Assembly: GCA_903838985.1 (NCBI GenBank)
Contig: CAIMAO010000006.1
Coordinates: forward strand, 1-44,125
Direction: 5' to 3'
DNA from: an uncultured bacterium
GTDB lineage: Bacteria; Patescibacteriota; Minisyncoccia; Phycocordibacterales; UBA9973
Length of the DNA: 44,125 bases
In this document: positions 1-44,125 of the stretch, one piece after another
How positions within the stretch are numbered: position 1 is the first letter of the stretch
How the letters are laid out: each line of letters starts with the position of its first letter
Notes under the pieces: generated by a model
The model's database searches: none
The model's input: the letters and a program-made list of their open reading frames with translations, nothing else
Told to the model about the DNA's origin: nothing
Translations under genes and position numbers: made by a program

Positions 1-1318
1 AAACTCTACTCATAACATTCCTACCATAAGCACAAGTAGATCCACCTGTTCCATAGTATTTGCAAGCTGCTCTGATTTCAGAAGAATATGTTCCAGCTGA
101 AGCTCCTAGATCTGACAAGAAAAAAGCAGAAGCCATAAGTGCATCTCTTGGTTGCCATGGGTCAGGAGTGCTTACGTTCAAAGCCCCAGCTATTCTATCT
201 TCTATGAGTTTCCAAGTAGAAGGAATAAATTGTGCAGGTCCCATAGCTCCACCATATCCAGATCCACCAATAGGACAAGACACGAGAGTTTTTGTAGCAT
301 CTAAACCAAGATTTTTTGTAATATCTATAAATGGAGGAATGTCTCTTGTAGGATGCATAACTTTATTAAATGCTTTTCCACTCTTCGAAGAAATTCCTGA
401 ACCTGTGTCAAAATTTGTCACATAACAAGAACCTGTATCAGTTCCTAAATTTGATTCCTGAGTTATTATCGCTAATAAAAATGCAGGGCGAACTCCTGTT
501 TTATTTTGTGCTTGTTTTGCATAAGAAAGAGCGACACCGAAAGGAATAGCTTTAGTATCACGAAGCTGGAATAATGCAGCTCTAATTTTATCTGCCCTAG
601 CTTTCTTTTCAGCTACAAGTTGTTGATAAGAAGATTCTTTATTTTTTGAAATTGCCAATAATTGTTTTTTCTCTGCTTCAGATTGAGCTACCTTTTTTTG
701 TGCTGTTTCTAATTCAGCTTTCGCATCAAGTTCAGCATTTTGTTTTACTTCCAAATCTTTTTTTTGAACTTCTGTCTCTGATTTTATTCCCGTAATTTCT
801 TCCACAGATTTTTTTACTGCTTGCTTGATAGACGTATAAGACTCGAGGTCACTATAAAAAGTAGAAAGCGTTTCTTTAGAAAAAATCAAATAAATAAAAT
901 CTTGATTATCAAAATCATTTGTATTCCTCAACAATTGAGCCAAGGATTCATGCTCACGATCTATTTTGCTGGATAATGTTTTTATAGCAGAATTTTTATC
1001 ATTTATATCCACTTTAAGCTGCGCAATTTTTAAACTTCTAGCTTTGACTTTAGTCTTTAGGGCATTGATTTGTGTAGTAAGTGCAGTGACATCGCTCTTC
1101 AATGTCCCTGTTTGCTTACTTTGTTCTTTCAATTTCGCTTCTAAATCTGCTTGTTCTTGAATTAATTGAGTAAGTTCGTTCTGACAAAATTGTTTTTGAG
1201 CCGGGGATGAAGATGAAGTAAGCTGTAAACAATCAAAATCCGCTAAAGTCTTATCACTTTTAGAGAAAAAAATTAACGCAAATATAAAAATAAAAACTAT
1301 GGCGATTTTCTTTACCAT
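1..1318 (-). CDS. Coiled-coil secreted protein with C-terminal lytic-transglycosylase-like domain (partial, runs off window start)
   Basis: Reverse strand open from ATG at 1318 (MVKKIAIVFIFIFALIFFSKSDKTLADFDCLQLTSSSS...) with signal peptide, long coiled coil, then ...KTGVRPAFLLAIITQESNLGTDTGSCYVTNFDTG...GPAQFIPSTWKLIEDRI..., typical of murein transglycosylases. Absent from the ORF track because it is truncated. Confidence 0.8.
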   Translation of the reverse strand, partial: MVKKIAIVFIFIFALIFFSKSDKTLADFDCLQLTSSSSPAQKQFCQNELTQLIQEQADLEAKLKEQSKQTGTLKSDVTALTTQINALKTKVKARSLKIAQLKVDINDKNSAIKTLSSKIDREHESLAQLLRNTNDFDNQDFIYLIFSKETLSTFYSDLESYTSIKQAVKKSVEEITGIKSETEVQKKDLEVKQNAELDAKAELETAQKKVAQSEAEKKQLLAISKNKESSYQQLVAEKKARADKIRAALFQLRDTKAIPFGVALSYAKQAQNKTGVRPAFLLAIITQESNLGTDTGSCYVTNFDTGSGISSKSGKAFNKVMHPTRDIPPFIDITKNLGLDATKTLVSCPIGGSGYGGAMGPAQFIPSTWKLIEDRIAGALNVSTPDPWQPRDALMASAFFLSDLGASAGTYSSEIRAACKYYGTGGSTCAYGRNVMSRV

Positions 1319-1352
1319 AGTTCTTATTATATCATATTTAATTAAATTTATT

Positions 1353-2000
1353 TTATTTTTCTTCAACTGGAGCTTCTGCACCTTCCTCTTCTTTCTTGCC
1401 TTTCTTCTCAACTTCAATTGAAGATAAGTCTACTGGTGCAACTTCTTCTTTTTCTTCAACTTGAGCAACGATAGAAGCCACAACATCACCTGAATCTGTT
1501 ATAAGAGTGACACCAGATGGTAATTTTATATCTGAAACAAATATCTGATCTTCAATAGTTTCAAGTTTTGATATATCAACAACAAGATTGTGTGGAAGAT
1601 CTTTTGGTAATGCTTCAACTTCTACTTCATGTAGAACTTTTACAAGATTGCCTAATCCACCTTTAACAGCATTTGATACACCTGTAAATTCAAGAGGGAT
1701 ATTAACTTGTATTTTCTTATTCATATCCACAACTAAGAAGTCTACATGTATTGGCTCATCTGTGACAGGATTCACTTGCACTTCATGAATAAGCACATCT
1801 ACGTCCTTATCACCTAATGACATTTTAACTGTTGAAGACTCTCCAGCATCTCTCCAAACTTTCTTAAAATCAACAATTGATACAGAAATAGAAGTAGTCG
1901 TTTGGCCTGCTCCATAAAAAACAGCTGGGATTTCTCCTGTTTTTCTTAATGCATCTATTTTGACACTCTCGTCTCTTTTTTTAGCTTTAATTGCAAACAT
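1353..2000 (-). CDS. rplY: 50S ribosomal protein L25/general stress protein Ctc
   Basis: MFAIKAKKRDE...LRKTGEIPAVFYGAGQ...IPLEFTGVSNAVKGGLGNLVKVLHEVEVEALPKDLPHNLVVDISKLE is a canonical L25/CTC pattern. Confidence 0.92.
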   Translation of the reverse strand: MFAIKAKKRDESVKIDALRKTGEIPAVFYGAGQTTTSISVSIVDFKKVWRDAGESSTVKMSLGDKDVDVLIHEVQVNPVTDEPIHVDFLVVDMNKKIQVNIPLEFTGVSNAVKGGLGNLVKVLHEVEVEALPKDLPHNLVVDISKLETIEDQIFVSDIKLPSGVTLITDSGDVVASIVAQVEEKEEVAPVDLSSIEVEKKGKKEEEGAEAPVEEK

Positions 2001-2039
2001 TACACCATTATATATAAAAAAAATTAAAAAGCAACTCTA

Positions 2040-2134
2040 AATTACAGAACCAAGTAAAAATTTAAGAGTCGTGGGTCCCCTGTCCTTTTGACTCCGAGGG
2101 CGAAGGCTAAAAATTTTTATTTGGTTCTGTAATT
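2040..2134. repeat. Foldback element A: 24-nt inverted arms (2040-2063 / 2111-2134, 1 mismatch) around a GC-rich core; 45-bp core 2064-2108 shared with element E
   Basis: AATTACAGAACCAAGTAAAAATTT ... AAATTTTTATTTGGTTCTGTAATT; core AAGAGTCGTGGGTCCCCTGTCCTTTTGACTCCGAGGGCGAAGGCT. Confidence 0.85.
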
Positions 2135-2141
2135 ATTTTGT

Positions 2142-3983
2142 TTAAACTTTATGTTCAACATTATGCTCTAGTGCAATATGTAAGGCCATATATTCTTTCG
2201 TGCCACCACCATCGGAAGAAATAACCTTTTTACCAGGATTAAAAATATTACGTGGATCAAAAATATTTTTAATTTCTTTAAAAATTGAAGTAATATTTGA
2301 ACCATACATTTTCTGTAAATAAGGTGTGCGAACTATACCATCATTGTGTTCAGCTGTGGTAGAGCCATGATATCTCAAAACTAAGTTGTAAACTAAATCA
2401 CCAAGCTCCAATATTATTTTCGAAGTATCGGGACGTGAAAAATCCATAAGTGGAATAATATGAAAATTGCCATCACCCACATGTCCGGCTATCGTATAAG
2501 TCAAATCATATCTAGACAAAACTTGATTTAACTCAGGAATAAATTTTGGTAAAAATTCTGGACGGACAATAATGTCATCTATAAATGGAGCTGTATGTTT
2601 CCCTTTTACGTGTTTTCTAAGAAGTGAGAAGCTTTCTCTCCTTATGTCCCAATATTTTCCTGCTTCTGCTTCAGATCTAGTGACGTGAACATTTAATTTA
2701 AAATTCTTTATTTTTTCTTTCAGACTTAAACATTGTTTATCGATTTCTTCTTCACTTTCACCTGCGAATTCTGCTAGAATAATTAGTTTAGGAAAACCAC
2801 CAGTAATCATCATTTTAAGTTCTGGTAAAAAACTCCACATAAATTTCAACATGCCTTTGAAGCCTTTATTCTTCAAAAAATCAGGAAAAAATCTAACAGC
2901 GAGTTTCATAGTTTTATCATCATAAGTTTCCAATGTTTCTGGATTAAGCTGTAAAATCTCATCCACAAGACGCCCTAATGGTTTCATATCATTTAAGAAA
3001 ATAACAACCAATTTAGAATGCTTTGGATTTTTAACTAATCTAAAAGTAATTTCTGTCGCTATCCCTAATGTGCCTTGTGAACCCACAAGAAGTTTATTTA
3101 AATCAAAGAAATCAGTTTGCAAAGAATTCTGAACGGTGTGGGTCCCGCCCGGTACTCCGGGAAGGGTTAAGCCGGAAAAATTTTTTGCAAACTGATTTCT
3201 TAAAACATTCCAAATATAATAACCAGCAGAATTTTTGTGAACATTTGGCTTTGCTTGATCTATTTCTGATTTGTTTAAATTTATTAATTTATAAATATTT
3301 TTATAAACTTCACCTTCTAAATTCATCTCTGTATTTTTCTTTGCCAATTCATCTTGTGAAATTGCTTTTACTATATATTCGTTTCCATCAGAAAAAACAA
3401 TTTTAGTTTCTAAAATATAATCTTCTGTCTTTCCATATTTGAGTGTTCGCTCGCCTGCTGAATTATTTCCAAACATCCCACCCATAGCATTTAAACTTTT
3501 TGAAGCTGTATAACAAGGCAAAATAAGCCCTTTTTCTAAGGTTATTTTTTCAAAATCTCTGTAAAACATACCGGGTTGCACTGTTATAGCCCAAGAAGAT
3601 GAATCATTTTCGAGTGGTCTGGGACTTTGTCTCGAGGACCCGAGAAAATGATTTGTCTTCTTGGGCTCACTCACTAATTTATTCATATACCTAGTGAAAT
3701 CTAAAATTAAAGATTCCCCTATCGCTCCACCAGACATATCTGTGCCTGCACATCTACAAGTTATTGAAAGATTTTCCCAATCTTTATTTTTTTCTGGATC
3801 GGCATATTTATCTTTATTTTCATTTACCCATTTCACTAAATTTTGCACATCTAAAGAATCTTTTGGGAAAAGCACGAGTTTTGGCCTCAATTCAAAAATA
3901 CTAGCATCACGCGAATATTTAGAAAGTGTCTCTTCACTATCTTCCACATCTCCTCTAAAAAAATTTTGTATTTGTTCCTTCAT
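2142..3983 (-). CDS. FAD-linked oxidase (GlcD/D-lactate dehydrogenase-like)
   Basis: CAGTDMSGGAIGESLILDFTRYMNK, FGNNSAGERTLKYGKTEDYI, LLVGSQGTLGIATEITFRL, AGHVGDGNFHIIPL, FDPRNIFNPGKK: PCMH-type FAD-binding plus FAD-oxidase C-terminal domain. Confidence 0.88.
   Translation of the reverse strand: MKEQIQNFFRGDVEDSEETLSKYSRDASIFELRPKLVLFPKDSLDVQNLVKWVNENKDKYADPEKNKDWENLSITCRCAGTDMSGGAIGESLILDFTRYMNKLVSEPKKTNHFLGSSRQSPRPLENDSSSWAITVQPGMFYRDFEKITLEKGLILPCYTASKSLNAMGGMFGNNSAGERTLKYGKTEDYILETKIVFSDGNEYIVKAISQDELAKKNTEMNLEGEVYKNIYKLINLNKSEIDQAKPNVHKNSAGYYIWNVLRNQFAKNFSGLTLPGVPGGTHTVQNSLQTDFFDLNKLLVGSQGTLGIATEITFRLVKNPKHSKLVVIFLNDMKPLGRLVDEILQLNPETLETYDDKTMKLAVRFFPDFLKNKGFKGMLKFMWSFLPELKMMITGGFPKLIILAEFAGESEEEIDKQCLSLKEKIKNFKLNVHVTRSEAEAGKYWDIRRESFSLLRKHVKGKHTAPFIDDIIVRPEFLPKFIPELNQVLSRYDLTYTIAGHVGDGNFHIIPLMDFSRPDTSKIILELGDLVYNLVLRYHGSTTAEHNDGIVRTPYLQKMYGSNITSIFKEIKNIFDPRNIFNPGKKVISSDGGGTKEYMALHIALEHNVEHKV
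3108..3199. repeat. Foldback element B inside the FAD-oxidase CDS (arms 3108-3128 / 3179-3199, 1 mismatch in 21)
   Basis: GAAATCAGTTTGCAAAGAATT ... AATTTTTTGCAAACTGATTTC with GC-rich core CTGAACGGTGTGGGTCCCGCCCGGTACTCCGGGAAGGGTTAAGCCGGAAA. Confidence 0.85.
3588..3667. repeat. Foldback element C inside the same CDS (arms 3588-3611 / 3644-3667, 2 mismatches in 24)
   Basis: AGCCCAAGAAGATGAATCATTTTC ... GAAAATGATTTGTCTTCTTGGGCT around GAGTGGTCTGGGACTTTGTCTCGAGGACCCGA. Confidence 0.88.
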
Positions 3984-3987
3984 TTAT

Positions 3988-4479
3988 CTATTGTAGATTT
4001 AAAAAATAATCAATAGAAGAACCAAAAGTTGGAATAAATAAATCTGGATTTTCTTTATATAATTCTATTATTTCGTCTTTGGTAAACCATTTTATTTTTT
4101 CTACTTCTATGTCTTGTTTTACAAAAGGATAATTACTGTCAACAGCAACACTAAACCATTGACCAAAGTATTCATGACTAGTTGATTTATGATTTTTATA
4201 CTCAATTTTTGGAGTTATATTTTTAAGACCAATCTCTTCTTCTACTTCTTTTATAATATTTTGTTCATAAGTTTCTCCTTCTTCAACTGTTCCGGCGACA
4301 GCGGGTCCCCATTTACCTGGATCTCTTGTTTTATTAAAACTTCTTTGAGCAAGCAAAATTTCTCCTTTTTCATTAGTAACCCAAAGACCAGCAACACGAC
4401 TAATGTCTCCTTTCTTTCTCTCACTAACATCAATATATTTAATTATTTCATCTTGTTCATTAACAATTGGAATTCTCAT
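3988..4479 (-). CDS. Nudix hydrolase (IDI-like)
   Basis: Nudix box GTVEEGETYEQNIIKEVEEEIGL; N-terminus VNEQDEIIKYIDVSERKKGDISRVAGLWVTNEKGEILLAQRS. Confidence 0.85.
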   Translation of the reverse strand: MRIPIVNEQDEIIKYIDVSERKKGDISRVAGLWVTNEKGEILLAQRSFNKTRDPGKWGPAVAGTVEEGETYEQNIIKEVEEEIGLKNITPKIEYKNHKSTSHEYFGQWFSVAVDSNYPFVKQDIEVEKIKWFTKDEIIELYKENPDLFIPTFGSSIDYFLNLQ

Positions 4480-4552
4480 ATTATTTTAATCAAAAAAAAT
4501 CTCAACGAAATGCAATAAATCTTTAATTATAGTAATGATCTGTAAAAACATT

Positions 4553-5407
4553 TTATTTTAAATTATTAAAAAGTTTTAATCTTTCTTCTACAACTTTTTC
4601 TACAGCTTCTACAGCGGGTTGTAATATTTTATACGGAGCAACTTCATTTGGATTTTCTGCTAAAGATTTTTTAAGTGCTTCATCATAAGCAAGACGAATT
4701 TCAGTATTTATGTGTACAATAGAAATTCCTGCTTTAATTCCATTTGTAAAATCTTCATCTCTCAAACCTGAACCTCCATGAAGCACGAGCGGAATTCCAG
4801 TAACTTTTCTTATTTCAGCGACAAGTTCACAATCTATGTGAGGTTTGCCACTTTTTATTAATCCATGAATACTCCCAACAGATGGTGCAAGCATATCTAT
4901 ACCCGTCATTTCTACATATTTTTGAGCTTCCTCTGGTTTTGTTTTTATACCAGCCCCTTCAGGAATAGTTTCTTTAATGTTTGAACCAGAACCTATATAT
5001 CCAAGTTCCGCTTCAACAAGCACATCTTTATCTGTACTTTTTGCATAATCAACACATTGTTTTGTAATTTTTACATTTTCTTCAAAACTTAAATTTACTC
5101 CATCAAAAATCACAGCATCAAAACCAGCATCGATGGAAGCTTTCACTCTATCAAAACTATAATGATGGTCCGCATTTAAAAATATAGGAAAATTTTCTTT
5201 TTCTCTGAGTTCTTTAATCATTCCGACAGCTTCACTCTTGCCGACAAAGTCTTCTTCACCTTCCGAAAGACCTATAATGACAGGAACATTTAATTTTTTT
5301 GCTGCATTATAAATGCCGTGCAAACCTTCTAAATTTGAAATATTAAAATGACCAATAGCCACTCCTTTTTCTTCAGCTTCTTTTACATATTCACGTAAAG
5401 TTTTCAT
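4553..5407 (-). CDS. fba: Class II fructose-bisphosphate/ketose-bisphosphate aldolase
   Basis: VAIGHFNISNLEGLHGI, NADHHYSFDRVKASIDAGFDAVIFDG, LAPSVGSIHG, LVLHGGSGL are class II aldolase motifs. Confidence 0.88.
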   Translation of the reverse strand: MKTLREYVKEAEEKGVAIGHFNISNLEGLHGIYNAAKKLNVPVIIGLSEGEEDFVGKSEAVGMIKELREKENFPIFLNADHHYSFDRVKASIDAGFDAVIFDGVNLSFEENVKITKQCVDYAKSTDKDVLVEAELGYIGSGSNIKETIPEGAGIKTKPEEAQKYVEMTGIDMLAPSVGSIHGLIKSGKPHIDCELVAEIRKVTGIPLVLHGGSGLRDEDFTNGIKAGISIVHINTEIRLAYDEALKKSLAENPNEVAPYKILQPAVEAVEKVVEERLKLFNNLK

Positions 5408-5435
5408 TACTCTATTTTAGCCCACCTTCGCTTAA

Positions 5436-5455
5436 AAAGCTACGGACGGGCAAGC
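5436..5455. repeat. 20-nt GC-rich repeat AAAGCTACGGACGGGCAAGC (exact second copy at 13323-13342)
   Basis: Exact match seen by eye; overlaps the 3' end of gatB. Confidence 0.8.
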
Positions 5456-6879
5456 AAATCTTTGAGCATTTTGATAACTATTTGTGGATTTGCACTACCA
5501 TTGCTTTCTTTTATTATTTTTCCAACCAAAGACATTATCGCATTTTCTTTTCCAGCTTTGTATGTAGCCACGACTTCAGGATTTTCGGCAATTATTTTTT
5601 CTACAATACCTTTGATTTCCCCTTCATTATTTTTCTGTAATAAATTCTTTTCAGTTGCAATTTTAAGTGGTGAATTGCCTTTTTCTCTTGTTGTTATTAA
5701 TTGAAGAAGATGTTTAGCAACATTAGAAGAAATTATATTCTCTGAAAATAAATTAACTAATTCCACAAAACCTTCAACTTCAGGAACTACTGAATTTACA
5801 CCAAATTCTTTAATACCAATAAGATCGTTAGTTATAAAATTAGAAGCTATTTTAGTTTTCTCTTTATTATTTAATATAATAGCAACTTTTTCAAAAAAAG
5901 CATCATAAATTAAATCATTTATATATATTTCGATATCTTCATCTTTAATTCCAAAATCATTTTTATATCTTGTTCGTTTTTCTACTGGCAATTCTGGCAA
6001 CTCACTTTTCATTTTTTCTAAATCAAAAACTTCATGCAATTTCATTTTTGGTAAATCTGGTTCAGGGAAATATCTATAATCATGACTAGATTCTTTTTTT
6101 CTCTGAGAAAATGTTTTTTGTTTTGCTTCATCCCAACCACGAGTCTCCTGTACTATATCTTCACCTTTACCATTTTCTAAAAGCTCTGTCATTCTATCAA
6201 GCTCAAATTTAATAGCTTTTTCGACACTTTTAAATGAATTCAAATTTTTAACTTCAACTTTAGTGCCTAAAACTTTCTGGTTTTCTGAAACTGAAATATT
6301 TGCTTCAACACGCATTTCTCCTTTCTCCATGTTTGCTTCAGAAACTCCCAGATACCATAAAATAAGCTGTAACTCTTTTGCAAAATTTGAAGTCGTTTTA
6401 GCAGCAATTTCAGCATTATCAAAAGTATTTGGTTCTGTCACAAGCTCCATCAAAGGCACACCACCGCGATTGAAATCTACAAGTGAATAACTATCAAAAT
6501 GTTTATTGTTTGCTGTGTCTTCTTCTAAATGAACACGAGTAATATCAAAATTGGCCAGACTGCCACCAGAAACTATCGGATATTTATATTGTGAAATCTG
6601 ATAACCTTTTGGAATGTCTGGATAAAAATAATTTTTACGATCAAATTCTGTAAAATCTGCAATATCTCCACCAAGTGCTAAACCAACTTTTATTACACTC
6701 TCTATGGCTTTTTTGTTTATCACGGGCAATGTCCCTGGGTGAGCCATACACACAGGACAAACATTTATATTGGGTTTTTCTTCATCAGGATTGTTCTTGC
6801 AACTACAAAACATTTTTGTATTAGTTTTAAGCTCTGCATGAACTTCTAATCCGATTGTTGGGTAATATTTTTTCTCCAT
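5440..6879 (-). CDS. gatB: Aspartyl/glutamyl-tRNA(Asn/Gln) amidotransferase subunit B
   Basis: MEKKYYPTIGLEVHAELKTNTKMFCSC...NVCPVCMAHPGTLPVIN...DFNRGGVPLMELVTEP. Start placed at internal Met 6879. Confidence 0.95.
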   Translation of the reverse strand: MEKKYYPTIGLEVHAELKTNTKMFCSCKNNPDEEKPNINVCPVCMAHPGTLPVINKKAIESVIKVGLALGGDIADFTEFDRKNYFYPDIPKGYQISQYKYPIVSGGSLANFDITRVHLEEDTANNKHFDSYSLVDFNRGGVPLMELVTEPNTFDNAEIAAKTTSNFAKELQLILWYLGVSEANMEKGEMRVEANISVSENQKVLGTKVEVKNLNSFKSVEKAIKFELDRMTELLENGKGEDIVQETRGWDEAKQKTFSQRKKESSHDYRYFPEPDLPKMKLHEVFDLEKMKSELPELPVEKRTRYKNDFGIKDEDIEIYINDLIYDAFFEKVAIILNNKEKTKIASNFITNDLIGIKEFGVNSVVPEVEGFVELVNLFSENIISSNVAKHLLQLITTREKGNSPLKIATEKNLLQKNNEGEIKGIVEKIIAENPEVVATYKAGKENAIMSLVGKIIKESNGSANPQIVIKMLKDLLARP

Positions 6880-6981
6880 AAATTTATTATACAAAATAAG
6901 CCTTGCAACTAACAGTTGACAATATATAAAAAAATAGTATTATATGAAAGGAAAAAATCATTCATAAAAAAGGAATACCAA

Positions 6982-7278
6982 ATGGAAGTAGTAAACAAAA
7001 CCAGTACCCCTTTAGATGCCTATGCCCAAAAAGGAACCTACGAACATACTAAAGGTGAAGTTGCGATAATAAAACCTGGGGAAACAGGAACGGTAACAGG
7101 CCCATGTATTAGCCAAAACGCTGAAAAAAAATCTTATGCTAATATAACCGGAAGAATTATTATTCAGGAAGAACCCGGCAACAAAGATGAAGGCTGTTTC
7201 CAAATCGAAGGGTTTTCTACAAAAATCCAAATAGAGGGGAGCAAAACCTTCTTTATGGTACAACGTTCATATAACTGA
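6982..7278 (+). CDS. Hypothetical small protein (98 aa from ATG 6982 with upstream AAGGA)
   Basis: Open frame with TTGACA upstream at ~6917 and a strong terminator; no family recognised. Confidence 0.55.
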   Translation: MEVVNKTSTPLDAYAQKGTYEHTKGEVAIIKPGETGTVTGPCISQNAEKKSYANITGRIIIQEEPGNKDEGCFQIEGFSTKIQIEGSKTFFMVQRSYN

Positions 7279-7296
7279 CAACTGAGTTATAAAATT

Positions 7297-7324
7297 AAAC
7301 GGAAGCATTGCTTCCGTTTTTTTT
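7297..7324 (+). terminator. Rho-independent terminator
   Basis: AAACGGAAGCATTGCTTCCGTTTTTTTT. Confidence 0.85.
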
Positions 7325-8330
7325 ATTTTTTAAAAATTTTCATCAATTCATCTCTGAAATTCTTAACCATTTTATCATCAAATAAAGAAAGTACAAAAAC
7401 CTTATTACCAGTTTTTTCAAATTCTTTTTTCTTTTTTTCTATAATTTTCGGATCTTCTATATTATCAGCTTTTGTAAGAATAATAATCTCATCTTTTGAA
7501 GCAAGACCATCATCTCCCAATTTTAAATTCTTATCGTATTTCTCTAATTCTTTACGAATCTCTTTGTAAACTTTCATCATACCCGTCGAACCTTTTGATA
7601 AATTTTCAAATGATACCAGATGTGCAAGCATTTTTGTACGTTTAATATGTCTTAAAAATTTTACACCCAAACCTTTTCCAGTATTTGCACCTTCAATAAG
7701 ACCTGGAATGTCAGCAATGGTATAACCATAAAAATCACCTAAATTGGGGTCTAGGGTCGTAAAAGCATAATCTCCCACTTTAGCATCTGCATTCGTCAGA
7801 GCGTTCAATAGCGACGATTTACCAGCATTAGGAAGGCCGACAAGCCCTATATCTGCGAAAAGCTCGAGTTCTATGTGGAAATTGCCTCTTTCACCTTCTT
7901 CTCCTGGTCGCCATTCTTTAGGTGTTGTATTTGTAGAACTTTTAAAATGTTCGTTTCCAAAACCACCATAACCACCCTTAAGCAATAAAACTTTTTCTCC
8001 TTCTTTCAAGAGTTGCCATTGTTCATCTGTATCTGTATTTGTAATGATAGAACCCACAGGTAAATCTAAAATAAAGTCTTCACCTTTTTTACCATGTAAA
8101 CTTTTATTTCCACCGTCTTCACCTTTTTCTGCACTGAAACTTTTTTTAGCTTTGTATTTTGAAAGTATATGAACATCACGAATAGCTTGTGCGTAGAAAT
8201 CTCCACCACGTCCACCATCGCCACCTGCAGGTCCACCCTTAGGCACAAATTTCTCCTGACGCCATCTAACTACGCCATTTCCACCCTTCCCTGCCTCTGC
8301 ATATATTTTTATTTCATCTATGAATGCCAT
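7323..8330 (-). CDS. obgE: Obg family GTPase
   Basis: MAFIDEIKIYAEAGKGGNGVVRWRQEKFVPKGGPAGGDGGRGGD...DIGLVGLPNAGKSSLLNALTNA...DIPGLIEGA. Confidence 0.95.
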   Translation of the reverse strand: MAFIDEIKIYAEAGKGGNGVVRWRQEKFVPKGGPAGGDGGRGGDFYAQAIRDVHILSKYKAKKSFSAEKGEDGGNKSLHGKKGEDFILDLPVGSIITNTDTDEQWQLLKEGEKVLLLKGGYGGFGNEHFKSSTNTTPKEWRPGEEGERGNFHIELELFADIGLVGLPNAGKSSLLNALTNADAKVGDYAFTTLDPNLGDFYGYTIADIPGLIEGANTGKGLGVKFLRHIKRTKMLAHLVSFENLSKGSTGMMKVYKEIRKELEKYDKNLKLGDDGLASKDEIIILTKADNIEDPKIIEKKKKEFEKTGNKVFVLSLFDDKMVKNFRDELMKIFKK

Positions 8331-8376
8331 ATAGTTATAATAGCATGTTTTATAAAAATTCTTTATAAAAATCAAA

Positions 8377-8478
8377 AACAATATTTTTGCCGGTACGGAT
8401 TTTTTGAAGCTTAAAAAATCCTGAAATTGGCTCGCCGTCGCTCGCCAAACCCCTTAAAAACATTATTTTCTGATTTTT
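8377..8478. repeat. Foldback element D (arms about 8377-8398 / 8456-8478), abutting element E
   Basis: AAAAATCAAAAACAATATTTTT ... AAAAACATTATTTTCTGATTTTT (about 4 differences); core has inner hairpin GGATTTTTTgaagcttAAAAAATCC and GGCTCGCCGTCGCTCGCC. Confidence 0.6.
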
Positions 8479-8485
8479 AAGAATC

Positions 8486-8582
8486 CTAAAAATAGAAAAA
8501 CAAAAATTTTAAGAGTCGTGGGTCCCCTGTCCTTATGACTCCGAGGGCGAAGGCTCATAAATTTTTCGTTTTTTATTTTTAG
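8486..8582. repeat. Foldback element E: arms 8486-8509 / 8559-8582; core 8511-8555 matches element A core 44/45
   Basis: AAGAGTCGTGGGTCCCCTGTCCTTATGACTCCGAGGGCGAAGGCT vs element A; arms CTAAAAATAGAAAAACAAAAATTT / AAATTTTTCGTTTTTTATTTTTAG. Confidence 0.82.
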
Positions 8583-8586
8583 AAAA

Positions 8587-9474
8587 TTATTTCAAAGCTA
8601 GTTCTGCTAATTTGATAGCTCCTTCTTTTGATTTCGCCACTGCCATAAATAATCCTTTGTGACAAAAAACTGCATCAGATACTCCTGTAATTTTTTGTAA
8701 TTCTTCATCACGAAGCCCTCCCCAAGCACTTGGAAAATCTTTTCTATTTTTGAAAGTTTTTGGATCATCTTTCATTGCTTTAACTCCCCAAAAATTATCA
8801 CTACTCCTTGGATAAATTACAAAAAGAGGTTCAGGAAAATTATTTAATGTAAATTCATAAGGATAATTTTTATCAAAAATAATTATCCTTTTATCTTCTG
8901 TGCTTTGATAAACTGAAATTACTTCTTCTTCAGCTATAACAGAATCTTTAACTTGAATAATTTCACGTGACAAAACTTCCTTTGCAATTTTTACACTTTT
9001 TAAAAACATTTCATCATTGCTCAAATTAGTTTCACGCCAAGTTGGACGCATTGAATAAAAAAAATGTTGAATAAAATAAGGAGAAATACTATGTTTATTT
9101 TCAACTAAGTCGAAACCATTATCAGCGGCATCTATAGGAGCCACTATATGTTCATCTACTATCTGTGCTATCTTTTCTCCACCTGATAACTCTGCTCCAA
9201 ATTTCTTCCAGACTAAACCAAAAGAAGAATATATAATATTTTCGTATCTTTTTTCTTTAAAAGAAGCTTGATGATGATCAAATCTATTCTTTTCTTCATC
9301 ATATACGCCACCAACATCAAAAACATAATCTCCTTCATTTATTATTTCAGGATCACGAGTACGAATTATTTCAAAACTTTCACCCTTTTTTTCTAATAAC
9401 ATAGAAAGTGTTGCCGCTGCAAAAATATCGTCTGCATGAAAAGATCCATTGTGTGTGACAAGTTTTTTTATCAT
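8587..9474 (-). CDS. MYG1 family protein (DHH-like metal-dependent hydrolase)
   Basis: MIKKLVTHNGSFHADDIFAAATLSMLL...YVFDVGGVYDEEKNRFDHHQ...DEHIVAPIDAADNG. Confidence 0.88.
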   Translation of the reverse strand: MIKKLVTHNGSFHADDIFAAATLSMLLEKKGESFEIIRTRDPEIINEGDYVFDVGGVYDEEKNRFDHHQASFKEKRYENIIYSSFGLVWKKFGAELSGGEKIAQIVDEHIVAPIDAADNGFDLVENKHSISPYFIQHFFYSMRPTWRETNLSNDEMFLKSVKIAKEVLSREIIQVKDSVIAEEEVISVYQSTEDKRIIIFDKNYPYEFTLNNFPEPLFVIYPRSSDNFWGVKAMKDDPKTFKNRKDFPSAWGGLRDEELQKITGVSDAVFCHKGLFMAVAKSKEGAIKLAELALK

Positions 9475-9478
9475 TTTA

Positions 9479-10099
9479 TTATTTGTGTCCATCTCCATTA
9501 ATACCATTTTTAAAATATTCGTAAAAAGTATAAAGCGAAGAAACGATCTTATCAAAAAGAAGAAATACTATTATTAAACCAAGAATAACAAGAGAAAACT
9601 TGCCTATTTCTTTACTTATAGAAATAGCTGTCTGACTAAAAAAGAAACCTAAGGATAAAAGAACTGGAGCCCAAATAATAGTGGAAATAAATTCAGCTTT
9701 CAAGAAAGTTTTCAAACTAGTTTTTGTGTATCCAGAAAATAAAATAACTATATAATTCGTACCCATAATGAATTTAGAAAGAAAAATTGACCAAAATGGT
9801 TTTTGTCTAAACCTTGGCATAATATAAGATACTCTCCTTTCTATATATTGGAAAAATTTACTATAACTGTATTTTTCATTAACTAATTCTCCTATATAAT
9901 ACAAAATAAATGTTTTTACAAAACTACCTGAAAAAATTAAAATTAATGAAAGTGTAAAATCTAGCGCTCCCAAATAACAAAGCACTCCTGTCGTGATGAC
10001 TACGACTTCACCTTCAAAGATGAGACCAAGAAAAATAACAGCATAAGCTAATATTTGATGATGCTCCACTAAAGCACTTAAAAATTTGACTGTATACAT
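9479..10099 (-). CDS. DedA family membrane protein
   Basis: LGLIFEGEVVVITTGVLCYLGAL; FLSKFIMGTNYIVILFSGYTKTSLKTFLKAEFISTIIWAP. Confidence 0.75.
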   Translation of the reverse strand: MYTVKFLSALVEHHQILAYAVIFLGLIFEGEVVVITTGVLCYLGALDFTLSLILIFSGSFVKTFILYYIGELVNEKYSYSKFFQYIERRVSYIMPRFRQKPFWSIFLSKFIMGTNYIVILFSGYTKTSLKTFLKAEFISTIIWAPVLLSLGFFFSQTAISISKEIGKFSLVILGLIIVFLLFDKIVSSLYTFYEYFKNGINGDGHK

Positions 10100-10175
10100 C
10101 CCAGTACTAAAATTTTAAATTGTTAATAATATGATTCATTTGTTTTTCTAAAAAATTTAGTACGGGACAGGTAAA

Positions 10176-10625
10176 TTAAAATAATGCATCCACAACTTCT
10201 TTCACTGCTCCTCCATCTGCTTTACCTTTTAATTCTTTCATTAGAGCTTGCATCAACAAACCTTTCTTTGTCACATCATTTATGCCGAGCTCTTCTTTTT
10301 TATTTTTTGCAATTTTTTCAATTTCACTCTTTTCCATCAATTTCGGCAAATATTTCTCTAAAATAGCTAGTTGCGCTTCTTCAACTTTTACCAAATCTTC
10401 TCTATTACCCTTTTTGAATTGTTCTATAGAATCTTTTCTTTGTTTTGAAAGACGAGTAATAACAGCTATGGCTTCTTCGTCATTTAAAAATTCTTGAGGT
10501 TTCCTATTTTTTGAAACAAGTTCATTTGTAAAAGCAGAAACCATGGCACGCAACGTCTCAAGCAAAACAGTATCTTTTGCCAACATTGCTTCTTTTATAT
10601 TGTTTTTAATTTGTTCATGTAACAT
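10176..10625 (-). CDS. GatB/YqeY domain-containing protein
   Basis: MLHEQIKNNIKEAMLAKDTVLLETLRAMVSAFTNE...ITRLSKQRKDSIEQFKKGNREDLVKVEEAQLAILEKYLPK. Confidence 0.9.
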   Translation of the reverse strand: MLHEQIKNNIKEAMLAKDTVLLETLRAMVSAFTNELVSKNRKPQEFLNDEEAIAVITRLSKQRKDSIEQFKKGNREDLVKVEEAQLAILEKYLPKLMEKSEIEKIAKNKKEELGINDVTKKGLLMQALMKELKGKADGGAVKEVVDALF

Positions 10626-10805
10626 GTTAATAAAGTAATATTATTTTTATAATGCACACATAAAATAAAGCTTTATTTTTGCTCTACTCGTCGCTCAAGA
10701 AAATAATAATAGGAATACCTCTTTTATTTTCTAAGCTCCTGCGCAAGGCATTCTAAAAACAATATTCCTTTATTAATTATAACAAAGTTGTGCTAAAATA
10801 GCACT

Positions 10806-11522
10806 ATGAATAACATTATATTTTTCGACACTGAAACCACGGGAAATACAGAAAAAGATTTTTTATGTCAAATCGCTTATAAAAATGGAGCTAAAAATTT
10901 TACTGGCCTTTATAAGCCACCAGTTAAAATTCCACCTGAAGTTTCAGCGATACATCACATTACAAATAAGATGGTAGAAGATAGTCCAACCTTTACTGAA
11001 AGCAATGATTTTAAAACCATAAAAGAACTTTTTGAAAATAAAGATTCTGTTGTCGTAGCACACAATGCACCATTTGATTTGATGATAATAAAAAAAGAAG
11101 GCATAATTCCTGCTAATTTTATTTGTACATTAAGACTTTCTCGATATTTAGATCCTGAAGAAAAAATAGAAAAATACAACCTTCAATATTTGCGATACTT
11201 TTTAGAAATAGAGATAGAAGCCACAGCTCATGATGCACTTGGTGATGTTTTAGTGTTAGAAAAATTATTTGAAAGACTCAAAAAGAAAATTATAGAGCAA
11301 GAAAAAATAAGCGAAGATGAAGCCATTAAAAAAATGATAGAAATATCTTCAAAACCTTCAATATTTAAAACTATGAAATTTGGTAAATATAATGGTAAAA
11401 AAATAGAAGATATATTAAGAAGTGACCGTGGATATTTAGAATGGCTTTTAGCTCAAAAACTTGAAAGTGATCAAATAGATGAAGATTGGATTTATACTTT
11501 ACAAAATTATTTAGGGAAATAA
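10806..11522 (+). CDS. 3'-5' exonuclease (DnaQ-fold with ExoX-like C-terminal domain)
   Basis: IIFFDTETTGNTEKDFLCQIAY, VAHNAPFDLMI, HDALGDVLVLEKL; C-terminal MKFGKYNGKKIEDILRSDRGYLEWLL. Confidence 0.87.
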   Translation: MNNIIFFDTETTGNTEKDFLCQIAYKNGAKNFTGLYKPPVKIPPEVSAIHHITNKMVEDSPTFTESNDFKTIKELFENKDSVVVAHNAPFDLMIIKKEGIIPANFICTLRLSRYLDPEEKIEKYNLQYLRYFLEIEIEATAHDALGDVLVLEKLFERLKKKIIEQEKISEDEAIKKMIEISSKPSIFKTMKFGKYNGKKIEDILRSDRGYLEWLLAQKLESDQIDEDWIYTLQNYLGK

Positions 11523-11526
11523 AAAT

Positions 11527-12573
11527 ATGGAAAATATTTTAATAATTATAATAGCTATTTTAGTGGGGGGTATCGTAGCCTATTTTTTATTTGGTAGAAA
11601 GGAAGAAAAAAAAGAACAAAATGATACAGGATTAAACCTCATACTTACTCAATTAAATGAACTTTCTAGAACAGTTGATAATAAACTCGGTGAGTCACAC
11701 AAACAAGTGCAAGAAAGCTTAAAATTTCATTCATCTCAATCAAACGAAATAATTCGTGATGTCACAGAAAGACTCACAAGATTAGACGAGACAAACAAAC
11801 AAGTAATATCCTTTGCTGATCAACTTCAAAGCTTGCAAGACGTTTTAAAAAATCCAAAACAACGTGGAATATTGGGTGAATACTATTTAGAAACAGTTTT
11901 AAAAAATGTCCTTCCTCCTGGAAGTTATCAAATGCAATATCCATTCCCCGATGGCACCATTGTGGACGCTGTAGTATTCGTAAAAGATAAAATAATTCCT
12001 GTAGATTCAAAATTCTCACTTGAGAATTACAACAAAATGGCAGAAGAACAAAATGTAGCTGAAAAGAAAAAATTAGAAACAATTTTTGTTAATGATCTTA
12101 AAAATAGAATCGTTGAAACTGCAAAATATATTCAACCAGGTAAAGGCACGACTGATTTCGCATTTATGTTTATTCCGCATGAAGCCATATATTATGATCT
12201 TCTCACCAACAAAGTCGGAGCCGGAGATGAAAATGAAAATTTGATCCAACGTGCAGCGGGAAAATATAAAGTGATAATTACATCCCCTACTTCTTTTCTC
12301 GCATATTTACAAACTGTTTTGCAAGGACTCAAGGCTTTAAAAATAGAAGAGTCTGCAAAAGAAATAATTAAAAAAGTTGAAGACTTAGGAAAACATTTAA
12401 AATCTTTCGATGAATATCACGACAAGCTCGGCAATGCCTTAGGCACTGTCGTAAATCATTACAATGCATCAAATAAAGAATTAAAAAAGATAGATAAAGA
12501 TGTGCTTCGCATCTCTGGCACTTCACCTGAACTTTCTACCCTATCAATAGAAAAACCTAGAACAGAAGAATAA
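11527..12573 (+). CDS. rmuC: DNA recombination protein RmuC
   Basis: NPKQRGILGEYYLETVLKNVLPPGSYQMQYPFPDGTIVDAVVFVKDKIIPVDSKFSLENY...FMFIPHEAIYYDLL...PTSFLAYLQTVLQGLKALKIEESAKEI. Confidence 0.93.
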   Translation: MENILIIIIAILVGGIVAYFLFGRKEEKKEQNDTGLNLILTQLNELSRTVDNKLGESHKQVQESLKFHSSQSNEIIRDVTERLTRLDETNKQVISFADQLQSLQDVLKNPKQRGILGEYYLETVLKNVLPPGSYQMQYPFPDGTIVDAVVFVKDKIIPVDSKFSLENYNKMAEEQNVAEKKKLETIFVNDLKNRIVETAKYIQPGKGTTDFAFMFIPHEAIYYDLLTNKVGAGDENENLIQRAAGKYKVIITSPTSFLAYLQTVLQGLKALKIEESAKEIIKKVEDLGKHLKSFDEYHDKLGNALGTVVNHYNASNKELKKIDKDVLRISGTSPELSTLSIEKPRTEE

Positions 12574-12589
12574 AAAAAAATATTACTTT

Positions 12590-12618
12590 TTGACTTATAT
12601 ACAAAATACATATATAAT
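12590..12618 (+). promoter_or_regulatory. Sigma-70-type promoter TTGACT-17-TATAAT
   Basis: TTGACT tatatacaaaatacata TATAAT ~50 nt upstream of ATG 12668. Confidence 0.7.
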
Positions 12619-12667
12619 GTAACTGAATTCAATAGTTATTCTTTCATTTAATGATTGGGTCTTACAT

Positions 12668-13228
12668 ATGGAAAGTACCATAGAAATATCTTCTGGATAC
12701 TCTGTGAAAACAGATGTAAAATTGGCAATAGTAAATATTCTCTCTGGAGGAGGTTACATACTGCCATGCACACAAAGATTGCTCAATAATTTTATTCAAG
12801 CTTTTGAAGAGCTTACAAGAAAATTGGGTAATTCTATGATTTCTGATCAAAATTACCTCGATGATTTAAAAAAAATAAAAATATTATCGAGAATGACTCC
12901 GTACAACCCAGAAAATTTTTCCAAAAAGGTTGTTAAATTGGGTAATGCGGTTTGGATCAGAATTGACAAAAGAGAACCAACTCTTTTTTTATTAGATGGT
13001 GCAGCAATTTCCAGAGAGATTTTACCGGTTAGTAAACAATTTATTTCAATTTCTTCTCCTCTCGGAAAGTCTATTTACAATCAAAAAAAATCCACTATCG
13101 GAAATTTCAATGTAAATGGAAAAATTCACAAATTTAGGATTGAAGAGATACTTTCATACGAAGATGCCAAAGAACAATTTTTTGGCAGAGAAAAAGGGAA
13201 ATTTAAAATATTTCCCATAGCTAGTTGA
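12668..13228 (+). CDS. Hypothetical protein
   Basis: 186-aa ORF with own promoter and terminator; no family recognised. Confidence 0.6.
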   Translation: MESTIEISSGYSVKTDVKLAIVNILSGGGYILPCTQRLLNNFIQAFEELTRKLGNSMISDQNYLDDLKKIKILSRMTPYNPENFSKKVVKLGNAVWIRIDKREPTLFLLDGAAISREILPVSKQFISISSPLGKSIYNQKKSTIGNFNVNGKIHKFRIEEILSYEDAKEQFFGREKGKFKIFPIAS

Positions 13229-13237
13229 TTTAAATTT

Positions 13238-13277
13238 AAAAATGCGTAGATCCCCATGAAAGGAGCTACGCATTTTT
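13238..13277 (+). terminator. Rho-independent terminator
   Basis: AAAAATGCGTAGatccccatgaaaggagCTACGCATTTTT. Confidence 0.8.
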
Positions 13278-13322
13278 CTATTTTATGTTATATTTTCTCC
13301 ATGGCCCTATCCCTCCTACGCT

Positions 13323-13342
13323 AAAGCTACGGACGGGCAAGC
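13323..13342. repeat. 20-nt repeat AAAGCTACGGACGGGCAAGC, second copy
   Basis: Identical to 5436-5455. Confidence 0.8.
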
Positions 13343-13374
13343 GTCTATAAATTGACAATTTTTATATCAAAATT

Positions 13375-13446
13375 GGCCCTATCGTCTAACGGTTAGGACG
13401 TATCCTTCTCAAGGATAAAATCAGAGTCCGATTCTCTGTAGCCCTT
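13375..13446 (+). pseudogene. tRNA-Glu(CTC) copy with broken acceptor stem (probable left attachment site)
   Basis: GGCCCTA...TATCC TTCTCAA GGATA...CAGAGTCCGATTCTCTG TAGCCCT: the 3' strand does not pair at positions 3-70 and 4-69, whereas the copy at 20744 ends TAGGGTC. Confidence 0.7.
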
Positions 13447-13561
13447 ACGTAATAACGATATTTCTCATAAAAAAACTCGGAAAAAATATTCCCCTTTGGG
13501 AACATGTTATATAAATTGAATAAAAAAATCTAATAAACTTATTTCAAGTAATAAAATTTTC

Positions 13562-14461
13562 ATGGATAACATAAAAATGTTAGCCCAAAAATTCTATGAT
13601 TACTCGGTGTCAATTCGTGGTTATAAAAAAGACACGATTATAAGGTATAAACATTCAATAAATTTTTATTGTACGTTTACAAAAATAAATAATATAAGTG
13701 AAGTAACTGAAGAAAATATCCGTGCATTGTTCTTTTATGGTAGAACAAAAAGAAACTGGTCTGTAAATACTTTTCTTTGTTATCATAAATCCTTGCTCGT
13801 ATTTTTCCGTTGGTGCATAGATCAAGGTTTTATGAAACAGATAAATCCCCTTTTGAGTATAGAAAAACCCAAGTTAGAAAAAAGTTTACCAATAAAACTA
13901 ACAAAACAAGAAACTCTTAAACTATTAGAAATAGTTGATAACTATCCTTGGCCTTGTAAATTTTTAAGATATAGAAATTACGCAATTTTTGCCACTTTTA
14001 TATTCTGTGGATTAAGAAAAATGGAATTATTAAATCTTAAATATTCTGATATAGATATTGAAAATCTTTCAGTTTTTGTAAAGAATGGAAAAGGTAATAA
14101 AGATCGTATAATACCGATGAATCAAAAACTAGCAACAATTCTTACTAGATATGTTGAAGAAAGAAATAAGCTTAAAAAAACTTGCCCAGAATTTTTTACA
14201 TCTTATACTCACAATATGGGACTTTCTGATACTGGAATAAAGAACCTAACAAAGATAATCCAAAAATCATCTGAAACAAAATTTTGTTTACATAAATTAA
14301 GAAGTAGCTTTGCTTGTCTTATGCTTCAAGGAGGCTGTGATATCTATTCCCTTTCAAAAATGATGGGGCATACGTCAATCTCAACAACTCAAATTTATTT
14401 ATACAGTTCATTAGAAAATTTACGTACGCAAATAGCTAAACACCCACTTAACGATATATAA
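13562..14461 (+). CDS. Tyrosine-type recombinase/integrase
   Basis: N-terminal SAM-like domain plus catalytic motifs FCGLRKMELLNLKYSDID, KNGKGNKDRIIPM, LHKLRSSFACLMLQGG, MMGHTSISTTQIYLY. Confidence 0.93.
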   Translation: MDNIKMLAQKFYDYSVSIRGYKKDTIIRYKHSINFYCTFTKINNISEVTEENIRALFFYGRTKRNWSVNTFLCYHKSLLVFFRWCIDQGFMKQINPLLSIEKPKLEKSLPIKLTKQETLKLLEIVDNYPWPCKFLRYRNYAIFATFIFCGLRKMELLNLKYSDIDIENLSVFVKNGKGNKDRIIPMNQKLATILTRYVEERNKLKKTCPEFFTSYTHNMGLSDTGIKNLTKIIQKSSETKFCLHKLRSSFACLMLQGGCDIYSLSKMMGHTSISTTQIYLYSSLENLRTQIAKHPLNDI

Positions 14462-14479
14462 AAACATTTATTGAGATTT

Positions 14480-15001
14480 CTAAAATTTCATTTGTTCTCT
14501 TATTTTTTTTATGCGTGCTATTATTCTTTCTCTTTCTTCTGAAGAAACAATGGTTTCTTCTTTAAGAGTTCTTCTTTGTTGCCCAAAAGAAGCCCCCTTT
14601 TCTTCCATTTGGATACCCCTTTTAGATTCAAGGGGTACTCTTTTAGACACCCCTTTAGCAGAGTAAAAACTATTATTTTTTCCCCAAATATCATTATTTA
14701 TTGAATAAACATTTACATTTTGTGGTCCACCGTTAGTCATAGTTAATTTTTTACCACGGTATATAATCAACTCGCTAGTAATAAGAAAATCTCTTGCCTT
14801 TTTTAATGCCTTGCTTCCTATTTTCAATTTATCTTTCATCAACTTATCACTTGCATAACATAAACCACCTTTATCTTCGCCAGTACGTCTTTTTATCTGT
14901 AAATATACAGCTTGTTCAGTTGCAGACAAATGATCAACAATGTAATAAGGTATTATTGCAAAATATTTTTTCTTATTTTGTTGTTGTGTCAGCTCATTCA
15001 T
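14480..15001 (-). CDS. Helix-turn-helix (HTH_36-like) protein, possible replication/regulatory protein
   Basis: FAIIPYYIVDHLSATEQAVYLQIKRRTGEDKGGLCYASDKLMKDKLKIGSKALKKARDFLITSELI resembles a winged HTH. Confidence 0.6.
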   Translation of the reverse strand: MNELTQQQNKKKYFAIIPYYIVDHLSATEQAVYLQIKRRTGEDKGGLCYASDKLMKDKLKIGSKALKKARDFLITSELIIYRGKKLTMTNGGPQNVNVYSINNDIWGKNNSFYSAKGVSKRVPLESKRGIQMEEKGASFGQQRRTLKEETIVSSEERERIIARIKKIREQMKF

Positions 15002-15127
15002 ATATTTTCTAAATATTAGAATCTAAAATTGACCTCTTGGGAGCTGATACCAAGAAGCCAGTTTTAGACACTAATTTTTTATTTTTTATAATTTTTGTTT
15101 TCATTAGATTTGCAGTTTATTAATCTA

Positions 15128-15179
15128 CACAATATCAAAAAAACCAACATCGTATGATGCTGGCTTTTTTGATATTGTG
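15128..15179 (-). terminator. Long perfect-arm hairpin; intrinsic terminator for the minus-strand RNA
   Basis: CACAATATCAAAAAAaCCAaCATCgtatGATGcTGGcTTTTTTGATATTGTG; minus strand reads CCAGCATCatacGATGTTGGTTTTTTT. Confidence 0.75.
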
Positions 15180-15523
15180 ACTATAAAGAATTAAAACTGA
15201 AATATCAAAATTGCATCAAACGATACATTTAATACCTCAGTTTTAATCCCTTCGGTTCATTCACTATTCATTGCTTTTTACAACTGCTATTGTGTTATGG
15301 TGCAGTTACCTCCGCAATAAACTCTGCTGAAGATGAAGAAAACTAGAAAGCATTTCTCCTAAAGAGAAACACTTGAAATTGTTGCGTGTATTTATAAAGG
15401 CAAACCCTTCCTTCTACTTAATATAGGCGGGTAACCACTCCTATACAAACATAATACACATCGGCAGATCCCGAAGATCCCCATTGCAATCTCAGTTACT
15501 TATAATGAAATAAAAGAACAATT
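15137..15523 (-). ncRNA. Candidate ~390-nt structured non-coding RNA
   Basis: No long ORF; minus-strand TTGACT-17-TATTAT at 15558-15530, multiple nested complementary segments (GTGTATT/AATACAC, TATAGG/CCTATA, TTTCTCtttagGAGAAA, AACTGC/GCAGTT, ATTAAAACTGA.../...TCAGTTTTAAT) and a U7 terminator. Confidence 0.55.
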
Positions 15524-15529
15524 ACTATA

Positions 15530-15558
15530 ATAATAATTCCAGTTAAAATCTAAGTCAA
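15530..15558 (-). promoter_or_regulatory. Promoter for minus-strand RNA (TTGACT-17-TATTAT)
   Basis: Reverse complement of ATAATA(15530-15535)...AGTCAA(15553-15558). Confidence 0.6.
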
Positions 15559-15629
15559 ATTCACAAAAAGTGGAAAACTTTTATGTTATTTCAATTTGTT
15601 TCTCTGTTGGTATATAATATAAACATAAC

Positions 15630-15800
15630 TTAATAAGAAGTAGCCTAAACCATTGAGTAATTAGTGGCATGGTGAAAAATCCAACGAAGATAAAGAACTC
15701 CTAGTCAGAGTTTGCCTTCGTTGGTCGTATGGGGAAACTCATACGGATAGCCTAAGGGCTATCAATCTGGCTGGGAGCTTTTTGCGTTCTAGCCTAAAAA
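15630..15800 (+). ncRNA. Candidate structured leader/ncRNA upstream of the 69-aa ORF
   Basis: Consecutive hairpins AACGAAG...AACTCctagtcaGAGTT...CTTCGTT, CGTATGgggaaactCATACG, GATAGCCtaagGGCTATC, GGCT...AGCC; TATAAT at about 15613. Confidence 0.45.
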
Positions 15801-15804
15801 TAAT

Positions 15805-16014
15805 ATGGAACAACTAAAACAGTATAAATATCTAATTTTAGTAATGTTAATAATTTTAGGTTTTTCTTTCTATTGGTTTTTATATTATCCGTATCACGTA
15901 ACTAAGTTGTGTATAGAATCTGCAGTAAACAAAACAAACACCCAATGGGGGGATCAAACAGATGTAAGATATTATTTTTGGAAATGTCAAAAACAATATG
16001 GATTAACTGATTAA
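15805..16014 (+). CDS. Small single-TM hypothetical protein (69 aa)
   Basis: MEQLKQYKYLILVMLIILGFSFYWFLYYPYHVTKLCIESAV. Confidence 0.55.
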   Translation: MEQLKQYKYLILVMLIILGFSFYWFLYYPYHVTKLCIESAVNKTNTQWGDQTDVRYYFWKCQKQYGLTD

Positions 16015-16058
16015 AAAATTTGTAAAATAAATCAAAACAAAAACAGCAAAATTATTAT

Positions 16059-16499
16059 ATGAGGTTCAATGAGAAAAAAATAAAAAGACAAATTGATTCA
16101 TTAAAACTATTTGGATGGATCTCTTGTTCTTTGTTGTTAGGTGTTTTAGTAACCATTCAGGTATTTTTTGGTAGTCAATTAGTAAATTTTTCAGATATTA
16201 TTTCCTTTATGGGTCTTACTTTAGTTTTTGCCTTATTTATTTCACCTATAGGATTTTGTTTACATTGGATTTTTAACATAGACAGTCATGAAAATAATAT
16301 TTATAACATAGCTTGGGATGATGGGAAAAGAGATACATTAAAAAACATGTCTTACGAAAATTATAAAGAAAGAACCAGGGAATGTTTATGTAATGAACCT
16401 TCATGCGCTAAGTGTTTAAGTGTTAATTGTGAAGATAGTGAGTGTAAAACACACACCCAAGAAGCTAAAAATTTGTGGAGAAAGAACAATAAAAAATAA
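16059..16499 (+). CDS. Two-TM protein with Cys-rich C-terminal tail
   Basis: Two hydrophobic segments then RECLCNEPSCAKCLSVNCEDSECKTH. Confidence 0.6.
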   Translation: MRFNEKKIKRQIDSLKLFGWISCSLLLGVLVTIQVFFGSQLVNFSDIISFMGLTLVFALFISPIGFCLHWIFNIDSHENNIYNIAWDDGKRDTLKNMSYENYKERTRECLCNEPSCAKCLSVNCEDSECKTHTQEAKNLWRKNNKK

Positions 16500-16523
16500 A
16501 ATATTGTTATATACTCAAAACTT

Positions 16524-16904
16524 CTATTCTTTTCTAGAAGGTTGATTGATATTTTTTGTTAGAGTATCTATCTCATCTTCTAACTCCCAATTATCTAATA
16601 TTTTTCCCATGCCATCAGAGTTATTTTTTACACTAATTTCTTGAGAAGGACGGCCAAAGACTCTGTTTAATAAATATTCAATAACTTTTGGATTTGGCTT
16701 CCCATTGTTACCCTTAAGAGCAATTTCAATATAGGCATCAATTAATTTATCCATTTTACTTAGAATCTTTTGTTGTAAAAATTCATAAATTTCCTCCTTT
16801 TCTAGAGTAGCCTTGCGTTTGCCATGTTTCCCTATAAAAGGGCTCTGTAAGGCCTTATTTAAGGCTTTACGCTGTATTTCAGGTTGTAATGCAAAAGTCT
16901 TCAT
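16524..16904 (-). CDS. Hypothetical protein, mobile-element type (terminase-small-like C-terminal pattern)
   Basis: KMDKLIDAYIEIALKGNNGKPNPKVIEYLLNRVFGRPSQ is reminiscent of phage-type hypothetical proteins. Confidence 0.5.
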   Translation of the reverse strand: MKTFALQPEIQRKALNKALQSPFIGKHGKRKATLEKEEIYEFLQQKILSKMDKLIDAYIEIALKGNNGKPNPKVIEYLLNRVFGRPSQEISVKNNSDGMGKILDNWELEDEIDTLTKNINQPSRKE

Positions 16905-17117
16905 ACCTTAATTATACAACAACTAATTAAACCTATTAAAAGCTGTGGAAAACTATTAAGTTATTCCTTAATATCACAATTTAATGAGAAGTGTACATAA
17001 TGGAGATATCTAATTAAAAAATTCAAGAGAGATTAGCCTACATAAAATAAAGAAATATATTTACAACTTGTATTTAATAATTAATATAATTTTAGATGTT
17101 ATCGTAGTAGATTAATA

Positions 17118-17462
17118 TTATTTCTTCTTTTGTAAAAGTAAGTCAATTTTATAATTTTGTTCTTCTACTTTATTTTTCAATATCTCGTAATTAGAAGATT
17201 TATTATTCCAAGAATCCCAAAGCATTGTTGAAACTGCAACAAACATTCCAGCAAAGCCGATAAATAAAACAACAACCAATCCTACTACAATCTCGTGAGT
17301 AAATTTTACCATTTTAGGTATACTTTGTGTGTTGGTATTCTCTCCATAATTTGTATTTTTTGCACCTTCTGGTGGTGGTATTTCAGGTACTTTAATCTTT
17401 GGTGTTCTTTTAACCTTTTCTGTTGTTGTTTCAGTTGTATTAGGCATAAAATTTTCTAGCAT
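17118..17462 (-). CDS. Single-TM hypothetical protein
   Basis: FTHEIVVGLVVVLFIGFAGMFVAVSTMLW plus short coiled coil; overlaps upstream ORF by 23 nt. Confidence 0.5.
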   Translation of the reverse strand: MLENFMPNTTETTTEKVKRTPKIKVPEIPPPEGAKNTNYGENTNTQSIPKMVKFTHEIVVGLVVVLFIGFAGMFVAVSTMLWDSWNNKSSNYEILKNKVEEQNYKIDLLLQKKK

Positions 17463-17673
17463 CGAAAACTCTTACTTCTCCCGTGGAAGTATTCACGAAC
17501 CCTTTTAATGGATAACCAGTATTAGTGTTTATATTCATCATAACTGAAGAAGCAGGTGTCATCTCAACCATAGTATTAAAACCATTGATTGGAATCCATG
17601 GGCCAGGAGGATAATATGTATTAAGCCAATTCTGCCAATTTATTATTGCTTGTTGATTTATTCGTGGTGGCAT
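17440..17673 (-). CDS. Hypothetical 77-aa protein
   Basis: MPPRINQQAIINWQNWLNTYYPPGPWIPINGFNTMVEM...; coupled to the next ORF. Confidence 0.45.
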   Translation of the reverse strand: MPPRINQQAIINWQNWLNTYYPPGPWIPINGFNTMVEMTPASSVMMNINTNTGYPLKGFVNTSTGEVRVFDARKFYA

Positions 17674-17755
17674 AAATTTAATAAATCAATTATACATCTT
17701 TTTAAGTATTTTCATAGTGCTATAATTTAATTATTATCAATTAATTACTAATTTT

Positions 17756-17893
17756 ATGGTAAAAAATGAGAAAACTAGTAAAAGTATAGGCACACTTGCT
17801 TCCAGGGCAATTCGTGGATTGCCTCTTACAAAACAGGAGATAAAGAGGCTTGGAGCAAGTGCACTTACCCAACGCCCTGATAAAAAGAAGTAG
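17756..17893 (+). CDS. 45-aa basic small protein
   Basis: MVKNEKTSKSIGTLASRAIRGLPLTKQEIKRLGASALTQRPDKKK; below ORF-track length; followed by hairpin AAAGAAGTA...TACTTCTTT. Confidence 0.5.
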   Translation: MVKNEKTSKSIGTLASRAIRGLPLTKQEIKRLGASALTQRPDKKK

Positions 17894-18026
17894 TTTTTTA
17901 TTACTTCTTTGGAAATAGAAGTCACCTTCGTATAAAGTAGTATATTTTTTACGTTGTTTTTCATTTTATTAATTTTATCTACCTTATAAAGACTCATATG
18001 TTGAAAACTACAATAAATTTGAAAAA

Positions 18027-19451
18027 GTGATAAAATCATTATTAATGGAAAATATATCTGCTGAAGAAAATAAACAACTTGAATATGAAAATAAAAAACT
18101 AGAGGGTTTTTTGAAATACCCAAATGAATCAAAAGAAGTAGATTATAAAAACTCAGAACAATTATCAAAAGATAATGTTTTCAGCTATAAATTAATTAAA
18201 CATATTATTGGTTTCGCTAATTCGGGTGGTGGTTATATTGTTATAGGATATAAAGAAAACAATAAAAAAATTCCCGAACCAGATTTAGAAATATCTGATA
18301 ACATCGTAAATTCTTATGATGTTAGCACTTTAGCTGAAATGGTTGAGTCTTTTATTGGAGCTCATAATAAAATAGATCTAAATATTTATAAGATAGAAAA
18401 TCCAGAAAATAAAAAAATATATCCAATTATTAAAATAAGAGGATTTAACAAAAATCCATTTTTTTGTGTTAAAGATTATATAGATAAAACAACAAATCAT
18501 TTTATATTAAAGAAAAACTCTTTATATATAAGAATCGCCTCTGCTAGAACAATTGAACTAGCTACTCCAGATGAGTGGGAAAAGTTAATTGACCAAGCTG
18601 TTATAAAAAAACAGGATGAACTCCTCTTTAGATTTAAGATTTTATTAAAAGATGTTGGATTGATATCACAGAATGAAAAAAAGATAGATAAAAAATTTGT
18701 TGATGAAAAAGATTTTGATAACAAAAAAAATATTGAAAGATATAATGGGTTTATTGATGAAATAAAAAAAGATTACGGATATGAAAAAAACATACCAGGT
18801 TTTATAATAAACCATAGAATTATTGATAAACATGTTTGGAAGAAGGATCAATTAATAGAAGCAATGGAATCTTCTAAACAAAAAAACACAGGGTTCCCGA
18901 TAGGTACTATGTATAGATATGGTTCTAAAGAATTTATGCCTGAGCCACTTATTGATTGTATAAAACTAAAAATTAGTTCCAGTTTTGATGATACCTACGA
19001 CTTTTGGAAATTATATGATGATGGCAACTTTTTATTTTTTAGAAACTTTGAGGAAGATTCAAGTACACAAGGAAAAGAAAAGAGAGTTTTATGGTTTGAC
19101 ACTAGAATCTGGAGAATAATTGAGTCTATAAAACATATGGTAAGTTTATATAAAAACTTAGTAGTAGAACCAACAGAAAAAATTGTATTTGAAATAAGAC
19201 ACTCTGGAATAGAAAATAGAGAGTTAGCTTCTGGTAATCAAAGAAGATTGATGTGGTCCCACAATACAACCAAATCTATTACTGAAGTTCTTTGGTCAAA
19301 AGAAGCAACGATAGATGAATTTATGATAAATAGTGAAGAATATGCTAAAGAATGTGCAAGGGATCTTTTTTTAATGTTTGATTATTGGAAACCAGAGGAA
19401 TTAGTTTTAGATAGTGTAATTGAAGAATATAATAAATCTTGGGTTGGATAA
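18027..19451 (+). CDS. AlbA_2 (Schlafen-like divergent ATP-binding) domain protein
   Basis: ESKEVDYKN...LIKHIIGFANSGGGYIVIGYKENNKKI...PIIKIRGFNKNPFFCVKDYIDKTTNHFILKKNSLYIRIASARTIELATPDEWEKLI. Start may be 18045. Confidence 0.75.
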   Translation: MIKSLLMENISAEENKQLEYENKKLEGFLKYPNESKEVDYKNSEQLSKDNVFSYKLIKHIIGFANSGGGYIVIGYKENNKKIPEPDLEISDNIVNSYDVSTLAEMVESFIGAHNKIDLNIYKIENPENKKIYPIIKIRGFNKNPFFCVKDYIDKTTNHFILKKNSLYIRIASARTIELATPDEWEKLIDQAVIKKQDELLFRFKILLKDVGLISQNEKKIDKKFVDEKDFDNKKNIERYNGFIDEIKKDYGYEKNIPGFIINHRIIDKHVWKKDQLIEAMESSKQKNTGFPIGTMYRYGSKEFMPEPLIDCIKLKISSSFDDTYDFWKLYDDGNFLFFRNFEEDSSTQGKEKRVLWFDTRIWRIIESIKHMVSLYKNLVVEPTEKIVFEIRHSGIENRELASGNQRRLMWSHNTTKSITEVLWSKEATIDEFMINSEEYAKECARDLFLMFDYWKPEELVLDSVIEEYNKSWVG

Positions 19452-19459
19452 AATAATTT

Positions 19460-20551
19460 ATGGATGAAAACAATAAAATAAAATATTCTAATACTTTTTC
19501 TCATCTTGCGGAAGATTTAATAAGATCACAAAAAATATTTAAGACATCTGTGGAACCGTACTTAAGTACAATACAAAATATGTCTAATTCGGTAGTTACA
19601 ATTGGACAAAAAATAGAACCACTTTTGAAAATACAACAACAATTAACTGATTCAACTTACTCAATAAATTCTATTATACAGAAAACACCCACCATAGACT
19701 TCAATCAATTTTCTTATATTTCAGAAAAAACTATACAAACAAAGACAAGCCTAGAGATGATTCAAGATTTTGCATTAAAAAGTAATTCTCTTTTTAATGC
19801 AACAAACTATGATTTTTTAATAAACCCTATAAGCTCAACCTTAAATATAGCCGTAGACAACGTAGCATTACAACAAAAGAATATATTGAAAGATCTTGAT
19901 TCAATAGTTAAAATAGGAACTATCGTTTCTCCAAAATTCAATGAGTGGGACAGTACATCACTAAAAATCAATAATATTGCTCTAAACGCACTAAGGGAGT
20001 CCCCTTATTTATTTCCTAGCCCAAGAATAACGACAATTCCTTTTTCAAGAGACCCCACCACTGAAAGAATAGAAAAATTAGAGAATGAAGTTAAATATCT
20101 AAAAAATAAAAAAGAAAAGAATATAATTATTGAAATTAATTACGAAGTAGAAAAACTATTATTAGAGATACATGGTCCTTTATCCAAAATGTTTAAGGGA
20201 GCTTATGAAGTTATTGATCAAAACGATGATTCCCTAGCACAATCTGCAGAATCTATGACTCGTCTTTTAGAAAATTTACCCTTTCATTTAGTAAAAGAAT
20301 TCAAGCCTAAAGAAAAAATCAAGGAAAAAATTATAAAAGAAATCTTAGCAAAACATTTATCTTTAGAATCTAATTCATTAGATGAAATAAACCATCCTCT
20401 TATTACACAACAACATCAGTTTTATGAGACTTTTAGCCAAATCAGACATAGGAATAATAAAATATATTCAGAATTTGAAAAGGATCCTGCAAGATACAAA
20501 GCGTTGCTTATTCAAGTGGAAGGCTTTCTTTATCAATTAATAAAAGGATAA
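19460..20551 (+). CDS. Hypothetical protein, C-terminal domain tentatively like predicted pPIWI-associating nuclease/HEPN-type families
   Basis: 8-nt gap after the AlbA_2 gene; C-terminus LLLEIHGPLSKMFKGAYEVIDQNDDSLAQSAESMTRLLENLPFHLV...QFYETFSQIRHRNNKIYSEFEKDPARYKALLIQVEGFLYQL. Confidence 0.5.
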   Translation: MDENNKIKYSNTFSHLAEDLIRSQKIFKTSVEPYLSTIQNMSNSVVTIGQKIEPLLKIQQQLTDSTYSINSIIQKTPTIDFNQFSYISEKTIQTKTSLEMIQDFALKSNSLFNATNYDFLINPISSTLNIAVDNVALQQKNILKDLDSIVKIGTIVSPKFNEWDSTSLKINNIALNALRESPYLFPSPRITTIPFSRDPTTERIEKLENEVKYLKNKKEKNIIIEINYEVEKLLLEIHGPLSKMFKGAYEVIDQNDDSLAQSAESMTRLLENLPFHLVKEFKPKEKIKEKIIKEILAKHLSLESNSLDEINHPLITQQHQFYETFSQIRHRNNKIYSEFEKDPARYKALLIQVEGFLYQLIKG

Positions 20552-20743
20552 ATTATATTAATTGATAATTTACCAATAAATTTGCTATTATAGAAACAGT
20601 CGATTTTTATTAAAAATAATTATACTTGTATACATTTTTAGAAGACTTATTTAATGTTCTCGAAATGGGATATGGTTCACTTAGCTTAAACAGCTTTAGT
20701 GATTAAATTACATTTTAGATATATTTTATAAAGGTTTTTACAT

Positions 20744-20815
20744 GGCCCTATCGTCTAACGGCTAGGACGTATCCTTCTCAAGGATAAAATCAGAGTCCGA
20801 TTCTCTGTAGGGTCA
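20744..20815 (+). tRNA. tRNA-Glu (anticodon CTC)
   Basis: GGCCCTA TC GTCTAACGGCTAGGAC G TATCC TTCTCAA GGATA AAATC AGAGTCCGATTCTCT... TAGGGTC A; full cloverleaf. Confidence 0.9.
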
Positions 20816-20837
20816 CAGATTTTAATTAAATATATTC

Positions 20838-21674
20838 TTAAAAATTTTGATTCAAATAGTCAAATACCTTTTGGAAATTTCTAGCTTTTTGAACAGCATC
20901 AGCTTTTTCCATTCCAAACCATTTAATATGTTCCGCTAGTTCAGCAATTCTAGTTAGGGCACCCCTCCATGCCATTTGTTCAATGTTGGGAACTTGTTTA
21001 AATACTTCTAATTCTTCTATGGTAGCGTTTCCCCAATTTATGGCATCAGCAAGCATAATACCTTCGGCAAAACCATTCGGGGCCCAAACACCAGAAAAAT
21101 CTATAAGAGCTGGTGGCAAAATTTCGTCTAAAAGAAAATTTTGGTACATATCACCATGAACTAGTTGCCTATCTTCTGGCAAAGGTTTTAAATGTGGTTT
21201 AATTTGGTTATATAAATCCATAAATTCTTGATCGTAATTAAATTCTTTTTGACTGAGTGCTACCCAATTACCAGTAGACCATGGGCCCTTTGGAGTTTTT
21301 AAGCCTTCAGGTTGGGGAACTCCCTTTAACAGTTCATGAAATGCACGACTAGCTTTTAATTTTTTATCATATTGTCCTTTTACATGTTCTCCTTTCAAAA
21401 AAGTCCAAGCTACATAGCCCTTATGTGCCCAATCGCCATGGATTGATTTTATTGGTCTATGAAAACGCACTTCCGAACTTTCTGGCAAACTACTAAAAAC
21501 TCGAGCTCTCCACTCAGTGCCACTTTTCCCTCCTGCTGGTTTCAAAACAATGTTCCCAGCGACATATGAAGTATTTTGACCACCTTTGAGTGGAACTGGT
21601 TCTTTATTTGAGCCGAAAGCTCTGGCTATTTCTATAGTAGGAGGGGCAATTTTTACCCCATAATTTATTTTCAT
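20838..21674 (-). CDS. Aminoglycoside phosphotransferase-like (phosphotransferase enzyme family) protein
   Basis: Brenner-like motif QLVHGDMYQNFLLDE followed by ALIDFSGVWAPNGFAEGIMLADAINWG. Confidence 0.7.
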   Translation of the reverse strand: MKINYGVKIAPPTIEIARAFGSNKEPVPLKGGQNTSYVAGNIVLKPAGGKSGTEWRARVFSSLPESSEVRFHRPIKSIHGDWAHKGYVAWTFLKGEHVKGQYDKKLKASRAFHELLKGVPQPEGLKTPKGPWSTGNWVALSQKEFNYDQEFMDLYNQIKPHLKPLPEDRQLVHGDMYQNFLLDEILPPALIDFSGVWAPNGFAEGIMLADAINWGNATIEELEVFKQVPNIEQMAWRGALTRIAELAEHIKWFGMEKADAVQKARNFQKVFDYLNQNF

Positions 21675-21770
21675 ATACCTATTATTATACAAAATTTAAA
21701 TTAAAACTCCTAAATCCCCTTATATTATCTAGAATCGAGTTCCAATAAATTACCCGTAGTCACAAAGCAC

Positions 21771-21804
21771 AAAAAAAGCCTTCCTGTTTGCACAGGAAGG
21801 CTTT
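21771..21804 (-). terminator. Rho-independent terminator
   Basis: AAAGCCTTCCTGtttgcaCAGGAAGGCTTT with T7 on the minus strand. Confidence 0.85.
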
Positions 21805-21835
21805 GTACATCAACATCTGCTATGGCCAACAGACG

Positions 21836-22159
21836 TCAAATCTTTTTTATTATATAAGTTCCTTGAGAACTTCTATCATTTTCAAAAGATAAGGAAATTA
21901 CATAAGGACTGAATGGGAAAGACATAGTGCATTCCTCTTCATTAAAAGAGATACCTTGTTTTACCAATTCTTCAAAATTTAATTGAAGAGGTTCAAGTTT
22001 AACATCTTCTAATTTAAACTCAATTTTAATCTCTTTGCCCTTTGACATATCTGATCTATGAATATTAAATAACCCTCGAAAAGTATCATTTTCTAAGATT
22101 AAAAACTCCCCCTCTAACTCAGAAATATTTTTCTTTAAAACATTCAACAGACCCTTCAT
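21836..22159 (-). CDS. Hypothetical protein (107 aa)
   Basis: Open frame followed by terminator; no family recognised. Confidence 0.5.
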   Translation of the reverse strand: MKGLLNVLKKNISELEGEFLILENDTFRGLFNIHRSDMSKGKEIKIEFKLEDVKLEPLQLNFEELVKQGISFNEEECTMSFPFSPYVISLSFENDRSSQGTYIIKKI

Positions 22160-22255
22160 AGGAACCTCAAATTTATATTGAAAAAGATAATTATTTAGAA
22201 CATTTGAAAAGACAATAACACATTACTAAAAATAAATCAAACCTCCCTAAAAAGC

Positions 22256-22434
22256 AAAAAACCCTAGAAAGAATTTTTCTAGAGCATTGTTTTTGATACT
22301 TTTTGTATCAAATGATGATTTATTTAAAGAACTAAATAATAATATGCACCCTAGTCTTCTGGGCTGCTGAGGCTTCACTTGTTGGGGAGTACAAGCGAAA
22401 GAAGACATCGGGTGCACGGGTCGGGCTGTTGTTT
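22256..22434 (-). ncRNA. Candidate orphan ~179-nt structured RNA
   Basis: Minus-strand promoter TTGACT-17-TATATT (22469-22441), stem TGCACCC/GGGTGCA enclosing GTCTTCT/AGAAGAC and CTTGT/ACAAG, terminator CTAGAAAaatTCTTTCTAGggTTTTTT; no ORF. Confidence 0.65.
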
Positions 22435-22440
22435 GTATAT

Positions 22441-22469
22441 AATATACTACTTTCCAAAAATAAAGTCAA
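22441..22469 (-). promoter_or_regulatory. Promoter TTGACT-17-TATATT
   Basis: Near-consensus -35/-10 with 17-nt spacer on the minus strand. Confidence 0.7.
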
Positions 22470-22504
22470 CTCTACTTTCTAAGATTGACAATGTATGAAA
22501 AGAT

Positions 22505-23011
22505 ATGTTAAATTTTAGAAAAGCACATAAACAACCAGAAAGGGTTTCTATGTTCAGTATACTTGAATATTCAAGCTTAGTTCCTTCTCTATTGTTTTCT
22601 TATATTTTTGGTCAGATAGTAAAAATATCTAACCACACAATATATCGCGGTGAAATTAAAACCGTAGAAATTATAGAAAACAAAATAATAATTACTTTGG
22701 GTTGGAATCTTAAAAAAGAACTTGGAAGTAATATTTGGATGAAAGATAATCATTTAGAATATGTCATAAACATAAATCAGTTATATATTTTTGAAGAAAT
22801 AATAACTGAAATGGATGATGATTTATTCTTTATGCCAGCAATGGGAAGTGATAGATTTTTCTTATACAAACAAAGCAGTAATAAATTGATTACTCCAACA
22901 GAAGAATTAATTTCTACTACAAATGTTAACAGAAATTTCTTGAAAAAGTTGCTGAACCCTTTCAGGATTCCTCAGCAAAAAAGATTACAAAGAAAAAGAT
23001 GGGTAAATTAG
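22505..23011 (+). CDS. Hypothetical protein (168 aa)
   Basis: Open frame with TTGACA just upstream and strong terminator. Confidence 0.5.
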   Translation: MLNFRKAHKQPERVSMFSILEYSSLVPSLLFSYIFGQIVKISNHTIYRGEIKTVEIIENKIIITLGWNLKKELGSNIWMKDNHLEYVININQLYIFEEIITEMDDDLFFMPAMGSDRFFLYKQSSNKLITPTEELISTTNVNRNFLKKLLNPFRIPQQKRLQRKRWVN

Positions 23012-23013
23012 TC

Positions 23014-23055
23014 AAGGCTCATCACTAAGAGGTCATCTCTAGTGATGAGCCTTTT
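23014..23055 (+). terminator. Rho-independent terminator
   Basis: AAGGCTCATCACTAagaggtcatctcTAGTGATGAGCCTTTT. Confidence 0.85.
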
Positions 23056-23082
23056 AGTTTCAATTTCTTAAATTTAATACTT

Positions 23083-23664
23083 CTATTTTTTCTTTTTTAA
23101 ATTATCTATTTCTTTTTTAAGATTTTTTATATGTACTTCTAATTTTTCTGTGCGATCTGATAATTTAGTTTCTAAATGATTAGCATGCTTAGCCAATGTT
23201 TCTGCTACGAGCATTATTTCTGTCACATCCTCCATGGCAAGAAGTATGATAGGTGGAAATATTTTTGTGCTAGTGTTTTCTTTAAAGTGAATTTGGCGCG
23301 CATTTAGTATCATCACTTTCTTACCGATAAATGGAAACTCATGTATGACTTCGAAACCTTTAAAAAAACTATTTTTAGGTAATATATCTTCCAAAAGTTT
23401 ACGTAACGCAGGAATATCCCATTGACCGTTGCCAAGTTCATACACAACTTTATTCTCAGTATCTTTTTGTTCGACTTGAAATGTTCTATAAAAAGAATCA
23501 TTGGCCGTCATCACACGCAAATCTTTATTTAAAATTAAAATCGGCTCTCTAACGACATCCACGACCGTTTTTATATATGTCCAACTCTCTTCCCATAAAT
23601 GTTCAATCAAATTATCCCCTGCTGGTTTCAAAATTTGTTCCATATTTTTTTTATTTGTTTGCAT
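23083..23664 (-). CDS. Stand-alone PAS-domain protein with C-terminal coiled coil
   Basis: VVREPILILNKDLRVMTANDSFYRTFQVEQKDTENKVVYELGNGQWDIPALRKLLEDILPKNSFFKGFEVIHEFPFIGKKVMILNARQI...ILLAMEDVTE; no kinase domain. Confidence 0.8.
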   Translation of the reverse strand: MQTNKKNMEQILKPAGDNLIEHLWEESWTYIKTVVDVVREPILILNKDLRVMTANDSFYRTFQVEQKDTENKVVYELGNGQWDIPALRKLLEDILPKNSFFKGFEVIHEFPFIGKKVMILNARQIHFKENTSTKIFPPIILLAMEDVTEIMLVAETLAKHANHLETKLSDRTEKLEVHIKNLKKEIDNLKKKK

Positions 23665-23901
23665 ATAAATATTGACGCAAAAGAGCTTATTTTATTACAA
23701 CTCGCTATATATAGTACGAAGTGCTATACTTAACCTCATAAACAAGATATTCAAATACTAAATATCTTGTAATACTAATGTAATATATATTTTTTACTCC
23801 ACCTGTTCGCACCATAAGAATACATACATATCTCTGAAAACTAAATACACTGTAATATATATGTAACAAAAAAAACTGTTTTAAACGTCTTTACTAAAGA
23901 T

Positions 23902-24413
23902 ATGACGCCAAAACAAGAAAAAAAATAAGTTTAGAATTAACCACAGCACATAATGATTTTGATAAAGGGTTAAATGCACGTGCCTTTTTTAAAACACACA
24001 ATCATGCTATAGGACAAGATTTAGTTCAAGATACTTTTATAAAAACATGGAGCTATCTTTTAAAAGGCGGGAAAATAGATATAATGAAGGCTTTTCTATA
24101 TCATGTTTTAAATAATCTCATTATCGATCAATACAGAAAACATAAAACAATTTCATTAGACATACTTTTAGAAAAAGGTTTTGAACCAAGTGTCACTGAA
24201 TCTGAACATATTTTTAATATTTTAGATGGAAAAGCGGCGATATTGCTCATTCAACATTTACCAGAAACATACAAAAAAATAATACGTATGCGATACATAC
24301 AAGATCTGATTTTACAAGAAATATCCACACTTACCGGACAATCAAAAAATGCTGTGGCTGTGCAGATACATAGAGGGTTGGAAAAACTAAAAATATTATA
24401 TACTCACAAATAA
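23902..24413 (+). CDS. ECF-like RNA polymerase sigma factor, requires a -1 frameshift at A8 (23918-23925)
   Basis: 0 frame ATG ACG CCA AAA CAA GAA AAA AAA TAA; -1 frame continues ISLELTTAHNDFDKGLNARAFFKTHNHAIGQDLVQDTFIKTWSYLLKGGKIDIMKAFLYHVLNNLIIDQYRKHK...LPETYKKIIRMRYIQDLILQEISTLTGQSKNAVAVQIHRGLEKLK. No ATG/GTG/TTG in the -1 frame between 23898 and 24084. Confidence 0.75.
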
Positions 24414-24444
24414 AAAAACCACTCATATTGTGAGTGGTTTTTTT
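24413..24444. terminator. Bidirectional terminator
   Basis: AAAAAAACCACTCatattgtGAGTGGTTTTTTT. Confidence 0.85.
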
Positions 24445-24457
24445 ATAAACAAGATTT

Positions 24458-25132
24458 TTATTGTCCTGTTGTAAATCTAGTAGGCCAAATGACTGAAGTA
24501 TTTCCACTTTGATCTATAGCTACGAGTGTGTAGTTATAAACTGTGTTTGGAGAAAGATTACTTAAAGTAAATTGCTTACTTTGAGAAAAAGTACTATCTA
24601 CATTTGTAGTTCCAGATATCGCAGGTATATCTAATGAAGGAACTGAATCATCCCAATTGCTCCAATTTATAGCATTTGTATCATAAAATACAGCTGCTTT
24701 TACCATTTCATTACTATTGAAAGTAATATTTACATTTCTTCCATTTGGAACAACAGAAAGATTGTAGATTGATGGAGAATAAATATCTATGCCACGACCA
24801 GCTGAGATAAGATTGTTTACTTTATTTCTAGTCATAGCACCCACTACGCCATCAGCTGTGAGGTTGTATGATAATTGAAATTGTATAGCTGCTGCTTTTG
24901 TCATTGAACCAAAGTATCCAGTCACTCTTCCATCTGGATAAATATCTTTGTCTGAAGACAAAAATTGCTGCAAAGCTGTCACAGCTGCTCCTTTAGAACC
25001 TACTTTTAATGTACTACTTCCACTGATTTGTGAAAAAGTATTTGTTTGAGCAAATGCAGGTGTCGCTACAAAAGCGATTGCAAATACTAAACTACCTATT
25101 ACACTTAAGAACATAAATTTGTTATTTTTCAT
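24458..25132 (-). CDS. Secreted peptidoglycan-binding (PG_binding_1) and fibronectin-III-like protein
   Basis: Signal peptide; LKVGSKGAAVTALQQFLSSDKDIYPDGRVTGYFGSMTKAAAIQFQLSYNLTADGVVGAMTRNKVN; FTLSNLSPNTVYNYTLVAIDQSGNTS. Confidence 0.85.
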   Translation of the reverse strand: MKNNKFMFLSVIGSLVFAIAFVATPAFAQTNTFSQISGSSTLKVGSKGAAVTALQQFLSSDKDIYPDGRVTGYFGSMTKAAAIQFQLSYNLTADGVVGAMTRNKVNNLISAGRGIDIYSPSIYNLSVVPNGRNVNITFNSNEMVKAAVFYDTNAINWSNWDDSVPSLDIPAISGTTNVDSTFSQSKQFTLSNLSPNTVYNYTLVAIDQSGNTSVIWPTRFTTGQ

Positions 25133-25250
25133 AATAAAAATTTAATTAATTGATATTTGTTAATAATTTGAGTTCGAATACTCATACATAAGATGACGAA
25201 CTCAAACAATATAAATTACATAAGCAAAATATGCCTTATTTTAAAAAAGC

Positions 25251-25278
25251 TTGACAAATATTTATAATATGATATACT
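25251..25278 (+). promoter_or_regulatory. Promoter TTGACA-16-TATACT
   Basis: Direct reading upstream of the 50-aa ORF. Confidence 0.7.
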
Positions 25279-25318
25279 GTAACCAGTAAGCAATAAACAA
25301 CAAGAAAGGCTCTTTGTT

Positions 25319-25471
25319 ATGTGGACAACAATAACAAACTTTTTCTCGAATTTTGAGGTTGAACCTCATACTATTGTTGCAATAGTTTTTGCAGCAGCAG
25401 CAATAGCACTTCTAATCTTAATGCTCAAGGACGAACATTGGAGTGTTAGAAGAGTTTGGAAAAAATTATAA
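25319..25471 (+). CDS. 50-aa single-TM small protein (below ORF-track cutoff)
   Basis: MWTTITNFFSNFEVEPHTIVAIVFAAAAIALLILMLKDEHWSVRRVWKKL between a good promoter and terminator. Confidence 0.6.
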   Translation: MWTTITNFFSNFEVEPHTIVAIVFAAAAIALLILMLKDEHWSVRRVWKKL

Positions 25472-25476
25472 AAAAA

Positions 25477-25509
25477 GCGCAATTCGTTACCTAACGAATT
25501 GCGCCTTTT
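25477..25509 (+). terminator. Rho-independent terminator
   Basis: GCGCAATTCGTTacctAACGAATTGCGCCTTTT. Confidence 0.85.
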
Positions 25510-25514
25510 GCTTT

Positions 25515-26810
25515 TTATTTCTTCTTTTTCCATTCTTCATCCTGGCGGACGAGAAGATTAGATTTATTTTTTTTATCTTCCAAAATAGCTTCTACTGCAT
25601 GTTCCATTCTTACACCCTGTGAACCTTTGATAAGTATAAAATCATTTTTCTGTACATAATCTTTAAGGAACTCCCCTGCCTCACGTGAATTTGAAAATTC
25701 AAAAATATTATCTGGAGACATTCCTGCTTCGAGAGCACCTTCTTTTATGCTTTTAGCTCTAGGTCCGACGACAAAAAGTATATCTAAATATTCTTTAGCA
25801 ATTTTACCAATATTTTTATGAGCTTCTTCAGTATGACGTCCAAGCTCCAACATATCACCCAACACAGCAATCTTCCTGCCGACGAGTTTCACTTCTCCTA
25901 GTGTCTTTAGGGCTGATTCACAGGCATATGGAGAAGAATTATAAGTATCATCTATTATAAAAGAATCATTTATACCTTTCAAAAGTCGCATACGTCCAGG
26001 AGGAACACTATAATTTTTTAATTTATTAATCGCATCAAGCAAATTAAATTTTAAACCAGAACAAAGGGCGAGGGCTATGAGTGAAGCATAAATATGATTC
26101 CTGCCAAAAACTCCTTCGATAACGACAGGCATACTATTTCCTCCTTCATCTATCCTAAAAATCAAACCTTCAGGCACTCCTTCATTTGTATAAAAAATAC
26201 TATCCGCAGAAGCACGGATATCAGAATCTTCTTTAAAACCAAAAGTGACAACACGATTTTTGGTTTTTGTTTTCATTCCCAAAACAACATCGTCATCATT
26301 ATTCAAAATCAAAAGACCATCTTTTTTTAAAGTTTTTATCAAACTAGCTTTTTCTTCTACAAGATGTTTGTGTGAATCAAAAAATTCTATATGAGGTGGA
26401 GTGCTCCCTATAGCTGTAATAATGACGACGTCACTCTTCAACCAAGATGCAGTACGACGCATGTCACCAGGCTTCCCCACTCCAACTTCAAGCACAAGCC
26501 ATTTTGGATATTTGTGAGGCCAAATAAAAAGCCATAAACCTTTTAAAATATTCAAAATCCATATAGATATACTACTCCAACCATTTGGACAACCTAAGAT
26601 AGTCAAAGGTAAGCCTATCTCACTATTGTAACTTTTTTCACTTTTACGAACATAAGAAACACCAGAAATAACAGCAAAAACTGCGTCTTTCGTAGAAGTC
26701 TTGCCGACAGAGCCTGTAATAGCTACGACTTTGGGTTTATATTTCCAAAGCACAAGCTTAGACTCTATTCGTAAAATATATGTAACTATTTTTTTAAAAA
26801 TATTTTTCAT
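25515..26810 (-). CDS. murF: UDP-N-acetylmuramoyl-tripeptide--D-alanyl-D-alanine ligase family protein
   Basis: VVAITGSVGKTSTKDAVFAVIS, LNNDDDVVLGMK, FIIDDTYNSSPYACESALKTL, KIAVLGDMLELG. Confidence 0.88.
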   Translation of the reverse strand: MKNIFKKIVTYILRIESKLVLWKYKPKVVAITGSVGKTSTKDAVFAVISGVSYVRKSEKSYNSEIGLPLTILGCPNGWSSISIWILNILKGLWLFIWPHKYPKWLVLEVGVGKPGDMRRTASWLKSDVVIITAIGSTPPHIEFFDSHKHLVEEKASLIKTLKKDGLLILNNDDDVVLGMKTKTKNRVVTFGFKEDSDIRASADSIFYTNEGVPEGLIFRIDEGGNSMPVVIEGVFGRNHIYASLIALALCSGLKFNLLDAINKLKNYSVPPGRMRLLKGINDSFIIDDTYNSSPYACESALKTLGEVKLVGRKIAVLGDMLELGRHTEEAHKNIGKIAKEYLDILFVVGPRAKSIKEGALEAGMSPDNIFEFSNSREAGEFLKDYVQKNDFILIKGSQGVRMEHAVEAILEDKKNKSNLLVRQDEEWKKKK

Positions 26811-26822
26811 GATTTATATTCA

Positions 26823-28541
26823 TCAACGATCTGGTGGAACTTCGTAATAATTAATTAAAAATTTTGTAATACTCAAAAATGGATCTGCCCAAGTCTGCAC
26901 AGCATAAGGTACACCTTTTGGATTTATTGCATAAAGGAAAATTATAAACTTTGGATCATAAGCAGGGAAATATCCAAAAAATGAATGTGTATGTCTATCT
27001 TCATAATAGCCTCCTGTCTGATTGTTGGCAACTTGCGCAGTACCAGTTTTTAATGCGACACTATAATGTTCTAAATATGGATTTGCTTTAAAAACTGTCC
27101 CTCCGACATTCACGAGCATTCGAGTAATCTCTGTGGCTGTCGCCTCAGATATCTTTACACGTTTTGTGTCATATTTCATATCTTTTTCTGTGCCATCATT
27201 ATATTTTATTTTTTGCACAATATGTGGCACTACCAAATTCCCACCATTTGATAATGACGCAAGTGCTCTAATCATTTCAATCGGCGTCAAAGCTATGCCT
27301 TGACCGAAAGCAGCGTTAGCATATTCAAGTTGACGAGGACTATTCAAATTTGATACAAGTCCACTTGTCTCATTTGGTAAATCAATACCAGTTTTTTCTT
27401 TAATGCCATATGAAAGAAGATAATCACGAAGTTTGTCTTTACCCAAATGTTGTTCTACAAAAACCATACCTGTATTCAAAGATTGATTTAAAACATCTTG
27501 CATCGTAGTGCCAGGACCACGACCTTTTTTATCAAAGTTGTATATTGTCTTTTTTTCAACTACTACAAAACCTTTATCGTCATATTTTGTATCTGCTTTC
27601 ACGACACCTTGATCAAGAGCTGCAGCCATTACTAAAGGCTTCACGACAGATCCGAATTCGAGCACACCTTCTACAAGAGGATTAGAAAAAGAAGATGTAG
27701 TTTTAATTTTAGAAAAATTATTTAAATCAAAATCAGGCTTACTTGAAAGTGCATAGATAGATCCATCAGTAGGATTCATAATAATGCCACCAACAGAATC
27801 AATCTGCTCTTTTTCTTTTACATCAGCTAATGTCTTTTCCAAAAAATTCTGCACAGAAGGTTCAATGGTCGTGACGACATCACCTTCTTTTTTTGTATCA
27901 CTAAAAACGGTTTTATTTATATTAGAAAAAACTTCAGCAAAAAAATTTATATAAGGATTGTCTTTGTCTCTCGAAAGCTCACCATTGTATTGTCTCTCAA
28001 GACCATATCTACCGCCAAGCTCATCACCTTTATACGCCACAAAACCTAAGGATTGTGCAGCTGTGTTTGCCCCAGGATAAAATCTCCATTTTTCTTTATA
28101 TATAGACAAACCAGGAATTTTTAATAAAGTCACAGCATCAGCTTGTTCTTTAGTCAGATGATTGGCTACTTCTTCATAAATATCATTTTCTTTAGTAGCT
28201 TTAGTGATAAAATCATCATGGTCAATAGTCACTATTTTTGATAATTCTTGATAAACATTTTCTTTATCAATAATCTTTTGAGGATTAATAGCAATTTTAA
28301 ATCCAGTCGTTTGCATTGCAGCAGAAACAAGTTGATCATCTTTGCTTTTAAAATAAATAGTTCCGCGTTCAAATATATTTGATGAGGGAGTAGAATATTG
28401 CCTATCTGCTCTATCAGAATACGAACCATTGTGCACAATTTGCACTAAAAAGAGCTTACCTATTAAGATAAGCGCAAAAAGAGAAACACAAATAAATATA
28501 ATTCTAACTCTGATGGGAAAACTATATTTCATTTTTAGCAA
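26823..28541 (-). CDS. Penicillin-binding protein 2/FtsI-type transpeptidase
   Basis: FERGTIYFKSKD, GGIIMNPTDGSIYALSSKPDFDLNNF, EFGSVVKPLVMAAALDQG, NQSLNTGMVFV, ALKTGTAQVAN. Confidence 0.92.
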   Translation of the reverse strand: MLKMKYSFPIRVRIIFICVSLFALILIGKLFLVQIVHNGSYSDRADRQYSTPSSNIFERGTIYFKSKDDQLVSAAMQTTGFKIAINPQKIIDKENVYQELSKIVTIDHDDFITKATKENDIYEEVANHLTKEQADAVTLLKIPGLSIYKEKWRFYPGANTAAQSLGFVAYKGDELGGRYGLERQYNGELSRDKDNPYINFFAEVFSNINKTVFSDTKKEGDVVTTIEPSVQNFLEKTLADVKEKEQIDSVGGIIMNPTDGSIYALSSKPDFDLNNFSKIKTTSSFSNPLVEGVLEFGSVVKPLVMAAALDQGVVKADTKYDDKGFVVVEKKTIYNFDKKGRGPGTTMQDVLNQSLNTGMVFVEQHLGKDKLRDYLLSYGIKEKTGIDLPNETSGLVSNLNSPRQLEYANAAFGQGIALTPIEMIRALASLSNGGNLVVPHIVQKIKYNDGTEKDMKYDTKRVKISEATATEITRMLVNVGGTVFKANPYLEHYSVALKTGTAQVANNQTGGYYEDRHTHSFFGYFPAYDPKFIIFLYAINPKGVPYAVQTWADPFLSITKFLINYYEVPPDR

Positions 28542-28875
28542 TAATTACACTGCCAAGAGATTTACGAGTTGCAAATTTTGTTTTTGTTTCTTTGAAACCA
28601 AGGGAATAAGCAAGATTGAGATCAACTTTTTGAGAAACAGAAAGATATTGTAATTCTAGGCTACCTACTTCATTGGAAAGAGTAAGTGCACGTGTTTCGA
28701 GGGCTTTACGTTCTACAATATTGAAAATCATATTACCTAAAAGTAAAACATAAATAAGAGCCAAAAGACCTAAAGTAGAAAGCATCATATTTAAAATTCT
28801 TTTCTGTAAATTACCATTATCAATGATATTTACATTGTTCGTATAGGTCTTTAATTTTAATGTTGCTTGTTTCAT
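28522..28875 (-). CDS. FtsL-like cell division protein
   Basis: Position between rsmH and the PBP; single TM plus coiled-coil-like segment; overlaps PBP start. Confidence 0.6.
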   Translation of the reverse strand: MKQATLKLKTYTNNVNIIDNGNLQKRILNMMLSTLGLLALIYVLLLGNMIFNIVERKALETRALTLSNEVGSLELQYLSVSQKVDLNLAYSLGFKETKTKFATRKSLGSVIIAKNEI

Positions 28876-28876
28876 T

Positions 28877-29764
28877 TTAAATAATTTTTTCTAAAACTCT
28901 TAACTTACTACTTCTTGATCTTGGATTTTTTCTTATTTCTTCATCTGTCGGTATTATTGGTTTTTTATTTATTAATTTTGCCTTGCCTTCTTTTAATTTT
29001 TCTTTATAAAATATTTTAACGACTCTATCTTCTAAACTGTGAAATGAAATAACCGACATTCTGCCTCCTTCTTTTAAAATATCAAATCCTTTTTCTAAGC
29101 CTGTTTGCAATGTGCCCAATTCATCATTCACTGCTATTCGTAAAGCTTGGAAAGTCTTAGTGGCAAAATGTAATCTTTGTTTTCTGTATACATTTGGCAC
29201 ACTACTTTCAATAATCTTTACAAGATCCCAAGTAGAGGCAATTTTCTCCTTTTTTCTTGCTTCTACTATCCCCTTTGCTATTCTTCTAGAAAATCTTTCT
29301 TCACCATAGCCATAAATAATATTTGCCAAATTTTCTTCACCCCAACTATTTACAATGTCTATGGCCGTCAGATCTTCCAGAGAAGGATTTTCTTTCATAG
29401 TCATGAGCAAAGGCTCATTTTTCATGAAAGAAAATCCTCGTCCAGAATTTTCTAATTGATCAGAACTCAAACCTAAATCAAAAATAACTGCATCAACTTT
29501 TTTAACATCTAGACTGTCTATGTCTCTGAAATTCGCATTAATAAAAGAAATTCTTTTTTCTAATCCTTTGAATTTACTTTTTGCTTTTTCCCAAGCACTT
29601 TCGTCTTGATCAAGTGCGATTATTTTCACACTTTTATATTTATCTAATATTTCTTTACTATGCCCTCCTCCACCGAATGTGGCATCAAGCACTATAAAAT
29701 TTTCAGATAAATTTAACCCTTCTATTGTTTCATTTAAAAGAACTGTCGTATGTACACTTTTCAT
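28877..29764 (-). CDS. rsmH: 16S rRNA (cytosine1402-N4)-methyltransferase
   Basis: HTTVLLNETIEGL...VLDATFGGGGHSKEIL...FDLGLSSDQLENSGRGFSF...RIAVNDELGTLQ...ISFHSLEDRVVK. Confidence 0.95.
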   Translation of the reverse strand: MKSVHTTVLLNETIEGLNLSENFIVLDATFGGGGHSKEILDKYKSVKIIALDQDESAWEKAKSKFKGLEKRISFINANFRDIDSLDVKKVDAVIFDLGLSSDQLENSGRGFSFMKNEPLLMTMKENPSLEDLTAIDIVNSWGEENLANIIYGYGEERFSRRIAKGIVEARKKEKIASTWDLVKIIESSVPNVYRKQRLHFATKTFQALRIAVNDELGTLQTGLEKGFDILKEGGRMSVISFHSLEDRVVKIFYKEKLKEGKAKLINKKPIIPTDEEIRKNPRSRSSKLRVLEKII

Positions 29765-29768
29765 ATCT

Positions 29769-30215
29769 TTACAAAGCTCCATCTCTACTCAACTTCTCGG
29801 CCAATGGTTCTGCTTGTTTTTCTGCAACTTCTTTAAATTGTGCCCATACTTTGTCATTCCAAACTTCTACTCTATCTTGCACGCCTATCAAAGCCACTTT
29901 GTTTGTAATCTTAATTTTTTCTTTTAAATAATCTGGCACCAAAATTCTTCCTATGGAATCCACTTCTACATCAGAAGCTTGTCCAAACATATTTCTATTG
30001 AAAGTCCTTTGGTCTGCCGATAAAAAAGATAAATCAGATTCTGAATTGGAAAGTTTTTTAGAAACTTTTTCCCATTCAGCAATTGTGAAAATAAATAAAC
30101 ATTGATCTAAGCCCGGAGTGATGATAACTTTTTTGCCCATTTCTTTACGAAATTTTGCTGGTAAAGAAACTCTATTTTTCTCGTCTATTGTATGTATATA
30201 TTCACCTATGAGCAT
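29769..30215 (-). CDS. mraZ: Division/cell wall cluster transcriptional regulator MraZ
   Basis: MLIGEYIHTIDEKNRVSLPAKFRKEMGKKVIITPGLDQCLFIF...VDSIGRILVPDYLK. Confidence 0.95.
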   Translation of the reverse strand: MLIGEYIHTIDEKNRVSLPAKFRKEMGKKVIITPGLDQCLFIFTIAEWEKVSKKLSNSESDLSFLSADQRTFNRNMFGQASDVEVDSIGRILVPDYLKEKIKITNKVALIGVQDRVEVWNDKVWAQFKEVAEKQAEPLAEKLSRDGAL

Positions 30216-30315
30216 AGTTTTTATCTATTTATTTTTATCCCACCTTTTCCCACTTGATATACATTGTAAACCACTATTCCCCACAACGCAAAATACCACC
30301 TGTGGATAACTCATA

Positions 30316-30346
30316 AAAAAACATTGACCTTTTAGTCAATGTTTTA
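30316..30346 (-). terminator. Rho-independent terminator downstream of lysS
   Basis: AACATTGACcttttaGTCAATGTT with a T-run on the minus strand. Confidence 0.75.
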
Positions 30347-30363
30347 TGTAATAAAACTTTATT

Positions 30364-31860
30364 TTATTCTATATTTCTAGGTTTCATTAATGGGAAAAGT
30401 TGAGCTTCGCGAACTGGTTTATCAACCAAGAAACTAAAGAGTCTTTCAGACAAACCAAAACCAAAAGCAGGAGGCATTGCATATTCGAGAGCTTCAACAA
30501 ATTCCATATCTGCCATTTGTGCTTCTTCATCCCCTGCATCACGAAGTTTTTGTTGTTCAATAAATCTTGCACGTTGGTCTATAGGATCATTCAATTCACT
30601 AAAACCTTTACCCATCTCACTACCAGCGATGATGACTTGAAATCTTTCCACAACTGCAGGATTTTTCAAATTACGTTTAGCAAGAGGTTCCATAGACACA
30701 GGCACTCCAATAAGAAAACCTGGACCTTTTATTTCTTTTCTAATTGTTTTCCAAAGATTATCTACAACTCTTGCTATGTTCAATTCATTTTTCTCATATT
30801 CCACACTTGCCTTCTCACACACTTCTATCAAATCTTGCTCAGTCACTTTTTTACCTGTTTTAGAATAAATTTCTGTAGTTGGATTTATACCAAATTTTTC
30901 TTCAATCATTTTACTGAAATCATACACTTCCCATTCACCACCTAAATCAACTTCAAAACCTTTTATTGAAAACTTGGTAGTTCCAAAAACTTTTTCTGCA
31001 ATCAATCTGTATAATTCTTTTGTCATTTTCATTCCTTCTTCATAGTTGGAATAAGCCATATAATATTCGAGCTGAGTATAATCTTGCAAATGTTCATTTG
31101 AGATACCTTCATTTCTAAAAATACGTCCTATTTCGAAAGTCCTTGGGAAACCAGCAACTAAAAGTTTCTTCTGCCACAATTCTCCTGCAGAAATTCTTAA
31201 ATAAACATTTATGTCGAGTGCATTATGATGAGTAATAAATGGACGAGCTTCAGCCCCTCCTGTAGTGTTCTCAATAACGGGTGTCTCAACTTCAAGAAAA
31301 TCTTTTGAAATCAAATATTCACGGATAGTATTCCAAAATTTTGCTTTTTTAATAAAAAGATCTTTTACTTCAGAGTCCATCAAAATATCTAAATATCTTT
31401 TTCTAAATCTTTCTTCAACATCTTGCAAACCATGCCATTTCTCAGGTAATGGAAGCAAACTTTTTGAAAGCATTCTCCAATCTTTTACTTCTGAAGTTTT
31501 CTCTCCCCTATTTGTCTTAAAAAATTTACCTTCTACTTCTATAAAATCTCCAATATCTACAACTTCATTAAAAAAATTAAATTTTTCTTCTTCTAAAATA
31601 TCTTTTTTAAATAATGCTTGAAATTGTGCTGTGCCATCATTTAAAGTGACAAAGATAATTGCTCCTTGTCCACGGATAGACATTATTCTTCCAGAAATCC
31701 ACTTAGATTCACCTTTTTTTTCTAAATCTTCAAAACTATCTATTGCATCTTTTAAAGAAAGCTCCCTTTTTGATAAAGCTGGATACGGGTCAACACCTCT
31801 TTCTTTTAAGAGTTCAATTTTTTTTATTCTAGTGTCCCGAATTTCGTCAATTGAAGACAT
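30364..31860 (-). CDS. lysS: Lysyl-tRNA synthetase, class II
   Basis: GRIMSIRGQGAIIFVTLNDGTAQFQ, RFRKRYLDILMD, FRNEGISNEHLQDYTQLEYYMAY, PPAFGFGLSERLFSFL. Confidence 0.95.
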   Translation of the reverse strand: MSSIDEIRDTRIKKIELLKERGVDPYPALSKRELSLKDAIDSFEDLEKKGESKWISGRIMSIRGQGAIIFVTLNDGTAQFQALFKKDILEEEKFNFFNEVVDIGDFIEVEGKFFKTNRGEKTSEVKDWRMLSKSLLPLPEKWHGLQDVEERFRKRYLDILMDSEVKDLFIKKAKFWNTIREYLISKDFLEVETPVIENTTGGAEARPFITHHNALDINVYLRISAGELWQKKLLVAGFPRTFEIGRIFRNEGISNEHLQDYTQLEYYMAYSNYEEGMKMTKELYRLIAEKVFGTTKFSIKGFEVDLGGEWEVYDFSKMIEEKFGINPTTEIYSKTGKKVTEQDLIEVCEKASVEYEKNELNIARVVDNLWKTIRKEIKGPGFLIGVPVSMEPLAKRNLKNPAVVERFQVIIAGSEMGKGFSELNDPIDQRARFIEQQKLRDAGDEEAQMADMEFVEALEYAMPPAFGFGLSERLFSFLVDKPVREAQLFPLMKPRNIE

Positions 31861-31886
31861 TTTTTAATTATCCGCGTAAGCGGAAT

Positions 31887-32354
31887 TTAGGATACATTTA
31901 CGATTTTATAATTTACTTTTCCATTTGGAGTTTCAAAAGAAATTTTATCACCTTTTTTCATTCCAAAAAGTGCTTTACCAAATGGAGATCTGTTAGAAAT
32001 CTTACCTTGTGACATATCAGCTTCTTCAGAACCAACAATCTGATAAGTTTTTTCTTCTTTTTCTCCGTCTTTTAAAACTACAACCTTAGAACCAATTTCT
32101 ATTATATCACCTCCGCCACCAGAAACCACCTGTGCAGATTGTAAAATCTCTTCTATCTTAGCGATACGCTCTTCGAGCTTACCTTGATCTTCACGTGTTT
32201 GATGATATTCTGCATTTTCAGATAAATCTCCTAAAGATTTCGCATACGCTAAATTTTCTAAGATTTCTTTTCTTTTTGGTCCTTTTAATTCTTTAAGCTC
32301 TTTTTCTAAAGCTTCCTTCTTTTCTTGTGTTATGTAATCTCCTGCTTGTTTCAT
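31887..32354 (-). CDS. greA: Transcription elongation factor GreA
   Basis: YITQEKKEALEKELKELKGPKRKEILENLAYAKSLGDLSENAEYHQTREDQGKLEERIAKIEEIL...SPFGKALFGMKKGDKISFETPNG. Confidence 0.95.
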   Translation of the reverse strand: MKQAGDYITQEKKEALEKELKELKGPKRKEILENLAYAKSLGDLSENAEYHQTREDQGKLEERIAKIEEILQSAQVVSGGGGDIIEIGSKVVVLKDGEKEEKTYQIVGSEEADMSQGKISNRSPFGKALFGMKKGDKISFETPNGKVNYKIVNVS

Positions 32355-32384
32355 AATCTACTATACTAACTTTTTTTCACAAAA

Positions 32385-32509
32385 AAGTCCAGCCTAAAAA
32401 CAGAAAATAACACTTTCTTCAGCATACGCAATATTAATTTCGTCAACCACTGACAGGTTCGAGTGCGGGTCGTGAAAAAGTATTATTTTCTGTTTTTTAG
32501 TTTAGACTT
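32385..32509. repeat. Foldback element G (arms 32385-32416 / 32477-32509) in the greA/rpsU divergent region
   Basis: AAGTCCAGCCTAAAAACAGAAAATAACACTTT ... AAAGTATTATTTTCTGTTTTTTAGTTTAGACTT. Confidence 0.8.
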
Positions 32510-32543
32510 GCCTCTACATTATATATATGATAATCTACTACAT

Positions 32544-32771
32544 ATGGCAAAAACAGTAATTGAGGTAAATAAAAATGGAAATGAGAACAACGCAAGCATA
32601 TTGCGCCGTTTTTCTCGTAAAGTTCAAGAATCAAACATAATTCAAAAAGTTAAAGGTTCTCGATATAATAAAAGAAAAGAATCAAAAATTAAAGTTAAAA
32701 AAGGCACTCTAAAACGCTTGGAAAGAAGACAAGAAATAGAAAAGCTCCGCAAGCTTGGTAAAATAAAATAA
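32544..32771 (+). CDS. rpsU: 30S ribosomal protein S21
   Basis: MAKTVIEVNKNGNENNASILRRFSRKVQESNIIQKVKGSRYNKRKESKIKVKKGTLKRLERRQEIEKL; true start at internal Met. Confidence 0.8.
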   Translation: MAKTVIEVNKNGNENNASILRRFSRKVQESNIIQKVKGSRYNKRKESKIKVKKGTLKRLERRQEIEKLRKLGKIK

Positions 32772-32799
32772 TCCTTCGACTTTGCTCAGGATAAAAATT

Positions 32800-33252
32800 A
32801 TGGAAGATAAATTCTCTATCATAAACAAAACAAGGAACAAAATACCTTCCTTGCCTTTTAGCACTATCAAAAATGATATTTTAGGTAAAAACTATTCCCT
32901 ATCTTTAGCATATATCTCAAAAGAAGAAATGCGAAAAATAAATAAAACTTATAGAAATAAAAATAAAGCTACAAATGTTTTATCTTTCTTACTATCAAAA
33001 AATTCTGGAGAAATTTTAATCTGCCCAGTTGTAGTGAAAACCGAAACTAAAAAATTTGATAGAAATTTCGCCCAATTATTGGGATTTTTAGTTATCCACG
33101 GAATGCTGCATTTGAAAGGAATGGAACATAGTAGTAGAATGGAGATAGCAGAGAAAAAATATGATCAGAAATATTTCTATAGGAATAGACATGGGGTCCA
33201 CGATGACGAGAGTCGTAGTGGGAGAATTTCTAAAAGGAGAAAAAAATCCTAA
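32800..33252 (+). CDS. ybeY: Endoribonuclease YbeY
   Basis: EMRKINKTYRNKNKATNVLSFLLSKNSGEILICP...LGFLVIHGMLHLKGMEHS. Confidence 0.85.
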   Translation: MEDKFSIINKTRNKIPSLPFSTIKNDILGKNYSLSLAYISKEEMRKINKTYRNKNKATNVLSFLLSKNSGEILICPVVVKTETKKFDRNFAQLLGFLVIHGMLHLKGMEHSSRMEIAEKKYDQKYFYRNRHGVHDDESRSGRISKRRKKS

Positions 33253-34324
33253 GATTATTGGTATTGGAGAAAGTGAAACAAAAGGAATGCGACACGGATA
33301 TGTCGTAAATATTCCTGAAGCAGTGTCTTCACTCAAAAAAGCAATATCCATGGCAGAGAAAACTTCTGAAATAAAAGTCAGGCGTGCTTTCATTTCTGTC
33401 GGCGGTGTGACGTTGCGTGGAGACACAGCTAGTGGTGTAGGTATTATTTCCAAAGCAGATGGAGAAGTGACAAATCTAGATATAAATAAAGCATTACAAG
33501 ATTGTGAAGAAAATTTAAATTTAAATAATAAAAAAATAATTAAAACATATCCTATCTCATTCAAGCTTGATGGTAAAGAAATACAAGGAAGGCCTGAAGG
33601 AATGAGAGGAACAAAACTCGAAGTCAAAGCTATTTTTGTCACTTGTTCAATTCCACATTTTGAAGACTTAATAGAAGTAGTGGCTTTAGCAGGAGTAGAA
33701 CCCGTAGATATAATAGCTTCCCCGCTTGCAGGTAGTCGCATAGCATTGTCTGAAAAACAAAAAATAGTCGGAGCAGCCTTGGTAAACATAGGCTCTGAGA
33801 CAACTTCCCTTTCTGTATATGAAAATGGTGTATTAATGTCACTTGATAGTTTCCCTTATGGGGGAACAGATATTACGAACGACATAGCTCTTGGATTAAA
33901 AGTTTCACTCGAAGAAGCTGAACGTTTCAAACTTGGAAATTTGGGAGAAGATTATTCAAAGAAAAAATTAGATGAAATTATTGAAGCTCGTCTTTCTGAT
34001 ATTTTTGAATTAATAGAAAACCGTTTGAAAAAAATAAAAAGAAATGAGCTTCTCCCTGCAGGTATCGTTTTTGTCGGAGGAAGTGCAAGTATTCCTCTTC
34101 TCGAAGAATTTTCAAAATCAGCTCTCAAACTTCCTTCAAGAATAGCAACGACAGAAATTTTTGGTAATACAAAAACAAAACTTCGTGATCCTTCTTGGTT
34201 CACAGCACTTGGTTTAATAATATCCGATGAAGGTGATGAATATATTTCAGAAAACTCTGTTCAAGGTTTATTTAAAAATCTAAAAAGTATTCTAAAATCG
34301 AACATCAAACAATTAATGCCTTAA
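33161..34324 (+). CDS. ftsA: Cell division protein FtsA
   Basis: SIGIDMGSTMTRVVVGEF...ALVNIGSETTSLSVYENGVLMSLDSFPYGGTDITNDIALGLKVSLEEAERFKL...GIVFVGGSASIPLLEEF. Confidence 0.93.
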   Translation: MIRNISIGIDMGSTMTRVVVGEFLKGEKNPKIIGIGESETKGMRHGYVVNIPEAVSSLKKAISMAEKTSEIKVRRAFISVGGVTLRGDTASGVGIISKADGEVTNLDINKALQDCEENLNLNNKKIIKTYPISFKLDGKEIQGRPEGMRGTKLEVKAIFVTCSIPHFEDLIEVVALAGVEPVDIIASPLAGSRIALSEKQKIVGAALVNIGSETTSLSVYENGVLMSLDSFPYGGTDITNDIALGLKVSLEEAERFKLGNLGEDYSKKKLDEIIEARLSDIFELIENRLKKIKRNELLPAGIVFVGGSASIPLLEEFSKSALKLPSRIATTEIFGNTKTKLRDPSWFTALGLIISDEGDEYISENSVQGLFKNLKSILKSNIKQLMP

Positions 34325-34452
34325 TTTGGTACAAAATTACCTCAAATATTAGGCACTAGCCAAAATATATTTTTCTGCTATTATAGGTAATGTATTATTA
34401 TATAAATTATTAGAAATAATTCACCCCGCCACGGCGAGGCAAGTTAAAATAT

Positions 34453-35655
34453 ATGCCTAAATTAAACCCTGAAATAGAAAGTTTTGCTCGCATTATGGTC
34501 ATTGGAATAGGAGGATCCGGTAAAAATGCCATAAACCACATGATCAATTCAAAGGTCAAAGGTGTGTCTTTTATTTGTATGAATACTGACACCCAAGACT
34601 TACATCATTCCTTGGCCGAAAAGAAAATACATATCGGCAAAAACCTTACAAAAGGTCTAGGAGCTGGAATGAATCCAGAAGTTGGTAAAAAAGCCGCTGA
34701 AGAAACAAAATCAGAAATCCAAGATGTTATCAAGGGAGCTGATATGGTTTTTATCGCTTGCGGAATGGGTGGAGGAACAGGAACAGGTGCAGCACCTATA
34801 GTTGCTCGCGCTGCAAAAGAACAAGGAATACTCACAGTAGCTGTGACGACTAAACCTTTCTTCTTTGAAGGAAATCACAGAATGAAAATTGCTGAAAAAG
34901 GAATTGAAGAACTTGCAAGAGAAGTAGACGCAATCATTACTATCCCAAATGATAAATTAATTCAATTAGCAGACAAGACTACAAATTTCAAAGATGCTTT
35001 CGCTAGTTGTGATAATGTACTTCGTCAAGCTGTTGAGGGTATATCTGACCTCATCACCACTCCTGGAATCATAAATGTGGACTTCGCTGATATCAGAGCT
35101 ATCATGTCAGATGCTGGAAGTGCCCTTATGGGTATTGGACTTGCCTCAGGTGATGGACGTGCTTCCAAAGCAGCCCTACAAGCTATCAATTCTCCCCTCT
35201 TAGAAGTTTCAATCAATGGTGCTAAAGGTGTGCTCTTCGCAATATCTGGTGGAGATGACATAACTATTCATGAAATACAAGAAGCTGCAAAAATAATTAC
35301 AGAATCAATAGATAAAGATGCAAAAGTCATCTTCGGTACTATACGAGATGAAAAATTAAAAAAAGGTGAATTAAAAGTCACAGTCATCGCAACAAGTTTC
35401 GGGACTGAAGCTCCACGAAAAAATCTTTTTAGTGGTACTAGTGCATTAACAAATCAGACCTTAGTAAAAGATGAAACTCCTGCAAAAATAATCAAAGAAA
35501 TCCATAACACTATTCAAAATCCAAACATAAATAGTAATAATGATTTTTTAAAAAAAATAGAAAAAAAGCCTGAACCAATAGAAGAAATAATAATAGATGA
35601 TGACACTGAAGATTGGAGTGCTGTCCCAGCATTCTTGAGAAGAAAGAAAAATTAA
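34453..35655 (+). CDS. ftsZ: Cell division protein FtsZ
   Basis: VIGIGGSGKNAINHMI, FIACGMGGGTGTGAAPIVA, NVDFADIRAIMSDAGSALMGIG. Confidence 0.98.
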   Translation: MPKLNPEIESFARIMVIGIGGSGKNAINHMINSKVKGVSFICMNTDTQDLHHSLAEKKIHIGKNLTKGLGAGMNPEVGKKAAEETKSEIQDVIKGADMVFIACGMGGGTGTGAAPIVARAAKEQGILTVAVTTKPFFFEGNHRMKIAEKGIEELAREVDAIITIPNDKLIQLADKTTNFKDAFASCDNVLRQAVEGISDLITTPGIINVDFADIRAIMSDAGSALMGIGLASGDGRASKAALQAINSPLLEVSINGAKGVLFAISGGDDITIHEIQEAAKIITESIDKDAKVIFGTIRDEKLKKGELKVTVIATSFGTEAPRKNLFSGTSALTNQTLVKDETPAKIIKEIHNTIQNPNINSNNDFLKKIEKKPEPIEEIIIDDDTEDWSAVPAFLRRKKN

Positions 35656-35660
35656 ATAAA

Positions 35661-35690
35661 AAAAATCCCTAAAATTTAGGGATTTTTTTT
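35661..35690 (+). terminator. Rho-independent terminator after ftsZ
   Basis: AAATCCCTAAAatTTTAGGGATTTTTTTT. Confidence 0.85.
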
Positions 35691-35709
35691 ATTATGATAT
35701 ACTAAATAA

Positions 35710-36636
35710 ATGATCTACGATTTAATAATTATAGGAGGAGGTCCTGCAGGCTCAGCTGCTGCTGTATATGCTGCTCGAAAAAGACTTAAAACCTTATTTA
35801 TAACATCCGAATGGGGTGGTCAATCTGTCGTATCTGAACAGATTTTTAACTGGATAGGAACTACTTCTATCTCTGGAGAAGAACTCGCCAAAAATCTTAA
35901 AAATCATGTTTTAGCTAATGTAGGAGAAAGTTTAGAAGTTAAAGAAGGAAATAAAGTTGAAGTAATCTCAAAAACTGAAGAAATTTTTAAAATAAAACTT
36001 GAAAATAATGATGAATATTCATCTAAAACAATTTTGATAGCTACTGGTAGTAGTAGAAAAAAATTAGAAGTAAAAAATGCAAATAAACTAGAACACAAAG
36101 GCCTTACCTATTGTGCCACTTGTGATGGTCCTCTTTTTGCAGATATGGATGTAGTCGTAGTTGGTGGTGGAAATGCAGCATTTGAATCGGCCTCTCAACT
36201 ACTCGCCTATTGTAAATCTGTCACATTATTACACAGAAGTGAAAAATTCCGTGCAGATGAAGTAACAGTAGAAAAAGTTTTAAAAAATCCTAAAATAAAA
36301 GCATTAAAAAATATTGAAATATTAGAAATAAAAGGTGAAAAATTCGTAGAAGGAATATTGTTTAAAGATAAAATAAGCGGAACAGAAACAGAATTAAAAG
36401 TCTCTGGAATCTTCATTGAAATAGGACAAATTCCAAACACTAATTTTATAAAAAACATTGTCCCCCTAGACGAAGTAGGACGTGTAAAAATAAATCCATT
36501 AAATCAAAAAACAGAAACTCTTGGCGTCTGGGCTGCTGGTGATTGCACTAATATTTTATATCATCAAAATAACATTGCTGCTGGTGATGCTGTCCGTGCA
36601 CTCGAAGATATTTATCTATTTTTGAATACTAAATAA
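35710..36636 (+). CDS. trxB: Thioredoxin reductase (FAD-dependent)
   Basis: DLIIIGGGPAGSAAAVYAARK, LTYCATCDGPLFADMDVVVVGGGNAAFESA, GVWAAGDCTN. Confidence 0.93.
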   Translation: MIYDLIIIGGGPAGSAAAVYAARKRLKTLFITSEWGGQSVVSEQIFNWIGTTSISGEELAKNLKNHVLANVGESLEVKEGNKVEVISKTEEIFKIKLENNDEYSSKTILIATGSSRKKLEVKNANKLEHKGLTYCATCDGPLFADMDVVVVGGGNAAFESASQLLAYCKSVTLLHRSEKFRADEVTVEKVLKNPKIKALKNIEILEIKGEKFVEGILFKDKISGTETELKVSGIFIEIGQIPNTNFIKNIVPLDEVGRVKINPLNQKTETLGVWAAGDCTNILYHQNNIAAGDAVRALEDIYLFLNTK

Positions 36637-36720
36637 AAAAAACTTAAGTTTGACAATTTACCCTTAAGTTGTTATTCTAAATTTGGATAAAAATTTTTAA
36701 TTAAAAAGGAGGTTCTTTTG

Positions 36721-37092
36721 AAAATAAAAAATGAAGCATTGAGATTTGGAATAGGTGGTATTCCAGGAGCAATATTAAATTTAAGTATAATCTCTTTTGT
36801 ACCACAAAATTCCATGTTTTTTGTAGTATTGCTTTACACAATAGCGTTTTTTGTAAGAGAAATTACCAGTTATTTTATCCATAAAAACTGGACTTACAAA
36901 TACAAAAAAAATAAAACGGCTTTGGTATATTCTTACACCACATTGTATCTTTTATTATTAAATACAATAGCTTATTTATTTTTTACTAAGACATTAGGAA
37001 TGAATAAATTCTTGTCTCAAATGACAGTAAACATATTATTTTTCTTCATTAATTTTTTTGAGGTAAAGAAAGTTTTTAAAAATGGCTCGTAA
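36721..37092 (+). CDS. GtrA family membrane protein (start codon uncertain: TTG 36718 or downstream)
   Basis: EALRFGIGGIPGAILNLSII...FFVREITSYFIHKNWTYKYKK...; promoter TTGACA-17-TATTCT upstream. Confidence 0.75.
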   Translation, partial: KIKNEALRFGIGGIPGAILNLSIISFVPQNSMFFVVLLYTIAFFVREITSYFIHKNWTYKYKKNKTALVYSYTTLYLLLLNTIAYLFFTKTLGMNKFLSQMTVNILFFFINFFEVKKVFKNGS

Positions 37093-37122
37093 TTGTAATA
37101 ATACAAATGCGAGCCTTTTCTC
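37084..37122 (+). terminator. Terminator whose 5' stem overlaps the end of the GtrA CDS
   Basis: GGCTCGtaattgtaataatacaaatgCGAGCCTTTTCTC. Confidence 0.65.
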
Positions 37123-37136
37123 ATTTATATATAAAT

Positions 37137-37667
37137 TTATTTAGTTAAAAATCCTAAAATACTATCCCAAGGCAAACTGACTGCTAGTATCACTACGTAA
37201 AGTAATATAAAAGTTAAAGGAATTAATTTTTCTGTCTCTGACAAAGGATTATATTTTTTTCTATCTTTTCCCTTCCCTAACAAATGCCATTCTGTTTCAA
37301 AAAGTGTTATTGGCAACTTTTGTTCTACCGTGTGTATCACTTGAAATTTTGCTTTGTTTAATTGTCTGTATGATTTAATAATTTTATACCAACAATAAGC
37401 AATACTTATTCCAACAAATGGAACTAATAAAAATATCATGTTTGAATTGGGTAAACTTTTTGTTTCAACATATCCCAATATACCTATGATGGCTGTATTG
37501 AGTCCTAAAAAAAATTCATTAGATTTTTGTCGCCTTTCATTTGTGCTATTAAAGACATGCAAATAAATACGATATTGTTCTAGACAATAATCTACATAAG
37601 GGTCTTTACTTTCCCTTATTTTATCGTTATTTCTTGTAAACAATAAATTGTCTATTTCTGGTTCCAT
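37137..37667 (-). CDS. RipA-like octameric membrane protein family
   Basis: DPYVDYCLEQYRIYLHVFNSTNERRQKSNEFFLGLNTAIIGILGYVE...GISIAYCWYKIIKSYRQLNKAKFQVIHTVEQKLPITLFETEW. Confidence 0.7.
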   Translation of the reverse strand: MEPEIDNLLFTRNNDKIRESKDPYVDYCLEQYRIYLHVFNSTNERRQKSNEFFLGLNTAIIGILGYVETKSLPNSNMIFLLVPFVGISIAYCWYKIIKSYRQLNKAKFQVIHTVEQKLPITLFETEWHLLGKGKDRKKYNPLSETEKLIPLTFILLYVVILAVSLPWDSILGFLTK

Positions 37668-37738
37668 GTAAATATTATATCATAAAAAAAATGGCACAAC
37701 TTTGATTGTCCCATTTTTATAAAAATCTATCATATGCA

Positions 37739-37867
37739 CTAATTCCAGTGCCTATTCCAACAAGCTTTTATTTCTTCCCAGTTTCTATATATATAGCTGG
37801 AAATCAATAAAACAATAACGATAATCACATCAATAATGATTTTTGAGACCACAATGAACTCCTTCAT
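37739..37867 (-). CDS. 42-aa single-TM small protein (below ORF-track cutoff)
   Basis: MKEFIVVSKIIIDVIIVIVLLISSYIYRNWEEIKACWNRHWN, followed by hairpin AAATGGGA...TGCCATTTTTTTT. Confidence 0.5.
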   Translation of the reverse strand: MKEFIVVSKIIIDVIIVIVLLISSYIYRNWEEIKACWNRHWN

Positions 37868-38200
37868 TTATTTAATTCTAAAATACCATATATCCTAAAA
37901 TTTGTCTATTATTAACAAAAATCTCTTGCTTTTAAAAATCAAAAGCGATAAACTCTTATTGTGAAAAAGGGAATATAAATCATGCGCCCGTCTGTCTGAA
38001 AAGACTTGACCTATAAAGACTCACAAGATTTATACTGTTCTTTGTTTACTTACTCAAGCCCTTCGTTTGGCCTAAAAATAAAGGACGTCTTTGTACGAAG
38101 ACGCCCTTTTTATTTTATAAAACAAAAAATCTTAAAACTGAGTAATAAAACTGAAAAAACTCCGCAACAATTAAGTTGTCAGAGTTTATATTTCTTTCTT

Positions 38201-38479
38201 CTATCTAATTAGATGAAAGTTATTAATATCCCAATTTGCCATTTCTTGTTCTCTTTCCTCTTCTTCTTCGTCTATATCTTTTCGAGTGTTAAGAAGTTCA
38301 GGAATTAAATCAAGATTTTCAACTGGAAATTTTTTTGAAGCCTCATCCCAATCTTTTTGGGCTGGAGAAAAACTTCTCGTTGAGTTTTCTATGTTGTAGG
38401 AAACAATGACAGTCATGTTACTATCAATAATTTCTTTAACTAAGAAAATTAAGCTAGAAATTCTAATTACTTCAATCAT
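38201..38479 (-). CDS. Hypothetical protein (92 aa)
   Basis: Open frame followed by terminator-like hairpin AACTCTGACAACttaattGTTGCGGAGTTTTTT. Confidence 0.5.
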   Translation of the reverse strand: MIEVIRISSLIFLVKEIIDSNMTVIVSYNIENSTRSFSPAQKDWDEASKKFPVENLDLIPELLNTRKDIDEEEEEREQEMANWDINNFHLIR

Positions 38480-38557
38480 GGTTCTACCCTTTATAATTTT
38501 TTAAGAACTATTTAGTTACTATGTAAGTATAGCATAGTTAAATAGATTTGTCAACTG

Positions 38558-38629
38558 TGACCCTACAGAGAATCGAACTCTGATTACCGCCTTGAAAAGG
38601 CGATGTCCTAACCGTTAGACGATAGGGCC
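38558..38629 (-). tRNA. tRNA-Glu (anticodon TTC)
   Basis: GGCCCTATCGTCTAACGGTTAGGACATCGCCTTTTCAAGGCGGTAATCAGAGTTCGATTCTCTGTAGGGTCA. Confidence 0.92.
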
Positions 38630-38689
38630 AATATGGATATAATATATTATTTTTGAAAAAATGGCAAAAAGTGCTAAATTTAAGGTCAA

Positions 38690-38774
38690 GGAGACGTGGG
38701 TGAGTGGTTGAAACCACCGCTCTCGAAAAGCGGCATACCAAAAGGTATCGGAGGTTCAAATCCTCCCGTCTCCG
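38690..38774 (+). tRNA. tRNA-Ser (anticodon CGA)
   Basis: GGAGACG...CCGCT CTCGAAA AGCGG C ATACCaaaaGGTAT C GGAGGTTCAAATCCTCC CGTCTCC G with long variable arm. Confidence 0.92.
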
Positions 38775-38804
38775 CTTCAAATAAATATTAATAAAAAAGT
38801 TCCA

Positions 38805-39137
38805 TCATCTGATGGAACTTATCTTTACAAAATTACATACACCATCCCAATTTATTATCAAACTGATAAAAATAAAAATTACTATATACATAAAATTCTT
38901 TTGAATTATCTCTTCTATACTTTTAATAGCATCAGAAAGATTTTTATCTTTTTTCTTACAAAAAAACCTTTTTGTTTCTATAAAGGCTTGCGTCAAAAAT
39001 ATTGTAAAAAAAGAAGTTAAAGAACCATGTAATAAAAACTTTTGCAAAAAGAAAAACATTATTTTTCTCCAAATAAAATGTTGTGTGGAAATAACTATAC
39101 CTAAAAACAACATAACATCTTTTGTATATATCGTCAA
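38805..39137 (-). CDS. Hypothetical membrane protein (weak call)
   Basis: Hydrophobic ORF ending inside terminator hairpin AAGTTCCATCAtcTGATGGAACTT (38798-38821). Confidence 0.35.
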   Translation of the reverse strand: MTIYTKDVMLFLGIVISTQHFIWRKIMFFFLQKFLLHGSLTSFFTIFLTQAFIETKRFFCKKKDKNLSDAIKSIEEIIQKNFMYIVIFIFISLIINWDGVCNFVKISSIR

Positions 39138-39241
39138 ATATTCTTCATATATTTTTCATAATTCTATCCCCTATCTTAAAAACTCGTAAAATTTATAAAA
39201 AGTGTTAATATATTCAGATAGCCCTAAGGGGGCTTCTTTTT

Positions 39242-39988
39242 ATGGAAAACTTAAATAAAATTGAAATATTGATATTAGCTGCAGGTAAAGGTAAGAGAAT
39301 GCAAAGTGATTTGCCAAAAGTATTGGTAGAACTAAAAGGCAAACCAATGATAAAGCATATTTTAGAGTCTATTAAAAAAGCATTTCACAAAAAGCCCATA
39401 GCAATAGTCGGACATAAAGCAGAACTCGTAAAATCTGAACTTAAGGATTTGTGTTTTTATGCATTACAAAAAGAGCAACTTGGCACAGGACACGCAGTAG
39501 CTTGTGCTAAAAATATTTGTAAAAAAGCAAAACACATAATAGTCTTGTCTGGAGACCAACCACTCATCACTCCAAAAACAATTAAAAACTTAATGGAAAA
39601 ACATCTGAAATCTAAATCCAAAATAACATTCACAACCACAGAAGTTTCAGATTTTAAAGATTGGAGAAAAGCATTTACTGGCTTCGGAAGGATCTTAAGG
39701 AAAAATGGAGAAGTCGTAGGCATACGTGAATATAAAGATGCAAATGAAAAAGAAAAAGAAATAAAAGAAGTTAATGCTGGATGTTATGCTTTTGATGCAA
39801 AATGGCTTTGGAAAAATCTAGAAAAAATAAAAAATAATAATATACAAAATGAATATTATCTGACAGATCTTTTCAAAATAGCTTCAAAAAATGGAGATTT
39901 GATAGAAACAGTAAAGATTGATTCAAGTGAAGCTTTGGGTGCAAATTCAAAAGAAGAGCTTGAAATATTAGAAAAATTTACTATATAA
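39242..39988 (+). CDS. Nucleotidyltransferase, GlmU N-terminal (UDP-GlcNAc pyrophosphorylase-like)
   Basis: EILILAAGKGKRMQSDLPKVLVELKGKPMIKHILESI...QLGTGHAVACAK...VLSGDQPLITPKTI...EVNAGCYAFDAKWLW; no left-handed beta-helix acetyltransferase domain. Confidence 0.85.
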   Translation: MENLNKIEILILAAGKGKRMQSDLPKVLVELKGKPMIKHILESIKKAFHKKPIAIVGHKAELVKSELKDLCFYALQKEQLGTGHAVACAKNICKKAKHIIVLSGDQPLITPKTIKNLMEKHLKSKSKITFTTTEVSDFKDWRKAFTGFGRILRKNGEVVGIREYKDANEKEKEIKEVNAGCYAFDAKWLWKNLEKIKNNNIQNEYYLTDLFKIASKNGDLIETVKIDSSEALGANSKEELEILEKFTI

Positions 39989-40004
39989 TTAAGCTTGTAT
40001 AAAT

Positions 40005-40077
40005 GCGCGGTTAGCTCAGTTGGTAGAGCGACCCCTTGACGTGGGGTAGGTCACAGGTTCGAATCCTGTATCGCGCA
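40005..40077 (+). tRNA. tRNA-Val (anticodon GAC)
   Basis: GCGCGGT TA GCTCAGTTGGTAGAGC G ACCCC TTGACGT GGGGT AGGTC ACAGGTTCGAATCCTGT ATCGCGC A. Confidence 0.95.
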
Positions 40078-40078
40078 C

Positions 40079-41224
40079 ATGAAAATCTTAAGCATTGAAA
40101 CTTCTTGTGACGACACAGCTATAACCATAATGGAAGCAAAAGGTACTATCGATAAAGCATCTTTTAAGATTTTGGCTAATTCAACAAATTCACAAATAAA
40201 AATTCATGCAGAATATGGAGGTGTGTTCCCTGCTCTAGCAAAAAAAGAACATATAAAAAATTTACCTATTCTTCTGGAACAAGTTTTAAAGAAATCAAAA
40301 TTAGAAAAAAAGAAAAAACCAGTTGATGCCATAGCCGTGACTTATGGACCCGGATTAGAACCATCACTTTGGAGCGGAATAGTTCTTGCTAAAGAATTAG
40401 CACAAAAATGGGATGTCCCTCTTATCCCAGTGAACCACATGGAAGGTCATATTTTATCTGTATTTGCAAAGAAAAATGGCAAATTCAGTATACCTAAGGT
40501 AAATTTACCTATATTATCTTTACTCGTTTCTGGGGGGCACACAGAGCTTATCCTTACGAATAAATGGCTACAATACAAGATAATTGGAGAAACATTAGAT
40601 GATGCAGCTGGAGAAGCCTATGACAAAGTGGCTAGAATGATGGATTTGAAATATCCAGGAGGTCCAAAAATTTCAAAATTAGCTGAAGAAGAGAGAGCAA
40701 AAGAAAAACAATCTTTTTGGGGTGTCTCGCAGGCCGACGGACCGAGAGGCAGCGCTCCGCGAACACGCGGAGACAGCGACCCCAAAAAAATTGGTTTTTC
40801 TTTTGCTCTTCCCCGTCCCATGCTCTACAGTAAAAATTTTGATTTTTCTTTCTCTGGATTAAAAACAGCTGTTCTTTATCTAATTAAAAAAATAGGAAAG
40901 TTAGACGATGAAACAAAATCAAAAATTGCTTTAGAATTTGAAAATGCGGTAATAGACGTTCTCATTTATAAAACAAAAAAAGCAAAAGAAAAATCTAATG
41001 CAAAAACTATAATAGTTGCTGGTGGGGTTGCTTGCAATAAACATTTACAAAGAGAAATGAAAAAGACTTTGGGTAAAGATACAAAATTATTTTTCCCAGA
41101 AAAAGAATTAACAGGAGATAATTCAATAATGATAGGAGTAGCAGGATATTTACAATATATCAAAAATAATAAAAAAGTAATTAAAGCTTCCAATATAAAA
41201 GCTCAGGGTGATTTACGTTTATAA
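40079..41224 (+). CDS. tsaD: tRNA N6-adenosine threonylcarbamoyltransferase TsaD, with in-frame insertion
   Basis: MKILSIETSCDDTAITIME...PVNHMEGHILS...LLVSGGHTELI...GETLDDAAGEAYDKVARMMDLKYPGGPKISKLA...FDFSFSGLKTAV...VAGGVACNKHL. Confidence 0.95.
   Translation: MKILSIETSCDDTAITIMEAKGTIDKASFKILANSTNSQIKIHAEYGGVFPALAKKEHIKNLPILLEQVLKKSKLEKKKKPVDAIAVTYGPGLEPSLWSGIVLAKELAQKWDVPLIPVNHMEGHILSVFAKKNGKFSIPKVNLPILSLLVSGGHTELILTNKWLQYKIIGETLDDAAGEAYDKVARMMDLKYPGGPKISKLAEEERAKEKQSFWGVSQADGPRGSAPRTRGDSDPKKIGFSFALPRPMLYSKNFDFSFSGLKTAVLYLIKKIGKLDDETKSKIALEFENAVIDVLIYKTKKAKEKSNAKTIIVAGGVACNKHLQREMKKTLGKDTKLFFPEKELTGDNSIMIGVAGYLQYIKNNKKVIKASNIKAQGDLRL
40694..40809. repeat. Foldback element F inside tsaD (arms 40694-40723 / 40779-40809; 1 mismatch plus 1 indel)
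   Basis: AGAGCAAAAGAAAAACAATCTTTTTGGGGT ... ACCCCAAAAAAATTGGTTTTTCTTTTGCTCT around a GC-rich 55-nt core with inner hairpin CTCCGCGaacaCGCGGAG. Confidence 0.88.
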
Positions 41225-41225
41225 G

Positions 41226-41262
41226 CCCGCCCGCCTCGCTATGCGAAGCATTGCGGGCAGGT
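41226..41262. repeat. GC-rich intergenic hairpin
   Basis: GCCCGCctcgctatgcgaagcattGCGGGC. Confidence 0.6.
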
Positions 41263-41296
41263 AGAAAACACTTATTTTTTATGATATTATTTAGTA

Positions 41297-43444
41297 ATGG
41301 ATGAGAAATTACTAAAACCATACGACCCAAAAGAAACTGAAAGCAAAATATACAAACTCTGGGAAGAAAGTGGTTTTTTTAACCCTGATAATTCACCTAG
41401 CGACAAAGATGAAACCTTTACAATAATGATGCCTCCACCAAATGTCACAGGAGTACTCCATATGGGACATGCTTTAATGATTACTCTCGAAGACATAATG
41501 ATTCGTTATAAACGAATGCAAGGTTTTAAAACTCTTTGGTTGCCAGGCACAGATCATGCAGCCATAGCTACTCAATCAAAAGTTGAAAAAGAAATTCAAA
41601 AAAAAGAAGGCAAATCTAGACATGACTTAGGACGCGAAGAAATGTTGAAAAGAATAAAAGACTTTGCCCAACAAAGTCACGATACAATCGTATCACAAAT
41701 AAAAGTAATGGGTGCTTCTTGTGATTGGTCACGTGAAGCTTTCACGTTTGATGATAAAAGAAATATCGCCGTCAATACTATGTTCAAAAAAATGTATGAC
41801 GATGGTTTGATATATCGTGGCAATAGAATCGTAAATTGGGATCCAAAAGGCCAAACAACTATTTCTGATGACGAAATAGTTTACGAAGAAAAAACAAGTA
41901 AATTTTATACTTTTAAATATGGTCCATTTGAAATAGCAACAGCAAGACCTGAAACAAAATTTGGTGATAAATATGTTGTGATGCATCCAAAAGATGAAAG
42001 ATATAAAGACTGGAAACATATGCAAAAAATAAAACTAGAATGGATAAATGGGCCAATAGAGGCAACCATTATAAAAGATGAAATGATTGATATGGAATTC
42101 GGTACAGGAGTAATGACTATCACTCCATGGCATTCTCATGAAGACTTCCAACTTGCAGAAAAATACAAATTGGACAAAGAACAAATTATTGATAAATATG
42201 GTAAGCTTCTCTCCGTTGCTGAAGAATTTGCAGGGATGAAAATAACTGATGCTCGTGAAAAAATCGTTGAAAAATTAAAATCGAAAGGATTACTTGTTTC
42301 TGTTGATGAAAATTATGTAAATAGAATAGCTACTGCTGAACGTACAGGTGGTATTATCGAACCTCAAATAATGCTCCAATGGTTTATAAATGTAAATAAA
42401 ATAATAAAAGAACGCAACAACAAAACACTCAAAGATTTAATGCGTGAACCTTTCGAAAAAGACGAAATTAGTATAATCCCAGATTATTTTTCTAAAACTT
42501 ATTTTCACTGGATAGAAAATTTGCGTGATTGGTGTATCTCCCGTCAAATTTGGTATGGACACAGAATCCCTGTTTGGTATAAAAATAATGAGATATTCTG
42601 TGGAATAGAAGCACCAAAGGAAAATGGTTGGAAACAAGATGAAGATACACTAGATACTTGGTTTTCTTCTGGACTTTGGACATTTTCTACATTAGGTTGG
42701 CCAGAAGAAACAAATGATCTTAAAAATTTTCACCCTACAGACATACTTGAAACTGGTTATGAAATACTTTTCTTTTGGGTGGCTAGAATGGTTTTGATGT
42801 CACAATACGCTTTAGGTGAAATACCTTTCAAAAAGGTATTTCTACATGGTACAGTTCGTGATGCAAAAGGTAGAAAAATGTCTAAGTCTTTAAATAATGG
42901 CATAGATCCACTTGATATTGCAGATAAATTTGGCGCTGATGCTGGACGTATGGCTTTGATAGTAGGCACAGCTCCTGGTACAGATAGTAAAATATCAGAA
43001 GAAAAAATAAAAGGTTATAAAAATTTTGCAAATAAAATATGGAATGCAACTCGTTTCGTATTGGAAAATACAAAAGATTTTACTTTACCAGAAAATCCAA
43101 ATTTTGATGAAGAAGATGAAAAATCAATTAAAGAGCTAAAAACATTTATTGAAGAAATTACAAAAGAAATGGATGAATATAAATTTCACATAGTTTCAGA
43201 AAAACTTTATCATTATTTCTGGCATATTTTTGCAGATGTAATTATTGAAAGATCAAAGAAAAAAATAATAGAGAATAAAAACACAGATTCAGCTAAAGCT
43301 GTACTCATTGTTCATTTAAATACTTTACTAAAAGTATTACATCCTTTCATACCATTCGTCACAGAAGAAATTTGGCAAACTATACAAAACAATAAAGAAA
43401 GTAAAAAAATATTAATGGTTGAAAAATGGCCTTCAAATATTTAA
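41297..43444 (+). CDS. valS: Valyl-tRNA synthetase
   Basis: MMPPPNVTGVLHMGHALMITLEDIMIRYKRMQG (HIGH), FLHGTVRDAKGRKMSKSLNNGIDPLD (KMSKS), CISRQIWYGHRIPVWY. Confidence 0.96.
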   Translation: MDEKLLKPYDPKETESKIYKLWEESGFFNPDNSPSDKDETFTIMMPPPNVTGVLHMGHALMITLEDIMIRYKRMQGFKTLWLPGTDHAAIATQSKVEKEIQKKEGKSRHDLGREEMLKRIKDFAQQSHDTIVSQIKVMGASCDWSREAFTFDDKRNIAVNTMFKKMYDDGLIYRGNRIVNWDPKGQTTISDDEIVYEEKTSKFYTFKYGPFEIATARPETKFGDKYVVMHPKDERYKDWKHMQKIKLEWINGPIEATIIKDEMIDMEFGTGVMTITPWHSHEDFQLAEKYKLDKEQIIDKYGKLLSVAEEFAGMKITDAREKIVEKLKSKGLLVSVDENYVNRIATAERTGGIIEPQIMLQWFINVNKIIKERNNKTLKDLMREPFEKDEISIIPDYFSKTYFHWIENLRDWCISRQIWYGHRIPVWYKNNEIFCGIEAPKENGWKQDEDTLDTWFSSGLWTFSTLGWPEETNDLKNFHPTDILETGYEILFFWVARMVLMSQYALGEIPFKKVFLHGTVRDAKGRKMSKSLNNGIDPLDIADKFGADAGRMALIVGTAPGTDSKISEEKIKGYKNFANKIWNATRFVLENTKDFTLPENPNFDEEDEKSIKELKTFIEEITKEMDEYKFHIVSEKLYHYFWHIFADVIIERSKKKIIENKNTDSAKAVLIVHLNTLLKVLHPFIPFVTEEIWQTIQNNKESKKILMVEKWPSNI

Positions 43445-44125
43445 ATGATAACCACTGATCCAAAAATTTTAGGTTTAGCACTTTTAGGAGGACTAGCCCC
43501 TGCCCTATTTTGGCTTTGGTTTTGGCTTCGTGAAGATAAAGAAAAACCAGAACCTAAAGGACTTATTACATCAATATTTATTGTTGGAATGATTACTGTC
43601 GTCTTTGCTATTCCCTTACAAAAATTTGTACAAAATAATGTCTCTTCACACGAATGGCAAATAATAAGCTGGGCAAGTATTGAAGAAATACTAAAATATC
43701 TAGGCGTCGCAGTTATTTTATATAAAACAAATCGTATAGATGAACCAATAGACTGGCCAATATTTTTAATTACTGTTGCGTTAGGATTCGCAGCTCTTGA
43801 AAATACTCTTTTTTTAATAAAACCCCTATCACTAAACCAAACCACCGTAGGATTATTAACTGGCCAACTTAGATTTTTAGGTTCTACACTTCTTCATGCA
43901 GTAGCAACAGGTATCACTGGCATAGCATTAGGTCTTTCCTACTTTATGGGTAAATATATTAAAAAAATATACCTAATTTTGGGACTTACTCTCGCTATCG
44001 CCTTGCATAGTACCTTTAATTTTTTTATAATAGATAATAGCGGAAATAATTTTTTGAAAGTATTAGGTTTCTTGTGGGTCGTCACAATTATAGTTATGTT
44101 ACTTTTTGAGAAATTAAGAAGAATG
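43445..44125 (+). CDS. PrsW family intramembrane metalloprotease (runs off window end)
   Basis: MITTDPKILGLALLGGLAPALFWLWFWLREDKEKPEPKG...ASIEEILKYLGVAVILYK...LGFAALENTLFL...FLGSTLLHAVATGITGIALG...ALHSTFNFFII; ORF track shows only the antisense frame. Confidence 0.87.
   Translation, partial: MITTDPKILGLALLGGLAPALFWLWFWLREDKEKPEPKGLITSIFIVGMITVVFAIPLQKFVQNNVSSHEWQIISWASIEEILKYLGVAVILYKTNRIDEPIDWPIFLITVALGFAALENTLFLIKPLSLNQTTVGLLTGQLRFLGSTLLHAVATGITGIALGLSYFMGKYIKKIYLILGLTLAIALHSTFNFFIIDNSGNNFLKVLGFLWVVTIIVMLLFEKLRRM

Follow-up and report, generated by a model that had tools for sequence, protein, structure and literature searches.

A putative dispersed palindromic element with a uniform tip and locus-specific, co-varying arms in a genus of Nomurabacteria

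Two foldbacks in the analysed window

The window, that is, the whole stretch of 44,125 nt that was analysed, carries two copies of a foldback termed hairpin family 1. Copy A spans positions 2040..2134 and lies on the minus strand, to which the sense strand of its core (AGCCTTCGCCC...) belongs. Its conserved 45-nt core (2064..2108, minus strand) is enclosed by a locus-specific arm (2040..2063) and the partner arm (2111..2134). Both adjoining genes are located on the minus strand, and the sense direction of the core is the same as theirs. By sequence recognition, the upstream gene (2142..3983) is presumably an FAD-linked oxidase-like gene and the downstream gene (1353..2000) is taken to encode a ribosomal protein L25/Ctc-like product. 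The ortholog of the upstream gene holds an in-frame copy of the element in two other genomes (L093, L282). Copy E (8486..8582, core 8511..8555, minus strand) fills the gap between two further minus-strand genes, which we assume, again by sequence recognition, to be a MYG1-like gene (8587..9555) and obgE (7323..8381). The stop codon of the former borders the copy; the latter lies downstream of copy E and of a second hairpin described below.

As the sequence-only reading had stated, the cores of copies A and E differ at a single position and have identical orientation, and the arms are unlike between the two loci, yet complementary within each. Its claim that left and right arm are reverse complements holds well for copy A, where 23 of 24 positions pair. 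For copy E it is only approximate (21 of 24 ungapped), and the pairing improves once one gap is allowed. Folding of the single-stranded DNA was compared with that of shuffled sequences. The z-scores of the two strands were about -6 and -5 in copy A and -3.8 and -4.3 in copy E, and in both cases none of 200 shuffles folded as well. The foldbacks at both loci are real, chance being excluded by this comparison.

Directly beside copy E, a foldback of a second family was found (family 2, 8367..8478, plus strand). Its conserved core, which runs from GGTACGGATTTTTTGAAGCTTAAAAAATCC to AACCCC (8392-8453), contains two inner hairpins and is flanked by locus-specific arms (8367-8391 and 8454-8478). Family 2 was matched 12 times in the host genome, and 44 of the 80 genomes in the genus contain it. 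The arms score 37.8 with their own partner and 17.0 with swapped partners, and their mismatches show a mild strand asymmetry (21 A-C, 9 G-T). Since family 2 has the same architecture, the two-part design is no peculiarity of one core.

The window also contains a match to the LOOT RNA (RF03000) at 15642-15763 on the plus strand, which with 87 bits is far over the cut-off. A near-identical pair of tRNA-Glu(CTC) genes is located at 13374-13446 and 20743-20816, and an integrase-like ORF (13562-14461) adjoins the first of them. This arrangement suggests that the approximately 7.4 kb between the tRNA genes are an integrated element.

Distribution and anatomy of family 1

Ten copies of family 1 were identified in the host genome (751 kb in 46 contigs). 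Each of the eight copies other than A and E has its own complementary arms. The earlier description of a mobile-looking element with locus-specific arms is borne out. The core was matched in 39 of the 80 genomes of the genus. A first search among relatives had matched 17 of 60 genomes, every one belonging to this genus, and family 1 was found in none of the 24 other genera of the order that were tested. An exact-pattern scan of GTDB, with one genome per species, yielded 70 stretches, nearly all of which are titled Nomurabacteria or Parcubacteria/Patescibacteria. Two stretches titled Burkholderiales come from a bin carrying the same locus as the genus member G027. In a literature search, no paper on such elements in Patescibacteria was found. 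Judged from these sequences, family 1 is a palindromic element, about 95-105 bp long and dispersed in the genomes, that is specific to one genus of Nomurabacteria.

Anatomy and arm statistics were derived from 127 stringently matched copies in the genus. These copies have in common a conserved tip of about 45 nt, while their arms vary from locus to locus and yet remain complementary. The outer, locus-specific arms measure approximately 10-18 bp. Inside them lies an inner stem common to the copies (AAAAATTTTTG ... AAAATTTTT), followed by a basal core stem that occurs in several paired versions (GAG/CTC, GCG/CGC, GAAAC/GTTTC and GCATC/GATGC). The tip itself is near-invariant and reads CGCCCTCGGAG-NCA-loop-GACAGGG-RACCCACG. 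The mean pairing score of the outer arms is 25.1 with their own partner and 15.3 with partners swapped between loci, a background raised by the AT-richness of the DNA. Pairing of the own arms lies above the 95% level of the swapped pairs in 86 of the 127 copies; in a minority of the copies the arms are eroded. In one genome, an extra small GC-rich hairpin (CTTGCCTACCGGCAGGCAGG) is nested in family 1 tips at L048 (6000), L078 (1910, minus) and L108 (2253). It holds a GTAG-type motif like that of REP sequences.

Genomic placement and orientation

The copies are found between genes as well as inside open reading frames. Among the copies with both neighbours identified, 63 are co-directional with both neighbours and 10 are opposed. 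Inside ORFs, 23 copies are in sense and one is in antisense direction; for the latter the frame, in the gap between rplJ and rplL, is probably spurious. In total, 86 copies are oriented with and 11 against the genes. Either transcription or the leading strand may underlie this bias, as cases in which transcription and replication are discordant are too few to separate the two.

At least 23 copies lie in frame inside conserved proteins. By sequence recognition, we take the hosts to be RecJ, the CCA-adding enzyme, UvrC (with two copies), MnmA, LeuRS, RsmH, an rRNA methyltransferase-like protein, an FAD-linked oxidase and PheT. The peptide usually encoded by the in-frame copies is KNSPAFALGDKRTGDPRLL. 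Such insertions in RecJ, UvrC, LeuRS and others show that core enzymes tolerate a repeated peptide. An autonomous version of the element was sought in closely spaced pairs of cores, but the pair that was checked (L026) consists of two in-frame insertions in uvrC. In the MYG1-obgE gap of genome G030 (L116) the core is reversed relative to the other genomes at this site, which may represent an inversion of the spacer or an independent insertion.

Filled and empty sites

Orthologous sites with and without the element were compared for several loci. The DHH and the NP codons of recJ are 147 nt apart when the element is present and 54 nt apart in the empty relatives, so that the insert amounts to 31 codons. 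The distance from stop to start codon in the MYG1-obgE gap, the site of copy E, is about 14-20 nt in many genomes and about 106 nt where it is filled; the ancestral gap measures about 14 nt. At the empty sites in recJ, MYG1-obgE, L008 (trpS-dnaB) and L006, neither of the two arms is present. The whole hairpin was therefore inserted, with the arms being part of the insert, and the idea that the stem is built from local sequence does not stand at these four sites. The comparison shows that the unit of insertion is the entire hairpin, with the conserved tip and both arms, and that the element has been gained and lost between species. No clear target duplication was detected at recJ or MYG1-obgE. 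Truncated remnants were found at the site of copy A in G032 and at the L004 site in G003.

Elsewhere in the genus (L143, L146, L151, L158 and L170), unrelated inserts, of which several look like hairpins, occupy this point of RecJ, which marks the loop as an insertion hotspot.

Evolution of the arms

For 77 ortholog pairs, which are not mutually independent, 194 paired arm positions were changed on both sides with pairing kept, versus 148 that were changed on one side. The compensated changes comprise 102 transversions and 92 transitions. One such change in the MYG1-obgE gap has left its intermediate: TTAAG/CTTAA in G060 and G088, TTAAG/CATAA in G027 and G073, and TTATG/CATAA in G080. The aligned orthologs show that after insertion both arms change together, and that each locus keeps its own stem.

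Co-varying arms are usually taken as proof of RNA structure, and the first alternative to be weighed is a functional structured RNA motif with a conserved tip and a variable stem, dispersed in transcripts and kept paired by selection on the RNA. It would account for the conserved tip on long stems, for the strong co-orientation with genes (86 versus 11) and for the tight fit between stop and start codons. However, RNA selection should favour G-U over A-C mismatches. The outer arms of all copies show no excess of wobble pairs (29 G-T versus 38 A-C), unlike the tRNA stems of two relatives, which served as positive control (29 G-T versus 1 A-C), and transversions make up over half of the compensated changes. 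In addition, many copies lie within unrelated coding genes, half of the genomes have none, and Rfam models failed to match the element, both in the window (gathering level) and in the loci of three relatives (relaxed threshold). We consider a structured RNA unlikely as the main explanation, although it keeps a real chance, and the element may yet have some role at the RNA level.

Template switching between the arms, by comparison, predicts no preference for G-U. It is known to homogenise the arms of inverted repeats, and in bacteria a bias towards transversions has been reported for it (PMC8604942, PMC8794818). From the compensated changes, which show no wobble excess and over half of which are transversions, we infer template switching at the level of the DNA rather than selection on RNA.

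Evolution of the core

Core and arms follow different rules. The identity of the core is 0.907 when different loci within a genome are compared, 0.878 for one locus across genomes and 0.876 for unrelated copies. The corresponding values for the outer arms are 0.535, 0.688 and 0.508. Of the within-genome pairs that include a certain two-base core variant, 34% share it, compared with 4% of the orthologous pairs. In permutations, core similarity was significant within genomes (p < 0.0005) and not for the locus (p = 0.49), with p = 0.006 for the difference; among orthologs with closely similar arms, a weak locus signal was seen for the core (p = 0.05). Core similarity thus follows the genome and arm similarity follows the locus, and the two parts have separate histories. 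This was the correct kernel of the earlier idea, in which the core was the mobile part.

Proposed explanation and alternatives

Taken together, we favour a genus-specific palindromic element that inserts as a whole hairpin, whose arms are subject to template switching and whose tip is kept uniform, with a behaviour like that of the Rickettsia palindromic elements (RPE); this is probably, though by no means certainly, the right account. The hairpin, tip and arms together, would insert in short intergenic gaps or in frame in conserved proteins. Its arms would be held complementary at the DNA level by template switching during replication (quasipalindrome correction) and so drift as a pair. Uniformity of the tip could result from ectopic gene conversion among the copies, from re-insertion, or from selection for being recognised by a putative mobilising protein. 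Concerted evolution of these two kinds would be expected to end in a conserved tip with unrelated but complementary arms, and an inverted duplication of the target would not be needed. Several points speak against this reading. Template switching should invert the tip too, yet its orientation is strongly biased. Selection or the mechanism of insertion would therefore have to fix the orientation. The weak locus signal in the cores of orthologs with closely similar arms, the mild strand asymmetry of family 2, and the lack of a Y1 transposase in the host genome and next to the cores of two relatives also count against it.

A variant (loop homing) in which the tip itself is the mobile or converting unit, which replaces the tips of pre-existing hairpins across the genome while the stems are kept perfect by self-templated replication errors, is in our view unlikely. 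If it were true, the hairpins would be permanent docking sites exchanging their tips.

The model of the sequence-only reading, in which a mobile core enters existing hairpins or takes the place of their tip, is in accordance with the separate histories of core and arms. The earlier reading had named a hairpin without the core at an orthologous locus as evidence against itself, and one was found; it also fits a core that enters existing hairpins. At MYG1-obgE, G003 has a coreless hairpin with arms identical to those of the full copies of G060 and G088, and at the L003 site the same genome has a quasi-hairpin without core. However, in a tree of MYG1 and ObgE, G003 is the sister of G088 (support 90/99), and both are nested in a clade (100/99) with full copies. 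Given this position in the tree, loss of the core is simpler than a pre-existing hairpin. The empty sites in recJ, MYG1-obgE, L006 and L008 lack any hairpin. The arms had also been expected to differ from copy to copy. They are indeed locus-specific in general, but the unrelated loci secF-lemA and rplJ-rplL have nearly identical arms and some left flank in common, so that arms can travel with the core. We therefore regard a core that moves by itself as quite improbable.

A template switch at a fork that duplicates one flank in inverted form upon insertion would fit the observation that the arms differ at nearly all loci, and at L008 it is flanking sequence that pairs with the outermost 4 bp. 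Since the empty recJ and MYG1-obgE sites contain neither arm and the added length spans both, this mechanism is very unlikely. Intrinsic transcription terminators that share a motif by chance are scarcely credible and were rejected on the genomic context of the copies, many of which lie just past a stop codon but others in ORFs, between genes transcribed apart (L008) or directly between rplJ and rplL, with a core common to half of the genus.

Comparison with known systems

Among known mobile repeats, MITEs and REP/RAYT systems resemble family 1 in being short, dispersed, hairpin-forming and seemingly non-autonomous. Unlike MITEs, family 1 has no conserved terminal inverted repeats and no clear target duplication at recJ or MYG1-obgE. 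Unlike REP/RAYT systems, it has no Y1 transposase in its host genome, where none was detected at E < 0.001. Y1 transposase-like genes occur in 55 of the 80 genomes of the genus with up to 14 copies, an abundance that is high for such small genomes. In G032 and G003 no core was found beside a Y1 gene, the nearest core being 1.4 kb away (G032). A link to Y1/RAYT was rejected because the gene is missing from the host genome and no adjacency was seen in these two genomes.

The RPE and the palindromic repeats of Wolbachia are described as palindromes of about 100-150 bp that are located between genes and in frame in unrelated conserved proteins (PMC2229807, PMC10969869). Family 1 likewise occurs in both positions. 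The likeness rests on descriptions of RPE, and the host is a Patescibacterium instead of Rickettsia. RPE are described with terminal inverted repeats of the family, whereas family 1 has only the tip in common and its arms are locus-specific and co-evolving; the outer arms are hardly more similar within a genome than between unrelated copies, as given above, and family-wide terminal inverted repeats are absent. Our results would place Patescibacteria beside Rickettsia and Wolbachia as hosts of palindromic elements that insert in proteins, and they supply many orthologous filled and empty sites. Palindromes inside protein-coding genes are also known from the mitochondria of Nematomorpha, where long inverted repeats were found (PMC6649704); the abstract of that report mentions neither a common core nor a dispersed family.

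The arms resemble the template-switched inverted repeats of yeast and of RNA genes, which show mutual correction of the arms, compensated multi-base changes and possible inversion of the spacer (PMC8604942, PMC8794818). Compensated changes on both arms without preference for wobble pairs are present here, as for repeats homogenised in this way. The repeats in yeast and RNA genes are individual ones, whereas here a conserved spacer recurs throughout a dispersed family. The element sets apart two forces that are commonly confounded and, since its co-variation lacks a wobble signature, is a natural test bed for whether template switching alone can yield compensatory changes.
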